Shown piece by piece: positions 1 through 64,000 of a stretch of DNA of 64,000 nt. Positions within the stretch are counted from its first letter, which is position 1; every line of letters begins with the position of its first letter. The stretch lies in the NCBI RefSeq assembly GCF_018128945.1, contig NZ_CP068393.1, forward strand, positions 620,001 to 684,000. The letters run 5' to 3'. The position numbers and the translations under genes were made by a program. Source of the stretch: Aristaeella hokkaidonensis. GTDB taxonomy: Bacteria; Bacillota; Clostridia; Christensenellales; Aristaeellaceae. A model generated the notes under the pieces. It worked only from the letters and a program-made list of their open reading frames with translations, ran no database searches and was not told where the DNA came from.

Positions 1-1
1 G

Positions 2-3000
2 AATGTAAAAGAGAGTGCGCGGCTGGAAAACCTGTCCTGCGAAAAAAATAAACTGACAGAACTGGATCTGAGCGGGAATCCGGCACTGGTGAAACTGGAG
101 TGCAGTGAGAACCGGCTGGCGAAGCTGGATCTGAGCCAGAATACGAACCTGGTCAGTTTGTATTGTATAGAAAACTTCATAGAAGAAATAGATCTGAGCC
201 GGAATACTGAACTGACAGAGGTGTATCTCCAGTATAACAGGCTGAAAAAGCTGGATGTGAGTGGATGCCTAAAGCTGACGGAACTATACTGTTCGATTGG
301 AAACATTGAGGAGCTGAATGTGAGCCGGTGTCCGGAACTGAAAGTGCTGCATTGTTATGATAATGCACTGAAGGAACTGGATCTGAGCCGAAACCTAAAA
401 CTGAAAGAGCTTTATTGCTCAAGCAACAAATTGACGGAACTGGATATAAGCAAAAACGCGGAACTGGAGAAACTGTTTTGTTTTTCGAACAACATCAGTG
501 AGCTGGACATCAGCAGCTGTCCGGATCTTCAGGTACTTGACTGTGAGAATTGCGCACTGGCTGAGCTGGATATCAGCGGCTGTAAAGCGATTGCTGATCT
601 GACAGAAAACAATGAGCCGGAGATGATCAGGGAAACCCTGGAATGGAGCACCCGGGACGAAGACAGAAGGTATGTAACCGCCCTGGTGCTGAACTGGAGT
701 ACGAAGATCCGTAAGGGTAACGGAGAATACGTGGAAAGCGGGGTTCCGGAGCCTGTATATGTGAAGATTGACGAGGTGAATTTTCCGGATCGCGCTCTCC
801 GGGAATGTGTGAGCCGGTATGACCTAAGCGGGGACGGACTGCTGGGCGAGTTTGAGAACTCCAGAATTACGGAAATAACAATTGGAGAAGAAAAAATAAC
901 AACCCTGAAGGGTATTGAGTACCTGACGGCTTTGACATATCTTTACTGCGACGATAATGAACTGACAGAACTGGACGTAAGCCGGAACACTGAACTGACA
1001 TATCTGTCCTGCAACAATAATAAACTGAAGACTCTGGACTTGAGCCAGAACACTCAATTGACAGAGCTTTACTGTTATGGGAATGAAATGACAGAACTGG
1101 ACTTGAGCCGGAACACTGAACTGACAGATATTAATTGTGCCCGGAATAAGCTGGTAAAGCTGGATGTGGGCGAAAACACTAAACTGGAAGAATTGCAGTG
1201 TAATGATAATCAAATTCCGGAACTGAACGTAAACAATCATCCCGGAATGAAAAGGATGATCATATCCAGGAACCAGCTGACGAAGCTGGATACCAGCGGC
1301 TGCCATGATCTGGAATGGTTATGGTGCGATCAAAACAGACTGGCAGAACTGGACGTGAGCACCAATCCAGAATTGAGAAATTTGCTATGCAGATCCAATG
1401 GAATGAGAAAACTGATAATAAGCAATAATACCAGACTGGAGGAGCTTGAGTGCACAGGGAACCAACTGACAGAACTGGATATCAGCTCCAACCCGGTGAT
1501 GATTACGCTGTTTGAGAACGGAAATCCTACAGAAACGGATGAGGGCGGACTGCTATGGATTACCAGGTATGGATGGGGCAGTAAAGTGCTGCAGACCGAC
1601 AAAAACGTGATAGTGTATACGGGAAACGGTACAACAGCAAAGACGGAAAAAAAAGAAAACAAAGGGGCATATCCGGAAATCCTGTATGACGATATCAAAA
1701 GAATCCTGTGGGATTTCTTCTGCAAATGGGCACAGGGTGACGCGGATAATATGCCTGAAAGTTTTATGCCAGAACAAAGGGTCCGGATGGAAAAAACAAA
1801 GGCGCTTGTCAGGGAACTGATGGAAAGCGGAATACCGCTGAGTTACCAGATCAACAGCGTGGAAGGAAAAACCGGAGATGACAGACTGAAGTATACCTGT
1901 ACGGTGTTACTGGATCATGAAGACGGAACATTACAATATGAGAAAATGATAATCGAGCTGATGAAAGGCGGTTCAAACAGGGGTGTGTTCTACTATATTG
2001 ATTCGGATTCCCTGACGGAACACCAGGAAGCGGAGAACGATCCCACGGTGAAGACAATCCTGCTGGATAAGGAAACAATTCTTCATGACCAGCTGGCTTT
2101 CTACGGGAAAGTTGTCGATGAGCTGCAGCCGATCGGCGCAAGTTGTGAAGATAACGGAATAAGAATCGAACTGCTTGCGGCAGTGGCAAAAGAGAAAGAG
2201 GTTTATTTCTATTACACAATCAAAGATCTGGAAGGAAAATACGCAGATTACTCCTTTTATCACAATCAGCAATTAGGTAATTGCTGGGGAGGAAATTACT
2301 CGTTTTCGCCACAAAGTCAGCTGTATTATGATCGTAAAGAACATCAGTATTATTTCCTGGAACATCTGATGTATATGGAGGAGATTGAAAGCAGCAGCTA
2401 TTTTTCCACATTTGGAACGAGCAATATACAATTTAATCAGAATGCGTGGGCAGATTGTATGGCATTGATGAAGGAATATGGAGAAACCACGCAGTATACG
2501 CAGGGACCGGACGGAATGCGGAAAAGGTATTATGCAGACGTTCCGGCTCCGGAGGGAATAAAGATCCTGGACTGTTCACAGTCTGAAGAGATCAGGCTGC
2601 TGCCAAACACTGTGATCAAAGGAATCGGCTGGATTGATGACCAGCTTCATGTTCAGGTCTGTATGGATGAAGATATGTTACAGTCGATCCGCTTTGATGA
2701 TGATAAAAACGGTGCGCCATACGGGTCGGCCGAAGTAAACCCAATTAGTCCGCTGCGGTGGGAAACAAACGGAAAAGTGTATGTGGAATACATCTTTGAC
2801 TACAAGCGGGAAGAAGCAGATGCCCTGACCCTGTATGCCTATATGGCTTTAGGGCAGGTCAAAGTAAAAGGCGATTGGCATATTGAATTTACTCTGGATT
2901 CGATTCGGGAGAAAGCGAAACCGGTGGAACAGGATTGTTTTCCGGAAGATGAAGCAATGGTCTGGATAGACGAGGCTAGTTTCCCGGATAATACCTTCCG

Positions 3001-3295
3001 GGAAGAAATAAGACTGTATGATATGGACGGGGACGGATGGCTCAGTGAAACGGAGGCAGAGGCTGTTACAAGCATCAGTCTGCCGGGTATGGAAATCAGT
3101 ACTCTGAAGGGAATTGAGTATCTGACGCAACTGACGTATTTGGACTGCAGTGATAACAGGCTGACAGACCTTGATTTGAGCAACAACAGAGAATTGATCA
3201 CGCTGCTGTGCACAGGAAACAGTCTGACAGAGCTGGATGTAAGCAACAATCCGGAATTGGTTGAGTTTGAATGGGAAGGAAAGAAGTTAAAATAG
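2..3295 (+). CDS. Secreted cysteine-ladder leucine-rich-repeat protein (5' end outside window)
   Basis: The reading frame is open from base 2, so the start lies upstream; about 1,097 residues are visible. Repeats of about 21 residues (L-x-x-L-x-C-x-x-N-x-L-T-E-L-D-L-S-x-N) place a Cys at a fixed position, as in the cysteine ladder of Listeria internalin J. Three modules can be seen: LRRs at the visible N-terminus, a cap with an EF-hand-like loop (YDLSGDGLL) plus LRRs, and a last cap (YDMDGDGWLS) with short LRRs at the C-terminus. Between LRR modules two and three lie a WDFFCKW-containing domain I do not recognise and a beta-rich part resembling DUF4179 (GIRIELLAA, YYTIKDLEGKY, GIGWIDDQLHVQ). 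No LPXTG motif or membrane anchor is visible. Homologous to the genes at 3899 and 6526. Role inferred: surface or secreted binding protein. Confidence 0.85.
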   Translation, partial: NVKESARLENLSCEKNKLTELDLSGNPALVKLECSENRLAKLDLSQNTNLVSLYCIENFIEEIDLSRNTELTEVYLQYNRLKKLDVSGCLKLTELYCSIGNIEELNVSRCPELKVLHCYDNALKELDLSRNLKLKELYCSSNKLTELDISKNAELEKLFCFSNNISELDISSCPDLQVLDCENCALAELDISGCKAIADLTENNEPEMIRETLEWSTRDEDRRYVTALVLNWSTKIRKGNGEYVESGVPEPVYVKIDEVNFPDRALRECVSRYDLSGDGLLGEFENSRITEITIGEEKITTLKGIEYLTALTYLYCDDNELTELDVSRNTELTYLSCNNNKLKTLDLSQNTQLTELYCYGNEMTELDLSRNTELTDINCARNKLVKLDVGENTKLEELQCNDNQIPELNVNNHPGMKRMIISRNQLTKLDTSGCHDLEWLWCDQNRLAELDVSTNPELRNLLCRSNGMRKLIISNNTRLEELECTGNQLTELDISSNPVMITLFENGNPTETDEGGLLWITRYGWGSKVLQTDKNVIVYTGNGTTAKTEKKENKGAYPEILYDDIKRILWDFFCKWAQGDADNMPESFMPEQRVRMEKTKALVRELMESGIPLSYQINSVEGKTGDDRLKYTCTVLLDHEDGTLQYEKMIIELMKGGSNRGVFYYIDSDSLTEHQEAENDPTVKTILLDKETILHDQLAFYGKVVDELQPIGASCEDNGIRIELLAAVAKEKEVYFYYTIKDLEGKYADYSFYHNQQLGNCWGGNYSFSPQSQLYYDRKEHQYYFLEHLMYMEEIESSSYFSTFGTSNIQFNQNAWADCMALMKEYGETTQYTQGPDGMRKRYYADVPAPEGIKILDCSQSEEIRLLPNTVIKGIGWIDDQLHVQVCMDEDMLQSIRFDDDKNGAPYGSAEVNPISPLRWETNGKVYVEYIFDYKREEADALTLYAYMALGQVKVKGDWHIEFTLDSIREKAKPVEQDCFPEDEAMVWIDEASFPDNTFREEIRLYDMDGDGWLSETEAEAVTSISLPGMEISTLKGIEYLTQLTYLDCSDNRLTDLDLSNNRELITLLCTGNSLTELDVSNNPELVEFEWEGKKLK

Positions 3296-3329
3296 CACTT
3301 GCTTTCGGTGTGAATAAAGATCACGCCTA

Positions 3330-3455
3330 GTTCATTTAAATGAAAAGATGTAACAGCGATGTAAACAATTGTTGTGCTGTGAACAAAAACGGTATACGTC
3401 TTCGCCTATATATGGGACTATATGAAAAAGGAAAATGGAGAAAGGATGTGACGGA
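3330..3455 (+). repeat. Leader duplicated upstream of two LRR-family genes (copy 1)
   Basis: About 125 bp starting TTCATTTAAATGAAA and ending GGATGTGACGGA are nearly identical to 6399-6525. The duplication continues into the signal-peptide coding sequence. A possible promoter inside it is TTGTTG, 18 bp, TATACG; the -10 is poor. Confidence 0.85.
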
Positions 3456-3733
3456 ATGATACGTCAGAACCGGTGTAAGATTTTTACTCTTGTGATCAGC
3501 ATGCTTTTGGTGTGCGTACTTTGCTTTGCCGCGGGGGCGGAAGAAGCGGGGATGAACTGGAGGAAAGCCTGATTAAGGAAACACTGCTCAGTGCAAAACA
3601 GGACAAGGTATACCAGGAAACCGTGGAAGAATGAATTCAGAATGCCGGGATTATCGACAAGCTGCAGACAGCAGAGAATAAGACAAATCTTTCCCTGCTG
3701 GACCTGGTGGATATAATGACTGAGGACAAATAA
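3456..3733 (+). pseudogene. Remnant of a fourth LRR-family gene (signal peptide joined to an unrelated tail)
   Basis: The upstream leader and signal peptide (ATG at 3456, M-I-R-Q-N-R-C-K-I-F) are nearly identical to the start of the intact gene at 6526. After EEAG the frame runs out at TGA 3570-3572. The following bases read in another frame as a helical, Lys/Glu-rich tail (DELEESLIKETLLSAKQ), with an in-frame TGA near 3632 and a last stop at 3731-3733. This fits an internal deletion between two genes followed by decay. The internal TGA sits in a GAATTCAG motif like the heptad repeats seen elsewhere, so small repeat activity may have helped break the gene (inference). A terminator follows at 3768. 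Confidence 0.7.
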
Positions 3734-3767
3734 AAACACTGACGTTGCCAAAACAGCGGATACTGAA

Positions 3768-3801
3768 GGCATACGGATTATCATCAATCCGTATGCCCTT
3801 T
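3768..3801 (+). terminator. Terminator after the LRR remnant
   Basis: Perfect 12-bp stem GGCATACGGATT / AATCCGTATGCC with a 6-nt loop, followed by CTTT. It isolates the gene at 3899 from the remnant. Confidence 0.7.
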
Positions 3802-3836
3802 AAAATTTACACCATTGTTACATCACTGTGGAGACT

Positions 3837-3866
3837 TTGAAACGCCTGACGCGTTATGTTTTATAT
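3837..3866 (+). promoter_or_regulatory. Possible sigma-A promoter for the LRR gene at 3899
   Basis: TTGAAA at 3837-3842 and TTATAT at 3861-3866, spacing 18. It lies just after the terminator at 3768 and about 30 bp before the ribosome binding site. Confidence 0.45.
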
Positions 3867-3898
3867 GGTGAATAATTAACTGGGACAGGGGATTGAGT

Positions 3899-6397
3899 AT
3901 GAAAAAGAGCGTTTTACTGCTGCTGGTTGTGCTGCTGGTATGCATGTTTTGCTACACCATGGCGGAGGAAGATCAGGGAGTCAAAATCAATAAAGAACAT
4001 TTTCCTGACAGCCTATTCCTGAAAACGGTAAAGAAATATGATCGAGATGAAAATGGATATCTCAGTGCTGAAGAAATTGAAAACATTACGGTGATCAATC
4101 TGCAGGGGATGGATGTGGAAACCCTTAAAGGGATTGAATTCCTGACCAGCCTGGAGGTTCTGAATTGTGAAGGGAACAAACTGACCGAACTGGATCTCAA
4201 GACGAATAAAGAACTGACCAGTCTTTACTGCGACAATAACAAATTGACGGCACTGAATGTGAAAGAAAATACACAGCTGGAAAACCTGGACTGTGAAAAC
4301 AATCAGCTGAAGAAACTGGATTTGACCGGAAACACAGCGCTGGAGATGCTGAAGTGTGGCCTGAACCAGCTGACAGAACTGGACCTGTGCCAGAACACGA
4401 ATCTGGTAACCCTTTACTGTCAGGAAAACAATATAAAAGAGCTGGATCTGAGCCGGAATACAGAGCTGGAAGAAGTAAACTGTCGGTTAAATGTGTTGGA
4501 AAGCCTGAATGTAAATCAATGCTCAAACCTGACAGAACTTTACTGTGAACTGGGATATATAGCGGAATTGGATGTGAGCCAGTGTGCAGAACTGGAGATA
4601 CTGATATGCGAATGGAATCAACTGAAAAAACTGGACGTGAGCCAGAACACAATCCTGAAGGAACTGTATTGCGGGACTAATAAACTGACAGAACTGGATA
4701 TAAGCAAAAACACGGAATTAAAGACACTTTCTTGTTACGAAAATACCTTCCGGGAATTGGACATCAGCGGCTGTCCGGATCTCCGGATTCTTGATTGTGA
4801 GAATTGCGGACTGGCCGAACTGGATATCAGCGGCTGTAAAGTGATTGTTGACATGACAGAGAACAATAAGCCTAAGACGATAAGGGAGAGTGTTGCGTGG
4901 AGCGTCCGGGATGAAGACTGGGAACGCGTGTCAGCCCTCACGGTGAACTGGAATACGAAGATTTATAAGGAAAACGGAGAATTGGTGAAAAGCGGTCTCA
5001 CGGAACCTGAAATTCGGAAAGAAACGGGGCCGTATGATATGAATGAGAACGGCAGGCTCAGCAAAGCTGCGATGGAGGAAGCCTGGACTGAGAGAAATCT
5101 TGCAGTGGAATATACCAGCGCTTATCCGGATGTCTTGAACCCAAGCGAGAAAACACTGTTTGATTTCTTTTGCAGCTGGTCACAGAATGATGCTAATGTA
5201 CTGACAGAAAGCTTTATTTTCGCACAGAAAACCGGCAGCGAAGATGTCCGGACGATGGTGGCTGAATTGCTGGAACTGGGCACGCCGGTGAGCTATCAGA
5301 TCAATGACGTATACGGAGGGGATGGTTATAACAGTGTTTATGAGTGCACTGCTGAAATGGCACACATCGACGGAGAGCATGCCCGATATGTACAGATTGA
5401 AATTGGTATAAAATTCGGATGGATGATTGGCGCCCAGGTTATAAGTGTGAAAACCGTGGAAGCTGCGGAATATAACCTGAATAAAAAGATTTATTCCCTG
5501 GCACCGGATGCGGTGATTCAAGACTTGCTGGCTGCTGGATTATATGATAATCGGACAGACGGAGAATTGCAGCCAATCGGCGAAAGCAGTGAAGCAGAGG
5601 GAATCAGGATCGAACTGATCTCCGGACTGCTGCTGGATGATAAAGCATGGTTTTTCTACAGTGTGGAGGACGTGGAAAGGAAATATGGCGATTGTGATCT
5701 TTTTGCTTTCCCGAATACTTACATCGGTGACAATGATCTAGGCATACACGATACACTGTATCATGACGTTCAGGCACACAAAAGCTATCATCTGGTGGAG
5801 AACCACTTCAAGGAAAAGGTTGATATGAATGAAAGAGAAGTGACTGCATCAACAGGCTATATTGAGGTTCAACAGAACGAATGGATGGATCTTTCGGAGC
5901 TGCTTACGCAGTACGTCGGAGAAGCGGAGAATGTGACTATGGTTCCGTCGGATGTGTGGTACTACGATAAGGACAATGAGGACAGAAAACTGACAGAGGA
6001 AGAAAAGAAGATCCTGGATTATAACAAACCGCTGGATATCCAGGTGACACCCGATATCATGATTTCCGGCATTGGCTGGATTGACGGGAAGCTTCATGTG
6101 CAAATAAAGGGTACAAACTACGACAGCTCTCAGATTTTTGCTGATGGAGTTCCAACGTATTACAATGACAAATCATTAAGCTACAGTCCGTTGTACTGGT
6201 ACAAGGATCATACGACATATGTCGAATATGTGCTTGATTATAAACCGGAGGACGTGGAAAAGCTGAAACTGGTGCTCGAAGTGACGGTCAACAGAAATGA
6301 TCCATACAGTGATAGTTATTGGACGATGGAATTCCCGCTGAGCAGGATTTGCCCGGACGGGAAGGCGGAAGGGGAACAGCAGAAACCTGATTTTTAG
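3899..6397 (+). CDS. Secreted cysteine-ladder leucine-rich-repeat protein
   Basis: 832 residues. ATG 3899 is preferred because the ribosome binding site CAGGGG is 8 nt upstream; an in-frame TTG at 3893 is too close to it. The signal peptide is followed directly by the short acidic mature start (AEEDQG). The order is: EF-hand-like cap (KKYDRDENGYLS, about 40-60), about ten 21-residue LRRs with a fixed Cys (about 70-300), a decayed second cap (YDMNENGRLS, about 380), the unrecognised FDFFCSWSQ domain (about 410-520) and a DUF4179-like beta domain (about 550-815). There is no anchor motif, so it is probably released or held non-covalently. It has the same architecture as its neighbours, with one LRR block. 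Sensor, adhesin or glycan binding are all possible; none can be shown here. Confidence 0.88.
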   Translation: MKKSVLLLLVVLLVCMFCYTMAEEDQGVKINKEHFPDSLFLKTVKKYDRDENGYLSAEEIENITVINLQGMDVETLKGIEFLTSLEVLNCEGNKLTELDLKTNKELTSLYCDNNKLTALNVKENTQLENLDCENNQLKKLDLTGNTALEMLKCGLNQLTELDLCQNTNLVTLYCQENNIKELDLSRNTELEEVNCRLNVLESLNVNQCSNLTELYCELGYIAELDVSQCAELEILICEWNQLKKLDVSQNTILKELYCGTNKLTELDISKNTELKTLSCYENTFRELDISGCPDLRILDCENCGLAELDISGCKVIVDMTENNKPKTIRESVAWSVRDEDWERVSALTVNWNTKIYKENGELVKSGLTEPEIRKETGPYDMNENGRLSKAAMEEAWTERNLAVEYTSAYPDVLNPSEKTLFDFFCSWSQNDANVLTESFIFAQKTGSEDVRTMVAELLELGTPVSYQINDVYGGDGYNSVYECTAEMAHIDGEHARYVQIEIGIKFGWMIGAQVISVKTVEAAEYNLNKKIYSLAPDAVIQDLLAAGLYDNRTDGELQPIGESSEAEGIRIELISGLLLDDKAWFFYSVEDVERKYGDCDLFAFPNTYIGDNDLGIHDTLYHDVQAHKSYHLVENHFKEKVDMNEREVTASTGYIEVQQNEWMDLSELLTQYVGEAENVTMVPSDVWYYDKDNEDRKLTEEEKKILDYNKPLDIQVTPDIMISGIGWIDGKLHVQIKGTNYDSSQIFADGVPTYYNDKSLSYSPLYWYKDHTTYVEYVLDYKPEDVEKLKLVLEVTVNRNDPYSDSYWTMEFPLSRICPDGKAEGEQQKPDF

Positions 6398-6398
6398 T

Positions 6399-6525
6399 TC
6401 ATTTAAATGAAAAAGATGTAACAGCGATGTAAACAATTGTTATGCTGTGAACAAAAACGGTATACGTCTTCGTCTATATATATGGGACTATATGAAAAAG
6501 GGAAATGGAGAAAGGATGTGACGGA
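6399..6525 (+). repeat. Leader duplicated upstream of two LRR-family genes (copy 2)
   Basis: Second copy of the segment at 3330-3455, in front of the intact gene at 6526. The few differences are single bases and a two-base TA expansion, so the duplication is recent or being homogenised. Confidence 0.85.
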
Positions 6526-9500
6526 ATGATACGTCAGAACCGGTGTAAGATTTTTACTCTCATGATCAGCATGCTTTTGGTGTGCGTACTTTGCTTTGCC
6601 GCAGGAGCGGAAGAAGCGGGGATCAAGATTGACGAGCAGAATTTCCCGGACGCTGCCTTCCGGAATGCATTACTGAAATTTGATACCAATAATGACCGGG
6701 AGCTCAGCAAGAGCGAAATATACGGCATTACAGAACTGAGTCTGATGTCCAGGAATATTGAAAGCCTGCAGGGCATTGAGTACCTGACTGAACTGAAGGA
6801 ACTCTCGTGCGGCAGCAATAAACTGAAGACACTGGACGTGAGCAAAAACACAAAGCTGACGAACCTTTACTGCGGGGAAAACAAGCTGACGGAACTGGAC
6901 GTGAGCAATAACCCTGAACTGGTAGAGCTGAACTTCGTCTGGAACGACGTCAGGACGATTGACACCAGCAACAATTCAAAACTGAAAGAGCTGGCAGTGT
7001 CCGGCAACCCGGTGGGCAAACTGGATCTGAGCAACATGCCGGATCTGGAGGAGCTTTTCTGCCCCTGGAGCGGGATCACGGAACTGGACGTGAGCTACAA
7101 TCCAAAGCTGTACTACATCAGCGCCATCGGCAACGCACTGACGAAGCTGGATCTGAGTCACAACCCCAAGGTGCGGGTGCTGATGGTTGAGGACAACAGG
7201 CTGGAGACACTGGATATCAGCAACTGTCCTGACCTGATCAGCCTGGTGGAGGAAAAAGAAGCCTGTAAGGATTCTACGTATGGCGAACCGGGATCAGTGG
7301 TATGGACTGTTGGGGATAACCAATGGGGTTCCGGTACACTGTGTATTAACGGCAATGTGAAACTGTACACGGGCGTCGGCGAATATGCCGAAGCAAAGGT
7401 GCCTGAAATCAAAGCAGCTGCGGCAGCCAATACTGAGATGAATACTGTTCCGGAATATTCCAGTGCATATCCGGAAATCAGAAATGAGCCTGAGAAGAAC
7501 ATACTGTTTGACTTCTTCTGCAAATGGTCTCAGAGAGACGCGAATGAGCTTCCGAACTGCTTTGTTCCCACACAGAGAACCAGTAATGAAGATGTGAAGG
7601 CAATCGTGGATGACCTGCTGGAGCTGGGAACACCGGTGAGTTATCAGATCAACGACACACACGCCGGAAACGACACTTATTTCCAGGCATACCAGTGTAC
7701 ACTGGAAATGGCACATGAAGACGGGGAACCTGCACGGTTTGTCCAGATTGACATCAATGTGGGCACCGGGTCAAAAAAGGGTGTGGATGCTGCGGGTATA
7801 AAGACCGTAGAACCTGCGGAATACGATCCGGCAAAAAAGATTTACTCCCTGGCACCGGAAGCAGTGATTCAGGATATGCTGGCATATACACTGTGGGATG
7901 AAAGCGCAGAAGGATCCATGATGCCGATCGGCAAGAGCGTCGAGCAGAACGGACTGCGTGTTGAAATGATTTCCGGCTTTTTACAGGGTGATGACGCATG
8001 GGTTTACTTCACTGTTGAGGATCCGGAAGGAAAGTATGATGGCTGCGGTTTTGAAACATTCCTGGAGGATAACATCAGTGAACAGGACTGGTACGTGCCC
8101 AGAACACTGTATCATGACATCAAAGCACACAAGTTCCACAATCTGACGCATATCCACTACAAGGATATGATTGATACCAATGAACGGGATATTACCCTGT
8201 CATTGAATAACATGTATTTCCTCCAATATGGATGGGCGGATCTTTCTGAACTGGCTGTGCAGCGCGCGGGAGAAACGGAGAATGTGACAACAGCTCCGTC
8301 GGATGTGTGGCACAGCGATTATGAGCATGAAGGCAGAGCACTGACAGAGGAAGAAGAGAAGATCCTGGACTGCAGTGAGCCGCTGAATCTCCAGATTGCG
8401 CCTGGCATTACTGTTAACGGAATCGGCTGGATTGATGGGAAACTGCATGTGCAGATCAAAACGGAAGCAACTGGCTATTGCTATACCGGTCTCCTGGTAG
8501 ACGGACTGGACCATTACTTCAGTGACAAGAACACCTCCTACAGCCCGCTGTACTGGTACAGAGGCAATGTGTCATACACAGAGTATGTGCTGGATTACAA
8601 GGAGGAAGATACGGCGCAGCTGAAGCTGTCAGTTCAGGCAACAGTTGCCAAGGAAATGCAAGAGGGTAACTGGAAGGTACAGATTCTTTTGAGCATGATC
8701 TGTCCCAATGTGAAAGCGAAGGCAGAGGAGAAAACTGAAAAGCCGGAAAACGGAACGGAGAACACAGCCACCGCGGAAGTGGACGAGATCCAATACGTCA
8801 GCTCCTATCCGGAAACCCTGCATGATTACAAGAAATATACTGTCTGGGAATTCTTCTGCAGATGGGCACAGGGCGATACGGAAGAACTGCCATACTCTTT
8901 CACGCGTGCCCAGAGAGTCGGCGGAGAAGAGACCCGGCAGAAGATTAATGAACTGCTGAGCCAGAAGCCCCTGAGCTACAGGATTGACGACGTGAAAATC
9001 GCGGATGGAAAAGAGATATATTACTGTACGGTTGGGATGGAACCGGATGGAAACAACGCTGCTGTACGGTATGAACGGGTAGTCATCAACATGGTCAAAG
9101 ACAGCGATTGGTATTATTGTATTGACCTTGATGATATTCAGTTCCTGGGAGCCCCGGAAAGCCTGTCGATGAATAATATGATCTCCCTGTCCGGGGAAGC
9201 AATCATCAGGGATCAGCTGGACTACTTCTACGAGGGCGTCCGGGAAAAACTGCAGCCCATCGGTGAAACCCATGACAGCAAGGGGATCAGGATGGATGTG
9301 ATTTCCGGATATGCAAACGGCAAAGATACCTGGTATCTGTACTCCCTGCAGGATCTGGATGGAAAAATTGAAGACTTCAACCCGGACACCTGGGATCTGG
9401 AGGACGATATCGGGGCTATGGAATCTTACCAGCACAGCAAGCTGTACTGTGACAAGGCTGAGAAAAAATGCTATTATCTGCTCCATCTGACTCATGAATC

Positions 9501-10410
9501 CGCGATCAGCAGCGATGAACAAACCGTGAAACTGATGATGAGAAGTATTCACTTCGACAGCAACGGCTGGGCTGACCTGATTCCGCTCCTGAAGGAACAC
9601 ATGGATCCTGTGGAAGGCGTGTATCCCACACATTCCTTGTGGGACAGAGACTGGGATCATCCGGACAAGGAACTGAATCCGGAGGACTACAAGGTCCTGG
9701 ATTATACAAAACCGCTGGACATTGAGATTATCCCCGGAGCCTTTGTTACCGGAATCGGCTGGATTGATAACCAGCTGCATATACAGATCAGGATGGCGGA
9801 CGGACTAGACGGTTATTCTGAATGGATTGACAGCAGTCTGAACGGATCGTCCGGATATGACAGACAGATTCCTTATACGCCTCTGAGCTGGTCCGTTGGC
9901 AATCTGTATTATGAAGAGTATATATACAGCTATAAGCCGGAGGATATCGAAGGATTGAGTCTGATTCTGAGTACGAATATCTCCAGAGACAGAATAGACG
10001 GACCCTGGGTTGTCAGGTTCCCGCTGAGTACCATCTTCCCGGAAGCGAAGGAAAAGACGGAAGAGTCGGGAACGAACTGGCAGGACTTCGGCGAAGTGAA
10101 GGAGCCGGAAGCTACTGAACAGGTAACGGATGAAGTCGTTGAACTGGAGAATTCACCGTATTATGTACCATTTGAGGAAACAGCGCCTGCGGAAGAGAAA
10201 CAGACGTTCAAGCTCGAACTGAAGGACGGCGCATTTGTGCTGACCCAGGGCGATATTTCCTATCGCCTGAACGATGACGGAACGGCCACTATCACGAAGA
10301 TCGGGAAGGAATTCGGTGAACCCATCGAGATTCCGGAAACCATCACCGTGACGTTTGACGTGAACGGCGTGGACTATGAGGCGTTCCTGGAGTACGTCAA
10401 CAAGAAGTAA
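6526..10410 (+). CDS. Large secreted cysteine-ladder LRR protein with tandem C-terminal modules
   Basis: 1,294 residues from ATG 6526 (AAAGGA about 10 nt upstream; the in-frame ATG at 6505 has no usable site and would spoil the signal peptide). Signal peptide, then an EF-hand-like cap (FDTNNDRELS) and a shorter LRR block (about 65-245) in which many ladder cysteines are lost. The FDFFCKWSQ plus DUF4179-like pair then occurs twice in tandem (about 325-740 and about 760-1185), the second copy starting near WEFFCRWAQ. The last 75 residues (LELKDGAFVLTQGD, then a short beta-rich tail) are unique to this protein. It carries the leader duplicated at 3330. The module copy number differs from both neighbours, which points to growth by internal recombination. 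Confidence 0.88.
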   Translation: MIRQNRCKIFTLMISMLLVCVLCFAAGAEEAGIKIDEQNFPDAAFRNALLKFDTNNDRELSKSEIYGITELSLMSRNIESLQGIEYLTELKELSCGSNKLKTLDVSKNTKLTNLYCGENKLTELDVSNNPELVELNFVWNDVRTIDTSNNSKLKELAVSGNPVGKLDLSNMPDLEELFCPWSGITELDVSYNPKLYYISAIGNALTKLDLSHNPKVRVLMVEDNRLETLDISNCPDLISLVEEKEACKDSTYGEPGSVVWTVGDNQWGSGTLCINGNVKLYTGVGEYAEAKVPEIKAAAAANTEMNTVPEYSSAYPEIRNEPEKNILFDFFCKWSQRDANELPNCFVPTQRTSNEDVKAIVDDLLELGTPVSYQINDTHAGNDTYFQAYQCTLEMAHEDGEPARFVQIDINVGTGSKKGVDAAGIKTVEPAEYDPAKKIYSLAPEAVIQDMLAYTLWDESAEGSMMPIGKSVEQNGLRVEMISGFLQGDDAWVYFTVEDPEGKYDGCGFETFLEDNISEQDWYVPRTLYHDIKAHKFHNLTHIHYKDMIDTNERDITLSLNNMYFLQYGWADLSELAVQRAGETENVTTAPSDVWHSDYEHEGRALTEEEEKILDCSEPLNLQIAPGITVNGIGWIDGKLHVQIKTEATGYCYTGLLVDGLDHYFSDKNTSYSPLYWYRGNVSYTEYVLDYKEEDTAQLKLSVQATVAKEMQEGNWKVQILLSMICPNVKAKAEEKTEKPENGTENTATAEVDEIQYVSSYPETLHDYKKYTVWEFFCRWAQGDTEELPYSFTRAQRVGGEETRQKINELLSQKPLSYRIDDVKIADGKEIYYCTVGMEPDGNNAAVRYERVVINMVKDSDWYYCIDLDDIQFLGAPESLSMNNMISLSGEAIIRDQLDYFYEGVREKLQPIGETHDSKGIRMDVISGYANGKDTWYLYSLQDLDGKIEDFNPDTWDLEDDIGAMESYQHSKLYCDKAEKKCYYLLHLTHESAISSDEQTVKLMMRSIHFDSNGWADLIPLLKEHMDPVEGVYPTHSLWDRDWDHPDKELNPEDYKVLDYTKPLDIEIIPGAFVTGIGWIDNQLHIQIRMADGLDGYSEWIDSSLNGSSGYDRQIPYTPLSWSVGNLYYEEYIYSYKPEDIEGLSLILSTNISRDRIDGPWVVRFPLSTIFPEAKEKTEESGTNWQDFGEVKEPEATEQVTDEVVELENSPYYVPFEETAPAEEKQTFKLELKDGAFVLTQGDISYRLNDDGTATITKIGKEFGEPIEIPETITVTFDVNGVDYEAFLEYVNKK

Positions 10411-10420
10411 CGCAGGCAGG

Positions 10421-10521
10421 ATGAAATGTTGACTGCGTCAACATGAAATATCTGACTGCGTCAGATGTGAAATATTCGGACCATGTCCGAATATGAAATA
10501 TCGGCCTACGGCCGATGTGAT
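10421..10521 (+). repeat. Hairpin array 1: four palindromes with TGAAATA linkers
   Basis: Four different perfect stems in a row: TGTTGAC/GTCAACA, ATCTGAC/GTCAGAT, ATTCGGAC/GTCCGAAT and ATCGGCC/GGCCGAT, each with a 3-nt loop, separated by ATGAAATAT or GTGAAATAT. It starts 11 bp after the stop of the LRR gene. Confidence 0.92.
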
Positions 10522-10534
10522 GAATGGTTAAACC

Positions 10535-10575
10535 AGAAGAAGCTCATGCAGCAGCAAGCTGTATGAGCTTCTTCT
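10535..10575 (+). terminator. Long hairpin downstream of the LRR operon
   Basis: Perfect 13-bp arms AGAAGAAGCTCAT / ATGAGCTTCTTCT around a 15-nt loop that can itself pair (GCAGC with GCTGT). There is no T tract, so it may stabilise or process the 3' end rather than terminate. Confidence 0.5.
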
Positions 10576-10625
10576 GCATCACGAGGAATAAGAAGGGACG
10601 GATTAACGTCATATAGGCAGATGTG

Positions 10626-10654
10626 TTGAGAAAAGGCGCGGGGTACGGTATAAT
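10626..10654 (+). promoter_or_regulatory. Sigma-A promoter of the metallopeptidase pair
   Basis: TTGAGA at 10626-10631, exactly 17 bp, then TATAAT at 10649-10654. The predicted start near 10661 coincides with an in-frame TTG, so translation should begin at ATG 10724 instead. Confidence 0.8.
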
Positions 10655-10723
10655 GCGGATTTGAGTGAGGAATTGGAAGAAAAATCAGACGTTCTGTTTA
10701 CAGGGAAAGCGAGGTACGGCCGG

Positions 10724-11695
10724 ATGAGAAAAGGTCTGCGTGGAATCGCGTTCGTGATGGCTCTGATACTGACCCTGTGCTGCACAGTGAGCGCGCTGGG
10801 AGAAGGGCAGAAATACCAGATTGAAGAGAATACCGGGGATAATCAGAAAAATTATCCCTATAAGGTGGTAACGGAATCCGCAGTGCTGTACCTGGGCAAG
10901 GAAGATATCGAACTGCTTGGCGAGGAAGCTTTCTATGACGGAATGTACAAACTGCTGGAGAATATGGACCGGGACTTCGCCGAGGCTCGGGAAGTGATGA
11001 AGGGTTTCCTGAAGGATGAGGTCGCACCGATTTCGATCTATACGGACTTTATCGGCCGGGCGGAAGAGGCACAGTTCTACTCTGGATATTACTATGGCCC
11101 GGAAAAAGGAATCAGGCTGTTTCATAACTGGGAACAGGGCGCCAGCATCTTGCTACATGAGTATACGCATTATCTCACCTATGGCTGCGCGACGGTTGAA
11201 GTGACAGCAGGTGCTTGGGGTGAATGCATAGCCGAGTATGTTTCGAAGATCGCCTGCCGGAATTACACGGCAAGAGCCTGGCATTACGGACTGATGGAAG
11301 AAGAAAAAACAGTCTTTGCAGCTAATGGATGGGTTGACGAGGAAGGATATCCGGACTACAGGGTGTATTATCACGGTGTGGCCTGGATGTTTGGACAGCC
11401 ATTCGCCATTGATACGCGTTATCTGGCTGTATGTGACAATATGATGACCATGACCAAAGAGCAGCAGGAGCACCCGATGCTTAACTCCATTTCAGATCTG
11501 GAGGGCGGTTGCTTTATGGAATTCCTGGTAGAACACTATGGGAAAGACCTGGTGTTTACCCATCTGAACATTGACGGTAAGGGAATCCGGGAAACATACG
11601 GAAAGAGTTTTGAGGATCTGTTTACGGAGTGGAAGCAGGAAAACGAGAAGCGGTGTGAAGAATGGGGTATAACAGCATTGGCGAATGGGAAATGA
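10724..11695 (+). CDS. Secreted HEYTH-motif metallopeptidase-like protein
   Basis: 323 residues. The ATG at 10724 has GCGAGG about 9 nt upstream and begins a clean signal peptide (RKGLRGIAFVMALILTL, then CCTVSA). The core is LLHEYTHYL (an HExxH zinc motif) followed about 25 residues later by WGECIAEY, whose Glu could be the third zinc ligand as in gluzincin or peptidase-MA-like enzymes. A C-terminal helical part (FLVEHYGKDLVFTH, SFEDLFTEW) is also typical of that fold. The protein is probably secreted; no substrate is evident. It forms a tandem pair with the gene at 11758, about 60 bp apart, probably sharing the promoter at 10626. Zinc dependence is inferred from the motif alone. Confidence 0.75.
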   Translation: MRKGLRGIAFVMALILTLCCTVSALGEGQKYQIEENTGDNQKNYPYKVVTESAVLYLGKEDIELLGEEAFYDGMYKLLENMDRDFAEAREVMKGFLKDEVAPISIYTDFIGRAEEAQFYSGYYYGPEKGIRLFHNWEQGASILLHEYTHYLTYGCATVEVTAGAWGECIAEYVSKIACRNYTARAWHYGLMEEEKTVFAANGWVDEEGYPDYRVYYHGVAWMFGQPFAIDTRYLAVCDNMMTMTKEQQEHPMLNSISDLEGGCFMEFLVEHYGKDLVFTHLNIDGKGIRETYGKSFEDLFTEWKQENEKRCEEWGITALANGK

Positions 11696-11757
11696 TACCC
11701 GGAAACAGGAATAAAAAGGCAGACGTTCTGTTTACAGGGAAAGCGAGGTACAGCCGG

Positions 11758-12735
11758 ATGAGAAAAGGTCTGCGTGGAGTCGAGTTTATGATGGCTCTGG
11801 TGCTGGCCCTGTGCTGCACAGTGAGCGCGCTGAGTGAAGGGCAGAAATACCAGATTGAAGAGAACACCGGGGATAATCAGAAGAATTATCCCTATAAGGT
11901 GGTAACGGAATCCGCAGTGCTGTACCTGGGTAAGGCAGACATCGAGCTGCTGGGCGAGGAAGCTTTCTATGACGGAATGTACAAACTGCTGGAGAACATG
12001 GAGCAGGACTTCGCCGACGCCAGGGAAGTCATGAAAGGTTTCCTGAAAGGTGATGTGGCGCCGATTCCGATCTATACGGCTTTTACCGGTAAAAGCGAAA
12101 CCGTGACAGACGGTGGGGACGCTGAGTATTTCGGCAAGGAGAAACGAATTATAAGGCTGTATAAGGGATGGGATGCGGCAGAACGCGGTCTGCTGCATGA
12201 GTATGCCCATTACCTGACATGCAGCTGCGCAACATTTGAGATCACAACACAAGCCTGGAAAGAATGCATCGCGGAATATATATCCGAGATAGCCTGCCGG
12301 AACAATATGGCAAGGTCGAATTATTACGGGATGGCTGAAGAAATAAGGGAAATATTTGCTGCCAATGGATGGGTTGATGAGGAAGGATATCCGGATTTCA
12401 GGGTATATTATCGCGGCTGGGCTTGGCTGATGGAACAGCCCTTCAATATAGGCGAACACTACATGGCAGTGTGCAACAGCATGATGACCATGACAGAGAC
12501 CCAGCAGGAGCATCCGATGATAAGCTCCATCACTTATAAAGAGGCAGGATGCTTTACGGATTTTCTTGTGGAACGATTCGGGAAAGACCTGGTATTTACT
12601 CATCTGAATGTTGACGGCAAAGGGTTTCAGGAAGCATACGGAAAGAGCTTTGAGGAGCTGTTTACGGAGTGGAAGCAGGAAAACACGAAGCTGTGTGAAG
12701 AATGGGGTATAGTATCATTGATAAACGGGAACTGA
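11758..12735 (+). CDS. Secreted HEYAH-motif metallopeptidase-like paralogue
   Basis: 325 residues from ATG 11758, with the same GCGAGG-9-nt ribosome binding site as its neighbour. Signal peptide, LLHEYAHYL zinc motif, then WKECIAEY. It is highly similar to the protein at 10724 along its length; the DNA identity starts upstream of the ATG (GACGTTCTGTTTACAGGG), so the duplication included the 5' leader. An ATG at 11662 in the same frame would overlap the previous gene and lacks a ribosome binding site. The most divergent stretch lies just before the zinc motif (SETVTDGGDAEYF), which might alter specificity (inference). Confidence 0.75.
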   Translation: MRKGLRGVEFMMALVLALCCTVSALSEGQKYQIEENTGDNQKNYPYKVVTESAVLYLGKADIELLGEEAFYDGMYKLLENMEQDFADAREVMKGFLKGDVAPIPIYTAFTGKSETVTDGGDAEYFGKEKRIIRLYKGWDAAERGLLHEYAHYLTCSCATFEITTQAWKECIAEYISEIACRNNMARSNYYGMAEEIREIFAANGWVDEEGYPDFRVYYRGWAWLMEQPFNIGEHYMAVCNSMMTMTETQQEHPMISSITYKEAGCFTDFLVERFGKDLVFTHLNVDGKGFQEAYGKSFEELFTEWKQENTKLCEEWGIVSLINGN

Positions 12736-12774
12736 GACAATGATGCCATAATCGCTGATACAGGAGGACTGAAG

Positions 12775-12812
12775 ACAATGCGCAATGCATAATACCCAAT
12801 GAAATAAAAAAT
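12775..12812 (+). repeat. Heptad repeat, AATGCGC/AATGCAT type
   Basis: Degenerate 7-bp units: AATGCGC, AATGCAT, AATACCC, AATGAAA, TAAAAAA. It lies between two genes and includes a trivial five-codon frame (ATG 12779). Confidence 0.55.
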
Positions 12813-12828
12813 GAAGAGAGGTATATGC

Positions 12829-13623
12829 ATGAACTATTTTGTGGAAGGTTTACAGGGGAGCGGAAAAAGCTCGCTGGCCCGCATGATTGCAGAAAAGAAA
12901 CCGGAGTATGTTTTAAAACAGGAAGGGGATTATTCCCCGGTGGAACTGGCCTGGTGCGCGTATCTGAACGAGGATCAGTATCAGAAAATCCTGAAGAAGT
13001 ATCCGGAAATGCGGAAGGAAATAGAGGAAAAAACATACGCCGAAGGAGAAAAGAAGATTGTCTGCTACACGAAGATCCGGACCGACAACCACGGGTTCTA
13101 CCAGGATCTGGAGCAGTATGAGATCTACAATAACCGAGTAAGCTGGGAAGAATTCCAGGACATTGTGCTGAGCCGGTACCGGAACTGGAACCAGGACGGG
13201 ATGATCTTTGAATGCTCCCTGTTCCAGAATACGGTGGAGGATATGATCCTGTTCCGGAATGCCTTGGATGATGAAATCGTTGCATTCTATAGGAAGGTCC
13301 GGGAAGCACTGGAAGGCAAGGAATACCGTATCGTGCTCCTGAAGGCGGAAGACGTACGGGGAAACCTGGCGGTAATCCGGAAGGAGCGGTCTGACGAGCA
13401 GGGAAACGAATTGTGGTTCCCGATGATGATGCAGTATTTCAACGAGTGCCCTCACGCAAAGGCCAGGGGCCTGGAAGGCGAGGAAGCACTGATCCGGCAC
13501 TTTATTCACCGGCAGGAACTGGAACTGAAACTGTGCGAGGAAGTATTCCCGGATAAGTACATCGTTCTGACGTCGAAGAAATACACTGAGAAGGACATAC
13601 AAAATATAATAAATGAATACTGA
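12829..13623 (+). CDS. P-loop NTPase / nucleoside-kinase-like protein
   Basis: 264 residues. ATG 12829 is chosen because AGAGG lies 7 nt upstream and the Walker A motif (GLQGSGKSS, residues 7-15) is then close to the N-terminus as usual. No full Walker B or known kinase signature is obvious; the RYRNWNQDGMIFECSLFQN stretch could form a later strand and lid. The size and layout resemble deoxynucleoside kinase or thymidylate kinase-like folds, so a small-molecule phosphotransfer role is possible. It is cytosolic, with no signal or membrane segment. The final NEY and stop are read from the first unit of a heptad repeat (GAATACTGA), so the natural C-terminus may have been replaced. Confidence 0.7.
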   Translation: MNYFVEGLQGSGKSSLARMIAEKKPEYVLKQEGDYSPVELAWCAYLNEDQYQKILKKYPEMRKEIEEKTYAEGEKKIVCYTKIRTDNHGFYQDLEQYEIYNNRVSWEEFQDIVLSRYRNWNQDGMIFECSLFQNTVEDMILFRNALDDEIVAFYRKVREALEGKEYRIVLLKAEDVRGNLAVIRKERSDEQGNELWFPMMMQYFNECPHAKARGLEGEEALIRHFIHRQELELKLCEEVFPDKYIVLTSKKYTEKDIQNIINEY

Positions 13624-13650
13624 AAACTTAAGACTGAAAACTTAAAAATG
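13614..13650 (+). repeat. Heptad repeat, TAAAACT type
   Basis: Units GAATACT, GAAAACT, TAAGACT, GAAAACT, TAAAAAT. The TGA stop of the preceding gene lies inside it. Confidence 0.8.
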
Positions 13651-13725
13651 ATCGCCTGTGGACGGGAAGAGTGCAGAGTGTGCTTGCCTGCAAATGGGCG
13701 AGTTGGCAAGTATAGGGAGCAAGCA

Positions 13726-14439
13726 ATGCAAGCAATAAAATGTGAAGTGTGCGGGAGCTCGGACCTGATCAAGAAGGACGGGATCTTTGTATGCCGGTAC
13801 TGCGGAATGCAGTACAGCCTTCCGGAAGTGCAGAAGATGCTGGGCACCGTAAAGATTGATAAAACGGAAGAACGGAACAACTACTTTATCCTGGCCAGGC
13901 GCTTCTTTGCCGGGACCAACTATGCGGACGCCCTGAAATACTACGACCTGGCACTCCGGGAGGATCCGCAGAACTGGGAAGCGATCTACCTGTATGCCGT
14001 CACCTCGGTGGCAACGCAGGACTGCAACTATCTGTACAGGAACCTGGAAAGCATCATCAACATGTCCAAAGTGTACCTGCGGCAGATTGCGACGGATACC
14101 CCGGAAGAAAACCAGATGGTGGATGTGAACCTGTTCATTGACGCTCATACGCTGTTTATCCGCAAGGGAACGGAACTGATGGCGGACTATATTCGGAACA
14201 GCGGGGCGGACATGCGGAAACCGGAGAATTATTACTATGCCTTCGGGTACAGCGCAATCGATGTCTACGGCACGCTGCGGGAACTGTTCAGCTGCTTCCC
14301 GGAGTGCATTGAGCGATATGAGGAGTTCCTGCTGGAAATGATCGCCGCCAGGCCGGAATGCTTTGAACGGAAAGCCAGGAAGGAAATCCTGAAGCAGTTG
14401 TCTAAAAAGATAAAGAAGAGAAAGCGAGCGAAAATATAA
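13726..14439 (+). CDS. Zinc-ribbon and TPR-like cytosolic protein
   Basis: 237 residues from ATG 13726 (AGGGAG 6 nt upstream). The N-terminus is a zinc ribbon: CEVCGSSDLIKKD, then CRYCG, two CxxC pairs 15 residues apart. A helical region follows with a tetratricopeptide-like pair (NYADALKYYDLALREDPQNWEAI) and a Lys/Arg-rich tail (KKIKKRKRAK). Proteins of this build are common in Clostridia and usually uncharacterised; protein or nucleic-acid contacts are plausible. No signal peptide. The zinc ribbon is seen directly; the TPR call is by pattern. Confidence 0.75.
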   Translation: MQAIKCEVCGSSDLIKKDGIFVCRYCGMQYSLPEVQKMLGTVKIDKTEERNNYFILARRFFAGTNYADALKYYDLALREDPQNWEAIYLYAVTSVATQDCNYLYRNLESIINMSKVYLRQIATDTPEENQMVDVNLFIDAHTLFIRKGTELMADYIRNSGADMRKPENYYYAFGYSAIDVYGTLRELFSCFPECIERYEEFLLEMIAARPECFERKARKEILKQLSKKIKKRKRAKI

Positions 14440-14470
14440 ATTCAGAATTCAGAAATAAGAATTCAGAATG
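14439..14470 (+). repeat. Heptad repeat, GAATTCA type
   Basis: Units ATTCAGA, ATTCAGA, AATAAGA, ATTCAGA directly after the stop codon of the zinc-ribbon gene. Confidence 0.75.
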
Positions 14471-14495
14471 ATTGGTTTGGAACGTTACGAAGAGA

Positions 14496-14580
14496 CTGAA
14501 GTGAATAGTGAAGAGTGTATAGTGTAGAGATGCCGCAAAGCGGCAGTGTAGAGTTGCCAGCCTTTGAACAGGCTGGCGAA
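14496..14580 (+). repeat. Heptad repeat (GTGAAGA type) followed by two hairpins
   Basis: Units GACTGAA, GTGAATA, GTGAAGA, GTGTATA, GTGTAGA, then hairpins TGCCGC/GCGGCA (loop AAA) and GCCAGCC/GGCTGGC separated by GTGTAGAGT. The linker here is heptad-like rather than TGAAATA, which links the two repeat classes. Confidence 0.7.
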
Positions 14581-14595
14581 AGGAGGAAACATTGT

Positions 14596-14826
14596 ATGTC
14601 TATGCCGTTTGAACCGGAAGAGATTGATGATCTGGATGAAATCCTGCTGGACGAAATGGATCAGGAGGAACTGGCAGACTTCAAGGAGCAGCTTCTGGAA
14701 ACCTTGGACCAGATGATGACCCTGGAACCGGATCCCGATATGGAAGAGGAAGAATACTACGAGTGGGAAGACCGGGTCAATATCCTGCATGATATGATTG
14801 ATGCGATAGATAGTCGAATGAACTGA
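14596..14826 (+). CDS. Small acidic cytosolic protein
   Basis: 76 residues, strongly acidic (FEPEEIDDLDEILLDEMDQEE). ATG 14596 has a full AGGAGG 9 nt upstream; an in-frame start at 14515 would translate through repeat DNA. It is predicted to be all-helical with a possible coiled coil (EELADFKEQLLETLDQ). No family is recognised. Its last codons form a hairpin with the bases following the stop. Confidence 0.65.
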   Translation: MSMPFEPEEIDDLDEILLDEMDQEELADFKEQLLETLDQMMTLEPDPDMEEEEYYEWEDRVNILHDMIDAIDSRMN

Positions 14827-14836
14827 TTCGACTATC
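14809..14836 (+). repeat. Stop-codon mirror hairpin
   Basis: Eleven-bp arms GATAGTCGAAT (coding) and ATTCGACTATC (after the stop), loop GAACTG, with the TGA at 14824-14826 in the loop/second-arm boundary. It is the first hairpin of the array that follows. Confidence 0.85.
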
Positions 14837-14837
14837 A

Positions 14838-14932
14838 ATGAAATATCGCTTCGCGATGTGAAATATACCGCAGCGCGGTATGTGAAATACTGACTTCGTC
14901 AGCATGAAATATTGGCTTTCAGCCAATGTGAC
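14838..14932 (+). repeat. Hairpin array 2
   Basis: Four palindromes: ATCGC/GCGAT, ATACCGC/GCGGTAT, CTGAC/GTCAG and ATTGGCT/AGCCAAT, joined by GTGAAATA or ATGAAATA. Confidence 0.92.
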
Positions 14933-15016
14933 AGAAACGCGGAACACCTGCTGTCACATTTCCTCAACGCCTGAGCTGTCAAATAATGCATACTGTACAG
15001 GAGTGAAAATGCCGCC

Positions 15017-15397
15017 ATGTGCCGCAGTAAGAAAAACAGCGATCGTAAAGGAAGCGTATTTGGAAAAGGGTCCAGGATTATTATCGGCCTTCTCTCGGCT
15101 ACTGTGGTATGTATGTTGATCGAAATAATCCATGCGGCGATTGAAGTGCACGAAATCAGTGGAAGGTTCGGCATTAAAGAATCCTTTCTTGAGATTCTGA
15201 TGGGAATTCTTGGGTATGCGTTCCCTTTGAAAACGCTGGCGATTGGCCTGGTATTCGGCGTAGTCTGGTATGTGTACAGCAAAAGAAGGAAAGACATCAA
15301 CGACGCGATGGAAGCAGCGGAAGAAGAGAAAGAAGCAGAGGAAATTGCCCCGGAGCAGGAAGAGTTTATCGAGCCTGTACAATACAAACAACAGTGA
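15017..15397 (+). CDS. Small two-helix membrane protein
   Basis: 126 residues: basic N-terminus (CRSKKNSDRKG), membrane segments at about 23-43 (IIIGLLSATVVCMLIEII) and about 67-88 (YAFPLKTLAIGLVFGVVWYVY), then an acidic cytosolic tail rich in Glu and Ala. By the positive-inside rule both ends should be cytosolic. No family recognised. The SD (AGGAG at 14999) is 13 nt from ATG 15017; a closer ATG at 15009 opens a different 36-codon frame with no protein-like character. A terminator follows at 15409, so it is probably transcribed alone. Confidence 0.6.
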   Translation: MCRSKKNSDRKGSVFGKGSRIIIGLLSATVVCMLIEIIHAAIEVHEISGRFGIKESFLEILMGILGYAFPLKTLAIGLVFGVVWYVYSKRRKDINDAMEAAEEEKEAEEIAPEQEEFIEPVQYKQQ

Positions 15398-15408
15398 CGA
15401 GGTTCCTG

Positions 15409-15443
15409 AAAGGACCGGTTCGCAGAAGCGGATCGGTCCTTTA
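15409..15443 (+). terminator. Terminator after the small membrane protein
   Basis: AAAGGACCG / CGGTCCTTT arms with extra pairing in the loop (TTCGC/GCGG). Confidence 0.65.
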
Positions 15444-15466
15444 AAGTGCCTGGAAAGCGTAAGACT

Positions 15467-15500
15467 TTCGGACAAGGAACCGCCCCCCCCCTGTCCGGAA
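15467..15500 (+). repeat. Possible decayed REP-like element with a C9 tract
   Basis: Arms TTCGGACA / TGTCCGGAA flank GGAACCG and nine consecutive C (15483-15491). The layout resembles the elements at 33525 and 51615 (GGACAA, GAACCG, CCCC, TGTC). Confidence 0.4.
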
Positions 15501-15539
15501 TAATATTGTCAGAAATACTGTATACAAAAGAATGTTTCA

Positions 15540-15568
15540 TTGTTTAGTAAACAGGAGGAGAGTATAAT
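15540..15568 (+). promoter_or_regulatory. Sigma-A promoter of the FMN/FAD reductase
   Basis: TTGTTT at 15540-15545, 17 bp, TATAAT at 15563-15568. The transcript would have a leader of about 40 nt with AAGGAGG before ATG 15618. Confidence 0.7.
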
Positions 15569-15617
15569 TTATACATGAAAATATATTCTTTTCTGTCAAT
15601 ATAAGGAGGAAGACAGT

Positions 15618-17738
15618 ATGAAGAAATGGATTGCTCTTCTTCTGAGTCTGGTGATGATCATGAGCGTCATGAACATTGCCGTGGCCCAGGAACCGCTGAC
15701 TGCTACAGTGGCAGGTTTCGGCGGAGACGTAACAGTGACCGTTGAGGTGGATGGCGAAGGCAAGATCGTCTCCATCGCTGCGGACGGATCTACACAGACG
15801 CCTGATGTAGGCGGCAAAGCGGCCAATGACCTGAACGAGGGTGTGCTGGCTGGACTGGCTGGCACAGAACTGGCTGAACTGGACGCTGCCGGAATCGAAG
15901 GAATCACCGGCGCGACCGTGACCTCTGAAGCGATCAAGACCGCTCTGGAGATGATCAAGGCAGAAGCTACCGGAGCGGAAGCGGCTCCTGTGCAGGACGG
16001 CACCTACACCGTGACTGTGCCCGCTTATTCCGTGACCGAGCAGATGACGCTGAACATCACCTTCGAAGGCGGAAAGTTGACCAAGATTGAGACCGTGACC
16101 GCGGGCAACACCCCCGTGATCTTTGCCACGGTTGAAGAGAACCTGTATCCCCGGCTGATCGAAAACCAGAGCCTGGAAACCGACGTGATCACCGGCGCGA
16201 CCGTTGCTTCCGGTGCTGTGAAGCAGGCAGTTGAAAAGGCAATCGAGATGGCAGGCGGAAGCGTTGCGGACTGGCACAAGCCCGTGGCAAAGTCTGACGC
16301 TGTTGTCGAGCTGAACGACTATGACGTGATCGTGGTCGGCCTCGGCGGCGCCGGCATGACGGCTTACCTGTCCGCTGCGGAGAGCGGCGCGACCGTGTTC
16401 GGTATTGAAAAGGCTGCCAAGGTTGGCGGCAACTCCACCAATACTTCCGGCCCCATGGCCATCAACCCGCCGTCCCGCGTGGAAGCCAACGGCGGCCAGA
16501 TTGTTCCTCCGGAAGAACTACTGGCTGACTGGGCTGAGTACACCACCATCGACGGACAGCAGGATGCCAAGCTGGACGTGGTTGAGATGTTCATCAACAA
16601 CTCCGGCGAAACCCTGGACTGGATGGAAAAGTATTCCTTCCAGTTCGGCGATGAGATGAAAGCCTTCTTCCATCCCGCCGGATGGAAGGTCTGGACTTCC
16701 TACGCGGGCAAAGACGGCAAAACCAAGGATGAAGCTTATGTGGAAGCCATGGAAGCCGCCAAGGCCATGAACGAAAAGAACGACTACAAGCTGGAGCTGA
16801 CCGCGACCGAGCTGCTGGTGGAAGACGGCAAGGTGGCTGGTGTGAAGGCGGTTGCTGCTGACGGCACCACATACCTGGTACACGGCAAGAGCGTGATTCT
16901 GGCTACCGGTGGTTTCATTGGCGATGAGGAACTGTCCAACGAATACATCCACGGTGTGTGGAGAACCGAAGCTATGACCCAGTGCGATGGCGCGGGTATC
17001 AAGATGGCCCAGAACGCTGTGAACGCGAACCTGTACAACCTGGACGTTGTGCCGGTATCCCACATTGCGCAGGTTTACAACATCGTCCGCAACGATGACC
17101 TGACCGCTGACCAGAAGGCCATCCTGACCTCCCTGGCGCTGGATAAGGCCTATCCCGTGGTGGGCGAGGACGGCGTGAAGGTGAACGATAAGATCGGCAT
17201 GTTCTTCGCGTTTGACGTATGGGCAGCCGGCCCCACCTACTACGTGATCTACTCTGAGAACGAGATGAACGGCTTCAAGGAGAACGGCCTGGCCGCTGCG
17301 AACACTCCCATGTTCCTGGCCCAGGGCGGTACTGTGGAAGCCGGCGTGCCGGTGGCTGACCTGGATCAGATCCTGAGCGTGGGCGAAGCTTACGGCGATG
17401 TGTTCAAGGCTGACTCCCTGGCGGCCCTGGCTGACCAGCTGGGCCTGGAGAAACTGACCGAGAACGTGGAAGACCAGGGTGGCGCCTACTACGCCATCAA
17501 GGGTGCTTCTTACGTATACTCCACCTGCGGCGGCGTGGAAGTAGACACCAACCTGAACGTTGTGGACGTGGACGGCAACCCCGTGTCCGGCCTCTACGCT
17601 GTTGGTAATGATTCCCTGGGCGTGCTGCTTGCTTCTGAAAAGGCTTATGTGACCTACGGCGGCGCTGCTGCCGGCTGGGCACTGACCAGCGGACGGCTTG
17701 CCGGCGCTTACGCTACTGCGTATGCCAAGGGAGAGTAA
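15618..17738 (+). CDS. Secreted flavoprotein reductase: two FMN-binding domains plus FAD domain
   Basis: 706 residues. Signal peptide 1-23 (VMNIAVAQ). Two FMN_bind domains follow, each ending in a motif like those flavinylated by ApbE: ITGAT at 96-100 and 191-195, where the last Thr would carry FMN. From about 235 comes a fumarate-reductase-type FAD domain with the dinucleotide fold (DVIVVGLGGAG), GGNS near 412 of the gene product's FAD pocket, and a C-terminal GLYAVGNDSLG. This resembles the extracellular flavin-linked reductases gut anaerobes use to respire organic acceptors. Where fumarate and urocanate reductases have an Arg-containing NRLGG-like segment, this one reads SEKAYVTYGG, so the acceptor is probably different. 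No heme motifs. Own promoter and terminator; GC-rich third codon positions suggest high expression. Confidence 0.85.
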   Translation: MKKWIALLLSLVMIMSVMNIAVAQEPLTATVAGFGGDVTVTVEVDGEGKIVSIAADGSTQTPDVGGKAANDLNEGVLAGLAGTELAELDAAGIEGITGATVTSEAIKTALEMIKAEATGAEAAPVQDGTYTVTVPAYSVTEQMTLNITFEGGKLTKIETVTAGNTPVIFATVEENLYPRLIENQSLETDVITGATVASGAVKQAVEKAIEMAGGSVADWHKPVAKSDAVVELNDYDVIVVGLGGAGMTAYLSAAESGATVFGIEKAAKVGGNSTNTSGPMAINPPSRVEANGGQIVPPEELLADWAEYTTIDGQQDAKLDVVEMFINNSGETLDWMEKYSFQFGDEMKAFFHPAGWKVWTSYAGKDGKTKDEAYVEAMEAAKAMNEKNDYKLELTATELLVEDGKVAGVKAVAADGTTYLVHGKSVILATGGFIGDEELSNEYIHGVWRTEAMTQCDGAGIKMAQNAVNANLYNLDVVPVSHIAQVYNIVRNDDLTADQKAILTSLALDKAYPVVGEDGVKVNDKIGMFFAFDVWAAGPTYYVIYSENEMNGFKENGLAAANTPMFLAQGGTVEAGVPVADLDQILSVGEAYGDVFKADSLAALADQLGLEKLTENVEDQGGAYYAIKGASYVYSTCGGVEVDTNLNVVDVDGNPVSGLYAVGNDSLGVLLASEKAYVTYGGAAAGWALTSGRLAGAYATAYAKGE

Positions 17739-17752
17739 GGCTGCTTCGCAAC

Positions 17753-17806
17753 AATGAAATATTGATCTTCGATCAATGTGAAATGCCCGGCTGAAGCCGA
17801 GCATGA
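17753..17806 (+). repeat. Hairpin array 3
   Basis: Perfect ATTGATC/GATCAAT and an imperfect TGCCCGGC/GCCGAGCA palindrome joined by GTGAAA. Confidence 0.85.
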
Positions 17807-17823
17807 GAGTTACCCTGGCAGCC

Positions 17824-17865
17824 AACAAGGGCGAAGAACTAAACGTTCTTCGCCCTTGTTATATT
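17824..17865 (+). terminator. Strong terminator between the reductase and the agr-linked operon
   Basis: Perfect 16-bp stem AACAAGGGCGAAGAAC / GTTCTTCGCCCTTGTT, loop TAAAC. It may also serve the convergent minus-strand operon. Confidence 0.8.
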
Positions 17866-17883
17866 CAAATGTGATTCAAAGAT

Positions 17884-18177
17884 TTACCATGTGCATATTT
17901 CTTTAACAGGAACCGGGTTGGAATAGATTTTCTTAACTTCACCGCATTTGGTACACAGAGAAATCGTTTCTGTTACTGTTGCTGTTATGACTTTATGAAA
18001 GTGAGGTTTAGTTATACCGTTATAACAATCACCGTTACATACTCTATAGTATTCGTATTTCATGGTTTTCCTGAGAGTAGATACCGTGAACCAGTTATGC
18101 TGGCATGTGGCGAGAGCAGTACCAATCATTGATATCAGAAGGATAACCGCAAGGATCAATCCAATTGTTCTTTTCAT
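17884..18177 (-). CDS. Agr-linked secreted Cys/His-rich protein 4
   Basis: 97 residues with signal peptide (MKRTIGLILAVILLIS, then TALAT) and a mature part of about 73. It keeps the family pattern in modified form: CQHNWFTV at the mature N-terminus, C..DC mid-protein, H-x-H (PHFH), then CTKCG and a last Cys. It is the most divergent of four tandem paralogues and has a good AGGAGG site. Last gene before the terminator at 17824. Family function unknown; see the paralogue at 18582 for the shared pattern. Confidence 0.72.
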   Translation of the reverse strand: MKRTIGLILAVILLISMIGTALATCQHNWFTVSTLRKTMKYEYYRVCNGDCYNGITKPHFHKVITATVTETISLCTKCGEVKKIYSNPVPVKEICTW

Positions 18178-18206
18178 TAAGAAATACCTCCTAAGCAGTG
18201 ATTAAA

Positions 18207-18491
18207 TCATGCCAGAGGGCACTGTTCGGTAGTTTTGCGAATAATAACCCTCCTTGTTTGCCCACACCCCTTACTGCAATTTTGGATCTGTGTGGTTTCA
18301 TACACATGTTGTATGTGTGTATGAGGGGCTGCAGAATGAACGCATCCAGCTGGTCTGGTAGTTGTAAACTTTTTGATGAGCTTTGTGTAAGTGTGTACAT
18401 TATACCAAGTGTGATTACAAGCGGCAAAAGCTGTGACAGCAATAAAGACAAGCAGGATGGCAACAAGAAATAAAGCTGTGACTTTTTTCAT
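18207..18491 (-). CDS. Agr-linked secreted Cys/His-rich protein 3
   Basis: 94 residues; signal peptide ends near TAFA, mature start ACNHTWYNV. Pattern C-x-H-x-W, then GCVH, PHTH, CSKGCG and a C-terminal Cys, the same order and nearly the same spacing as the paralogue at 18582. Five Cys and about six His in about 70 residues suit zinc binding or disulfides. AGGAGGG precedes the ATG. A 13-bp hairpin in the 90-bp gap upstream could set its expression apart from the two genes before it. Confidence 0.75.
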   Translation of the reverse strand: MKKVTALFLVAILLVFIAVTAFAACNHTWYNVHTYTKLIKKFTTTRPAGCVHSAAPHTHIQHVYETTQIQNCSKGCGQTRRVIIRKTTEQCPLA

Positions 18492-18529
18492 GATAATATC
18501 CCTCCTGAATGAATTGATTGGTTATACTA

Positions 18530-18559
18530 ACAGCTGTGGCTGCAAGCAGCCACAGCTGT
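18530..18559 (-). promoter_or_regulatory. Intercistronic hairpin in the secreted-protein operon
   Basis: ACAGCTGTGGCTG / CAGCCACAGCTGT, 13-bp perfect arms with a 4-nt loop, no T tract on the transcribed strand. Probably an RNA-stability or processing element. Confidence 0.55.
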
Positions 18560-18581
18560 GATGGAAACATAATCTATCGGA

Positions 18582-18866
18582 TTAGTGCTTAGGGCACTTC
18601 TCTTCAGTGACGGTATAGGTATCCACATAAGTTTTGCCGCAACCCTTGCTGCACACAAAACGCTGCGTAACCTCATATTTATATCTTGTATGAGTATGAG
18701 GATTGGACAGGTGGATACATCCATGCTGATACGCGACAGTGGTCTTGCTGATAAGCCTTTTGCTAACGCTTACTGTGTACCAGCTGTGGTTGCAGGCCGC
18801 GAAAGCGACTGCTGCGATGGACAGGATCATGATGGCAACGAGAACCAGAGCGATGGACTTCTTCAT
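18582..18866 (-). CDS. Agr-linked secreted Cys/His-rich protein 2
   Basis: 94 residues. Signal peptide MKKSIALVLVAIMILSIA then VAFA; the mature protein starts ACNHSWYTV. Conserved positions across the four paralogues: C-x-H-x-W/F, G-C-x-H/C, H-x-H (PHTH), C-x2-CG (CSKGCG) and one Cys near the C-terminus. This could make one small zinc-binding or disulfide-linked domain. There is no bacteriocin leader (no double-Gly site), no membrane anchor and no wall-sorting motif. AGGAGG precedes the start. It lies in the same direction as, and downstream of, the agr genes. Confidence 0.78.
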   Translation of the reverse strand: MKKSIALVLVAIMILSIAAVAFAACNHSWYTVSVSKRLISKTTVAYQHGCIHLSNPHTHTRYKYEVTQRFVCSKGCGKTYVDTYTVTEEKCPKH

Positions 18867-18884
18867 TGTTTCTTCCTCCTTTTT

Positions 18885-19199
18885 TTATATATTTTGATTG
18901 AATAAGTCCCGAAGTGAATGGGAATAGGGGCAGTACTTATTGACTGAGTCTTCATACCATTCAGTCATTGTTGCCTGACCACAGGCACATTTATATGTTT
19001 TTGTAACAAGGGCTGTGTAATGGGTATGAGCATAAGTACAATTATGACAACCTGCAACACGAGTCGCACCTTTCCAGGCGTTACTGACCTGGGTGCTGGT
19101 CAGGATTGTGAAACTATGCTCATGTGCGGCTGCCAGACAGGTGGCAGCGATTGTCAAAAGCAGGACGACAACCATAACTATAGAAATCGTTTTTTTCAT
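18885..19199 (-). CDS. Agr-linked secreted Cys/His-rich protein 1
   Basis: 104 residues. Signal peptide ends near CLAA; the mature start reads AHEHSFTI, where the first family Cys is replaced. GCHNC, AHTH and CACG follow, then a longer C-terminal tail after YCPYSHS. It starts only 13 bp after the stop of the autoinducer precursor gene, with AAGAGG upstream, so it must be co-transcribed with agrD. This spacing is the strongest evidence that the secreted family belongs to the agr system rather than lying beside it by chance. Confidence 0.78.
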   Translation of the reverse strand: MKKTISIVMVVVLLLTIAATCLAAAHEHSFTILTSTQVSNAWKGATRVAGCHNCTYAHTHYTALVTKTYKCACGQATMTEWYEDSVNKYCPYSHSLRDLFNQNI

Positions 19200-19212
19200 A
19201 GTAGTTGTCCTC

Positions 19213-19362
19213 TTAATCCTTTTCTTTCATGCAGTCCGGAACCTTCGGCTGATAGAAGCAGATTGCACAGGCGCGGGCAGCGGAAATACGGCCAAGCACC
19301 AGCGCAAACACGGAGGCTGCACCGGCCAGGTACACCAGGATAGCAGTCAGTTTCTTCTTCAT
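19213..19362 (-). CDS. agrD: AgrD-type cyclic peptide autoinducer precursor
   Basis: 49 residues from the ATG at 19362 (AGGAGG a few nt upstream). An amphipathic N-terminal helix (KKKLTAILVYLAGAASVFAL) precedes ARACAICFY and the recognition tail QPKVPDCMKEKD, matching the clostridial cyclic-lactone autoinducer pattern in which the peptide is cut just before an E/Q-P-x-x-P tail. Cysteines are at 32, 35 and 44. C32 or C35 could form the thiolactone; which one, and the ring size, cannot be settled here. It follows agrB by 54 bp. The Cys in the tail is unusual. Confidence 0.85.
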   Translation of the reverse strand: MKKKLTAILVYLAGAASVFALVLGRISAARACAICFYQPKVPDCMKEKD

Positions 19363-19416
19363 TTGTGATCTCCTCCTTTTTTTATTGCACGGAACCTGCA
19401 TTCCGCGACATACGGA

Positions 19417-20013
19417 TTAAGAGTTGGACGTTTCTGCCTTGGGGAGCTTGATTAGGCCCACAATCAGGGAAGCAGAAACGGCCGCGATGGCGCTGCTGAC
19501 GGAGAACGCCCACTGGGGACTGATATCCTGCAGCAGCAGGAACAGGACAACCATACAAAAGAACAGAATAAGCAGGCGGCTGTCTTCCTTCAGCTGGCTT
19601 TTCTGCCTCCTGCTAAGGGGCTTATTTTCCGTGCCTACGGGTGCCAGCAGGAAAACCGTAATCCCGGAGAATATGGCAAACACAGCAGCCACAGCAGACA
19701 GCACGCTGGCAGAGATTAATGCAGCTATGAGCCTGTATAAAAGAAAAGTGCCGACTGTGCCCGCAAAACAGGCCAGGTGGCTGTCCGCGTGATAGCCGCC
19801 GACTGTGTTTTTCAGCAAGGCAAAAACCAGCATAAAACAAACCGCTTGTGCCAGAAACCCGGTCACCAGACCGATCAGCACAACAGAAAAGATATTCAGT
19901 ACAGAAGAAAGCAGGATCTCATAGCAATAGTCATACTTCTCACGATCCTGCTCACTAATAACCCCGTTGGAGATACAAAAGGATGATATCCTTTTTGCCT
20001 GAGACGCCAGCAT
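19417..20013 (-). CDS. agrB: AgrB-like autoinducer-processing membrane peptidase
   Basis: 198 residues. The ATG at 20013 has AGGTGA 7 nt upstream; the in-frame ATG at 20043 has none. Catalytic His75 (GGYHAD) and Cys82 (LACF) are nearly at the positions of S. aureus AgrB His77 and Cys84. Several hydrophobic segments follow (about 37-68, 85-125, 150-185). It should cut the AgrD precursor and form the thiolactone. Gene order agrA-agrC-agrB-agrD differs from staphylococcal agrBDCA but occurs in Clostridia. Confidence 0.92.
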   Translation of the reverse strand: MLASQAKRISSFCISNGVISEQDREKYDYCYEILLSSVLNIFSVVLIGLVTGFLAQAVCFMLVFALLKNTVGGYHADSHLACFAGTVGTFLLYRLIAALISASVLSAVAAVFAIFSGITVFLLAPVGTENKPLSRRQKSQLKEDSRLLILFFCMVVLFLLLQDISPQWAFSVSSAIAAVSASLIVGLIKLPKAETSNS

Positions 20014-20106
20014 TTTTTCATCACCTGCAAAAAGAGATATCATCTTAGAGTTTTTAATTCAATTGTTTATGCAAAAGTGGTCGCTTAATCTGCAATTATG
20101 GTTCAG

Positions 20107-21405
20107 TTATGCGTCCTGAAGAATGAGGTATGCAGTGAATTCATGATCAGTGGAACGGAAGGTGCAATTTCCCTGATATTTGGCAGCAATTTCGTTCACA
20201 CTGCTCAGGCCGAAACCATGCAGCTCCTTCTGGATCTTGGTGGTGCGGATTGTCTTTCCATTCACTTTTACCGCATGGGCTGCCGCGTTAGTGATAGTAA
20301 TACTAAGCCAGAGTTCCTGCTGGGTTATGGTCAGGGAGACAAAGCGTTTGTCGGGATCCACCTTTTCATTGGCCTCAATCGCGTTATCCAGCAGATTGCC
20401 CAGAAGGACGCACAGATCCAGTGGATCAAAGGAAGTTTCAGGGGCTATATGCACAGACTGCTCATAACGGATGCCGTGGAGCTCCATCTGCTGCTTCTTG
20501 CTGAAGATCAGGGAGTCCACTGCGTCGATGCCGGTGACGGTCATGGGGGAGGCGGCAAAGATTTTACCGGAGATGCTCTCCATGATTTCCCGGGTTTTAT
20601 CTGAGTCTGTTTTCATGGCTTCGGAGAGGGCAAACATCTGGTTTTTCAAATCATGCATGGTTTTGTTACTGATCTGCTGGCGCTCAGCCAGTTCACGATA
20701 AAAGGCGATCTGGCCTTCAGTCTGCTTCTGTACCAAACGCATACGGTTCTTTTCATTTTCCTCACGTTGGTGGTATTCGAGCAGGAAAAACAGTCCAACA
20801 TTGGAGAAGGCAAGAAGAATCACTGCACAGGTTGCAGGCATTGCATTAGACGTGGAGACTTCTGTAAGATTATATATGCCCAAAATATAGATTAATACGC
20901 TGGATGCAATTGGGAGCATGAGCAAAGGGACCATCAGATAACTGGGGACTTTTTCACCATAGGAAGGTACGATGAACTGGATAAGCCTGAGCAGGGCAAA
21001 TAGTACCATTTTGGATACCAGTATACCGCTGGTAAAGAACAGGATATTATCACGCCCATCAGTGGAATTAAGCCCCGTCAGCGAGAAAAGTACTATACTA
21101 ACCAGTATTTCCGAGAACAGAATCATGATAAACATAATAGGGACGAAAATAAGAGTTTTTATCATGGAAGTGTTATACACAAGCGCAATGGCTGTAATTG
21201 TAACAACCGTAGCGGAAAGTGTTATATAGGGGATATTAAGCTGAAAGTAAAGAATTGTCCTGACTATTGAACAAATGGAGCATACCAATATCATGTTTCG
21301 GGATGATTTCAGCTTGTTGCCGGAAACAGTACGAAAGTAAGAAATGATAACGAGTGCTTCCATGAGGTTTCCCATCAAATCATTAAAATAGAACATCCAG
21401 CTCAT
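20107..21405 (-). CDS. agrC: AgrC-like sensor histidine kinase (HPK10/GHKL)
   Basis: 432 residues. Six or seven hydrophobic segments in residues 5-210 form the peptide sensor. A linker coiled coil (EENEKNRMRLVQKQTEGQ) leads to the phospho-acceptor His251 in TMHDLKNQM, where HDxxN is the HPK10 hallmark. GHKL ATPase boxes are clear: LLGNLLDNAIEA (Asn341) and HGFGLSSVNE. Its start overlaps the stop of the response regulator by 4 bp, so translation is probably coupled. The ligand is presumably the peptide encoded at 19213. Confidence 0.92.
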   Translation of the reverse strand: MSWMFYFNDLMGNLMEALVIISYFRTVSGNKLKSSRNMILVCSICSIVRTILYFQLNIPYITLSATVVTITAIALVYNTSMIKTLIFVPIMFIMILFSEILVSIVLFSLTGLNSTDGRDNILFFTSGILVSKMVLFALLRLIQFIVPSYGEKVPSYLMVPLLMLPIASSVLIYILGIYNLTEVSTSNAMPATCAVILLAFSNVGLFFLLEYHQREENEKNRMRLVQKQTEGQIAFYRELAERQQISNKTMHDLKNQMFALSEAMKTDSDKTREIMESISGKIFAASPMTVTGIDAVDSLIFSKKQQMELHGIRYEQSVHIAPETSFDPLDLCVLLGNLLDNAIEANEKVDPDKRFVSLTITQQELWLSITITNAAAHAVKVNGKTIRTTKIQKELHGFGLSSVNEIAAKYQGNCTFRSTDHEFTAYLILQDA

Positions 21406-22109
21406 ATCAGTTTCCCCGCCATATACAGATTGAAGTCGCTCATCAGGTTGGTATAATGCCGCCGGCTGACCGGTACTTCCGTTCCATTATCCAGTTTCAC
21501 TGATGATTTGGTGATGCTGACAACACGGCTCATGTTGACGATGAATCCCTGGTGACATTGGGCAAAGCCAAAGGGCCTGAGCTTGGCATATTCTTCCTGG
21601 AGCTTGCCCACACACTCGTAATCCTCGTCTGAGGTATGGACAAAAACATGACGGTGGTAGGCTTCCAGGTAGAGAATACTGCGGTATTCCAGCATGTTGC
21701 TGGTGTTGCGCCATTTGATCAGGTAACGACGGCGGCGGTTTTTCCACACACGGAGGGCACGCTCAAAATCCTTCCGGAAATCTTCTTCCTGGACAGGCTT
21801 GAGGAGAAACTGGAACGCATCCTGGCGGAACGCGTCCGAGACATAGCTGACATGGCTGGTAACAAAGATGACGATCATATCCCGCTGGAGCTTCCGGAGC
21901 CGCTTGCCGGTTTCAATGCCAGAGAGTCCGTCCATCTCAATGTCCAGAAAGACAATATCCCAGGACTTGCCTTCCTCACAGGAAACAAGAAGATCTTCGC
22001 CGCGGCTGAATTCCGCAATATCCAGATTGTTGGAAACAATGTAGGGGGTTAACAGTTCCTTCAGTTTCTCCCGGTATTCGGGAAGATCATCACAAACGGC
22101 TATATTCAT
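21402..22109 (-). CDS. agrA: AgrA-like LytTR response regulator
   Basis: 235 residues from ATG 22109 (MNIAVCDD; AGGGGTG about 10 nt upstream). Receiver domain about 1-120 with acidic pocket CDD, phospho-site Asp56 (VFLDIEMDG), Thr (FVTSH) and Lys (LLKPV). A LytTR DNA-binding domain fills about 135-230 (LEAYHRHVFVHT, FGFAQCHQGFIVNM). First gene of the minus-strand operon; likely activates its own operon and therefore the four secreted-protein genes. Confidence 0.92.
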   Translation of the reverse strand: MNIAVCDDLPEYREKLKELLTPYIVSNNLDIAEFSRGEDLLVSCEEGKSWDIVFLDIEMDGLSGIETGKRLRKLQRDMIVIFVTSHVSYVSDAFRQDAFQFLLKPVQEEDFRKDFERALRVWKNRRRRYLIKWRNTSNMLEYRSILYLEAYHRHVFVHTSDEDYECVGKLQEEYAKLRPFGFAQCHQGFIVNMSRVVSITKSSVKLDNGTEVPVSRRHYTNLMSDFNLYMAGKLI

Positions 22110-22169
22110 AGAGTAATCACACCCCTGTCCGTATGTTTTGCCTCGTCCGAAGACCGCTGGTCTCTGCAA

Positions 22170-22234
22170 CAAGTATATCATATTTTACAAAAATCATAAA
22201 CGTCCGTACTGATTTTATCTTGTATACTTTACAA
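22170..22234 (-). promoter_or_regulatory. Candidate control region of the agr operon
   Basis: On the minus strand, two related AT-rich words, TTGTAAAGTATACAAG (22219-22234) and TGTAAAATATGATATACTTG (22170-22189), lie 40-100 bp upstream of agrA. The second includes a TATACT that could be a -10. The pair could be a LytTR regulator site, but no match to a proven consensus is claimed. Confidence 0.35.
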
Positions 22235-22339
22235 ACAGAACAGCCCTGAAACGGCTGCAAGCATTGAATAGTAAGCGCTTGAGAAAGAATAGGGAAGGCT
22301 GCCCCGTGGAAAGATAATCAACAGAAGAAAAACACATTG

Positions 22340-22348
22340 TGGTATAAT
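22340..22348 (+). promoter_or_regulatory. Extended -10 promoter of the D-lactate dehydrogenase gene
   Basis: TGGTATAAT, a TGn-extended -10 with no good -35 box 17 bp upstream. Confidence 0.6.
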
Positions 22349-22397
22349 CATATCCAGAGAACATACTGACCCGGGATGCGGGAGAAGGAGGAGAAAG

Positions 22398-23435
22398 ATG
22401 ATTAAGGTCGCTTTTTATGACGCCAAGGCATATGACAGGCCTTCGTTTGAGTATTACGGCGGACAGCAGGAGATGCAGTTCCGGTTCCTGGAGACAAAGC
22501 TGAATGAAGACACTGTGGACCTGGCCAGGGGCTGTGACGCGGTCTGCGTTTTTGTGAACGACACGGTGAATGCCGAAGTGATTGATAAACTGTATGAGTA
22601 CGGCGTGAAGATTGTCGCCCTCCGGTCGGCAGGATATAACAATGTGGATATCCGGCATGCTTTCGGGAAAACCCATGTGGTACATGTGCCGGCTTATTCT
22701 CCCTATGCTGTGGCGGAACACGCCATTGCGCTGCTTCTGACCTCAGTACGCCGGATCCATAAGGCTTATAACCGGACCAGGGAATTCAACTTCTCCCTGA
22801 ACGGGCTGACCGGGTTTGACTTCCACGGGAAGACCGTGGGCGTGGTAGGCACCGGAAAGATCGGACGGATCTTTATCGATATCTGCCGGGGATTCGGCAT
22901 GAAGGTGATTGCTTATGACCTGTTCCCGGCCAAAGACAGCGGGATTGAGTATGTATCGCTGGATGAACTGCTGGAGAAGAGCGACATCATTTCACTTCAC
23001 TGTCCGCTGACAGATGAAACCCGGCATATGATCAACGCGGCGGCCATTGGAAAGATGAAGAAAGGTGTGGTACTGGTCAACACGTCCCGAGGCGGCCTGA
23101 TCGACGCGGAAGCATTGCTGGAAGGAATCAAAGCCAGAAAGATCGGCGCGGCGTGCCTGGACGTATATGAGGAAGAGGCGGACGTGTTCTTTGAGGACCG
23201 GTCCGGGCACATCATGGATGATGAACTGTTGTCCCGGCTGATTTCCATGCCGAACGTGATTGTGACTTCGCACCAGGCATTCCTGACGGAGGAAGCGCTG
23301 AACAACATCGCGGAGACAACAGTGAACAATATCCTGTCCTGCTTCCGGAATGACGGAGTATGCGACAATGAGCTGTGCTACCGGTGCGGCAGTATTGAAC
23401 AGTGCCGGAAGGAACGCAAGCAAAAGTGCTTCTGA
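22398..23435 (+). CDS. ldhA: D-lactate dehydrogenase (2-hydroxyacid dehydrogenase family)
   Basis: 345 residues; reduces pyruvate to D-lactate with NADH, regenerating NAD in fermentation. The NAD fold has GTGKIG (151-156) and Asp174 after the second strand, which favours NAD over NADP. Catalytic residues are Arg231 (NTSRGG), Glu260 (VYEEEAD) and His292 (SHQAF). The VYEEEADVFFEDRS stretch is typical of fermentative D-LDH. AGGAGG precedes the ATG. Odd feature: after the usual end NELC the protein runs on with YRCGSIEQCRKERKQKCF, adding three Cys. A strong terminator follows. Confidence 0.92.
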   Translation: MIKVAFYDAKAYDRPSFEYYGGQQEMQFRFLETKLNEDTVDLARGCDAVCVFVNDTVNAEVIDKLYEYGVKIVALRSAGYNNVDIRHAFGKTHVVHVPAYSPYAVAEHAIALLLTSVRRIHKAYNRTREFNFSLNGLTGFDFHGKTVGVVGTGKIGRIFIDICRGFGMKVIAYDLFPAKDSGIEYVSLDELLEKSDIISLHCPLTDETRHMINAAAIGKMKKGVVLVNTSRGGLIDAEALLEGIKARKIGAACLDVYEEEADVFFEDRSGHIMDDELLSRLISMPNVIVTSHQAFLTEEALNNIAETTVNNILSCFRNDGVCDNELCYRCGSIEQCRKERKQKCF

Positions 23436-23456
23436 TCTGAAGAAGAAAAAGCAGAG

Positions 23457-23491
23457 CAAGACAAAGGGATCAGCCCTTTGTCTTGTTTTTT
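23457..23491 (+). terminator. Rho-independent terminator after ldhA
   Basis: Perfect stem CAAGACAAAGGG / CCCTTTGTCTTG, loop ATCAG, then six T. Confidence 0.92.
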
Positions 23492-23595
23492 GCCAATTGT
23501 GCAGTTTAATGAACCAGTTGTGCAGGTTCTGTTGTAATGAAGGGCTCTGGTGCGTATGGTATTCATAATTATATGCGCATAAAGGAGTCATAGGT

Positions 23596-24099
23596 ATGAA
23601 AGAAAAAAGAATTATCCTTTTCGCGGTCATTGCGGTTATCATTGCGACGCTGCTGTATGTTGTTTTTGCTTATACTGAGCATGATCATGACCATGATCAC
23701 AATCATGAACCTGGCAGGATTGATATTGAACAGGCTATTACCGATGAAGAACATGGCTATGTGACGGAATGTTCGTTCACATATGAACTGCCCCATGAAG
23801 GAGACCACGAGATTGATATCATCGTTACCGAGAAAACCAGGATTATTGTGGAAAGCATGGAGAGCGACAACCCATGCATGATGACCCTGGCCAAGGACGG
23901 GAATAATATCTGGACTGAGCAGATGGTGGAAGGGAAGGAAATGGGCCCGGGAATCGGAGAGGGCGAGTATAAGCTGCTGATGGAGTATAGTCAGGGCAAA
24001 GGCAAAGGAAAAGTCGTAATTGATGACGGAGAAGAACACGAGCATGAAGAACATGATCACGATCATGACCATGAAGATCATGAACATGATCATGAATGA
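23596..24099 (+). CDS. Membrane-anchored histidine-rich (metal-binding) protein
   Basis: 167 residues. One N-terminal membrane helix (7-25) without a clear cleavage site, followed at once by HDHDHDHNH (29-37). A predicted beta-sandwich core (about 45-135) follows, then an acidic C-terminus with alternating His, Asp and Glu (HEHEEHDHDHDHEDHEHDHE). The two His-rich ends on the outer face suggest Zn, Ni or Co binding or buffering. No metal transporter lies nearby. AAGGAG is well placed upstream. The His/Asp repeats are coded by simple CATGATCA-like repeats, which could change length by slippage. Specific metal unknown. Confidence 0.7.
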   Translation: MKEKRIILFAVIAVIIATLLYVVFAYTEHDHDHDHNHEPGRIDIEQAITDEEHGYVTECSFTYELPHEGDHEIDIIVTEKTRIIVESMESDNPCMMTLAKDGNNIWTEQMVEGKEMGPGIGEGEYKLLMEYSQGKGKGKVVIDDGEEHEHEEHDHDHDHEDHEHDHE

Positions 24100-24195
24100 A
24101 ATATTGACTTCGTCAATGTGAAATAAAGCCGCAAAGCGGCTTTGTGAAATGTCGCTTACGCGACATGAAATATGCGGTTCATAACCGCATATGAA
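24095..24195 (+). repeat. Hairpin array 4
   Basis: Four palindromes: ATTGAC/GTCAAT, AAAGCCGC/GCGGCTTT, TGTCGC/GCGACA and TATGCGGTT/AACCGCATA, joined by GTGAAATA or ATGAAATA. It begins at the stop of the His-rich gene. Confidence 0.92.
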
Positions 24196-24214
24196 TTATA
24201 CTTAAGTATTTTGT

Positions 24215-24253
24215 AAAAGGCGGTGCTGGAATCAGCATCGCCTTTTATGTTTT
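24215..24253 (+). terminator. Rho-independent terminator
   Basis: Fourteen-bp stem AAAAGGCGGTGCTG / CAGCATCGCCTTTT (one G-T pair), loop GAAT, then ATGTTTTTT. Confidence 0.88.
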
Positions 24254-24306
24254 TTACTGTTCTGTTGCTTAAGAATTGTATTTATCTTTACGACTGAATT
24301 TGATTT

Positions 24307-24315
24307 TGGTATGAT
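24307..24315 (+). promoter_or_regulatory. Extended -10 promoter for the Na/Pi symporter gene
   Basis: TGGTATGAT, about 60 bp before the start codon; the -35 region is poor. Confidence 0.5.
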
Positions 24316-24377
24316 ATGAGCGATTTCGGTTAATATCCGACAAACCACTTTTCGATCAGACGAAAGAGACGAACGAA

Positions 24378-26234
24378 ATGAACTTTTTTGATATCCTGTC
24401 CCTCCTTGGCGGTCTGGCGATGTTCCTTTACGGAATGCGCCTGATGGGTGATTCCCTGAAGGAGAATTCTTCCGGAACACTGAAAAACGTCATGGAAAAG
24501 GTGACGGACAATCCTCTTACGGCCTTTGTGCTGGGCATCGCGGTAACAGCACTGATCCAGTCTTCCACAGCAACCATCGTGATTACATCCGGTCTGGTCG
24601 GCGCGGGAATCCTGACGCTGCACCAGTCCCTGGGTATTATTATCGGCGCAAACGTCGGTACCACAGTTACCGGCCAGATTATCCGCCTGCTGGACCTGAA
24701 CACCTCCGGAGACACTTCGTTCCTGCGGTTCTTCCAGCCGTCCACGCTGGCACCCATTGCCCTGATTATCGGCATCCTGCTGATTATGACCGGCTTCTTC
24801 CGGAATTCCCGATCCATCGGCAATATCGCCATCGGCTTTGGTATCCTGTTTTCCGGCCTGCTGAACATGACCAGTGCGGTAAACGCACTGCAGCAGTCAG
24901 GCATGGTGGAAGAGATATTTTCAGGTCTGGGCGATAATCCATTCCTGGGTTACCTGGCCGGCGCGGGCGTAGCCTTTGTGCTGCAGAGCTCCTCGGCAAC
25001 CATCGGTATCCTGCAGGCGTTTTCCGCAGGCGGACTGCTGACCTTCAAGGCGATCTATCCGATTATCGTCGGCGTCTACCTGGGAGACTGCGTGACCACG
25101 GCCATTGTCTGCTACATCGGCGCGAACCGGGAATCAAGGCGGGTCGGTATTGTCAACATCCTGTACAACCTGAGCAAGTCGGCCATGGTGCTCATTGCGG
25201 TGGCAATCATCCATCAGACTGGCCTGCTGGACAACCTGTGGGATGCCAGGGTGAACTCCGGTATCATCGCCAACACCAATACGATCTTCAACCTGGTCTG
25301 CGCGGTTTGCCTGCTCCCGACTATCGGACTGTATGAGCGGCTGAGCGACAGGATTGTGCCAAAGAAAAAGACGGAAAAGAGCAAATACAGCGAGATATTC
25401 GAAGGCTTGCGGCCGGTGTTCTTCAATACGCCGGCGCTGGCCCTGAACAGCTGCTATGAAGCGCTGCAGACTATGTTTACCATTGCCCGGGACAACCTGA
25501 ACAGGGCACAGCAGCAGATTGAGAGTTATTCCAAGGAACGGTATGACACCATCAATGCGGAAGAATGGGAACTGGACAAACTGACAGACCATCTGAGCCG
25601 CTACCTGGTGGAACTGCTTCCGCACCTGCAGAATGAACAGAACTCCGCGATGCTGAACCAGTATTACAAGGAGTCGACGGAGTTTGAGCGGCTGGGAGAC
25701 CAGGCAGTCAAGATTGCCGATATCGCAGCAAAGCTGTCAGAGAATAATACGACCTTTTCCAAAAAGTGCGTCGGGGAACTCAAGATCTTGCAGGAGCTGA
25801 TTCAGGATATCCTGAAGGATTCAGAGGAAGCCTTCTCCGGGAGGGACGAAGAGGCCGCTTCCCAGATTGAGCCAAAGGTGCATGTGGTGAATGACCTGAT
25901 CAACGAAATGACACAGAATCACCTCAACCGGATGAGCGCCGGAGAATGCTCACTGCTGGCAGATGCATATTTCTCCAATCTGATGGCGGAATACAAACGT
26001 ATTGCCGGTATCTGCTCCAACACCGGTATGGCCACGCTGGTCCGGATCCATCCGGAACTGGCCTCCCGTGAACACAGGTTCCTGGAAACGCTGGATGAGA
26101 ACGGTGACGCGACATACAGAACCGTGCTGAAGGAGACTCGCAAGCTGGTGTTTGACAAGCTGAAGGAACAGGAGGAAGGAGACGGACAGCAGATAACGCT
26201 GGACGACGTCCTGCCGGAAGAACAGAAAGCGTAA
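24378..26234 (+). CDS. Na+/phosphate cotransporter (PNaS/NptA family) with PhoU-like tail
   Basis: 618 residues. Two inverted membrane repeats carry the family signature QSS(T/S)AT at 61-66 and again near 198 (LQSSSATIG), with GANVGTT after the first. About eight membrane segments span residues 5-315. From about 340 a cytosolic PhoU-like helical bundle follows, split in two halves (NSCYEALQTMFTIARDN; FERLGDQAVKIADIA). Imports phosphate with sodium; the PhoU part probably senses or regulates. Length is usual for the fused form. No pho genes nearby. Own promoter and terminator. Confidence 0.92.
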   Translation: MNFFDILSLLGGLAMFLYGMRLMGDSLKENSSGTLKNVMEKVTDNPLTAFVLGIAVTALIQSSTATIVITSGLVGAGILTLHQSLGIIIGANVGTTVTGQIIRLLDLNTSGDTSFLRFFQPSTLAPIALIIGILLIMTGFFRNSRSIGNIAIGFGILFSGLLNMTSAVNALQQSGMVEEIFSGLGDNPFLGYLAGAGVAFVLQSSSATIGILQAFSAGGLLTFKAIYPIIVGVYLGDCVTTAIVCYIGANRESRRVGIVNILYNLSKSAMVLIAVAIIHQTGLLDNLWDARVNSGIIANTNTIFNLVCAVCLLPTIGLYERLSDRIVPKKKTEKSKYSEIFEGLRPVFFNTPALALNSCYEALQTMFTIARDNLNRAQQQIESYSKERYDTINAEEWELDKLTDHLSRYLVELLPHLQNEQNSAMLNQYYKESTEFERLGDQAVKIADIAAKLSENNTTFSKKCVGELKILQELIQDILKDSEEAFSGRDEEAASQIEPKVHVVNDLINEMTQNHLNRMSAGECSLLADAYFSNLMAEYKRIAGICSNTGMATLVRIHPELASREHRFLETLDENGDATYRTVLKETRKLVFDKLKEQEEGDGQQITLDDVLPEEQKA

Positions 26235-26239
26235 AACCA

Positions 26240-26277
26240 ATGAAAACTGAAGACTGAAAACTTAAAACTTAAAAATG
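26240..26277 (+). repeat. Heptad repeat, TAAAACT type
   Basis: Units GAAAACT, GAAGACT, GAAAACT, TAAAACT, TAAAAAT just after the symporter stop. Confidence 0.8.
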
Positions 26278-26295
26278 TTATAGTGTTGAGACGTT

Positions 26296-26326
26296 AACAG
26301 CTTGCTGAAACAGCAGGCTGTTGTTT
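26296..26326 (+). terminator. Terminator after the Na/Pi symporter
   Basis: Twelve-bp stem AACAGCTTGCTG / CAGCAGGCTGTT (one wobble), loop AAA, then GTTTATAT. Confidence 0.8.
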
Positions 26327-26472
26327 ATATGAAGCGGGATTTCAAGTTTCTGGTTTTAACCAAAGGATAAGCAGGGCAAAAACAAATTTTGCAAATTTGT
26401 TGAACATTGTTTGCGTTTGTTGTAGAATGAAGTAAATTAACCGGCGGAAGGCCGGATGGAGGAAAAAAGAAT

Positions 26473-27315
26473 ATGAAAAACCAAGGCAAAGGGACCATCT
26501 CTGTTTTCTGCGCGATCATACTGATCGTAATGACCTGCTGCACCGGACTGGCCGGGGCGGAACAGGCACCGACGTTCAAGTACCCCTATGGCGTATTCCT
26601 GAGCATCTGCGAAAACATTGAGCAGTTTGCGGACTATGAGATCGTGGTAATCGACGCCCAATACTATCCCAAAGAAGAACTGGACGCGTTCCGGAGTAAA
26701 GGACACAAAGTCTTCTCCTATATCAATATCGGTTCCCTGGAAGATTTCCGGGATTACTATGACGAGTACAAAGACCTGTCCCTGGGTGCCTACGAGCACT
26801 GGGAAGAGGAAGTATGGGTGGACGTTTCCCAGAAGCGCTGGCAGGATTTCATGCTGAATGATATCGCAGCCGGCCTGCTGGAGAAGGACATTGACGGTTT
26901 CTTCGTCGACAACTGCGACGTTTACTATGTGCATCCGAAGCAAGAAATCCTGGAAGGCCTGACGGTGATCATGAAGGGCCTGAAGGCAACCGGCAAAAAG
27001 GTGATTATCAACAGCGGCGACACCTTCCTGGATACCTACTGCGAGCAGGGCGGAAAATGGGACGACGTGATCAGCGGCATCAACCAGGAATCCGTGTTCT
27101 CCACGATCCTGTGGGATGAAGGCACCTTTGGCACGGCAGAACCGGAAGACCATGAGTACTTTGTGTCCTACATTGATCGCTATGGCTCCCAGGGGGCAGA
27201 GATCTACCTGCTGGAGTACACGATCGACGAGGAACTGATGAAAGAGATCAAGGCTTTCTGCGAGGAAAGAGGATACACGTATTATGTGGCGGACTCTATT
27301 GAGCTTGATGGCTAA
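26473..27315 (+). CDS. Secreted GH114/TM1410-like TIM-barrel protein
   Basis: 280 residues; N-terminal hydrophobic signal (about 10-30) ending CCTGLAGA, either a signal peptide or a weak lipobox. Barrel motifs of the endo-alpha-1,4-polygalactosaminidase (GH114) group are present: IVVIDAQYY, VFSYINIGSLE, WVDVSQKRWQDFM, DGFFVDNCDVY and VIINSGD. The acidic residues at the strand ends (DAQ, DNCD) are the likely catalytic carboxylates. Probable substrate is an amino-sugar polysaccharide outside the cell; related proteins also occur as annotated unknowns. GGAGG precedes the ATG. The last codons form a hairpin around the stop. Confidence 0.8.
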   Translation: MKNQGKGTISVFCAIILIVMTCCTGLAGAEQAPTFKYPYGVFLSICENIEQFADYEIVVIDAQYYPKEELDAFRSKGHKVFSYINIGSLEDFRDYYDEYKDLSLGAYEHWEEEVWVDVSQKRWQDFMLNDIAAGLLEKDIDGFFVDNCDVYYVHPKQEILEGLTVIMKGLKATGKKVIINSGDTFLDTYCEQGGKWDDVISGINQESVFSTILWDEGTFGTAEPEDHEYFVSYIDRYGSQGAEIYLLEYTIDEELMKEIKAFCEERGYTYYVADSIELDG

Positions 27316-27327
27316 GGCCATCAAGCT
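27302..27327 (+). repeat. Stop-codon mirror hairpin
   Basis: Eleven-bp arms AGCTTGATGGC (last codons) and GCCATCAAGCT around TAAG, with the TAA stop in the loop. A heptad repeat follows at once. Confidence 0.88.
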
Positions 27328-27328
27328 A

Positions 27329-27365
27329 ATGAATACTGAAAATTTAAGACTTAAAACTTAAAAAT
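27329..27365 (+). repeat. Heptad repeat, TAAAACT type
   Basis: Units GAATACT, GAAAATT, TAAGACT, TAAAACT, TAAAAAT. Confidence 0.8.
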
Positions 27366-27372
27366 GGTGGAA

Positions 27373-27403
27373 AAATCGCTTCCGGTAACGGAAGCGATTT
27401 CTA
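27373..27403 (+). terminator. Terminator after the GH114-like gene
   Basis: Perfect stem AAATCGCTTCCG / CGGAAGCGATTT, loop GTAA, then CTAT. A weaker palindrome (TTCGAAC/GTTCGAA) follows near 27413. Confidence 0.75.
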
Positions 27404-27479
27404 TGAATTTATTCGAACAATCGAGCTGCGTTCGAAAGTTTTAGTTGCTGACGGCATAGAAGTGCGTGAGTGTGAAAAC

Positions 27480-27534
27480 TTGAAAAAGTGAGTGGGCAAG
27501 GGTACAATAAAGCATACTGTTGTTAACAGTATGC
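27480..27534 (+). promoter_or_regulatory. Sigma-A promoter and 5'-end hairpin of the L,D-transpeptidase gene
   Basis: TTGAAA at 27480-27485, 17 bp, TACAAT at 27503-27508. The start near 27515 falls in a perfect 10-bp hairpin (GCATACTGTT/AACAGTATGC, 27512-27534), so the RNA would begin with a stem-loop. Confidence 0.7.
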
Positions 27535-27565
27535 CTTAGATTTTCCAAAGGAGTATTTACTCGGA

Positions 27566-28891
27566 ATGAAGATAAAATCCCTGTTTTGTTTACTAAGCGT
27601 CCTGGTGCTGTTGGGCACAGGTATTCCTGCCATCGCGGAAGATGAGATGGAATACGAGGAAGAAGAGGGCTGGCTGGATCTGGATGAGGGCACGGCATCT
27701 GAAACTGCAGATGAACCGGCAGAAGAGCCTGCGGACGCAGGCACAACGGGTATTTTCACGCCTTCCTACGGCAGCGAATATACGAAGGATATCGGTTCCT
27801 CTTACTGGACAACGCCCATGGATATCAGCAATGAGCAGGCTGTATGGGATATGCTCATGGAGCCGATTACCGTTGTGGATCTTGGAAAGATCAAGGGAAA
27901 GAGCCGTTCCCAGCTGACGAAAATGCAGACATACCTGTACCAGGAACCGGATGAAAAGTCCAAGATCCTGGGCGAGGTATCGAACCTGTCCCAGGGCGTT
28001 CGTGTGATTGAGAACCTGGATAACGGATGGTCCCTGGTGGAGTGCTATTCCAGCTCTTTCTTCTCTAAGCCAGCAACGAAAACCAAGGCATGGAATATTC
28101 TTGTGAGCGGATACATTCCCACAAAGTACCTGAAGCAGGTACAGCCTACGAGCCGGCTGGCCCTGGTGGTGGATAAACTGGCACAGCGGCTGTATGTATT
28201 CCAGGAAGGCAAGATGATCGCCACGCTCCTGTGCTCCACCGGCCTGGTGCAATGGAACGGATCCAAGTATCAGCCGTACAACGAGACCCGATCCGGTGAG
28301 TTCCTGCTGATCAACATGACCGGTCAGCTGACCAGTGACCGGCTGATCTGCTCCTACGCAATCCGCTTCAACGGCGGAGATGAAGTGCATGAAGTGCCTC
28401 ATCAGGAAAACCGGGATGGGAGCAACAATTACAAGTCTACCGAGCCGAAACTGGGTACCAAGTGCAGCCACGGCTGTATCCGGGTACAGCGTCTGAAGAC
28501 TCCCGACGGAATCAACATGGCCTGGATTTATAACCTGGTCAATTCCGAGAACCTCTGCGGCAAGGTCAAAGTGGTGATTTGGGAAGACTGGCAGGGAAGA
28601 CAGCTGCCAATACCGGATCCGGATACGAAGCTGTATTACAATCCGAACGGCGGATCCTACTACCACAGCGAGGATCACTGCACCAACGGCAAGGGGATCA
28701 CCTTCACGGAATTCTCCTACTCCCAGCTGGATGAGGAGCCCTACAGCCACCTGGAAGCCTGCCCCAACTGCGCACCGGCACGACGACTGAAGGAAATTCA
28801 GGAAATAAATGAGCTGTACGCTGAGGGCGGAGACCATGAGGAACTGCTGAATTCGCTGCGGCAGGACTATTACGACTATCTCAAAAATTAA
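27566..28891 (+). CDS. Secreted L,D-transpeptidase (YkuD) with SH3-like domain
   Basis: 441 residues. Signal peptide 1-24 (IPAIA), acidic linker (about 25-60), SH3-like region (about 118-192: TYLYQEPDEKSKILGEV...GYIPTKYL), then YkuD domain (about 197-345) with His275 and the catalytic SHGCIRV motif (Cys304, His302). It should form 3-3 cross-links in peptidoglycan or trim it outside the membrane. A C-terminal extension (about 355-440) has C..H and CPNC pairs (HSEDHCTNGK, ACPNCAP), possibly a small zinc site, then a helical tail. Own promoter. Heptad repeats follow directly. Confidence 0.9.
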   Translation: MKIKSLFCLLSVLVLLGTGIPAIAEDEMEYEEEEGWLDLDEGTASETADEPAEEPADAGTTGIFTPSYGSEYTKDIGSSYWTTPMDISNEQAVWDMLMEPITVVDLGKIKGKSRSQLTKMQTYLYQEPDEKSKILGEVSNLSQGVRVIENLDNGWSLVECYSSSFFSKPATKTKAWNILVSGYIPTKYLKQVQPTSRLALVVDKLAQRLYVFQEGKMIATLLCSTGLVQWNGSKYQPYNETRSGEFLLINMTGQLTSDRLICSYAIRFNGGDEVHEVPHQENRDGSNNYKSTEPKLGTKCSHGCIRVQRLKTPDGINMAWIYNLVNSENLCGKVKVVIWEDWQGRQLPIPDPDTKLYYNPNGGSYYHSEDHCTNGKGITFTEFSYSQLDEEPYSHLEACPNCAPARRLKEIQEINELYAEGGDHEELLNSLRQDYYDYLKN

Positions 28892-28963
28892 TTAATACTG
28901 AAAACTTAAAACTTAAAACTGAAAAATGAAATTCAGAAATCAGAATTAAGAATTCAGGATTAT
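28892..28963 (+). repeat. Two adjacent heptad repeats (TAAAACT then GAATTCA type)
   Basis: TAATACT, GAAAACT, TAAAACT, TAAAACT, GAAAAAT, then AAATTCAG, AAATCAG, AATTAAG, AATTCAG. Two families side by side. Confidence 0.75.
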
Positions 28964-29019
28964 ACATTTTGACAAGGAAATGCAGTATACGGATCTGAGT
29001 ATGCTGTGAGATTGATAAA

Positions 29020-29721
29020 ATGAAGAAGATTGGACTGGTGGGCGGGACAGGACCCGAATCCACCCTCATGTACTATAAAGAACTGAATACAAGAATTGAC
29101 AGGATGACGGACGGCAAAGCAATGCCGGATATAGCCATCGAGAGTGTTAATTTCCGCCGGGCGTGGGAGTATGTTGAGCGGGGACAGTATGACCTGCTGG
29201 CAGACTACCTGGCAGAAAAGGTGAGCAGCCTGGTTGATGGCGGTGCGGAGGTCGTTTCCCTGACGGCGGGAACGATGCATATTGTGCTGGGCGAAGTGCA
29301 GGAGAAAACCAAGGCTGCGCTGGTCAGCATTCCCAAGGCAGTATGCTGGGAAGCACTGAACCGGGGATACCGGAAAATCGGCCTGCTGGGCACCATCTTT
29401 ACGATGGAGCAGGATTATATGAAAACCGATTTCAGGGAGGCCGGCATTGAGGTTGTGATTCCTGAAAAGGCAGACCGGGAGCTCGTTGCCAAACGGATCC
29501 TGGAGGAGCTGGAAAACGGCATTGTGAAGGAATCCACGCTGAAGGAGTTCCAGGGGATTATCCGGAAGATGAGGGATGAGAAGGGAATTGAGGCGGTTGT
29601 GCTGGGATGCACTGAGCTGCCGATGATCCTGAATCCCGGAAACTGCCCGGTAGACTGCCTGGACAGCGTGGAAATACACATTAATGAACTAATTAATATG
29701 GCAATGGAAAAGTCAAATTGA
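29020..29721 (+). CDS. Aspartate/glutamate racemase family protein
   Basis: 233 residues, usual length. N-terminal GLVGGTGPEST binds the substrate carboxylate; the second catalytic residue Cys197 is in VLGCTELPM. The first position reads LTAGTMH with Thr82 where two-cysteine racemases have Cys. The same Thr/Cys pairing is known for the E. coli YgeA type, which is selective for one enantiomer. Probably makes or removes D-Asp or D-Glu for the cell wall or amino-acid use. Cytosolic; weak ribosome binding site. Follows the cell-wall enzyme at 27566 but after repeats, so co-transcription is uncertain. Confidence 0.85.
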   Translation: MKKIGLVGGTGPESTLMYYKELNTRIDRMTDGKAMPDIAIESVNFRRAWEYVERGQYDLLADYLAEKVSSLVDGGAEVVSLTAGTMHIVLGEVQEKTKAALVSIPKAVCWEALNRGYRKIGLLGTIFTMEQDYMKTDFREAGIEVVIPEKADRELVAKRILEELENGIVKESTLKEFQGIIRKMRDEKGIEAVVLGCTELPMILNPGNCPVDCLDSVEIHINELINMAMEKSN

Positions 29722-29722
29722 A

Positions 29723-29842
29723 AATGAAATATTCCGAAGCAACAAAAAGCAGCTTCGGAATGTGAAATATCTGCCTTTGGCAGATGTGAAATAAAGCCGC
29801 AAAGCGGCTTTGTGAAATATTGGCCTTGAGGCCAATGTGATG
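29723..29842 (+). repeat. Hairpin array 5
   Basis: Four palindromes: ATTCCGAAGC/GCTTCGGAAT (11-nt loop), ATCTGCC/GGCAGAT, AAAGCCGC/GCGGCTTT (same stem as in array 4) and ATTGGCC/GGCCAAT, with GTGAAATA linkers. Confidence 0.92.
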
Positions 29843-29872
29843 ACTAAGGCATTCGGGAAGGAAAGAATATAG

Positions 29873-30400
29873 ATGTTTTATTTTGTCAGGCACGGGGAGA
29901 CCGTGTGGAATGTGGAAAATAAGATCTGCGGGGCGACGGACAGCCCGCTGACGGAAAAGGGTCACCAGCAGGCGATTGAAACGGGAAAGAAGATCCTGGC
30001 GGAAGGCATTCACGCGGATCTGATTCTGTATTCTCCGCTTTCCAGGGCTAAGGATACAGCGCGACACATCTCCGAGGTCACCGGCATACCGATGCAGGAA
30101 GAACCGAGACTGTTTGAACAGGCATACGGAAAGTATGAGTCTACGCCGCGAAACGGAGAAGAATTCTTCGAGGCAAAGAAACAGTTCCTGAACCGATATG
30201 AGGGCGGGGAGTCCATGCTCCATGTGGCACAGCGGATCTATAACCTGATTGATGACCTGAAAAAGGATGACCGGGACTTTATCCTGGTAGCGCATAACGG
30301 CATTGCCAGGGTGGTGGAATCCTATTTCCGGGAAATGACGAATGACGAGTATTCAGGATTTGGGATTAAGAATGGAGAAATAAGGCGATACGATTTTTAA
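29873..30400 (+). CDS. Histidine phosphatase family protein (phosphoglycerate mutase-like)
   Basis: 175 residues. FVRHGET at the N-terminus carries the phospho-accepting His; the second catalytic His is in LVAHNGI near residue 142, with SRAKDTA between. The small size and lack of the mutase insert point to a phosphatase (alpha-ribazole phosphatase or general sugar-phosphatase type) rather than a glycolytic mutase. Substrate unknown. GGAAAG precedes the ATG. The end of the gene forms a stop-codon hairpin. Confidence 0.85.
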   Translation: MFYFVRHGETVWNVENKICGATDSPLTEKGHQQAIETGKKILAEGIHADLILYSPLSRAKDTARHISEVTGIPMQEEPRLFEQAYGKYESTPRNGEEFFEAKKQFLNRYEGGESMLHVAQRIYNLIDDLKKDDRDFILVAHNGIARVVESYFREMTNDEYSGFGIKNGEIRRYDF

Positions 30401-30409
30401 TCGTATCGC
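30385..30409 (+). repeat. Stop-codon mirror hairpin
   Basis: Ten-bp arms GCGATACGAT (coding) and ATCGTATCGC with the TAA stop (30398-30400) at the loop/second-arm boundary. A heptad repeat follows. Confidence 0.88.
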
Positions 30410-30410
30410 T

Positions 30411-30447
30411 AATGAATATTGAAAACTTAAAACTTAAAACTGATAAA
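30411..30447 (+). repeat. Heptad repeat, TAAAACT type
   Basis: Units GAATATT, GAAAACT, TAAAACT, TAAAACT, GATAAAT. Confidence 0.8.
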
Positions 30448-30462
30448 TAAGGTAATACTGAA

Positions 30463-30864
30463 ATGGAGATCAGAGAATATAAGGTTTATAACGAGCGGGA
30501 GATCATCGGGCTGTATTCCGCGGTTGGGTGGAAGGCGTATACAGATGATCCGGAAGCTCTGCGGAAAGGCTATGAAAACTCCCTGCTGGTGCTGGGAGCA
30601 TATGAGGGAGAACAACTGATGGGCATTATTCGTGTTGTCGGAGACGGAGAAACAATTGTGTTTGTCCAGGATATCCTGGTTTTTCCGGAATACCGACGTA
30701 AGGGCATTGGAACGGCCTTGCTGAAGGAGATCATGTCCAAATACGGTCATGTGCGCCAGATTGAACTGGTGACGGACAGCAAGCCCGAAACCATCGCCTT
30801 TTATGAGTCTGCCGGCTTCCGAAAACTGTCAGATCTCGGATGCACCGGCTTTATGAAATTCTGA
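30463..30864 (+). CDS. GNAT acetyltransferase (133 aa)
   Basis: Single GNAT domain. The acetyl-CoA pyrophosphate loop is YRRKGIGTALL (motif A), preceded by the strand VQDILVFPE; the C-terminal FYESAGFRKL motif is also typical. Length and order fit small N-acetyltransferases acting on amino acids, polyamines or drugs; substrate unknown. AAGG about 10 nt upstream. The next gene starts within 30 bp and is also a GNAT, so the pair is likely an operon. Confidence 0.88.
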   Translation: MEIREYKVYNEREIIGLYSAVGWKAYTDDPEALRKGYENSLLVLGAYEGEQLMGIIRVVGDGETIVFVQDILVFPEYRRKGIGTALLKEIMSKYGHVRQIELVTDSKPETIAFYESAGFRKLSDLGCTGFMKF

Positions 30865-30889
30865 AGTGATAAAGGATAAGATAAAGAAG

Positions 30890-31639
30890 ATGAAAGAACA
30901 GGCATATTTTCTGGAAGAGATCGCGGCTAACGGACATGTGGCACTGAATGTGATGCAGTATGACGGATGGCTGCTGCGGTTCTCTGAAGGATTTACAGGC
31001 AGGGCAAATTCCATCAGCGTGATTTATCCTTCCCGGAAGGGAATTGAGGAGAAAGTGGCATACTGCGAGAAATGCTACGCGAAGCAGGGACTGCCCACAC
31101 TTTTCAAACTGACAGAGTATGATACAGAACTTTCCAATTACCTGGAAAAACGGGGCTATAAGGTGGTCACGCCTACGGACGTGATGATCCTGGACCTGGA
31201 GAAAACCGACCTGGCGGCGGATATGAGCGAATGCGTTTTCGCGGAGAAACCACAGGAATGGCTGCCGGCCTATTTTGAATTTGAGAACAGAAAAGGAAAA
31301 GAACAGGAATTGTTCCGTCAGATTGTTGACAAAGTAGTGGTTGATACGATCTACTGTACAGTAATGAAGGACGGAAAACCTGCCGCCTGTGCGTCAACTG
31401 CGTCTGAACAGGGATACGTTCTGCTGCATAACGTGGTTGTGGATCCTGCACAGCGGGGACAAGGCCTGGGCGAAAAGCTTTGCCGGGCGATCCTGGCCAA
31501 AGCGAAGGAAGACGGCGCAAGGTATGCATACCTGCAGGTGGTGCAGGGGAACAATGTGGCACTGAACCTGTACCGGAAGCTGGGATTTGAAAAGGTATAT
31601 ACTTACTGGTATATGAAGCAGGTTAACAGGGAACAGTAA
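30890..31639 (+). CDS. GNAT acetyltransferase with N-terminal extension (249 aa)
   Basis: An N-terminal helical/beta region (MQYDGWLLRFSEGFTGRANS) of a common clostridial GNAT subgroup is followed by the acetyl-CoA motif RGQGLGEKLCRAIL and the end motif LNLYRKLGFEKVYTYWYM. The tandem-GNAT fold is likely, with only the second half keeping a good CoA loop. ATG 30890 is preferred (AAAGGA upstream); an in-frame GTG at 30866 has no ribosome binding site. Substrate unknown; co-transcribed with the GNAT at 30463. Confidence 0.82.
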   Translation: MKEQAYFLEEIAANGHVALNVMQYDGWLLRFSEGFTGRANSISVIYPSRKGIEEKVAYCEKCYAKQGLPTLFKLTEYDTELSNYLEKRGYKVVTPTDVMILDLEKTDLAADMSECVFAEKPQEWLPAYFEFENRKGKEQELFRQIVDKVVVDTIYCTVMKDGKPAACASTASEQGYVLLHNVVVDPAQRGQGLGEKLCRAILAKAKEDGARYAYLQVVQGNNVALNLYRKLGFEKVYTYWYMKQVNREQ

Positions 31640-31660
31640 AATTATTGTGGGGAAAATACT

Positions 31661-32374
31661 ATGACCGGGGCAATCATTAACACTGCTGCCATCATTGTTG
31701 GCGGAATCTGCGGACATCTGTTCGGAAAGCTGCTGAAAGACCGCCATCAGGAGACACTGACGATGGCCTGCGGCATTGGAACGCTTTTTATGGGCATTGC
31801 AGGCGCAATGAACTATATGCTGCATCACAACCTGCTGCCCAGCGGCGGATCCATGCTGGTGGTGGGATGCCTTGCACTTGGCGGCCTGATCGGTGAGATC
31901 ATCAATATCGAAAGCCTGTTCGAACGCTTTGGCGAGTGGCTGAAGAAAAAGACGGGCAATGCCAGGGACAATCAGTTTGTGAACGGGTTTGTGACGGCAT
32001 CGCTGACGGTATGCATCGGCGCAATGGCGATTATGGGATCTATCCAGGATGGGATATCCGGAGACTGGTCCACACTGGGCACTAAGTCTATTCTGGACCT
32101 GATTATCGTGATGGTAATGACCTGCTCCCTTGGGAAAGGTTGTGCTTTCTCCGCTATTCCGGTATTGATCTGGGAAGGCTGCCTGACGCTGCTGGCTTCA
32201 GCCATTAAGCCAATTATGACAGAAGCCGCCCTGGGCTACCTGTCCCTGGTGGGTTCTGTGCTGATTTTCTGCGTCGGACTTAACCTGGTATGGGGAAAGA
32301 AGATCCGGGTGGCCAATCTGCTGCCGGCGGTGATCCTGGCGGTTGCAGCGTCCTTTTTGCCGATTCAGTTCTGA
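31661..32374 (+). CDS. DUF554 family membrane protein
   Basis: 237 residues with about six or seven membrane helices. Family marks: N-terminal GAIINTAAIIVGGICGHLFG, GGLIGEIINIE, and FVTASLTVCIGAMAIMGSIQDG in the middle. The function of DUF554 is not established; proposed as a small transporter or channel. GGGGA lies 8 nt upstream. Probably read with the GNAT genes before it (22-bp gap). Confidence 0.9.
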   Translation: MTGAIINTAAIIVGGICGHLFGKLLKDRHQETLTMACGIGTLFMGIAGAMNYMLHHNLLPSGGSMLVVGCLALGGLIGEIINIESLFERFGEWLKKKTGNARDNQFVNGFVTASLTVCIGAMAIMGSIQDGISGDWSTLGTKSILDLIIVMVMTCSLGKGCAFSAIPVLIWEGCLTLLASAIKPIMTEAALGYLSLVGSVLIFCVGLNLVWGKKIRVANLLPAVILAVAASFLPIQF

Positions 32375-32473
32375 CAAATCGAATGATGCAGCAAGGAGTA
32401 TATTCAGCATACAGCGAATGATAAATCCTGTTGTTTAATCGTTAAAACCATTTCATGTGCGGAGGTAACCAAG

Positions 32474-33514
32474 ATGATCTCCTTTGAAAGCGACTATATT
32501 GCCGGGGCACATCCAGAGGTGCTCAAAAGACTGATTGAGACGAACCTGGAATCCCTGCCGGGATACGGTTCGGATCCATATTGCGAAAGCGCCAAGAGAA
32601 AGATCCGTGAGACCATCGGTATGCCGGAGGCGGAGGTGTATTTCCTGACGGGAGGTACACAGACCAATGCTGTCGTTATCTCCACGCTGCTGGCAGATTA
32701 CGAGGGCGTGATTGCCGCGAAAACCGGCCATGTGAGCGTGCATGAAGCGGGAGCCATTGAGTACACCGGCCATGAAGTGCTGGAGGTGCCGCAGAAGGAT
32801 GGAAAGATCGCGGCAGAGACGCTGAAGGAGTACCTGACGGTCTATTACGGCGACGAAAGCCATGAACACATGACATTCCCGGGGATGGTGTATCTTTCCC
32901 ATCCAACGGAGTATGGCACGCTGTATACGAAGGCGGAACTGGAGAGTATTGCGGCAGTCTGCCGGGAATACAAGATGTCGCTGTACCTGGACGGAGCCAG
33001 ACTGGCATACGGCCTGATGAGCCATGATACCGATCTGACCCTTTCTGACATTGCCAGGCTGTGCGATGTGTTTTATATTGGCGGTACCAAGGTAGGCGCC
33101 CTGTGCGGCGAAGCGGTGGTGTTCACTAAGGGCAATATGCCGAAGCACTTCCTGACTTCCGTAAAGAAAAGAGGCGCGCTGATGGCAAAAGGCCGGCTGC
33201 TGGGCGTACAGTTTGACGCGCTGTTCACGGATGATCTTTACTTCAGGATCGGCCGACATGCTATTGAGATGGCTGAAAAGATGAAGGAGATCTTCCGGAA
33301 ACACGATATACCGTTCTTCATTCAGTCTCCGACCAACCAGCAGTTTGTGATCCTGGAGAACAAATGGATGGAAGAGATCGGACAGAAGGTGGCCTACAGC
33401 TTCTGGGAAAAGCTGGACGAAGAACATACTGTAGTCCGTTTTGCAACAGGCTGGTCAACGACGGATGAAGATCTGAAGGCGCTGGAAGAAGCAATGGAAA
33501 CAATGAATAATTAA
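32474..33514 (+). CDS. Threonine aldolase family PLP enzyme
   Basis: 346 residues. PLP fold type I: GGTQTN (60-65) for the phosphate, Asp173 (LDGAR) for the pyridine nitrogen and Lys206 (GGTKVGAL) for the Schiff base, all at low-specificity L-threonine aldolase positions. It should split threonine or allo-threonine into glycine and acetaldehyde; relatives include other beta-eliminating lyases, so the exact substrate is open. Strong GGAGGT ribosome binding site. Cytosolic. Confidence 0.87.
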   Translation: MISFESDYIAGAHPEVLKRLIETNLESLPGYGSDPYCESAKRKIRETIGMPEAEVYFLTGGTQTNAVVISTLLADYEGVIAAKTGHVSVHEAGAIEYTGHEVLEVPQKDGKIAAETLKEYLTVYYGDESHEHMTFPGMVYLSHPTEYGTLYTKAELESIAAVCREYKMSLYLDGARLAYGLMSHDTDLTLSDIARLCDVFYIGGTKVGALCGEAVVFTKGNMPKHFLTSVKKRGALMAKGRLLGVQFDALFTDDLYFRIGRHAIEMAEKMKEIFRKHDIPFFIQSPTNQQFVILENKWMEEIGQKVAYSFWEKLDEEHTVVRFATGWSTTDEDLKALEEAMETMNN

Positions 33515-33524
33515 CGGTTGGGAA

Positions 33525-33553
33525 CAGGACAAAAGAACCGTCCCCTTGTCTGG
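33525..33553 (+). repeat. REP-like element (GGACAAAAGAACCGTCCCCTTGTC)
   Basis: GACAA and TTGTC arms flank AGAACCGTCCCC, the same core as the copy inside the gene at 51092. It lies between the aldolase and the hydrolase genes. Confidence 0.7.
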
Positions 33554-33570
33554 TTAGGAGGGAAAAAGTT

Positions 33571-34566
33571 ATGTCGTATGAATTCAACACGCTTGGTGAT
33601 TTGCTGAGCAACCCGAAGATCCGGCCGATTGCGCGGGACGCGATCCGGAACAGGAACCTGAAGAATGAAGAAGTATGGAATATGACGCTGAGCCAGCTGA
33701 CAGAAGATCATGTCTTCTTCGGAAATATCAATAACGGTATCCAGCGCCTGTATGAGGCGGCGGATACCGGAGAATGGTATTATCCGCTGTACAGCGAGGA
33801 AGAGTGTGCAGAGGATGAAGCACGCAAGGGCGTCAGCCTGGTGTGGTTCCCGTCAGCCGATCCGGAGGCGGATAACCGGCCGTTTATACTGGTGGTGCCC
33901 GGCGGCGGATTTGTGAACGTGTGGAACCTGACGGAAGGCTGGCCAATTGCGGAACAGTTCAACCGCTGTGGATACCATGCGTTTATCCTGACTTACCAGG
34001 TGGACGGAGAAGACAGTCTGCTGAAAAAGAACATGGATGACTTTGCCCGGGCGCTGCAGCTGATCCAGGAGAAGAAAGAACAGTTCCATGTGCAGGCAGA
34101 CCGGTATATCACCTGCGGATTCTCTGCGGGCGGATACCTGATCTGCCTGTGGAATACGAAGATGGGATATCCGGACCACAATCTGCCGAAACCTGAGGCA
34201 AGCTTCCCGGTCTATTCCGTAGTGAGCATGAAGTACGACGATGACGATGATGGTGAAGATGAGGACGATACGGAATGGCAGTACCGGATATTCGGCTGCC
34301 CAGGTGAGGAAGCAGTAAAGGGAGACTATGAGATTCCGGAACACGCGGAAGGTTTTCCGCCCTGCGCACTCTTTGCGACAGCCGGAGATGATCTGGTTAA
34401 TCCGGAGCATTCGAAGATGCTGGCCAGGGTACTTGAGAGTATGAATATTCCCTGCAGGCTGGAAATCGGACCTGAAGGCGGACACGGCTTCGCGGACGGC
34501 TCCGGCATGTGTATGGCCGGATGGACAGAACGCGCCGTTAAATGGTTTGAATCACTTCAGAAATAA
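33571..34566 (+). CDS. Alpha/beta hydrolase (esterase/lipase-like)
   Basis: 331 residues. Oxyanion loop VVPGGGF (109-113), nucleophile Ser185 in GFSAGG, Asp273 (TAGDDLV) and His305 (GGHGFADG) form a complete triad. Closest in style to acetyl-ester hydrolases of the BD-FAE type; cytosolic (no signal). Unusual: an acidic run (KYDDDDDGEDEDD, 221-233) between core strands, coded by GATGAC-like simple repeats, so probably a slippage-born surface loop. GGAGGG ribosome binding site. Confidence 0.87.
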   Translation: MSYEFNTLGDLLSNPKIRPIARDAIRNRNLKNEEVWNMTLSQLTEDHVFFGNINNGIQRLYEAADTGEWYYPLYSEEECAEDEARKGVSLVWFPSADPEADNRPFILVVPGGGFVNVWNLTEGWPIAEQFNRCGYHAFILTYQVDGEDSLLKKNMDDFARALQLIQEKKEQFHVQADRYITCGFSAGGYLICLWNTKMGYPDHNLPKPEASFPVYSVVSMKYDDDDDGEDEDDTEWQYRIFGCPGEEAVKGDYEIPEHAEGFPPCALFATAGDDLVNPEHSKMLARVLESMNIPCRLEIGPEGGHGFADGSGMCMAGWTERAVKWFESLQK

Positions 34567-34602
34567 AGCATAAAAACACACTGAATGCAGCGGGGTGATG
34601 AC

Positions 34603-35487
34603 ATGGGGGATAAGACAAACGATCGCAGATCGGTCATCATGATCGTTGCGTCCATGCTCATTTTCGGGACAATCGGCCTTTTCAGGCGGTATATTCCGTG
34701 CTCTTCAGCATTCCTGGCTTTTGTGCGGGGAATTCTCGGCGGACTGCTCCTGCTGGCTTTTACGCGGATAAATAAAATGAGCACCGGAGAGAAACTACCG
34801 CGGCAGACGGTGACCTGGCTGGCAGTTTCCGGGGCTGTGATCGGTATCAACTGGATGCTGTTGTTTGAGGCATACAATCATACGACTGTCGCAGTGGCGA
34901 CCCTGTGCTACTATATGCAGCCCACGATTGTGATGCTTGTTTCGCCGCTGCTGTTCCGGGAAAAACTGACCAAAAGAAAAGCGATCTGCGCTGTAATAGC
35001 TGTGATCGGTATGGTGCTTGTATCAGGAGTGACAGAGGGCGGCGGAAACGGAGCCGGGAACCTGAAAGGTGTGCTGCTGGGCCTTGGCGCAGCGGTATGC
35101 TATGCTTCCGTGATTATCATGAACAAGAAAATCACCGGCGTGGACGCGTACCGGAAGACCACGATTCAGCTGCTGTGCGCCGGACTGGTAATGGTTCCGT
35201 ATATGCTGCTGACAGGCGGAATTGACGGGGCAGGATTCAACACCACCGCTGTTATACTGTTGCTTGTGGTGGGGGTTATACACACAGGATTTGCCTATGT
35301 ACTATATTTCGGCAGCATGGACGGACTGAAAGCGCAGTCCATTGCCATGCTCAGCTATATTGATCCCGTGACAGCACTGCTGCTGTCTGCGCTGGTGCTC
35401 AGGGAACCGCTGAGCGCGGCGGGAGTAGTGGGGGCAATTATGATTCTTTTCTCTGCAATACTTGCAGAAAAAAGAATCAATGAATAA
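34603..35487 (+). CDS. EamA/DMT family transporter
   Basis: 294 residues, ten membrane helices in two EamA halves (about 10-140 and 155-290). ATG 34603 has GGGGTGAT upstream; the ATG at 34585 has none. The second half carries the usual VIHTGFAYVLYFGSMDGLKAQSIAMLSYIDPV-type helix turn, seen here as GFAYVLYFG and SYIDPVTALL. Substrate unknown; amino acids, sugars or metabolites are typical exports. Probably follows the hydrolase in one transcript (36-bp gap). Confidence 0.88.
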   Translation: MGDKTNDRRSVIMIVASMLIFGTIGLFRRYIPCSSAFLAFVRGILGGLLLLAFTRINKMSTGEKLPRQTVTWLAVSGAVIGINWMLLFEAYNHTTVAVATLCYYMQPTIVMLVSPLLFREKLTKRKAICAVIAVIGMVLVSGVTEGGGNGAGNLKGVLLGLGAAVCYASVIIMNKKITGVDAYRKTTIQLLCAGLVMVPYMLLTGGIDGAGFNTTAVILLLVVGVIHTGFAYVLYFGSMDGLKAQSIAMLSYIDPVTALLLSALVLREPLSAAGVVGAIMILFSAILAEKRINE

Positions 35488-35504
35488 TTAATACTTTGCG
35501 ATCG

Positions 35505-35665
35505 CCGTATTCCATTTCTGCATCGTCATAGACTCGCAGAAATGGACGGCTGTAGCATGGCAGTCGTATTCCGCAATCTCAATGGTCGCAACTCCACACA
35601 GTGGAGATCGCTCCCTTTCGATTGACCTCAGGCCCGATGAGATTTCCGCCACTGGCGGTCATCGG
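35505..35665 (+). repeat. Cluster of unrelated hairpins in a gene-free stretch
   Basis: Palindromes GCCGTattCCATTTCTGC / GCAGAAATGGACGGC (35505-35550), TCCAC/GTGGA (about 35593) and CCGATGA / TCATCGG with inner CCGCC/GGCGG (35634-35665). No open frame with protein character and no tRNA or known RNA recognised. Confidence 0.6.
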
Positions 35666-35698
35666 CTCTTCGCCCAAATCAAAGATTTGGACAACTGC

Positions 35699-35721
35699 TC
35701 AATAACTTAAAACTTAATAAT
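35699..35721 (+). repeat. Short heptad repeat, TAAAACT type
   Basis: ATAACTT, AAAACTT, AATAATG just before the kinase-like gene. Confidence 0.55.
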
Positions 35722-35774
35722 GAGAGTGTGTTACAAAACTGGTTGAGAAAAAAACGGTTATGGGGATTTGATAT

Positions 35775-36671
35775 ATGAGTATTTTTCTTGAGAAAACGGA
35801 AGATGTGGGAGCACTGAAGCCGGTGCTGGAGAAGTTGGCGGGGAACAGCGAGTTTGAGGCATACCGTTTCTGCGATGATTTTGCGGATATCCATAAGCGG
35901 TATGACGTCTTTAAGATTGTGTATTCCGGCGGGGCAGCCATCCTGAAGCTGTATGATGAAGCCCCGGAAGCTTATGAATGTGAGAAAAAGACATATCAGT
36001 CATTTCCGGCGGGGGCGCCGGTTCCGCAGGTGTTGGGATTTGCTGACGGATTCATGCTGTCAGAGTTTATCCCCGGCGATGACCTGAAGGAAGTTACGGA
36101 TGAAACGGCTGCAGCCGCGGGAAGGTCCGTTGCGGAGATTATGAACGCATTCCCGATGGACAGGGAGTATGACAGGACAGAAGCGGATAAACTGATTGCC
36201 CGCCGGAAAGAACGGGCGGAGTTCCTGCAGAATGAACCGCTGCTCCGGGAAGCATATGCAGCATACCTGGACAGACTGAAGGATATGCCGCTGACCATGG
36301 AGAACGGTGATTTCCTGCCAATCAACTGCATATACAACGGAGAACGGGTTTATATCATTGACTGGGAGTTTGGCGGCTTTCTGCCCTATGCCCTGGATAT
36401 TGCCCGGTTTATGGCCCATTCCGGAGAAGGTAAAGAATATACTTACCGCATGACAGACAAACAAAAGCAGATTTTCATGGATACAATCTATGAAAACCTG
36501 CTTGTGAAACCGGACAGGAGTACCTTTGGCCGGGATATTCAGATGGCGCTAATGGACGAAATGGTTATTATCCTGAAAAGGTATTTAACTGATCCGACTG
36601 TGCCGCGTGAGGCAGAATTTAACCTGTATTACAGCCGGGCTTGCGATATCGCTAAGAAACTGCTCAGCTGA
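35775..36671 (+). CDS. Aminoglycoside-phosphotransferase-like small-molecule kinase
   Basis: 298 residues. APH/choline-kinase fold: catalytic loop NGDFLPIN (Asp179, Asn184) and metal-binding Asp196 in IIDWEFGG. The glycine-rich start (VYSGGAAILKLY) binds ATP. It may phosphorylate a sugar, choline, thiamine or antibiotic; context does not tell. Its 3' end overlaps the convergent 5'-nucleotidase gene by 8 bp, so the two cannot be fully transcribed at once without interference. Confidence 0.83.
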   Translation: MSIFLEKTEDVGALKPVLEKLAGNSEFEAYRFCDDFADIHKRYDVFKIVYSGGAAILKLYDEAPEAYECEKKTYQSFPAGAPVPQVLGFADGFMLSEFIPGDDLKEVTDETAAAAGRSVAEIMNAFPMDREYDRTEADKLIARRKERAEFLQNEPLLREAYAAYLDRLKDMPLTMENGDFLPINCIYNGERVYIIDWEFGGFLPYALDIARFMAHSGEGKEYTYRMTDKQKQIFMDTIYENLLVKPDRSTFGRDIQMALMDEMVIILKRYLTDPTVPREAEFNLYYSRACDIAKKLLS

Positions 36672-38988
36672 GGGGCTCATAGAAATTGAAGATATACTGC
36701 CCGGAGGTGCCCTGAACGTAGGTGGTGAAGCGGTCGGAGTAGAATTCAAGTGCCTGCTTGTCCCGGGCACCGACATTCACGATGATCCAGCCGCCATAGG
36801 CTTCTTCCAGCTGCCAGAGGCTCAGGTCATCTTCGGACGGGCCTTCGGTCAGCTTCAGTCCGCCGCCGGAGACGCAGGAAAGATACCGGCCTTCCGGATC
36901 GGAGAATGAGAAGCGGCCTTCCGTGTCCACATGGGCTGTGAGCAGCAGCGCGTTTTCCGGCAGGGTATCCACGAGGAACTCCCCATAGGCATTGATCTTT
37001 GTATCATCCAGGCCGCCGTTGGATTCACGGGCAGTGAGCGCACAGCCCTGGGATTCGTTATACAGGACATAAGTATAGCCGTCCTTTGGCTTCTGCGCCA
37101 GGGAAGCAACCTTTGTTCCTTCGTAAGCGGGGAGCGCGGCGGGATCCGCAGAATAGACAATCTTCCAGTACCAGGTAAAGGCGTCCGGCGTCAGGGCGCC
37201 TTTTTCTTCTGTTTCCTTGCGGATGTAGGCCGCAATGGAGTCCTGGATCGTCATGCTGCCGCCATCCTCCAGCTGGGACCAGAGAGCATCATCCGCACTG
37301 AAAGCGCGAAGGCCGCAGCGCTCGTTGCCCAGGAGATAGTTATTCACGGCAACCAGGTAAAGAGCATCCCGGTCAAAGGCCCGGCCATTGGCAAAATCCT
37401 TTATGCCGATGCGGTGTTCCTCCGACCTGGACATATCGATCACAAAGTTCAGACCGCCGAAAAGGATATTGGTAAACTGATCTCCCATGGTATGGAAATA
37501 CGCGTTTCCGTTCATGACCCGTACTGTCAGGCGGTTCTTTGCGTTTTCTTCCATGATGGATAGGATATCCCGGCCGTACATGGGCAGAACCAGCAGGTTG
37601 TTGGCATAGCGGTACAGGCGGTAGATATCCTTCATGCTGATGTTTCCGGGCCAGATGGTGAAGCCGGTGCTGCTGACGGAGGTTATGGCCATATCCACGT
37701 CCAGGTGGTCCAGACCGGTAGCTGCTTTCAGGGATACCAGGCCGGATTCGCCGTATTTCAGCCGCATGGCTTCGGTACCGCCGTCCATCATGGCAGCGCT
37801 GACCAGATCCATGGAATCCGTCTGCTTTGTATAGAATTCGCTGCTCTTGTCCCAGTAGCCGCCTGCGACACCGACGGGCGCTTCCACATCGGCTTCGGCA
37901 ATAGCAGCGTAGGGACGGATTTTTTCTTCCAGGGCAGAATCTGTATCAAAGGCACGGAGCTGCAGGTTTTCGGAAGAGAGCATCTGCCACTGCAGGGCGC
38001 CGTTTTCATCCTCGGAAAAGCGGAAAACGGTCTTTGTCAGATCCTGGCCGCCGCCGTTGACTACAGGAATTTCTTTCCCGGCGGCATTGGGGATGAAGGT
38101 GTTGGAATAACCGGTGGAGTGGTCATGACCGGCAATCAGGAAATCAATGCCTTCTGTTTCCCCAATCATCCGCATTCCCTGACTTTCAGTATTGGCACCG
38201 AAGAAAAGGCTGATATCCGTATCCCCGATACCGCCGTGATAGGAGACGATGATGAACTCACAGCCTTCTTCCTTCATGCGGGGAAGGTAAAGCTCCGCTT
38301 CCCGGGCGTTGGAGAATTCATCATTTCCTGGATGGACAAAACGAATGCCGGGATAGTTGACGGGCAGATCCCAGCGGGTGATATCCACGTTTTCAAAGCC
38401 CAGGATGCCGATCTTGTGCTCATGTCCATTGACTGTGACGGTTTTGATGACATAGGGCGTAAAGACGTTTTCTCCGGCTTCATGGGCCGGGTCACTTCCG
38501 TCATAACAGGCATTCGCTGCCAGGACGGGAACCCCGTTTTCCTCCAGCCAATAATAGGTATCGCTCATGATATCCCAGGCATAGTTGAATTCATGGTTGC
38601 CCAGGACGAAAGCGTCATAGCCGATCTCCTTCAGGCATACGGCCATGGCAGGCTGGTCTGTGGATTCTCCGGAGGCGCGCATGAGCAGCTGAACCTGGGA
38701 GACAGGAGTACCCTGGAAAAGGTCGCCGTTGTCGATCAGCAGGACGTTTTCGGGATCGTACTCCTGACGGATCTGCTTTACGGCAGTGGAAACCCGGAGC
38801 ATATTGTTGTTTTCGGCAGCTCCGGTGAGGATATTGGTATTCCAGCACTTGCCGTGCATATCTGTTGTGGAGAGAATTGTGAAATCGGTGAAGGAGCCGG
38901 GGGCAGGTATGGCAGACGGCTCCTCAGCAAAGGCAATGCTGAAGAGGAATATAACGCAGAGAAGAAGAGAAAACAGCTTGCGTGGCAA
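36664..38988 (-). CDS. Secreted 5'-nucleotidase / 2',3'-cyclic nucleotide phosphodiesterase
   Basis: 774 residues from TTG 38988 (AAAGGGGG 8 nt upstream; another TTG six bases earlier is too close). Signal peptide, then a calcineurin-like phosphatase domain with metal ligands in TDMHG, NGDLFQG, GNHEFN, SYHGG and GHDHS. A 5'-nucleotidase C-terminal domain with the substrate pocket follows (GFTIWPGNISMKDIYRLYRYAN, then FNDN-like region replaced by SVSSTG). The last about 130 residues form a beta-rich extra domain (GRFSFSDPEGRYLSC). Releases phosphate from extracellular nucleotides. Convergent overlap of 8 bp with the kinase-like gene. Confidence 0.86.
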   Translation of the reverse strand: MPRKLFSLLLCVIFLFSIAFAEEPSAIPAPGSFTDFTILSTTDMHGKCWNTNILTGAAENNNMLRVSTAVKQIRQEYDPENVLLIDNGDLFQGTPVSQVQLLMRASGESTDQPAMAVCLKEIGYDAFVLGNHEFNYAWDIMSDTYYWLEENGVPVLAANACYDGSDPAHEAGENVFTPYVIKTVTVNGHEHKIGILGFENVDITRWDLPVNYPGIRFVHPGNDEFSNAREAELYLPRMKEEGCEFIIVSYHGGIGDTDISLFFGANTESQGMRMIGETEGIDFLIAGHDHSTGYSNTFIPNAAGKEIPVVNGGGQDLTKTVFRFSEDENGALQWQMLSSENLQLRAFDTDSALEEKIRPYAAIAEADVEAPVGVAGGYWDKSSEFYTKQTDSMDLVSAAMMDGGTEAMRLKYGESGLVSLKAATGLDHLDVDMAITSVSSTGFTIWPGNISMKDIYRLYRYANNLLVLPMYGRDILSIMEENAKNRLTVRVMNGNAYFHTMGDQFTNILFGGLNFVIDMSRSEEHRIGIKDFANGRAFDRDALYLVAVNNYLLGNERCGLRAFSADDALWSQLEDGGSMTIQDSIAAYIRKETEEKGALTPDAFTWYWKIVYSADPAALPAYEGTKVASLAQKPKDGYTYVLYNESQGCALTARESNGGLDDTKINAYGEFLVDTLPENALLLTAHVDTEGRFSFSDPEGRYLSCVSGGGLKLTEGPSEDDLSLWQLEEAYGGWIIVNVGARDKQALEFYSDRFTTYVQGTSGQYIFNFYEPLS

Positions 38989-39069
38989 AAGCAAAACCCC
39001 CTTTATAAGCAGGCAATGGTAAGCGATGTGTATGGGAATATTATAGCACAGGGGAGAAATGGATCAAAA

Positions 39070-39107
39070 ATGAATACTTAAAACTTAAGACTGAAAACTT
39101 AAAAATG
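39070..39107 (+). repeat. Heptad repeat, TAAAACT type
   Basis: Units GAATACT, TAAAACT, TAAGACT, GAAAACT, TAAAAAT, upstream of the minus-strand nucleotidase gene but still in the plus orientation. Confidence 0.8.
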
Positions 39108-39320
39108 AGCGTCCTTCGGACGTAGTAAGGGATTCCTCGATGCGTCCTTCGGACTTGCTCGGAATGACACTCTAGCGCCCTGACGTATGGCTGTTCCAAT
39201 TGAGTTCCCGAATGTGAATGGGCGGGGAGATCTTTCGACGCGCTCATTTCATTCGCTTGCTCAAGATGACAAGTTTAGGGGCATTGTGTTCCGATTGAGT
39301 TTCCGAATTTTGATGGGCAA
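39108..39320 (+). repeat. Gene-free stretch with scattered inverted-repeat remnants
   Basis: GCGTCCTTCGGAC occurs twice (near 39109 and 39141). GGATTCCTCG ... CGGAATGACA and TCTTTCGACGCG ... AAGATGACAAG resemble the widespread TTCGCTCAGGATGAC-type intergenic repeat. No credible coding frame. Confidence 0.55.
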
Positions 39321-39348
39321 TAAAAGAGCCTGCCGGGATGGCAGGCTC
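39318..39348 (-). terminator. Terminator of the BceAB-like operon
   Basis: On the minus strand, GAGCCTGCC / GGCAGGCTC followed by TTTTATT, just past the permease stop. Confidence 0.85.
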
Positions 39349-39375
39349 GAGAGAAGAGAGTGTGTTGTCAGGGGA

Positions 39376-41433
39376 TTAGTCGTTCTGACTGAGTCCGCTG
39401 ACAATGCGATAGTAGACTCGTGAAGTCAGGCGGTAGACGATCGCATAGAAGATGCCGAATACCACGAAGCTAATGAGCGTTGTGCGCATGAAGAGCGCGA
39501 CGTCTGTCAGGCTGAGGATAGCAAGCATTTTCCGGATCATCGGGAAAGCAAAGATCAGGTGCAGACCGGCGAAAGCCAGCGGAAGGGCGAAGACCGTCAG
39601 CAACTGAGAGCTGATGCTGGAACGGATTTCCTTCTTCGTCATACCAACTTTCTGCATGATATCGAAGCGCTTGGCATCCTCGTATCCTTCAGAGATCTGC
39701 TTATAGTAGATAATCAGCACAGCAGCGCAGACGAAGACGATGCTCAGCAGGATGCCGATGAAGAAGAGACTGCCATACGTGCCGTAGAAATCTGCGGAAC
39801 CTTCAGCACGGGAATCTATGGAGATCCATTTGGTGGAATCATCCGTGAAGATATCACGGAGTTTTTGCCTGACGTCATAATGCAGGGTCATTTTCAGGTC
39901 GGTGTTCTCCTCGTCGGACAGACCAGTGTCAAAGTTGTATTTCCACATGGACTGAATTTGCCGGCCGGACGCATCCTTTTCTTTTTCCAGACCTTCGATG
40001 GCAGTGGTCAGGTCAGCAACGGCGACGGTCATGGTCGGGAAACCCATACCGGAAGTGGTGCCGCCGGTATCTTTCCGTTCATAGTGCCGGATTTTCCAGC
40101 TGCGTGTCTTATTGCCCATGGCCAGGGTCAGGGTATCATCGGTATAATCCATGCCGTCGGTAATCAGCACGATCTCATCAGCGGCGAGATCCAGAGGCTT
40201 ATTATCCGAAGTTTCAATGGAATCGGGAGAAACCAGGTAGATTTCCCGCAGGCTGTTGAAATCTGCTCCCAGGCTGGCTGTTTCATAATCACACTGGATG
40301 AAACCGTCGGCCTGGACACCGCTAAGGCTGATGAACCGCTCTTCCTGGATATTCTTCGGGGTAATGCCGTTTTTCTGCAGGACGTCCAGGATCGCAGAAG
40401 CGGCCTGGTCCGGAGTGCCGTCCATCAGCTTTTCGGGATCGTTCAGGTTAACGGAGAAGTTAATCTCACGGGGATAGTTTTTTTTCAGGGAATCCTCTGC
40501 ACCGAACCACATACAGGTGGTGGTGGAAAGCATGACCAGAATCATCGTGGCGATGATGCAGATGGAAGCCAGACCGGCACCGTTCCGTTTCATACGGAAG
40601 GCCATGGAGGAAACGGAAACGAAGTGCTTTGCTTTGTAATAGTAGCCTTTGTTTGACTGCAGGATACGGCACATCTTTACACTGCCGGTGACCATGAGCA
40701 GATAGGTTGCCACGATAACCATTACTACAGCAATGAAGAACAACAGGATAGCTGTGACCGGGTTGCTGACGGAAATGGCGATATAGTAGGCACCGCCAAG
40801 AATGAGCACACCCAGGATGGCGAACAGCCAGTTGCCCTTCGGGGGCTTTTCACCGGCATTCTCAGACTTCATCAGGGAAACAGCATTGGCACGGGCGGTG
40901 CGGATGACCGCGGAGAACATGAGCAAGCCAAAGATGAGGGCATAGAACAGGAGGGTCTGCCAGATGGAGGCGGCATGGACACGGAAAACAAAGTCGATTG
41001 TACCGCCCAGCAGGTTGACCAGTCCCAGCTCTGCCAGCTTGGAAAGGAGAATGCCCAGGAACAGGCCGCAGGTTATCGCGATAGCAAAGGTGATGACATT
41101 TTCCCAGGCGATGATACGGACCAGATTCCGTTTACCCATACCCAGCACGTTGTAAAGACCAAATTCATGGGAACGGCGGCGAAGCAGGAATGAGTAGGTG
41201 TAGTACAGGAAAATCAGGGAAAAGACCAGGATGACATACCGGCCAAGGTTCATGATATCGTGTACGAGGGAACCACCTCTTACAATAAGTGCAAGCGCCA
41301 TGGGGGAAGTCAGGTAGCTGAGAATATAGAATACAGCCACCATGCAGATGCAGGTCAGCAGGTAAGGTCGTGAAAGCTGACGGTTTTTACGCAGACCATC
41401 CCATGCCAGGCGAGGATAGAAGAAGGTCTTCAC
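39376..41433 (-). CDS. BceB-type ABC transporter permease (FtsX family)
   Basis: 685 residues. Ten membrane helices with the large extracellular domain of about 200 residues between helices 7 and 8 (about 320-560), the mark of BceB permeases that sense and remove bacitracin-like peptides. Helix patterns include YTYSFLLRRRSHEFGLYNVLGMGKRN and a C-terminal FtsX segment. Its start overlaps the ATPase stop by 4 bp. Acts with 41430 in moving or freeing peptide-bound cell-wall intermediates, and probably controls the kinase at 42307. Confidence 0.88.
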   Translation of the reverse strand: MKTFFYPRLAWDGLRKNRQLSRPYLLTCICMVAVFYILSYLTSPMALALIVRGGSLVHDIMNLGRYVILVFSLIFLYYTYSFLLRRRSHEFGLYNVLGMGKRNLVRIIAWENVITFAIAITCGLFLGILLSKLAELGLVNLLGGTIDFVFRVHAASIWQTLLFYALIFGLLMFSAVIRTARANAVSLMKSENAGEKPPKGNWLFAILGVLILGGAYYIAISVSNPVTAILLFFIAVVMVIVATYLLMVTGSVKMCRILQSNKGYYYKAKHFVSVSSMAFRMKRNGAGLASICIIATMILVMLSTTTCMWFGAEDSLKKNYPREINFSVNLNDPEKLMDGTPDQAASAILDVLQKNGITPKNIQEERFISLSGVQADGFIQCDYETASLGADFNSLREIYLVSPDSIETSDNKPLDLAADEIVLITDGMDYTDDTLTLAMGNKTRSWKIRHYERKDTGGTTSGMGFPTMTVAVADLTTAIEGLEKEKDASGRQIQSMWKYNFDTGLSDEENTDLKMTLHYDVRQKLRDIFTDDSTKWISIDSRAEGSADFYGTYGSLFFIGILLSIVFVCAAVLIIYYKQISEGYEDAKRFDIMQKVGMTKKEIRSSISSQLLTVFALPLAFAGLHLIFAFPMIRKMLAILSLTDVALFMRTTLISFVVFGIFYAIVYRLTSRVYYRIVSGLSQND

Positions 41434-42194
41434 GCCCGCTCACCTCCCTGGGCCAGCAGGGTCAGCGTGTCAACAATCTTCTGATAGAACATATCATCGG
41501 ATTCCTCACCGCGGTACAGCTGATGGAACACTTCACCGTCACGGATGAAGAGCACACGGCCGGCACGGCTGGCGGCACGGGCAGAGTGAGTAACCATGAG
41601 GATGGTCTGGCCCATACGGTTGACATCCGCGAAAAGGCGGAGCAGTTCGTCAGAGGATTTGGAATCCAGGGCGCCGGTGGGCTCATCGGCGAGGATCATT
41701 TTAGGCTGTGTGATCAGGGCGCGGGCAACGGCCGCACGCTGTTTCTGACCGCCGGAGACTTCATAGGGATACTTTTTCAGCAGGTCTTCAATCCCCAGGG
41801 AAACCGCAATGGGCATAAGGGTAGCCCTCATTTCCTGATAGTCTTTACCGGCCAGCACCAGGGGCAGGTAGATATTATCTTCCAGGGTGAAGGTGTCCAG
41901 CAGGTTGAATTCCTGAAATACAAAGCCCAGGTTGTCACGGCGGAAGGAAGCCACTTCATTCTCCTTAATCCTGGAGAAATCCTTGCCCTCCAGCAGGACG
42001 GTGCCGGCAGTGGCCTGGTCCAGCGCGGCCAGGATGTTCAGCAGGGTGGTTTTACCGGATCCGCTTTCACCCATGATGGCAACGTATTCGCCTTCCTCTA
42101 CGGAAAAATTAACATTCTTCAGCGCTTCGACGGACTGACCGCCGAACCGTGTTTTATAAACTTTCTTCAGTCCTTTGACTTCGAGCAGACTCAT
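41430..42194 (-). CDS. BceA-type ABC transporter ATP-binding protein
   Basis: 254 residues. Walker [11 protein letters not shown]-loop FQEFNLLD, signature [14 protein letters not shown], Walker [13 protein letters not shown], and switch His in VTHSARAA. Strong AAGGAGG ribosome binding site. It forms the ATPase of a Bce-type detoxification pump with the following permease, to which it is translationally coupled. Confidence 0.92.
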
Positions 42195-42226
42195 TTGCGA
42201 GTTCCTCCTTACATTTCGTTTACGCC

Positions 42227-42303
42227 CTTATTGTAAAGGCGAAAGCCGATCCATTCCATCGAATCGGCTTACAATAAGAGAGGCAAAACGAACAAAACTG
42301 TCA
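42227..42303 (-). promoter_or_regulatory. Candidate promoter/operator region before the BceAB-like genes
   Basis: Long inverted repeat: CTTATTGTAA (42227-42236) with TTACAATAAG (42269-42278), inner AGCCGAT/ATCGGCT. On the minus strand TGACA-GTTT-TGTTC (42290-42303) is close to the TnACA-N4-TGTAA pattern described for BceR. Confidence 0.45.
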
Positions 42304-42306
42304 CAT

Positions 42307-43284
42307 TTACTCAATATTCAGTTTCCGGGTGCCCAGATCCACCCGTACGGTTGTGCCCTGATCCGGTACAGATTCAATGGTTATACCATGCCCCAGGTTG
42401 TCGCAGACACGCTTGCAAAGGCTCAGTCCCAGGCCGCTGGCACGCTTATCTGCCCGGCCGGTGAGACCTGTATAGCTGCGCTCAAAAACGCGGGGCAGAT
42501 CTTCCGGGGCAATACCGATGCCGGTATCACGGATGCACAGAACGGCAGGATCCTCCAGATATACAGATACGGAGCCTTTCGGCGTGTATTTGAGGGCATT
42601 GGAAAGGAGCTGCTCCACCACAAAGGAGAGCCACTTTTCATCCGTAAGCACTTTAATGTTTATGGGGGTATAATCCAGCTTCAGCTTCCGGCTGATGAAT
42701 TCCCCGGCAAACTGCTTGAAGACCGGGCGCAGGATGCTGTCCAGATCCGTTTCACGGATTACGTAATCCGTACTGCTGCCTTCCAGCCGCAGATAGGTGA
42801 GCACCATGGAAACATATCGCTCAATACGGCCAAGATCGGCCAGCAGGACGCGGGCCTGGGCAGTATCCTCCTGCTGCAGGCGAAGGCGCATGGAAGCAAT
42901 AGGTGTCTTAATCTGATGTGCCCAGAGGGTGTAATAGTCCATCATGGCGTTCATATCCGTTGCGGCACGGGTATGGGCTTCCCGGTTGCGCTCCCGAAGG
43001 AGACGGACGATTTCGCGGTAGTCCGCGGCTTCCACATTCCGGACTTCCGGAAGGTCCGTATCCATCTCCCGGATGGCGGAGATCAGCTTATGCATGTGCA
43101 GGGTCCGGACATAATCAATGATCAGCGCAATCAGCCCCAGAACCGCACACAGCGCGGCAGGGTAGAGTACCGCCTCTGTCGGCAGGTGATAGAGGGTAAA
43201 AGAGAAAGCCATGATGCCTGCAAAGCAAGCGAACAGCAACAGGATGGTGGCTTTGCTCCTCAGATATTGTAAGAACAGTTTCAT
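42307..43284 (-). CDS. BceS-type intramembrane-sensing histidine kinase
   Basis: 325 residues from ATG 43284. Two close membrane helices (about 9-28 and 33-55) with almost no outside loop, typical of kinases that sense through a BceAB transporter. H-box LWAHQIKTPIASMR, N-box EQLLSNALKY, D/G boxes CIRDTGIGIAPED and SGLGLSLCKRV. It lies 4 bp from the response regulator stop. A longer in-frame start at 43335 overlaps the regulator and is not needed. Confidence 0.9.
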   Translation of the reverse strand: MKLFLQYLRSKATILLLFACFAGIMAFSFTLYHLPTEAVLYPAALCAVLGLIALIIDYVRTLHMHKLISAIREMDTDLPEVRNVEAADYREIVRLLRERNREAHTRAATDMNAMMDYYTLWAHQIKTPIASMRLRLQQEDTAQARVLLADLGRIERYVSMVLTYLRLEGSSTDYVIRETDLDSILRPVFKQFAGEFISRKLKLDYTPINIKVLTDEKWLSFVVEQLLSNALKYTPKGSVSVYLEDPAVLCIRDTGIGIAPEDLPRVFERSYTGLTGRADKRASGLGLSLCKRVCDNLGHGITIESVPDQGTTVRVDLGTRKLNIE

Positions 43285-43288
43285 CTTC

Positions 43289-43963
43289 TTACCCCACCAG
43301 ATAACCTTCACCGAATTTGGTAGTAATAAAATCACTCACGCCGGCGGCTTCCAGCTTTTTGCGCAGACGGCCTACATTGACCGTGAGGGTGTTTTCGTCC
43401 ACGAAGGAATCCGTTTGCCAGAGGGCCTCCATGAGCTTTTCACGGCTTACGATTTTTCCTTTGTTCTGCATGAGGGTGAGCAGGATCCGGTATTCGTTCC
43501 GGGACAGATCCAGCTTCTGCCCGTTGCAGGTAAGGCTGTTGTCCCCGGTGTTCAGGACGATGCCCTGGTGCTCCAGCACAGGAGCGGAACCGGCAAAGTC
43601 GTAGGACCGGCGGAGCAGGGCCTGTACCTTTGCCACAAGGACATCCGGATCGAAGGGTTTGGCAATGAAATCATCCGCGCCCATGTTCATGGCCATGATG
43701 ATGTTCATATTATCAGAAGCGGAGGAAACGAAGATCACAGGCACGGAAGAGGCTTTGCGGATTTCCGTGCACCAGTGGTAGCCGTTCATGAAGGGCAGGG
43801 AGATATCCAGCAGCACCAGGTGCGGCTTAACCCGGTCAAAGTCCTCCATGACACGGCGGAAGTCCGTGACTGCCTCGGCCTTAAGACCCCAGCGGGACAT
43901 GGCGGCGCAGACGGCGTCGGCAATGCCCTGCTCGTCCTCCACGATGAGAATACGATATTCCAT
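43289..43963 (-). CDS. BceR-type (OmpR family) response regulator
   Basis: 224 residues. Receiver: EDE acidic pocket, phospho-Asp in LVLLDISLPFMNG, Lys in IAKPFDPD. C-terminal winged helix with NEYRILLTLMQNKGKIVSRE and TVNVGRLRKKLE. AAGGAG before the ATG. Four-gene order regulator, kinase, ATPase, permease is the standard Bce arrangement. Confidence 0.92.
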   Translation of the reverse strand: MEYRILIVEDEQGIADAVCAAMSRWGLKAEAVTDFRRVMEDFDRVKPHLVLLDISLPFMNGYHWCTEIRKASSVPVIFVSSASDNMNIIMAMNMGADDFIAKPFDPDVLVAKVQALLRRSYDFAGSAPVLEHQGIVLNTGDNSLTCNGQKLDLSRNEYRILLTLMQNKGKIVSREKLMEALWQTDSFVDENTLTVNVGRLRKKLEAAGVSDFITTKFGEGYLVG

Positions 43964-44024
43964 AGGAACTCCTTTGAATACAGGCGGTAATAGCGGCTTC
44001 AGGGAAGCGGCAGCCTGTATCTGG

Positions 44025-44033
44025 ATTTTACCA
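44025..44033 (-). promoter_or_regulatory. Possible extended -10 promoter of the Bce-like operon
   Basis: Minus strand TGGTAAAAT, about 60 bp upstream of the response regulator; the -35 box is weak. Confidence 0.4.
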
Positions 44034-44067
44034 TATTATTGGAAGAATGGACAGAAGGAGACCGGCG

Positions 44068-45003
44068 TCATCCGATTTCCCCGCGGGCAAAGAGGTTATC
44101 TTTTCCCATGCCGCAGACATAAGGATTGCTGTCATAATGGTGACAGAAATCCAGGAAATCTTTCTTCTGTTCCGGGTCGTTCATGATTTTCACCAGGATT
44201 TCATTGGGGATCGTCCGGGCGAAAGCTCCGGGGCCCGCCAGGGCAACGTCCTTCACGCCGCAGTTTTCCAGAATCTGCTTCAGTTCATCCGGCATAAAGT
44301 GATAGGTGATGCACCAGGGCGTCTCACCCCGGTCATAAGCTTCTTTGGTTTCTTCCACATCGCACAGGAGACCGGTATCCAGCGTCTTCAGCAGGTTTTC
44401 CTCCCGGAAGGTGAAGCCGTCGATCATCTGTTGTCGGCTGTTCAGGCACCACTGAACCCAGCTGTCGGAGCTGTTTTTATCCAGGATGAACTGATTTTTC
44501 TGCAGGGGATTGGCCAGATAGGGCAAGGCACCAAGACGGCTTGAGACGCTGAACATGATCCGCTTTTTCGCGATACGCACCAGCTCCCGGATTGTCTGCT
44601 CCTGATTGGGCCAGGTATAGGAAATGGGTGCGTCAAAGGACATGACCAGGTCAAAACTCCGGTCTGTATAGGCAGAGAGATCTTCCAGGGCACCTTTGAC
44701 AAAGGTGATGTGGTCGAGGACGCCTGCTTTTTCTGCCAGCTCCCGGGCTTTGTCGATCATGGCCTGGGAGATGTCGAAGTGGGTTACCTGCAGTCCCTGA
44801 CGGGCCAGCAGGATCGAGAAGCGGCCGCAGCCGGCACCGCCGTCAAAGACGGTCTGAATGCCGTCCAGGTGGCTGAACAGCTCCCGCTCGATATGCGCCT
44901 TCTGCACGATATCGTCGATGAAGGTCTGCTCCCGTTTCGATTCCAGTTCTCCCTTGTCCGGGAGGTTCCACATCCGTTCGGAAATCTTTGTGCTGTAATC
45001 CAT
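44068..45003 (-). CDS. SAM-dependent methyltransferase
   Basis: 311 residues from ATG 45003 (AAGGAG upstream). Motif I FDGGAGCGRFS (53-63), acidic residue after the second strand (HFDISQAM), motif with FDLVMSFDAP, and an additional C-terminal domain (about 200-311) not shared with the simple class I enzymes. The substrate is unknown; small-molecule or tRNA-modifying enzymes are both possible. The 110-nt leader includes a hairpin and could regulate the gene. Confidence 0.82.
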   Translation of the reverse strand: MDYSTKISERMWNLPDKGELESKREQTFIDDIVQKAHIERELFSHLDGIQTVFDGGAGCGRFSILLARQGLQVTHFDISQAMIDKARELAEKAGVLDHITFVKGALEDLSAYTDRSFDLVMSFDAPISYTWPNQEQTIRELVRIAKKRIMFSVSSRLGALPYLANPLQKNQFILDKNSSDSWVQWCLNSRQQMIDGFTFREENLLKTLDTGLLCDVEETKEAYDRGETPWCITYHFMPDELKQILENCGVKDVALAGPGAFARTIPNEILVKIMNDPEQKKDFLDFCHHYDSNPYVCGMGKDNLFARGEIG

Positions 45004-45045
45004 ATTTCTCTTCTCCTTCCGGCTTGTGTACATTATAAACTAAAA

Positions 45046-45084
45046 CGCCACAAATAATACCCTTTCAGGCATTATTTGCGGCGT
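45046..45084 (-). promoter_or_regulatory. Hairpin in the methyltransferase leader
   Basis: Seventeen-bp imperfect stem: on the minus strand ACGCCGCAAATAATGCC and GGTATTATTTGTGGCGT with a short loop, followed by TTTAGTTT. It lies between the promoter and the gene and could act as an attenuator. Confidence 0.45.
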
Positions 45085-45119
45085 CGCTCAAAACGTACAT
45101 CACACACAAACCATGTATA

Positions 45120-45147
45120 AATATATCAGAAACACAAAACATGTCAA
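45120..45147 (-). promoter_or_regulatory. Sigma-A promoter of the methyltransferase gene
   Basis: Minus strand TTGACA (45142-45147), 16 bp, TATATT (45120-45125). Confidence 0.65.
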
Positions 45148-45195
45148 GAAAATGACCAAACTTACGTGAATATTGAAAATAAAAGGCAGAAGATG

Positions 45196-45224
45196 TTTGA
45201 CATTGACCGGTTTTCCGGTTACGA
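45196..45224 (+). promoter_or_regulatory. Sigma-A promoter of the FNT channel gene
   Basis: Consensus TTGACA at 45196-45201, 17 bp, TACGAT at 45219-45224. It diverges from the methyltransferase promoter about 50 bp away. Confidence 0.72.
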
Positions 45225-45263
45225 TGAGGGCAATAATCTGAATATGACCGGAGGATGCGAGCG

Positions 45264-45848
45264 ATGAAGACTACACTGAACCGGTCCGCGGCGGCGGGCG
45301 TCCTGATCTGTATGGGCTGTATTGTTAACCTTAAGGTAGGCGGCGGCATTCCGGGAGCAGTGCTCTTCAGTGCCGGACTCTGGTTTGTGGTGAACTTTGA
45401 CGCGGAACTGTTTACCGGACGGGTAGCACGGAATGACTACGATCCCCTGCAGAAACTGATCATGCTGGTGATGAATGTGATCGGCGCAGGCGTATGCGGC
45501 ATTCTGGCTTCGCTGTGCCTGCCGGAAATCCGGGAAGCGGCACAGAAAATCGTGACAGGCTACCAGGATCCGCTGAAGGTGATCTGGCAGTCCGTGATGT
45601 GCGGCATGTGCATGTATCTGGCCACTACCCAGCCGAAGAACAAGGATATCAGCCGGCTGCCCTTTGTTGTATACGGCGTGGCGCTGTTCATCCTTTCTTC
45701 CTATGCTCACTCCATTGCCCTGGCGGGTTACGCGGCCATCGCGCAGGGGATTGCCTGGTGGGTGATTCCGCTGGCAGCGGCGGGGAACGCGGGGGGAAGT
45801 TATCTGATTAAGTTTTTGCTTATGCAGAAAACTAAATCAGATAACTGA
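45264..45848 (+). CDS. Formate/nitrite transporter (FNT) family channel
   Basis: 194 residues with about six membrane helices. ATG 45264 has GGAGG 9 nt upstream; the ATG at 45255 has it at zero spacing. FNT marks: VLFSAGLWFVVNFDAELFTG after helix 2 and the pore His in SSYAHSIAL. At about 195 residues it is shorter than the usual 250-285, mostly by a short N-terminus and short end, as in a clostridial subgroup. It may carry formate, nitrite, hydrosulfide or lactate. The CDS end pairs with an upstream segment of the gene. Confidence 0.8.
   Translation: MKTTLNRSAAAGVLICMGCIVNLKVGGGIPGAVLFSAGLWFVVNFDAELFTGRVARNDYDPLQKLIMLVMNVIGAGVCGILASLCLPEIREAAQKIVTGYQDPLKVIWQSVMCGMCMYLATTQPKNKDISRLPFVVYGVALFILSSYAHSIALAGYAAIAQGIAWWVIPLAAAGNAGGSYLIKFLLMQKTKSDN
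45798..45846 (+). repeat. Terminal inverted repeat at the end of the FNT gene
   Basis: AGTTATCTGATT (45798-45809) and AATCAGATAACT (45835-45846); the second arm ends at the T of the TGA stop. Both arms are in the coding sequence; a heptad repeat follows. Confidence 0.8.
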
Positions 45849-45886
45849 ATGAATACTGAAAACTGAAGACTTAAAACTTAAAAATG
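45849..45886 (+). repeat. Heptad repeat, TAAAACT type
   Basis: Units GAATACT, GAAAACT, GAAGACT, TAAAACT, TAAAAAT. Confidence 0.8.
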
Positions 45887-45986
45887 TGTTTGTTTTTTCA
45901 GCTTTTCAGGCTTCGTTTTGTACACCGATCTTTACAGGTTTTGATAATTTGTAAATGAGAATTGATCTGAGAAAGGTATATATACC

Positions 45987-47750
45987 ATGGAAGAAAGCAC
46001 GAAGCGGAGCAGGAAGGAAACCGCGGGACTGCTGAAACGGTTCATAGCCTATTACAAACCTCATAAAAAACTGTTTGCCATGGATATGACAGCTGCGCTG
46101 CTGGTAGCAGTGATCGGCGTTGTCTATCCGATTATTACCCGTACGATGCTGAACACGCTGATTCCGGACAGGAACTACCGGATGATCGTGATCTTCGGCA
46201 TTACGCTGCTTGCACTTTACTTTATCAAGATGCTGCTGAATTACTTTATCCAGTATGAAGGGCATATGATGGGCGTATATATGCAGGCACGAATGCGTAC
46301 GGATATGTTTGCCCATCTGGAAACGCTGCCTTACAGCTTCTATGATACCCATGAAACCGGCAAAATCATGAGCCGGATGACGAATGACCTGTTTGAAGTC
46401 AGCGAGCTGGCACACCACGGACCGGAAAACATTATCATTTCCGTGCTGAGCATCGTGATTTCATTCATTTACCTGAGTACGATTGATATCTGGCTGACGC
46501 TGATTATCTTTGCCTGCGTACCGTTCCTGGTTGTTATCTCTATAAGCCTGCGCAAGAAAATGCGCCAGGCATTCCGGGATACCCGGTCCGCGGTTGCTGA
46601 AATTAACGCCAGTATGGAAAGCTCTATCTCCGGTATCCGGGTAACGAAGGCTTTCACCAATGCGGAGAAGGAAAAGGAAAAGTTCGAGATCGGGAACGGG
46701 AAGTTCCAGAAAGCCCGGCAGGGCGCCTACAGCGCAATGGGACGTTTCCACAGCGGCAATACCTTTGTGACGGACGTGTTCAACGTGGTGGTGCTGATTG
46801 CCGGCGGCCTGTTCCTGTATAACGGCCGGATCCAGTTCGGTGACTATTCCGCTTTCATTGTTTCCGTGAATATGTTTATCGGCCCGGTGATGACGCTGAT
46901 CAACTTCATGGAGCAGTTCGAAAACGGCGTAACGGGCTTCGAACGGTTCTGTGAGATCATGGATGCAAAGCCGGAAACGGACAGCCCGGACGCGCAGGAC
47001 GCGGGGCTGCTGGAAGGACATATCGAGTTCAGGGATGTCAGCTATGCCTATGATGAGGACAAGAACGTACTGCGGCATGTGAACCTGAACATAGAGAAAG
47101 GCAAAACATTTGCCCTGGTTGGCCCCTCCGGCGGCGGCAAGACCACAATCTGCCACCTGATCCCGCACTTCTATGACGTGATGAGCGGCGAGATCCTGCT
47201 GGACGGCAAGGAGATCAACAGCCTGACGCTGGAAAGTGTGCGGCGGAATATCGGCATCGTGCAGCAGGATATCTACCTGTTCAACGACAGCATGAAGGAG
47301 AACATCCGCTACGGCAAGCTGGACGCAACGGACGAGGAAATCATCCTGGCAGCAAAGCGGGCCAATATCCACGACTATATCATGAGCCTGCCCAACGGCT
47401 ATGATACGAACATCGGCGAGCGGGGCGTCCGCCTCTCCGGCGGACAGAAACAGCGCCTGTCCATTGCCCGGGTGTTTCTGAAAAATCCGCCGATTCTGAT
47501 CCTGGACGAGGCGACCAGCGCGCTGGACAATACCACGGAAATCCTGATCCAGCAGGCACTGGATGAGCTGTGCAAAGGCAGAACCACATTGGTGGTGGCT
47601 CACAGGCTGAGCACGATCAAAAACGCGGACGAGATCGCTGTGGTAAGCGATGGACGGATCACGGAGCAGGGAACCCATGAAGAACTGATGGAGAAAAAGG
47701 GGACGTACTTTGAACTGTACCAGTTACAGTTCAAAGCAAATGCAGTGTGA
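45987..47750 (+). CDS. ABC exporter (fused membrane and ATPase domains)
   Basis: 587 residues. Type IV exporter: six helices (about 25-320) including DMTAALLVAVIGVVYPIITR and IWLTLIIFACVPFLVV; ATPase domain from about 345 with Walker A GPSGGGKTT, signature LSGGQKQRLSIARV, Walker B ILILDEATSALD and switch VAHRLSTI. A half-transporter that acts as a homodimer or with a partner; none is adjacent. Substrate unknown (lipid, peptide or drug). AAAGG 10 nt upstream. Ends in a stop-codon mirror hairpin. Confidence 0.9.
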   Translation: MEESTKRSRKETAGLLKRFIAYYKPHKKLFAMDMTAALLVAVIGVVYPIITRTMLNTLIPDRNYRMIVIFGITLLALYFIKMLLNYFIQYEGHMMGVYMQARMRTDMFAHLETLPYSFYDTHETGKIMSRMTNDLFEVSELAHHGPENIIISVLSIVISFIYLSTIDIWLTLIIFACVPFLVVISISLRKKMRQAFRDTRSAVAEINASMESSISGIRVTKAFTNAEKEKEKFEIGNGKFQKARQGAYSAMGRFHSGNTFVTDVFNVVVLIAGGLFLYNGRIQFGDYSAFIVSVNMFIGPVMTLINFMEQFENGVTGFERFCEIMDAKPETDSPDAQDAGLLEGHIEFRDVSYAYDEDKNVLRHVNLNIEKGKTFALVGPSGGGKTTICHLIPHFYDVMSGEILLDGKEINSLTLESVRRNIGIVQQDIYLFNDSMKENIRYGKLDATDEEIILAAKRANIHDYIMSLPNGYDTNIGERGVRLSGGQKQRLSIARVFLKNPPILILDEATSALDNTTEILIQQALDELCKGRTTLVVAHRLSTIKNADEIAVVSDGRITEQGTHEELMEKKGTYFELYQLQFKANAV

Positions 47751-47772
47751 TCCATAGATCACATTGCATTTG
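47737..47772 (+). repeat. Stop-codon mirror hairpin
   Basis: Fifteen-bp arms CAAATGCAGTGTGAT and ATCACATTGCATTTG (one G-T pair), loop CCATAG, with the TGA stop at the end of the first arm. The longest example in the window. Confidence 0.9.
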
Positions 47773-47773
47773 T

Positions 47774-47812
47774 AATGAATACTGAAAACTTAAGACTTAA
47801 AACTTAAAAATA
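47774..47812 (+). repeat. Heptad repeat, TAAAACT type
   Basis: Units GAATACT, GAAAACT, TAAGACT, TAAAACT, TAAAAAT. Confidence 0.8.
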
Positions 47813-47872
47813 TTATTGTCTGCCACTAATAAATGGCGGATAATTCCGAACTCAAGAGGATATGGGATTGTT

Positions 47873-48427
47873 ATGTATGAAGTGTTGGAAGGGAAGAATA
47901 TACGGCTGAGGAAGGCCAGAAAAGAAGATTATCAGTCCATGCTGAAGCATGTGTGGGGGGATGAAGCGGTTTACAAGTGGATGCTGTATCAGCCTACACT
48001 GACGGAAGAAGATGCTATCGAAAGATGCCGCAGGAGCATGGAGTTCCAGAAGGATCACTACGCGTACTTTGTGGCACTGAAGGATACGGACGAGGCTGTT
48101 GGACTGTGCGCGATCAAGGAGACTGCTCCGGGACACTATGAGGAAAGCGGAATCTGCATCGGCACTGCATTCCAGGGGAAAGGATACGGCAAAGAGATTG
48201 TAGCACTGCTCTTGAAGCTGGCTTTTGAGGAGCTGGGTGCGGAAGATTTCCGGTACGGGTATTTTCTTGATAATGATAAGTCAAAAAAAGTGGCAAAATC
48301 CTTTGGATTCCGTTATGATTATACCTATGAGCTTACCAGAACTTGGGATGGCTGCGTAAAAACGATTGAATCGTGCATTATGACGAGGGAAGAATACGAA
48401 AGCAAATTCATAATTCAGAATTCATAA
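47873..48427 (+). CDS. GNAT acetyltransferase (RimJ/RimL-like)
   Basis: 184 residues from ATG 47873 (MYEVLEGKNIRLRK). The start lacks a strong ribosome binding site; an upstream TTG at 47816 would read through the heptad repeat. GNAT features: IRLRKARKEDYQSM start, IGTAFQGKGYGKEIVALL CoA loop, NDKSKKVAKSFGF. The C-terminal residues FIIQNS are encoded by GAATTCA-type heptads, so the original end has been overwritten or extended. Confidence 0.82.
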   Translation: MYEVLEGKNIRLRKARKEDYQSMLKHVWGDEAVYKWMLYQPTLTEEDAIERCRRSMEFQKDHYAYFVALKDTDEAVGLCAIKETAPGHYEESGICIGTAFQGKGYGKEIVALLLKLAFEELGAEDFRYGYFLDNDKSKKVAKSFGFRYDYTYELTRTWDGCVKTIESCIMTREEYESKFIIQNS

Positions 48428-48437
48428 TTCAGAATTA
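48405..48437 (+). repeat. Heptad repeat (GAATTCA/ATTCATA type) running through a gene end
   Basis: Units ATTCATA, ATTCAGA, ATTCATA, ATTCAGA, ATTATTT; the stop codon of the GNAT gene lies inside. Confidence 0.75.
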
Positions 48438-48527
48438 TTTTTGTGTATGATATGGTTTGTTCCTTCGATTGAAGTTCTGGATTGACAGACGATAGTGAAG
48501 GAATCCATTGATAAAAAGGATTGGTGT

Positions 48528-49118
48528 ATGGACAGAAAAATCATTAATGAACGGATCAGCTACATAGAGGCGACGGAGGAGCCGCTGTCCGCGGATATCG
48601 GAATTATCCGGTGTGGTGATACTGAATGGCTGTATGACGTGGGAAATGATGAAAGAAGCCTGGCCGGACTGGACGGGCAGTACAATGTGGTGCTGTCCCA
48701 CTTCCATCAGGATCATACCGGAAGCCTGGACAAGATCCGGGTTGGAGAACTGTATGTGTCCGGGGCAACCTTCCGGCACACAGGTTGGGGAACTGTTGTG
48801 AACGGTGAACTGACCATCGGAGACCTGCGGATTTTTCAGATCCCCTCCAGTCATACGAAAGGATGCCTGGGGCTGGAAATCGGGAATGAATACGCGTTTG
48901 TAGGGGATGCCCTGTATTGTAAAGCGAAGGACGGGCACTATGCTTATAATGCCCAGCTGCTGAAGGACGAAATAGAGGTACTGAAGGAACTGAAAGCATC
49001 AAAACTGCTGGTGAGCCACTTCAAGGGTCTTGTACGGCCGAAGGATGAAGTGATCGCGGAACTGGAACAAATCTACAGCAAGAGAGAAAAGAACAATCCG
49101 GATATCAGAGTGGGATAA
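48528..49118 (+). CDS. Metallo-beta-lactamase-fold hydrolase
   Basis: 196 residues from ATG 48528 (AAAGGA 7 nt upstream; a GTG at 48495 has none). Metal ligands: HFHQDH (His58, His60, Asp62, His63), His109 (SSHTKG), Asp127 (VGDALY) and His164 (VSHFKG), a complete binuclear set. The short length is like small MBL hydrolases (thioester or lactone cleavage). Whether it is a glyoxalase II, lactonase or other enzyme cannot be said. It stands upstream of the PP2C phosphatase gene with 82 bp between them. Confidence 0.85.
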   Translation: MDRKIINERISYIEATEEPLSADIGIIRCGDTEWLYDVGNDERSLAGLDGQYNVVLSHFHQDHTGSLDKIRVGELYVSGATFRHTGWGTVVNGELTIGDLRIFQIPSSHTKGCLGLEIGNEYAFVGDALYCKAKDGHYAYNAQLLKDEIEVLKELKASKLLVSHFKGLVRPKDEVIAELEQIYSKREKNNPDIRVG

Positions 49119-49200
49119 TAAACCGGAAAAAAGGAACTGTTCCCGGTATAAATCCCAGTGAGCTGATACGGGAAAGATCAGGAAAGAGAAGGAAAAGCAC

Positions 49201-51015
49201 ATGAGAAAAAGAACCATCTCAAACACCTTCCTGCGCTGGCTGCTTCTGATTGTTGTCCTGGCGTTTGCTATGTCCATGATCTTTTCCTGGACACTGCAGA
49301 CAGGCTTGTCCCAGCACAGCGCGGCCAATCTGCTTCGGCTGAATATCAAGGATGTGCGGCAGGATGTTGTTGACGCTTCTGACGCGAATCTGCTGGCACT
49401 GACAAGAGCCATTGCCCATGAAATTGACAACGGGGCACCGGTGAATGAAGTGGGACTTTCTTCGCTCATGAACTGGCATAATGTTGCGGAGATTAACATC
49501 ATCAATCAGGACGGGATTATTACAGGAACCACACATGCCGCATTCCTGAACTATGATATGCGGAGCGGGGAACAGTCCGCTGAGTTTCTCTGCCTGCTGG
49601 ACAGTACGGAAACGGAGTATGTCCAGAGTTATCAGCCAACAACCTATGATCCTTCACTGCTGCGGAAATACGCTGCGGTAAAACTGAAGCAAGGCGGCTT
49701 TGTACAGGTGGCCTACGACGCTGAACGTTTTCAGCGGGATATAGATCATCTCGTAATCAAAGTGGCCCGTAACCGTCATGTGGGGCAGGAAGGCTGCATT
49801 ATCATCGTTGATGAAAACTGGAATATTGTCAGTGACCGGAATCACAATGAAGGACAGAACCTGTTTGTAACCGGGATCTGGATTGACAGGGATACCATGC
49901 CGGAGGAGACGGTTTTCCGTACGGATGTATACGGAGAACACTGCTCCTGCATGTATGTGTTTACAGAAGGATATTATCTTGTAGCAACGATGCCGGAAAA
50001 TGAGATCCTGCTGCAGAGGAACACATCAGTCCAGTTGACAGCCATCCTGGAAATACTTGTTTTCGTGACGCTGTTTGTCGTCATTTTCATGCTGGTCCGG
50101 AAACTGGTTGTTAATAATATTAACCGGGTGAACAACTCCCTTTCCAAGATTACCCAGGGTGATCTGGAAGAGACTGTAGACGTCCGCTCCAATACGGAGT
50201 TTTCCTCCCTGTCTGATGACATTAATGCTACGGTCAGCACCCTGAAGCAGTATATTGCCGCCGCCGCAGCCCGGATTGATGAGGAGCTGGCTTTTGCCAA
50301 GAACATTCAGCAATCCGCACTGCCCTCTGTCTTTCCGCCTTATCCGGACAGAACGGACTTCAGTCTGTATGCCACGATGAACACGGCCAAGGAAGTGGGC
50401 GGCGATTTCTATGATTTCTATCTGCTGGACGAAAACAAGCTTGCCTTCCTGGTTGCGGACGTTTCCGGAAAGGGAATTCCGGCAGCGATGTTTATGATGA
50501 CCGGCAAGACGGTGCTCCGGGGATATGCTGAACGGGGAGATATGCCTGCGGATTTGTTTTTCACAGCCAACAACAAGCTTTGTAAAGGCAACGATGCCGA
50601 GATGTTCATCACATCCTGGATGGGCTTCCTGGAGACGGATACCGGCCTGGTCCGTTTTGTGAACGCCGGACATAATCCGCCGGTATTGATCCGGAACGGA
50701 AAGGCGGCCTTTATTGAACAGAGGGCTAACCTGACGCTGGCTGCCATGGAAAACATCAAATACCGGGAGCAGACACTGCAGCTGGAACACGGGGATATCC
50801 TGTTCCTGTACACAGACGGTGTGACCGAGGCAACGGACGCGGGCAACCAGCTTTTCGGTAATGACAGACTGCTCCAAACACTATCGAGAACTTTCAGTAC
50901 AGATATGGAAGGCTGCAGGGAAGTCTGTGTGACAGTCAAAGAAGACCTGGATCGCTTTGTCGGTGAGGCTCCGCAATTTGACGATATTACAATGCTGTGC
51001 CTGTACTATAAGTAA
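49201..51015 (+). CDS. Membrane sensor PP2C-type phosphatase (RsbU/SpoIIE family)
   Basis: 604 residues. N-terminal helix (about 10-30), extracellular dCache-like sensor (about 35-265), second helix (about 277-300), HAMP linker (about 300-355, LVVNNINRVNNSLSKITQGDLEE), then PP2C phosphatase (about 385-600) with GGDFYDFY, VADVSGKGIPAAMFM, FVNAGHNPPV and PQFDDITMLCL. Probably dephosphorylates an anti-anti-sigma factor in a stress or developmental switch; no partner genes are near. AAGGA 8 nt upstream. Confidence 0.9.
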   Translation: MRKRTISNTFLRWLLLIVVLAFAMSMIFSWTLQTGLSQHSAANLLRLNIKDVRQDVVDASDANLLALTRAIAHEIDNGAPVNEVGLSSLMNWHNVAEINIINQDGIITGTTHAAFLNYDMRSGEQSAEFLCLLDSTETEYVQSYQPTTYDPSLLRKYAAVKLKQGGFVQVAYDAERFQRDIDHLVIKVARNRHVGQEGCIIIVDENWNIVSDRNHNEGQNLFVTGIWIDRDTMPEETVFRTDVYGEHCSCMYVFTEGYYLVATMPENEILLQRNTSVQLTAILEILVFVTLFVVIFMLVRKLVVNNINRVNNSLSKITQGDLEETVDVRSNTEFSSLSDDINATVSTLKQYIAAAAARIDEELAFAKNIQQSALPSVFPPYPDRTDFSLYATMNTAKEVGGDFYDFYLLDENKLAFLVADVSGKGIPAAMFMMTGKTVLRGYAERGDMPADLFFTANNKLCKGNDAEMFITSWMGFLETDTGLVRFVNAGHNPPVLIRNGKAAFIEQRANLTLAAMENIKYREQTLQLEHGDILFLYTDGVTEATDAGNQLFGNDRLLQTLSRTFSTDMEGCREVCVTVKEDLDRFVGEAPQFDDITMLCLYYK

Positions 51016-51046
51016 TTCAGAATTAAGAATTCAGAATTCAGAATTA
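51013..51046 (+). repeat. Heptad repeat, GAATTCA type
   Basis: Units ATTCAGA, ATTAAGA, ATTCAGA, ATTCAGA, ATTATAA right after the phosphatase stop. Confidence 0.8.
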
Positions 51047-51091
51047 TAAGTACGAATGGTCAACAGAAGCATATTGATTGGGAACAGGGAT

Positions 51092-52141
51092 ATGTTTGAT
51101 TATAAAAAGCATTTTGATTCATACTGCAATGAGACCGGGCTGGAACTGAGCCTGTGCTTTGATATGCCGGAAGGGTATGAGACCGCGAACGGTACATATG
51201 ATGATGGAACAAAAACTGTCTATATCAATGCAAAACTGCTTGAAGCGGCTCCTGATTTTGAAAAAGCGTTCTATCTTTTCCATGAGCTGAGGCACGCGGC
51301 ACAGTACCTGAAGCCGGAACAGTTTCCCGAGCTGATCCGGCGCAGCCTTCAGTATATGATTCAATATGATGGAACCTGCTATAAGCTGGTAAACGGTGAT
51401 TACGCGGCCTGTGAACTGGAAGGCGGGGAAGAACGTTTTACAGAGTTGTACCTGGGACAGCCTCATGAAATGGATGCCAATAACTACGCATTTGAACAGA
51501 CACGGAAGATTTTTGGAGAACCTGAAGAACTGAAGAAACTGTACGGGTTCTGGACGCCGAAGCAGTCCATACCGGACAAAGCATATCAGACCGTCTACGC
51601 GGAAATCGATGAAAAAGTTGACAACAGAACCGTCCCCTTGTCAACTTTCATTCTGGTCAAGCCGAATGAAGCATATGCGGAACAGATCATGGCTTACAAG
51701 GAAGAATTCACGGACTGCCTGGACTGGCTGCATGGAGCACGGGGACTACGGTACAGCAAAGATCCGGAGGAATGGTTCCGGTATATTGCTGAGCATGAAG
51801 AAAACTATACCCAGTTCCTATATGTGCGCACAGCGGACAGCAAGATTGTCGGTATGATCGGTGTACAGCATCGTCCGGATGGCCCTGAGGAAACATGGGG
51901 CGGACATATCGGCTATTGTGTTTGTCCGTCGGAAAGGAAAAAGGGATACGCCACACAGATGCTGCATGACGTGCTGCCATACTGCAAAAGCATTGGCCTG
52001 AACCGGGTGCTGCTGACTGCCGGAGATGAGAATGAAGGCAGCGTCAGGGCAATACTCGCTAACGGAGGCGTGCTGGAAAACTACGTAAAGACTCCAAGGC
52101 ATGACGTGCCGGTAGGCCGGTACTGGATTGAGATCAAATAA
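51092..52141 (+). CDS. HExxH metallopeptidase-like domain fused to a GNAT acetyltransferase
   Basis: 349 residues from ATG 51092 (GGGAA about 7 nt upstream; ATG 51056 is an alternative). Domain 1 (about 1-155) has an HExxH zinc motif, FYLFHELRHAA (His64, Glu65, His68). Domain 2 (about 185-349) is a GNAT with SERKKGYATQMLHDVL and AILANGGVLENYV. The linker is coded by a REP-like palindrome (51615-51647) read as KVDNRTVPLSTF. GNATs of this type normally begin around ILVKPNEAYAEQIMAYKEEF, so the element sits exactly at the domain junction. Either it inserted into an existing linker or it joined two genes. An in-frame fusion with both domains intact suggests the product is made. Confidence 0.78.
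   Translation: MFDYKKHFDSYCNETGLELSLCFDMPEGYETANGTYDDGTKTVYINAKLLEAAPDFEKAFYLFHELRHAAQYLKPEQFPELIRRSLQYMIQYDGTCYKLVNGDYAACELEGGEERFTELYLGQPHEMDANNYAFEQTRKIFGEPEELKKLYGFWTPKQSIPDKAYQTVYAEIDEKVDNRTVPLSTFILVKPNEAYAEQIMAYKEEFTDCLDWLHGARGLRYSKDPEEWFRYIAEHEENYTQFLYVRTADSKIVGMIGVQHRPDGPEETWGGHIGYCVCPSERKKGYATQMLHDVLPYCKSIGLNRVLLTAGDENEGSVRAILANGGVLENYVKTPRHDVPVGRYWIEIK
51615..51647 (+). repeat. REP-like palindrome inside a coding sequence
   Basis: Perfect 10-bp arms AAGTTGACAA / TTGTCAACTT flanking CAGAACCGTCCCC. Same core as at 33525. It keeps the frame of the metallopeptidase-GNAT fusion. Confidence 0.85.
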
Positions 52142-52174
52142 AAAAAGAACGTGTCAGGCGACACGTTCTTTTAC
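52141..52174. terminator. Bidirectional terminator
   Basis: Thirteen-bp stem AAAAGAACGTGTC / GACACGTTCTTTT with A and T runs on both sides, between convergent genes ending at 52141 and 52175. Confidence 0.9.
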
Positions 52175-52696
52175 TTACTTGCCCATCATTTCGATGGCTT
52201 CTTCCATCGTTACGCTCTCAACAATCTCTTCCCAGACGTCCTCGTTGTAGTATTTGACGGTGGTTTCACCGGTCATGTAGTCATTGTCGAAGGTGGAATT
52301 GGTGCCTTCCGGAATGATGACTTCAAAACCTCTTTCGAACGCGGATTTTACGGTGGCGTCGATGCAGTAATTGGTCTGGAGACCGATGATCATCAGGCGC
52401 TTATCTTCCTGTGATTCCATATAGGCTTTGAAGTCCTTATTCCCGAAACAGCTGTTAATGGTCTTGACGAAGACTTTTTCACCTTCTTTGGGAGCGACTT
52501 CTTCAGCAATTTCAAAGGCTTCGTCTCCGACGGAGAACCCGCTGCCGGCACCGGCGTCATGCTGGACGTATACGACTTCCACGTTGTTCTTCCGGGCCGC
52601 GTCAATCAGTTTGGTTGTTCTCTCCATGAAAGTGTCAAAGGCATAGAGTTCATCGTCGATCAGGGCGTTTTGCATATCAATAACCAACAGAATCAT
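52175..52696 (-). CDS. Isochorismatase-like cysteine hydrolase
   Basis: 173 residues. Catalytic triad Asp7 (VIDMQN), Lys78 (FVKTINS) and Cys111 (NYCIDAT), with the usual GLQTNYCIDATVKSA strand-turn. This is the nicotinamidase/isochorismatase family; the group also includes amidases of unknown substrate, and no siderophore or NAD genes are near. AGGAGG ribosome binding site. Monocistronic between two terminators or repeats. Confidence 0.88.
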   Translation of the reverse strand: MILLVIDMQNALIDDELYAFDTFMERTTKLIDAARKNNVEVVYVQHDAGAGSGFSVGDEAFEIAEEVAPKEGEKVFVKTINSCFGNKDFKAYMESQEDKRLMIIGLQTNYCIDATVKSAFERGFEVIIPEGTNSTFDNDYMTGETTVKYYNEDVWEEIVESVTMEEAIEMMGK

Positions 52697-52780
52697 ATAT
52701 TTGTCCTCCTGAGATGCAGTGCTGGGAAGTATTTTACAGTATACACCACATAATTAGCAATATGGAAAAGGGCCGTTGAA

Positions 52781-52883
52781 AATGAAATTTTGCGGCCAAA
52801 GCCGCAATGTGAAATGTGCTACGCACATGAAATAAATCAGCTACGCTGATTTGTGAAATATCCGGCCAGGGGCCGGATGTGAC
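52781..52883 (+). repeat. Hairpin array 6
   Basis: Four palindromes: TTGCGGC/GCCGCAA, ATGTGC/GCACAT, AAATCAGC/GCTGATTT and ATCCGGCC/GGCCGGAT, with GTGAAATA or ATGAAATA linkers. It lies between two minus-strand genes but has the plus orientation. Confidence 0.92.
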
Positions 52884-52900
52884 AGATAGTGTAAAGGCAA

Positions 52901-52944
52901 GATAAGAGTAATGAGTGAAGAGTGAAAAGTGAAGAGTGTAGAGT
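52901..52944 (+). repeat. Heptad repeat, GTGAAGA type
   Basis: Units GATAAGA, GTAATGA, GTGAAGA, GTGAAAA, GTGAAGA, GTGTAGA. Confidence 0.75.
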
Positions 52945-52975
52945 CTTGACCTGCTTATTGTATAAGCAGGTCAAG
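52945..52975 (-). repeat. Stop-codon mirror hairpin (minus-strand gene)
   Basis: Thirteen-bp perfect arms CTTGACCTGCTTA / TAAGCAGGTCAAG with a 5-nt loop. On the minus strand the TAA stop (52955-52957) begins the second arm. Confidence 0.88.
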
Positions 52976-53392
52976 AATGCGAGTCATGTCGAGGGCGAGC
53001 TGTTTGGCGGGGAAATCATCATTGAGGATGATCAGCCTTTTTTCGACAGGTTCAATTCTGCGGGCATGACCGGTGACGGTCTCATAACGGCCGCCTGCTT
53101 TATGCTGATCTGGAATGAAAACCATGACAGAAACCTGCGGACGCTGCCCGGCGGACAGCATCTCAGACAGACGGCGGAACTGCTCATCCAGCAGATCCTG
53201 CTCTGATTCTCCGAGGGAGATTTCCCGGTCCGTGATCCGGGCCTCCTCATCCACCATTTCCTCATAGCCTGAGAGCGCCGCAAAAGGCGCAAACTGGGCC
53301 GCACGGTCGTGGAGACTCATATGCGGGCGAGTGGCAGACTGATGGTGAGGGAGGGAAAGGATGTCCATGTAGGGGAAAGGCTCATCATTCAT
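52955..53392 (-). CDS. YolD-like family protein
   Basis: 145 residues from ATG 53392 (AAGGA 9 nt upstream). YolD mark: HMSLHDRAAQFAPFAALSGYEEMVDEEAR. YolD-like proteins in Bacillota usually lie next to Y-family polymerases (UvrX/UmuC type) and are thought to assist translesion synthesis, as UmuD does in enteric bacteria; that role is not settled. Here it follows the polymerase gene in the same direction, separated by heptads. Its end forms a stop-codon hairpin. Confidence 0.88.
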   Translation of the reverse strand: MNDEPFPYMDILSLPHHQSATRPHMSLHDRAAQFAPFAALSGYEEMVDEEARITDREISLGESEQDLLDEQFRRLSEMLSAGQRPQVSVMVFIPDQHKAGGRYETVTGHARRIEPVEKRLIILNDDFPAKQLALDMTRILDLLIQ

Positions 53393-53442
53393 AATTCGCA
53401 ATCCTTATAAATTCATAATTCATAATTCAGAATTCAGAATTA
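53386..53442 (+). repeat. Heptad repeat, ATTCATA/GAATTCA type
   Basis: Units ATTCATA, ATTCGCA, ATCCTTA, TAAATTC, ATAATTC, ATAATTC, AGAATTC, AGAATTA. It overlaps the YolD-like gene start, including its first codons. Confidence 0.65.
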
Positions 53443-53460
53443 TCGCCTGCGGGCGAGAAA

Positions 53461-53498
53461 ATGAAAACTTAAAACTTAAGACTTAAGACTTAAAAATG
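53461..53498 (+). repeat. Heptad repeat, TAAAACT type
   Basis: Units GAAAACT, TAAAACT, TAAGACT, TAAGACT, TAAAAAT in plus orientation between minus-strand genes. Confidence 0.8.
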
Positions 53499-53541
53499 TT
53501 TCACCTACGGCGAAGGAGAAACGACACGTATATAAGGTGGG

Positions 53542-55107
53542 TTAGGCACGGTGACCGCCGACCTGGCCGTTGCGTTTGATGGTCATGGCGCCTTCTTCCA
53601 AGTTCATGCCCTTGATCATAGCGCTTTTGCCGAAGCGTTCCTGGATATCCAGGGCGGCTTCCTGCAGGCGCTTTTCCTTTGCGTCTGCGGCGGCTTCTTC
53701 TTCCTTCTGCCGGGTGAGAGCTTCATAATCCGTGAAGAGATCCAGCTGCAGGGGACCTTCCTCCGGGATATCTTCCTCCCGGATCAGGCCGACAGCAACC
53801 ACATAGATCCGGCGAACAAGCAGATCAGGGTGAATAATCCTGTCATACAGTTCCATCATTGCATCTGAGATGCGCCGGGTGCTGCTTGTCCAGCGATCCA
53901 GATTGCCGGTACCATGGGCGTACTTCGGAATGATCCGGCCGTATGGATCGGCCGAGATGGGGCCGTTATAGATTTCACCGGTAGAAGCAATGCGGAAAAT
54001 GGATTCCGGCAGGGAACGCCCCTGCTGCGCTATGACAATACTCGCCTGATCATAGCAGACAGTGAGCTCAATCTTCCGGGTGACAAGGCCCTTTTTCACC
54101 AGATCCAGGGTCAGCAGATCCGTCATTTCCCGGACGAGCAGACGACCCTTCTTCGCATCGCAGGCTTCAGACAGTACCTGGCCACTGCTGAGACTGTTGG
54201 AGATTGGCCGGTAGGATTTGATATCTGAAATCCGGGTCGGTTCCCAGCCCCAGGCGTGATCGATGATCAGCTCCGCATTGATGCCAAAGGCCTTATAGAG
54301 CAGATCCTCATGCGTCAGGCTCAGACGGGCGATATCTCCCATGGTATAGCAGCCCAGCTTTTCCAGGCGGCGGGCGAGACCGAAACCAATGCGCCAGAAA
54401 TCCCTCAGGGGCTGATGACACCAGAGCAACTCCCGGTAGCGCATCTCATCCAGCTCTGCGATACGGACACCGTCCTGATCCGCAGGAACGCGCTTGGCTA
54501 CGATATCCATGGCGATCTTGGCCAGGTACATGTTGGTGCCGATGCCGGCTGTGGCAGTGATGCCGGTGTTGTAAAGCACATCCCGGATCATGGTCATGGC
54601 CAGCTCATGAGCTGTCATATCGTAAGTTTTCAGATAACCGGTGACATCCATGAAACATTCATCCACGGAATAAACGTGGATGTCTTCATCACTGATATAT
54701 TTCATGTAGATGGAAAAGACTTTGGTACTGACTTGTTCATAGAGCCTCATGCGCGGCGGAGCAACGATGTAGTCCAGCTGCAGGGAAGGATCCGCCGCCA
54801 GCTCCCGCGCGTCAGCAGACTTGCCGGAGAAACCATATTTCCCGTCCGGACCGCGCACCGCTTTACCCAGACGGATGGCGTTGCGCAGACGCTCAGCGTT
54901 GATTTCTTTTACACGCTGAACCACTTCGAACAGACGCGCACGGCCGGCAATGCCATAGGCCTTGAGACTGGGGGTGACGGCAAGGCAGATCGTCTTCTCC
55001 GTGCGGGTGGCATCTGCCACAACGAGGTTTGTGGACAATGCGTCCAGATTCCGTGCGGCACATTCCACGGAAGCATAAAAGCTTTTGAGATCGATAGCAA
55101 TAAACAT
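53542..55107 (-). CDS. Y-family translesion DNA polymerase (UvrX/UmuC-like)
   Basis: 521 residues. Palm motifs: FIAIDLKSFYASVEC (first catalytic Asp) and YSVDECFMDVT (second Asp-Glu). TAGIGTNMYLAKIAMD, a finger region with RRLEKLGCYTMGDIARL helix-hairpin-helix, and little-finger domain (about 290-420). C-terminal clamp-binding motif QLDLF near 462. It copies damaged DNA; expected to be under SOS control, but I see no clear LexA box. ATG 55107 lacks a Shine-Dalgarno sequence; the upstream strand is a C/T-rich heptad repeat, so translation may be weak or coupled. Confidence 0.9.
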   Translation of the reverse strand: MFIAIDLKSFYASVECAARNLDALSTNLVVADATRTEKTICLAVTPSLKAYGIAGRARLFEVVQRVKEINAERLRNAIRLGKAVRGPDGKYGFSGKSADARELAADPSLQLDYIVAPPRMRLYEQVSTKVFSIYMKYISDEDIHVYSVDECFMDVTGYLKTYDMTAHELAMTMIRDVLYNTGITATAGIGTNMYLAKIAMDIVAKRVPADQDGVRIAELDEMRYRELLWCHQPLRDFWRIGFGLARRLEKLGCYTMGDIARLSLTHEDLLYKAFGINAELIIDHAWGWEPTRISDIKSYRPISNSLSSGQVLSEACDAKKGRLLVREMTDLLTLDLVKKGLVTRKIELTVCYDQASIVIAQQGRSLPESIFRIASTGEIYNGPISADPYGRIIPKYAHGTGNLDRWTSSTRRISDAMMELYDRIIHPDLLVRRIYVVAVGLIREEDIPEEGPLQLDLFTDYEALTRQKEEEAAADAKEKRLQEAALDIQERFGKSAMIKGMNLEEGAMTIKRNGQVGGHRA

Positions 55108-55117
55108 AGTTATCAAG

Positions 55118-55183
55118 CAGGAGGTAGGAAGTAGGAGGGAGGAAGTATTTTAATGAATACTGAAAACTTAAAACTGAAAAATG
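55118..55183 (+). repeat. Heptad repeats (GTAGGAA type then TAAAACT type)
   Basis: GCAGGAG, GTAGGAA, GTAGGAG, GGAGGAA, GTATTTT, then GAATACT, GAAAACT, TAAAACT, GAAAAAT. A fifth heptad sequence type abutting the first. Confidence 0.75.
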
Positions 55184-55230
55184 GTGGATAAAACAGCATT
55201 CAGAAGCTGTTTTTTCATGAATTTTATATT

Positions 55231-55348
55231 GTCTTTTGCTTCGCAAAAGAATGATATGTTGCTTCGCAACATGATATATCGGCTTCATGCCGATATGATA
55301 GGTTCGACTTCGTCGAACATGATATGTTTGGCTGCGCCAAACGTGATT
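55231..55348 (+). repeat. Hairpin array 7 (TGATAT linkers)
   Basis: Five palindromes: CTTTTGC/GCAAAAG, TGTTGC/GCAACA, ATATCGGC/GCCGATAT, GTTCGAC/GTCGAAC, GTTTGGC/GCCAAAC. The linkers are ATGATAT instead of TGAAATA. Confidence 0.92.
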
Positions 55349-55386
55349 AGTTACTTACCGCTGTACTACAGGGAAGTTGGAGTGGA

Positions 55387-55638
55387 TTAGGCTTCGACAT
55401 ACCAGCGGCCAAGACGGGCGCCGAGGCGGTCAACAGAGCGTTCAAAGAAGAGATGGCGCTCCTGACCATGGATGATAACAGTATAGCAGTCCAGCAAGTG
55501 GCTGTCACCAGCAGGACGGAAGGCGCGGACTTCATCAATATTGAAAAGACGCCCGTCCGGCCAGAGAATGGCACGGGGCTGCATATAGCCGGTGGAATCA
55601 AAATCAGAAGTGACCTTGACGTACAGACGATCAGACAC
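55387..55638 (-). CDS. Small protein of the Y-family polymerase cassette
   Basis: 83 residues if started at GTG 55638 (AAAGGA 9 nt upstream, giving SDRLYVKVTSDFDSTGYM). The longer in-frame ATG at 55668 would translate heptad DNA (MNYELKGWTP). Core: VTSDFDSTGYMQPRAILW, then ID and FRPAGDSHLLDCYTV, FERSV and GRWYV at the end. Relatives of this beta-rich small protein sit beside Y-family polymerases in many Clostridia; no function is assigned. Transcribed ahead of the polymerase, with a hairpin array between them. Confidence 0.72.
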   Translation of the reverse strand: MSDRLYVKVTSDFDSTGYMQPRAILWPDGRLFNIDEVRAFRPAGDSHLLDCYTVIIHGQERHLFFERSVDRLGARLGRWYVEA

Positions 55639-55650
55639 AGGTGTCCATCC

Positions 55651-55685
55651 TTTCAATTCATAATTCATAATTCATAATTCAGAAT
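55651..55685 (+). repeat. Heptad repeat, ATTCATA type
   Basis: Units AATTCAT, AATTCAT, AATTCAT, AATTCAG, AATCATT overlapping the alternative start of the small protein gene. Confidence 0.8.
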
Positions 55686-55773
55686 CATTGGTTTGCTGGT
55701 TTGCAAATCAAAATTATGAGTTATGAATGATCCATCTGGATGATAGCACAATAATATAAAATTATCAACAGAA

Positions 55774-55795
55774 AAGCACAAAATTATTGTGCTTA
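55774..55795 (-). terminator. Terminator after the hemolysin III gene
   Basis: Minus strand AAGCACAA / TTGTGCTT, loop TAATT, followed by TTTC. Confidence 0.7.
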
Positions 55796-55799
55796 TATA

Positions 55800-56450
55800 T
55801 CAATACAGGAAGAAATAAATGCCGAACCAGTGGATTACCGCACCGAAGAAGACGAAGAAATGCCAGAGGAAATGGGCTCCCTTTTTCTTCATTGCAAAGG
55901 GAATGATACCCACGGTATAGATGACGCCGCCGATGAGCGTGAAGAGGAACAGAGGCAGGTTTTCCCGCAGCATGCGGGGCAGGAAAATCAGGCCGCACCA
56001 GCCCAGCACGATGAACAGCGTGATGTGGAGCGCTTTGGGACGCCCCGGACCGAAGACGGCAACAAAGACAATGCCGGTGATAATAATTGCCCACTGGACG
56101 CAGCAGAGGATTGTTCCCAGCTGACCGCCCCAGAAGAGCAGCCACATAGGCGTGAAGGTACCGCCAATGAGCAGATAGATGGAAATATAATCGAACCGCC
56201 GCCAGACGCGCTTGACGGTGGAGCCCCAGCGGAAGGAGTGATACAGGCAGCTCATGAGGAACATCATGACCAGGCAGAAACCATAGACAATTGAGCAGAA
56301 GAGCTGCGTGGAGGTATGTGATTTCAGAATCAGCAATACGAGACCGGCAATAGCGCACAATGCACCCACACCGTGGGTGACAGCATTGCCGACTTCTTCC
56401 AGAATGGACCGTTTCGGCGGCTCGTTGAGTTTGCGGGAATCTTTTTTCAT
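55800..56450 (-). CDS. Hemolysin III / YqfA family membrane protein
   Basis: 216 residues from ATG 56450 (AGGAGAT upstream; a longer start at 56588 has none). Seven membrane helices. Conserved metal-ligand positions: SCLYHSF, FDYISIYLLIGGTFTP, and a C-terminal HFLWHFFVFFGAVIHWFG. The family belongs to the PAQR superfamily and is often called hemolysin III, although hemolysis is not shown for most members; a membrane-lipid hydrolase role is suspected. Confidence 0.9.
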   Translation of the reverse strand: MKKDSRKLNEPPKRSILEEVGNAVTHGVGALCAIAGLVLLILKSHTSTQLFCSIVYGFCLVMMFLMSCLYHSFRWGSTVKRVWRRFDYISIYLLIGGTFTPMWLLFWGGQLGTILCCVQWAIIITGIVFVAVFGPGRPKALHITLFIVLGWCGLIFLPRMLRENLPLFLFTLIGGVIYTVGIIPFAMKKKGAHFLWHFFVFFGAVIHWFGIYFFLY

Positions 56451-56492
56451 GACAATATCTCCTGTAAATAAACCGGATAATGAACGGTATGG

Positions 56493-56501
56493 ATTATACC
56501 A
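56493..56501 (-). promoter_or_regulatory. Extended -10 promoter of the hemolysin III gene
   Basis: Minus strand TGGTATAAT (TATAAT at 56493-56498), about 40 bp upstream of the start. Confidence 0.6.
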
Positions 56502-56554
56502 CAATTGAACCGGATGAGACATTCTGATTTTCTCCAAAAACAGCCGGACAATAA

Positions 56555-56584
56555 TTGACAGAGAAGCTTGATTTTTGATAAAAT
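56555..56584 (+). promoter_or_regulatory. Sigma-A promoter of guaB
   Basis: TTGACA at 56555-56560, 18 bp, TAAAAT at 56579-56584. The leader is only about 25 nt, with GGAGG; no room for a purine riboswitch. Confidence 0.75.
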
Positions 56585-56593
56585 ACACTTTAA

Positions 56594-58084
<1,491 letters not shown>

Positions 58085-58088
58085 AGGA

Positions 58089-58167
58089 AATGAAATAAAT
58101 CAGCTGCGCTGATTTGTGAAATATTTGACTTCGTCAAATGTGAAATATTCGGCTTTGCCGGATGAGA
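58089..58167 (+). repeat. Hairpin array 8
   Basis: AAATCAGC/GCTGATTT (same stem as in array 6), ATTTGAC/GTCAAAT and an imperfect TTCGGC/GCCGGA, with GTGAAATA linkers. Confidence 0.9.
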
Positions 58168-58268
58168 ATTTTTACCCGGAATTAAAGGTATCTGCGCAGT
58201 TGATACCGAATTGTTTATAAGAAGCTAAGAAGCCTGTCGTTTCGCATAATAAGTTATAAACATTCCTG

Positions 58269-58303
58269 TTATGTCATCCTCAGCTTCGCTTAGGATGACA
58301 TAA
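58269..58303. repeat. GTCATCC/GGATGAC inverted repeat
   Basis: Twelve-bp perfect arms TTATGTCATCCT / AGGATGACATAA around CAGCTTCGCTT. The GTCATCCTcagCTTCGCT word is a familiar intergenic repeat across many bacterial phyla. It may double as a terminator for guaB. Confidence 0.8.
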
Positions 58304-58323
58304 TAGCAAATGGAGGAGAAAGA

Positions 58324-58986
58324 ATGGGCAAGCGGTTTTATAAACTGGCGGGAGCCACAGTCAGACTCTTCAGTCACAAAATGAAAACGGAATGGGAAGA
58401 GCCCTTTGAGGATGGTCCCTGCGTATTTGTAGTTAATCATGCCGGATCCAGCGGACCGGTGGATATGTGTGCCAAATTCCCGCTGCGGGATAAAATACAT
58501 CCCTGGGTCAACAGTGAAATGCTGAATCCCAAGGAAGTTCCGGCTTACGTGCGGAAGGACTACTGGTGGAAGCCGGACAGCTTCTTTGCGCCTGTACTGA
58601 ATGTGACTGTACCATATATTGCTTCAGCACTGATGCCGCCAATGCTCCGCAGTATTCCGCATATTCCGGTATACCGTGATCAGCGGATCATGCTGACCCT
58701 GCGCCAGAGCGTGCGCGTGCTGCAGAAGGATCACTACCTGCTGCTGTTCCCGGAAATTCCAGGACCCGGAAAAAACAGCCACCGGCGGATCAATACCGGG
58801 TGGCTGCGTCTGGGACAACTATGGTACAAGGCCAGCGGCAGAGCACTGAAGATGTATCCTGTCCACGTGGATTATAAGAACCATATTTTCAAGGTGGCCG
58901 CTCCTGTATGGTACGACCCGTCCCGCCGCTTCAGCGAGCAGGAGAAGGAACTGGCCGAAAAACTGACCGCAGGAATCAGGGGCTGA
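58324..58986 (+). CDS. PlsC-like acyltransferase family protein
   Basis: 220 residues. VVNHAGSSGPVD at the N-terminal third resembles the NHx4D catalytic motif of glycerol-phosphate acyltransferases but with a longer gap between His and Asp (seven residues). LLLFPEIPGPGKN matches the substrate-binding FPEG block, and IPVYRD the middle one. So the fold is likely, while activity with the altered NHxD spacing is uncertain. GGAGG close upstream. The nearest gene downstream on the opposite strand ends 4 bp away. Confidence 0.68.
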   Translation: MGKRFYKLAGATVRLFSHKMKTEWEEPFEDGPCVFVVNHAGSSGPVDMCAKFPLRDKIHPWVNSEMLNPKEVPAYVRKDYWWKPDSFFAPVLNVTVPYIASALMPPMLRSIPHIPVYRDQRIMLTLRQSVRVLQKDHYLLLFPEIPGPGKNSHRRINTGWLRLGQLWYKASGRALKMYPVHVDYKNHIFKVAAPVWYDPSRRFSEQEKELAEKLTAGIRG

Positions 58987-58989
58987 CGA

Positions 58990-59643
58990 TCAAGGTTGCG
59001 CAGCAGCGTCCTCTGTGGATACTGCTGTTATGCCATCCCTGCAGAGAATCCGGAGAAGCTTGAAGGCGTTCTCCTGATTACCACTTGTAACAATCACAGA
59101 CAGATATCCATCCTGAGCATAGACATATTTGCTGAGACCGGGGAGCTTATCCAGCGGGATACCGTAGAGATGAGTTTCTCCGGTTTCTGATTCCCTGCGC
59201 CATCCGCTCTGCAGATTGATGCCTGCATCGTCGAACAAAGCCATCAGTTCCTTGTCGTTTTCCAGAGGAAGCAGGGAGCCGTTCAGGGCGTTGTTAAGAA
59301 AATCATCCCGGCTGAAGAGGTAGATATCACCTTCACCGGCAGCAATGTATGTGACCATCTGCATGGGACCATAGGTTTCATCCATGGTCAGCGCATATGC
59401 ATTGATCTCTTCCATATCGGACATTTCGGTTTCACGAATATTATCCAGATACGGCTTCAGGTCTGTTTCATTCATATATCCGTAGACATAGAAACCGACG
59501 GTTTTGTCCCGCGGGGAGCGGTAGGCGGTTACGGTATAGAGCAGATCCACCAGACCGAAAGCAACCGCGATAATCAGGAGATATTTCCACCAGTTATAGG
59601 TGAGATGCTGGCGGAGAGTACGGGTATTTACCGGTGTTTTCAT
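58990..59643 (-). CDS. Membrane-anchored extracellular protein (unknown)
   Basis: 217 residues: short cytosolic N-terminus, one helix (about 20-38, YLLIIAVAFGLVDLLYTV), then an extracellular alpha/beta domain. AAGEGDIYLFSRDDF and PLDKLPG...YLSVIVTSGN resemble pieces of solute-binding proteins, but the domain is too short for a full one. Probably a bound substrate or signal domain. No family is assigned. GGAG before the ATG. Confidence 0.6.
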   Translation of the reverse strand: MKTPVNTRTLRQHLTYNWWKYLLIIAVAFGLVDLLYTVTAYRSPRDKTVGFYVYGYMNETDLKPYLDNIRETEMSDMEEINAYALTMDETYGPMQMVTYIAAGEGDIYLFSRDDFLNNALNGSLLPLENDKELMALFDDAGINLQSGWRRESETGETHLYGIPLDKLPGLSKYVYAQDGYLSVIVTSGNQENAFKLLRILCRDGITAVSTEDAAAQP

Positions 59644-59657
59644 ATAAACTCCGTTCT

Positions 59658-59693
59658 GATAATTCAGAATTCAGAATTAAGAATTCAGAATTA
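59658..59693 (+). repeat. Heptad repeat, GAATTCA type
   Basis: Units AATTCAG, AATTCAG, AATTAAG, AATTCAG, AATTAAT upstream of a minus-strand gene. Confidence 0.8.
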
Positions 59694-59864
59694 ATACTTG
59701 ATTGATAAGCATATTGAAGGATACCACGGAATGAGGGTAAAGACAAGTGAAGAGGCAGGGGAAAGCAGGAAAAGACGGGATGGGAAGAGAATATACATAA
59801 TAGAAGACAGGTCTATATGTGTTCCGGCACGATGACAAAGACAGAAGAAAGGAAGGGAGCTTGT

Positions 59865-60515
59865 ATGAAGTATCAGCCGATCATCACCGTAGGGAGACAG
59901 TACGGATCCGGCGGCCGCTATGTGGCCAAACTGCTGGCCGAAAAGCTGGACATCCCTTTCTATGACAAGGAGCTTCTGGCGGAAGCATCCCGGGACAGCG
60001 GAATCTGTCAGGAACTGCTGGAAAGCTATGACGAGAAGCAGGGAAAGAACCTGCTCTTCTCCCTGATCAGCGGTGCGCAGACCCGGGGTGAACCGGGAAC
60101 CATGTATATGGATATGCCGCTGAATCACAAAATCTTCCTGGCTCAGTTTGATACGATCCGCAGGCTTGCGGATGAAGGCCCCTGCGTTATCGTGGGACGC
60201 TGTGCAGACTATGTGCTGCGGGATCATGAAAACGTACTGAATGTCTTTGTAAAGGCAAAGACAGAAGATCGGATTCAGCGGGTGATCAAATATAACGGCG
60301 CGGATCCTGTGAAGGCAGAGGAAATCCTGCGCAAGGCGGACAAACAGCGCGCCTCCTATTATAACTACTACGCCACGGGCACCTGGGGCGATGTGAACAA
60401 CTATGACCTGTGTGTGGATACCGGAACACTGGGCATCGAAGGATGCGTTGACCTGATCTGCAAGTGTGTGGAAATCAAGAAAAAAATGATCGAGGAAAAA
60501 GAAAAAGAATGGTAA
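59865..60515 (+). CDS. Cytidylate kinase-like family protein
   Basis: 216 residues from ATG 59865 (GGGAG 5 nt upstream). P-loop GRQYGSGGR, core DIPFYDKELLAEAS, a lid with VKAKTEDRIQRVI and the TGTWGDVNNYDLCVDTG end. This is the AAK6-type subfamily, often annotated as cytidylate kinase though substrate specificity is unproven. The next gene's ATG overlaps its last codons by 7 bp, so the two are coupled. Confidence 0.85.
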   Translation: MKYQPIITVGRQYGSGGRYVAKLLAEKLDIPFYDKELLAEASRDSGICQELLESYDEKQGKNLLFSLISGAQTRGEPGTMYMDMPLNHKIFLAQFDTIRRLADEGPCVIVGRCADYVLRDHENVLNVFVKAKTEDRIQRVIKYNGADPVKAEEILRKADKQRASYYNYYATGTWGDVNNYDLCVDTGTLGIEGCVDLICKCVEIKKKMIEEKEKEW

Positions 60516-61309
60516 AACGGATTGTCCTGCTGCTCCTGGTACTGACGCTGATCATTCCGGCAGGAAGCAGCCTGGCAGAACTGAAACTGAGGGACACAAC
60601 CCCGGCCCAGAAGATGCTGAAAACCTACATGGAGAATGTGAACAACTTCCTTCTGGAAAACGGGGAGATGCCAATCAACAAGATCTTTGACCAGACCAAT
60701 TCGGTCGTGGAAATGGGAATTACCCTTTCGGAAGACGCGTATATGCCGGAAGGCGTGACAGTAACGGTTCATCTGTATTACGATCAGCTTTGGTATATGC
60801 TGGTGCGGGTAAACAATGAAAACCTGGCACGTTTTCCGCAGATCGCCGGAGCCTTTGTCCGGGCACTGAATCCGAAAACGATGAGCCAGGCAGAATCCAT
60901 GAAGACGGCGACAGCACGGGTGCAGAAGGTTTATCAGGATAAGGATACTCCCTTTGAAGACTACCGGTACGATAAATATGAAGACCGGGAAACCAGCATC
61001 CTGAACGGCGAGCGGCCCCAGACGTACTATGCCTATTATCCCAAACAGTATAAAGAAGAACCACGGGTTGACTGGATCGAACTCATGGTGGTTTTCCCCA
61101 TCACGCAGTTCTGGGACGCGGAGAATGGAGTCATTACAGACAGCGGTGCAGTCGATACCCAGAAATATCTCGACGAGAACGGACAGGCTATTCCTGACTC
61201 GAGCTTCGCAGACGATGAATCCGGCAACTATGCGCACATAGAGCTTTACGCCACGCCGACACCTGAACCGGACTCTGCAGCCGGAACAGACGGCTGGTAC
61301 GGACAGTAA
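60509..61309 (+). CDS. Secreted protein of unknown function
   Basis: 266 residues. Signal peptide 1-22 (RIVLLLLVLTLIIPAGSSLA). The mature part is mixed alpha/beta with many Tyr and Asp (YYDQLWYML, TYYAYYPKQY, WIELMVVFPITQF) and ends in a Pro/Ala/Ser-rich tail (ATPTPEPDSAAG), which often links to a wall or is just disordered. No family recognised. Translationally coupled to the kinase before it (ATG overlaps the stop region). Confidence 0.65.
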   Translation: MVKRIVLLLLVLTLIIPAGSSLAELKLRDTTPAQKMLKTYMENVNNFLLENGEMPINKIFDQTNSVVEMGITLSEDAYMPEGVTVTVHLYYDQLWYMLVRVNNENLARFPQIAGAFVRALNPKTMSQAESMKTATARVQKVYQDKDTPFEDYRYDKYEDRETSILNGERPQTYYAYYPKQYKEEPRVDWIELMVVFPITQFWDAENGVITDSGAVDTQKYLDENGQAIPDSSFADDESGNYAHIELYATPTPEPDSAAGTDGWYGQ

Positions 61310-61372
61310 CCAATCCTGTCTTTTCTGTGTTGTTTTTTACAACTTCGCTTGTTTCTCCCCGGAGGAAAGGAT

Positions 61373-61424
61373 AAAATCCCCTTCGGGGAGATTTTTGTTG
61401 CCGTTTTTTCTAAACGGCAACAAA
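61373..61424 (+). terminator. Double terminator
   Basis: TCCCC/GGGGA hairpin followed by GATTTTTG, then a second perfect hairpin TTTGTTGCCGTTT / AAACGGCAACAAA (13 bp). A heptad repeat follows. Confidence 0.75.
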
Positions 61425-61427
61425 TGA

Positions 61428-61460
61428 ATAATGAATACTGAAAACTTAAAACTGAAAAAT
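61428..61460 (+). repeat. Heptad repeat, TAAAACT type
   Basis: GAATAAT, GAATACT, GAAAACT, TAAAACT, GAAAAAT. Confidence 0.8.
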
Positions 61461-61526
61461 TTCCCCTAATCATCCTAAGATAAGCAGAAAACAGACAAAT
61501 AATTTATACTGATAGAAGGAGACGAA

Positions 61527-62729
61527 ATGATGAGCAAAATACAGATGAAAACACCGCTGGTGGAGATGGACGGAGACGAAATGACACGGATCCTCTGGGC
61601 GGGGATAAAGGAACAGCTGCTGGAGCCCTTTGTGGATCTGAAAACTGAGTATTATGACCTGGGACTGAAGCATCGGGATGAAACAAATGACCAGGTTACG
61701 ATCGACAGCGCGAAAGCGACGCTGAAATACGGCGTTGCGGTGAAGTGCGCCACGATTACTCCCAACGCCCAGCGGGTGGAGGAGTATAACCTGAAGGAAA
61801 TGTGGAAGAGCCCCAACGGCACGATCCGTGCCATCCTGGATGGCACTGTGTTCCGTGCCCCGATCCAGGTTAACGGCGTTCATCCCACGGTACGGACCTG
61901 GAAGAAGCCCATCACGATTGCCCGTCATGCGTACGGCGACGTGTACAAAAATACGGAAATGCGGGTGCCGGGCGCCGGTAAGGCAGAACTGGTGTTTACC
62001 GGAGAAGACGGAAAGGAAATCCGCCAGACTGTCTTTGAATTCAAAGGCCCCGGCGTACTGCAGGGACTGCATAACCTGGACGCGTCCATTACCTCTTTTG
62101 CCCACAGCTGCTTCCAATATGCCCTGAGCGTTAAGCAGGATCTGTGGTTCTCCACCAAAGACACAATCAGCAAGACCTATGACCACCGGTTCAAGGATAT
62201 CTTTGCTGAACTGTATGAGAACCAGTATAAAGAAGCCTTTAAAAAGGCCGGGATTACCTATTTCTACACTCTGATCGATGACGCCGTGGCACGGGTGGTT
62301 CGCTCTGAGGGTGGCTTTATCTGGGCTTGCAAAAACTACGACGGCGACGTGATGAGCGATATGATTGCCACTGCCTTCGGTTCCCTGGCCATGATGACGT
62401 CCGTGCTTGTGAGCCCGAACGGACAGTTTGAGTATGAAGCTGCACATGGTACTGTTACCCGGCATTACTACCGCTACCTGAAGGGAGAAGAAACCAGCAC
62501 TAACCCTGTGGCGACGATCTTTGCCTGGAGCGGAGCATTGCGCAAGCGCGGCGAGATGGACAACCTGCCGGATCTGCAGGCCTTTGCTGACAAACTGGAG
62601 AAGGCCACGCTGGATACCATCAACAGCGGTATTATGACCAAGGACCTGGCGCTGCTGTATGAAGGAGAGGCAAAGGCAGTCAACAGCAAAGAGTTCCTGG
62701 CTGCCATCCGGGAAAGACTGGAAGCATGA
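61527..62729 (+). CDS. icd: NADP-dependent isocitrate dehydrogenase
   Basis: 400 residues; converts isocitrate to 2-oxoglutarate and CO2 with NADPH. Homodimeric eukaryote-like subgroup: [41 protein letters not shown] (substrate loop), the metal-binding DDAVARVVR with [11 protein letters not shown], and [12 protein letters not shown] with NADP-binding HGT. ATG 61527 or 61530 both fit AAGGAG. No citrate synthase or aconitase in the window. Its end is followed by a heptad repeat, then the small RNA. Confidence 0.95.
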
Positions 62730-62733
62730 TGAC

Positions 62734-62754
62734 AGTTCAGAATTCAGAATTAAT
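62734..62754 (+). repeat. Short heptad repeat, GAATTCA type
   Basis: AGTTCAG, AATTCAG, AATTAAT just before the small RNA promoter. Confidence 0.7.
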
Positions 62755-62762
62755 GGTTTGAC

Positions 62763-62791
62763 TTGACGGGAAATCCAGGTGCGGATATAAT
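62763..62791 (+). promoter_or_regulatory. Sigma-A promoter of the small RNA
   Basis: TTGACG at 62763-62768, exactly 17 bp, TATAAT at 62786-62791; one of the best promoters in the window. Predicted start about 62798. Confidence 0.85.
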
Positions 62792-62797
62792 AATGAC

Positions 62798-63027
62798 AGA
62801 CATCCTGGGGTTCGCGACAGCCTTTCGGTTTTCCCCACATTTCACAAAATGGAGCCCGGGTCCAAAGAACGATATGTCATGCCCCCGTCTTGTACGCCAG
62901 GGGACGGCAGAGTCGATCGGCAGGGCACCAGCCTGCTTTACAGAGCGGGTGAAAAAACGAGGGCATCGGCTCCCTGGGTCAATGTTGAAAAAAGAGTCCT
63001 TCCGCGAATGCGGAAGGGCTTTTTTCA
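62798..63027 (+). ncRNA. Structured small RNA, candidate 6S RNA
   Basis: A strong promoter at one end and a long terminator (62984-63029) at the other bound about 190 nt with no convincing protein. The ends pair: CCTGGGG near 62813 with TCCCTGG near 62971, and CAT with ATG beside them. A bubble and interior hairpins follow (CATTT/AAATG near 62850; CCGTC/GGACGG near 62885-62910). The words CCTGGGGTTCGCGAC at the 5' side and GGGCATCGGCTCCCTGG at the 3' side resemble the ends of 6S RNAs. RNase P, SRP and tmRNA motifs are absent. The assignment to 6S is by eye; the RNA gene itself is firmer. Confidence 0.6.
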
Positions 63028-63029
63028 AC
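62984..63029 (+). terminator. Terminator of the small RNA
   Basis: Long stem GTTGAAAAAAG ... CCTTCCGC / GCGGAAGG ... CTTTTTTCAAC with loop GAAT; the T run lies in the second arm. Confidence 0.88.
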
Positions 63030-63137
63030 AAATGAAATATCTGGCTTTGCCAGATGTGAAATAAACCCGCCGATGGCGGGTTTGTGAAATATGTACCTGC
63101 GGCACATATGAAATATCCGGCTGAAGCCGGATGTGAT
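63030..63137 (+). repeat. Hairpin array 9
   Basis: ATCTGGC/GCCAGAT, AAACCCGCC/GGCGGGTTT, an imperfect ATGTACC/GGCACAT and ATCCGGC/GCCGGAT, with GTGAAATA or ATGAAATA linkers, between the small RNA terminator and the convergent transporter gene. Confidence 0.92.
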
Positions 63138-63144
63138 AGTTTGT

Positions 63145-64000
63145 TTACCGCTTTTTGGAGATGATGAAGCTGTCAAGGGCAGAAAGGACACCGGGAAGGA
63201 CGAAAAGGATCAGCAGGGTGGCGGAAATGGCGCCGCGGGAGATGGTCAGGCAGATTTCGCCGATGGCAGGATTCGCGAACACATATCCCAGGATGCCGGC
63301 GGCGACGATCATGATGGAAGCAGAAGTCAGGATCGTGTGCAGGGAACCGTTATAAGCACCGAGGATGGAAGCCTGACGATCTGACGTGAGCCGGTGTTCA
63401 CGGTAATAGGAAGTATAGAGAATGGCATAATCCACGGTGGCGCCCATAAGGATGCACTGCACCATAAGAATAGCCAGGTAATACATGGCGCCGCCGCTGA
63501 GGCCGATGAAGGTCATGGTCAGATAGATGCCGCACTGGACGGTCAGAACCAGGATCAGGGGAACAACCAGGGAACGGAAGGTCAGGGCGACAACGATGAA
63601 GATTGCCAGGGCGGAAATCAGGGTAATACGGTTCATTTCCGCATCAAAGGTATGGGACATTTCCTGATTCATCACAGAAGTTCCGATCAGCCAGGTTTCA
63701 CCTTCCAGCAGGTTATCACATCTTTCCGCAAGGGAATCAAGGAAGGCGCGGGTCTCGTCTGAATCCTCCGGATAGACTGTCGTCAGGATGACGCGGCCGT
63801 AATGTTCACCTTCCAGCTTTGCCACGCTTTCACGGATTGTTTCACCGGCGTCCGTAATCATCTGGCGGGTATCGTCTTTGATCATGGCTGCGAACCGGGA
63901 ATCATCCAGGACATGATCCTGCAGCCAGGAGATCAGTTCTTCGGGCGTCATTGCCCAGGTATCATCATAGGCTGTCCGGGAGGCCATGAACAGGGACATG
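63145..64000 (-). CDS. MMPL/RND-family transporter, C-terminal part (runs off the window)
   Basis: At least 285 residues; the 5' end is outside the window. The visible part has an extracellular segment (about 1-120) and then the second MMPL helix bundle: MNRITLISALAIFIVVALTFRSLVVPLIL, GATVDYAILYTSYYREHR (the acidic proton-relay position Asp), LTSASIMIVAAGILGYVFA and a final SKKR. A proton-driven exporter of lipids, peptides or drugs. Convergent with icd and separated from it by the small RNA and array 9. Confidence 0.87.
   Translation of the reverse strand, partial: MSLFMASRTAYDDTWAMTPEELISWLQDHVLDDSRFAAMIKDDTRQMITDAGETIRESVAKLEGEHYGRVILTTVYPEDSDETRAFLDSLAERCDNLLEGETWLIGTSVMNQEMSHTFDAEMNRITLISALAIFIVVALTFRSLVVPLILVLTVQCGIYLTMTFIGLSGGAMYYLAILMVQCILMGATVDYAILYTSYYREHRLTSDRQASILGAYNGSLHTILTSASIMIVAAGILGYVFANPAIGEICLTISRGAISATLLILFVLPGVLSALDSFIISKKR

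Follow-up and report, generated by a model that had tools for sequence, protein, structure and literature searches.

The minus strand of the 64,000-nucleotide stretch of Aristaeella hokkaidonensis DNA analysed here (the window) carries agrA, agrC, agrB and agrD together with four paralogous genes for proteins with signal peptides. We posit, with moderate confidence, that this is an Agr locus with its own effector cargo, and that it belongs to a regulon in which Agr controls small secreted proteins that bind metal. Agr systems are known already, and the novelty would lie in the variant with secreted Cys/His cargo. Also new is a 21-bp-period direct repeat, similar to VirR/RgaR sites, that stands before agrB, before the main array of family genes unlinked to agr, before small-RNA-like units and, in this window, before a His-rich protein. 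The Agr system, which probably comes from rumen Clostridia, would gain a concrete output: an unnamed secreted family behind the signal gene.

The agr locus and its peptide genes

As the sequence-only reading had claimed, the agr genes are followed in the same direction by four peptide genes, all on the minus strand, with 13 bp separating agrD from the first. The gene order is A-C-B-D in all five genomes that carry the family (family-positive genomes), unlike the usual agrBDCA; passages of one report describe that order as found "often", that is typical and not essential (PMC10301443). AgrA (21402-22109, minus strand) is a response regulator with REC and LytTR domains (PF00072, E 3.9e-19; PF04397, E 5.3e-20), but it is not the narrower AgrA equivalog of NCBIfam, whose model it matches at 42 bits where 400 are required. 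AgrC (20107-21405, minus strand) is a GHKL sensor histidine kinase (HATPase_c_5, PF14501, E 2.6e-24). All three Pfam models score over cut-off, placing an AgrC kinase and an AgrA regulator within one locus. AgrB, the processing peptidase/exporter and the single AgrB found in this genome, lies at 19417-20013 on the minus strand (PF04647, E 3.7e-37, 127.9 bits against a cut-off of 23). Its ORF opens at 20043, and we prefer the ATG at 20013 as the probable start because a predicted -10 hexamer occupies 20034-20039. AgrD (19213-19362, minus strand; TIGR04223, E 1.4e-9, 37.9 bits against a cut-off of 19) is the autoinducer precursor, with a predicted ring C-A-I-C-F followed by YQPKVPDC.

The four peptide genes, all on the minus strand, are pepA (18885-19199, 104 aa, H-x-H/C-x-C subtype), pepB (18582-18866, 94 aa, C-x-H/C-x3-C subtype), pepC (18207-18491, 94 aa) and pepD (17884-18177, 97 aa), the last gene of the operon. 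Each product is predicted from its sequence to be secreted. PepC is 51% identical to pepB (E 8.3e-25) and pepD 30% (E 2.6e-8), while pepA is matched by the pepB search at E 6.0e-6, which makes the four paralogues; the pepB protein is identical in L014 and L073. The motifs proposed earlier as common to all four held only in part. H-x-H is present throughout, but C-x-H is replaced by H-x-H in pepA, G-C-x-H/C fails in pepD (DCYN) and pepA (GCHN), and C-x2-CG occurs only in pepD, with C-x3-CG in pepB and pepC and C-x-CG in pepA. No terminator-like site was predicted from agrB to pepD in the window. The gaps reach 90 bp between pepB and pepC, a stretch that holds a perfect inverted repeat (14 + 2 + 14, 18530-18559, no strand assigned) lacking a T run, which was not flagged as terminator-like and is possibly an mRNA processing or stability hairpin.

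The absence of a recognised named family was borne out: nothing exceeded the curated cut-offs in Pfam or NCBIfam and PADLOC gave no match at E 0.1, so far as these libraries go the family appears unnamed. Matches below the Pfam and NCBIfam cut-offs fell mostly on the signal peptide, such as ExtJ (pepB residues 1-25, E 1.9e-4). No published title on a Cys/His peptide family of this kind was found in title listings, which cover the subscription literature thinly.

The family was not found to be widespread apart from agr genes. It occurs in 5 of 45 genomes of one genus (5 of the 13 that are at least 90% complete), its absences being soft because 32 of the 45 lie outside the class of 90% completeness and 5% contamination. 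AgrB adjoins family members in all five genomes, each with family genes after agrD on the same strand; two further genomes of the genus have an AgrB over cut-off and lack the family. Among 61 genomes 14 gave matches, nine of them only in the first 29-56 model positions and not counted as members, and a genome of another taxonomic family (G306) gave one weak single-gene match (E 3e-9) with no agr nearby. One genus is a minimum estimate of how far the family extends, since at the order level no more than 13 candidates were scored in each genome. AgrD was recognised by script at 14 of 30 other loci, of which three carry the Cys/His family, while at six others (G185, G254) the proteins encoded next resemble signal-peptide proteins but are unrelated; at 14 loci of 30 this survey is too partial for a rate. 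A second agr locus in G023 has a peptidoglycan-binding secreted protein behind agrD.

A shared box and the predicted regulon

Between agrC and agrB lies a direct repeat of 21-bp period, CCATAATTGCA-N10-CCACTTTTGCA (20070-20101, minus strand), an exact match to the pattern and itself one of the ten sites used to write it. The box stands upstream of agrB in all five family-positive genomes. These five hold 17 exact copies, as against none in the other 40 genomes of the genus, many of them incomplete; the pattern was drawn from ten of these copies, and the other seven, of three kinds orthologous between genomes, played no part in it. The reversed pattern with at most one mismatch was found nowhere in the five and four times in all 45. 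A -10-like hexamer follows each of 20 sites (the 17 exact boxes and three with one mismatch), at 30 bp for 19 and 29 bp for one, and reads TATNNT at 15. The predicted hexamer before agrB, TATCTC (20034-20039, minus strand, 30 bp behind the box), matches TATAAT at three of six bases. One further one-mismatch match (G008 C48:203178) was left out of these statistics and is presumed to be a chance occurrence, because no -10 follows it. The 20 sites thus combine a pair of direct repeats of about 12 bp, a period of about 21 and a fixed distance to the promoter, as in VirR/RgaR-type sites, and we regard the box as a candidate AgrA target. Standing before agrB beside the locus's own agrCA, it predicts that agrB is under Agr control, and this is now directly testable.

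The same box precedes the main unlinked array of the family in all five genomes, and also small-RNA-like units. In the genome of the window this array lies about 30 kb from the agr locus. Unlinked members, present in each of the five genomes, make up 20 of 35 genes counted, most of which the shared box is predicted to control; array sizes are one to four genes at agr and one to seven elsewhere. The proposal that the effector is built into the signalling operon is therefore only partly upheld: the family does follow agrD in all five genomes, but it is not confined to the operon, because all five also carry unlinked members.

A second exact box in the window (23493-23524, plus strand), not used in writing the pattern, is followed by a TATGGT hexamer (23555-23560) and a His/Asp-rich protein (23596-24099, plus strand) with an N-terminal hydrophobic anchor and HDHDHDHNH and EHDHDHDHEDHEHDHE stretches. 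This protein, which has no Pfam match at E 0.01, is a predicted regulon member. Its box is exact in G001, whereas the box of the apparent G002 orthologue has one mismatch and that in G023 three. One DNA box in this way yields a short list of candidate co-controlled genes.

Searches with Rfam gathering thresholds returned nothing in five unlinked-cluster loci. Searched with up to two mismatches in three genomes, the complement of the small-RNA seed matched the RNA's own gene every time and, in two of the genomes, one further place. In a duplex-energy trial with 42 background start regions, the neighbouring flavoprotein gene (15618-17738) ranked first at -35.7 kcal/mol. We claim no target, because this RNA generally pairs more strongly with background starts (-18.6 kcal/mol) than shuffled RNAs (-14.9).

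By their sequences, AgrB and AgrD produce a cyclic peptide precursor, and AgrC and AgrA are the matching two-component system. AgrA is 86-99% identical among the five genomes, the AgrC sensor half 40-74% against 76-98% for the kinase half, and the predicted AgrD ring differs in each genome. This joint variation of ring and sensor is pherotype-like; AgrC would be activated by an extracellular cyclic peptide. Phosphorylated AgrA may then bind the direct-repeat pair between agrC and agrB, as the conserved DNA implies, and turn on agrBD-pepABCD, so that signal and effectors would rise together. Through the same box it would also turn on the unlinked family array, one small RNA or more, and the anchored His-rich protein encoded beside the agr locus.

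Cys/His sites and a possible role of the peptides

In an alignment of 97 distinct members, which excludes four divergent unlinked genes (L016, L072, L074, L080) and two long database proteins (P0044, P0067), C50, H57 and H59 are present in all and C72 and C76 in 96. An N-terminal C-x-H, C-x-x-H or H-x-H occurs in 97 of 97, H-x-H is paired with C-x-C in 12 of 13 members, and 60 of the 97 have an odd number of cysteines. AF2 models of pepB (mean pLDDT 89.3, three long strands) and pepA (78.6, three strands) agree in their three-strand layout, and by strand order the eight Cys/His positions are predicted at the two ends of the sheet. The mature peptide would accordingly fold into a three-stranded sheet whose two ends each bind a metal, most probably zinc: one site is formed by the N-terminal [C/H]-x(1-2)-H and C-x(1-3)-C, the other by C50, H57, H59 and C91. 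Where the sequence-only reading had left metal binding and disulfides side by side, the Cys-to-His swaps and odd cysteine counts favour metal, and disulfides appear less probable. Fold searches based on the pepB model turned up no significant relative, and zinc finger, CPxCG and rubredoxin profiles matched only weakly (best E 0.048, not significant). An N-terminal X-X-His copper site (ATCUN) was dropped by eye, His not being at position 3 in most members.

As to the role, we guess that the peptides, under density control, capture or buffer a transition metal extracellularly and thereby provide a shared good; this is the weakest step of the explanation. In the fullest version, extracellular metal handling is the main output of the regulon, and dense cells share or withhold a metal: Agr would control two arrays of zinc miniproteins with two sites each, the anchored His-rich protein, and a small RNA that resembles RNAIII and contains an anti-ribosome-binding-site stretch. 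We consider this version less likely than not.

The peptides might instead be Agr-controlled antimicrobial or toxin-like products of the bacteriocin kind, their arrays shaped by an arms race and their Cys/His residues stabilising the fold via metal or disulfide. Small, predicted secreted and quorum-linked peptides in arrays of variable size would suit this, as would the identity of pepB between G000 and G001 with pepC and pepD replaced. Yet inspection of the operon by eye revealed no gene for immunity or for a dedicated exporter, none of the four peptides matched a named bacteriocin precursor family over cut-off in Pfam or NCBIfam, and the one bacteriocin-like NCBIfam match (E 0.029, below cut-off) covers pepB residues 1-44, largely signal peptide; we consider this reading unlikely. 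Less likely still are surface or matrix components, some lipid-anchored, that attach to the cell wall or to plant matter in dense populations. Several unlinked members do have the sequence L-A-A-C where the signal peptide would be cleaved, and the peptidoglycan-binding protein at the second agr locus of G023 would fit. Lipobox processing, however, is not known to tolerate D or E just before the Cys, a column in which 15 of 97 members have one or the other, and pepA lacks a Cys at the lipobox place; on these grounds we reject a lipoprotein nature for the whole family, although some members would fit.

That the peptide genes are mere neighbours with promoters of their own, giving no response to Agr, we hold to be very improbable. 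The pepB-pepC gap and the 88 bp behind agrD in G008 would leave room for such promoters, but the same arrangement recurs in all five genomes, the main unlinked array and agrB have the box in common, and no exact box was found in the other 40 genomes of the genus.

Relation to known systems

The VirR box consensus is CCAGTTNTNCAC, which resembles the CCANTTNTGCA seen here. In Staphylococcus aureus, AgrA controls the signal genes, the regulatory RNA RNAIII/delta-toxin and the several paralogous secreted peptides of PSM-alpha, and targets of these three kinds are predicted here too. The PSMs are amphipathic helices with neither Cys nor signal peptide, whereas the present peptides are predicted Cys/His beta proteins with signal peptides, encoded behind agrBD.

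In the passages describing Clostridium perfringens VirSR, the regulator acts via a pair of imperfect 12-bp direct repeats that precede the promoter, on targets that include small RNAs and secreted proteins (PMC2688746, PMC2838878, PMC10602386), and VirR does not activate agrBD (PMC10602386). Direct repeats before the promoter and predicted small-RNA and secreted targets are shared with our system; unlike VirSR, agrC and agrA here sit with agrBD, the box precedes agrB, and the targets are an unnamed Cys/His family. Clostridioides difficile RgaSR is described, in the passages on that system, as having VirR-like sites before agrBD (agrB1D1) and before genes for small hypothetical proteins and a small RNA (SpoZ), with critical G residues at -51 and -72, 21 bp apart. 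The box before agrBD and its 21-bp spacing are alike, but in those passages the kinase and regulator lie outside the agr locus, AgrD1 does not activate them and a peptide array is not described. The agrBDCA-CA_C0082 locus of Clostridium acetobutylicum is similar in that an Agr-controlled effector gene is conserved beside agr; it differs in that CA_C0082 is LanM-like with its own predicted transcription unit (PMC10301443), as against secreted peptides behind agrD. With zinc finger/CPxCG proteins and rubredoxins the peptides have the C-x2-CG knuckle in common, and they depart from these in their mixed C/H pairs, the H-x-H motif and predicted secretion.

Operon layout and distribution of the family

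The minus strand of the window (bases 620001-684000 of a 3.39-Mb genome in a single contig) carries agrA, agrC, agrB and agrD, followed by four genes, pepA to pepD, for 94-104-aa proteins whose N-termini read as signal-peptide-like from the sequence. Domain matches confirmed the Agr parts (the genome search turned up a single AgrB), and a sequence search of the genome bore out the paralogy of pepA-pepD; the Cys/His motifs quoted for them in the sequence-only reading are common to the four in part only. Between agrB and agrD lie 54 bp and between agrD and pepA 13 bp, with a further 18 bp to pepB, 90 bp to pepC and 29 bp to pepD; nothing terminator-like was reported on this strand from agrB through pepD.

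At E 1e-6 or better, the family was found in 5 of 45 genus genomes, which are five of the 13 that are ≥90% complete. AgrB scored above cut-off in seven of the 45, including G003 and G006, which are without the family. The idea that an effector is built into the agr operon stands in part: all five family-positive genomes hold agr-linked members (four genes each in the window's genome, G000, and in G001 and G002, one in G008, two in G023), but all five also hold unlinked ones (5, 4, 3, 1 and 7 genes, respectively), making 35 genes, four of them divergent. The five unlinked members of G000, one divergent, lie at 606324-608206, about 30 kb away; as neighbours they have a rhomboid-protease gene, on the opposite strand, but no agr genes. 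Outside the genus, among 396 order genomes with no more than 13 candidates scored in each, the sole match at E 1e-8 was a single gene in G306 (E 3e-9) with no agr nearby. Against 5.8 billion proteins at E 0.01, the full-length profile listed 51 and the mature-domain profile 36; with two exceptions these measure 87-101 aa, and none has a precomputed Pfam domain.

Among the five genomes AgrD is 80-94% identical, and the predicted rings all differ (CAICF, CAYYF, CTYCY, CGYCF, CTYYF). In AgrC, identity is 40-74% across the sensor half versus 76-98% across the kinase half, and AgrA is 86-99% identical. A variable ring and sensor with a conserved kinase and regulator is the usual mark of diverging signal specificity.

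Conserved residues and predicted fold

All 97 distinct members have C50, H57 and H59; C72 and C76 each occur in 96, and position 91 is Cys in 89 and His in four. Near the mature N-terminus every member carries one of three motifs, C-x-H in 66, C-x-x-H in 18 and H-x-H in 13. Of the 13 H-x-H members 12 have C-x-C, and of the 66 C-x-H members 65 have C-x2-C or C-x3-C. Such Cys-His swaps, together with the odd Cys count of 60 of the 97 members, speak against an all-disulfide protein. The AF2 model of pepB (mean pLDDT 89.3) has strands at 29-46, 57-72 and 79-90, and that of pepA (78.6) has a similar layout. A three-stranded meander would gather C25, H27, C72 and C76 at one end and C50, H57, H59 and C91 at the opposite end, suggesting two metal sites per protein. 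Fold searches with the pepB model and profile comparison returned no solved relative at significance.

The agr box and the proposed regulon

The agr box, CCRNNNNTGCA-N10-CCANTTNTGCA, is a direct repeat with a period of 21 bp; in all five family-positive genomes it lies upstream both of agrB and of the gene that opens the main unlinked array. Exact matches numbered 17 in these five and zero in the other 40, where nine one-mismatch matches were found; the reversed pattern, allowing up to one mismatch, gave zero in the five and four in all 45. With as many as two mismatches allowed, the real pattern and the control were alike in the five genomes (38 versus 39 matches), and thus only exact and one-mismatch boxes were used. 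Ten of the 17 exact sites served to write the pattern. Of the other seven, those in G000, G001, G002 and G023 stand ahead of a small-RNA-like unit upstream of the unlinked array, two precede a gene for a His/Asp-rich protein (in G000, at window 23493, and in G001), and the one in G008 precedes a further non-coding unit that is bounded by terminators; since these are three kinds only, orthologous between genomes, they are not seven independent events. A TAT-starting hexamer lies 30 bp downstream of the box, or 29 bp at a single site, in 20 of 20 sites, a set from which one presumed chance one-mismatch match in G008, lacking the hexamer, was left out; the hexamer reads TATNNT at 15 and TATCTC at the five agrB sites. 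According to passages of PMC2688746, PMC2838878 and PMC10602386, VirR boxes are two 12-bp repeats separated by 7-8 nt and RgaR sites have a critical G at -51 and -72, and the agr box has the layout described there for both.

Scanned from end to end, the 64-kb window contains exactly two boxes, at 20070..20101 (-) and 23493..23524 (+). The stretch preceding agrA (window 22120-22240), although strongly conserved across all five genomes, contained no box in the window; agrAC is probably transcribed from a separate promoter. The corresponding region of G002 has a box that points toward the His-rich orthologue. One-mismatch boxes with TATACT at the right distance also occur at G000:C1:2709603-2709634 and G023:C1:1791495-1791526, in identical surroundings as printed.

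We posit, as the most likely reading and one well supported in its regulatory half by DNA conservation, that at high density AgrA would activate agrBD together with pepABCD, and in addition the unlinked array, the gene for the His-rich protein and a small RNA. The peptides would bind metal outside the cell; metal binding is a moderately and the extracellular role a weakly supported prediction. Agr loci, VirR boxes and an effector neighbouring Agr are already known (PMC10301443, in part); as far as the searched libraries and literature listings show, the Cys/His family, its operon place behind agrD and the two-array regulon are new.

Small-RNA-like units, and cargo behind other agrD genes

At five loci (G000:C1:608.3-609.9k, L072, L080, L077 and L074) the region upstream of the unlinked array holds small-RNA-like units whose ends are terminator-like. 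They have in common a GTTTCTTCATACTCT-like stretch, complementary to a ribosome-binding site together with ATG AAG AAA, and may represent csRNA-like RNAs outside streptococci. Their promoters are CiaR-type in some (NTTAAG-N5-TTTAAG, 10 nt to the -10, as a passage of PMC3091779 gives it) and carry the agr box in others. The CiaR-type pattern had 13 exact matches in nine of the 45 genomes (reversed control, zero); the two in G000 are no more than about 2 kb from the unlinked array. Gut-1 RNAs (RF01706) scored above gathering at window 24094-24176, starting where the His-rich gene (23596..24099, +) ends, and at 58088-58173, both on the plus strand.

G023 has, at C1:492000-504000, a further agrA-agrC-agrB-agrD locus that resembles the first in type. 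It has no agr box within three mismatches, and its agrD is followed by a gene for a secreted PG_binding_1 protein in place of the Cys/His peptides. Six AgrD genes, one in G185 (L163) and five in G254 (L164, L166-L169), which has eight AgrD matches, precede unrelated signal-peptide-like proteins. Secreted cargo behind agrD may therefore be more widespread and, as with the peptidoglycan-binding protein, extend beyond the Cys/His family. A different locus type (L082, L083, L084) combines agrB, agrA and agrC with a neighbouring thiopeptide-type precursor (PF19409, E 2.4e-9, a match run on L083 alone); no AgrD was recognised in it, and L082 and L083 also include a gene for an ABC-type ATPase.
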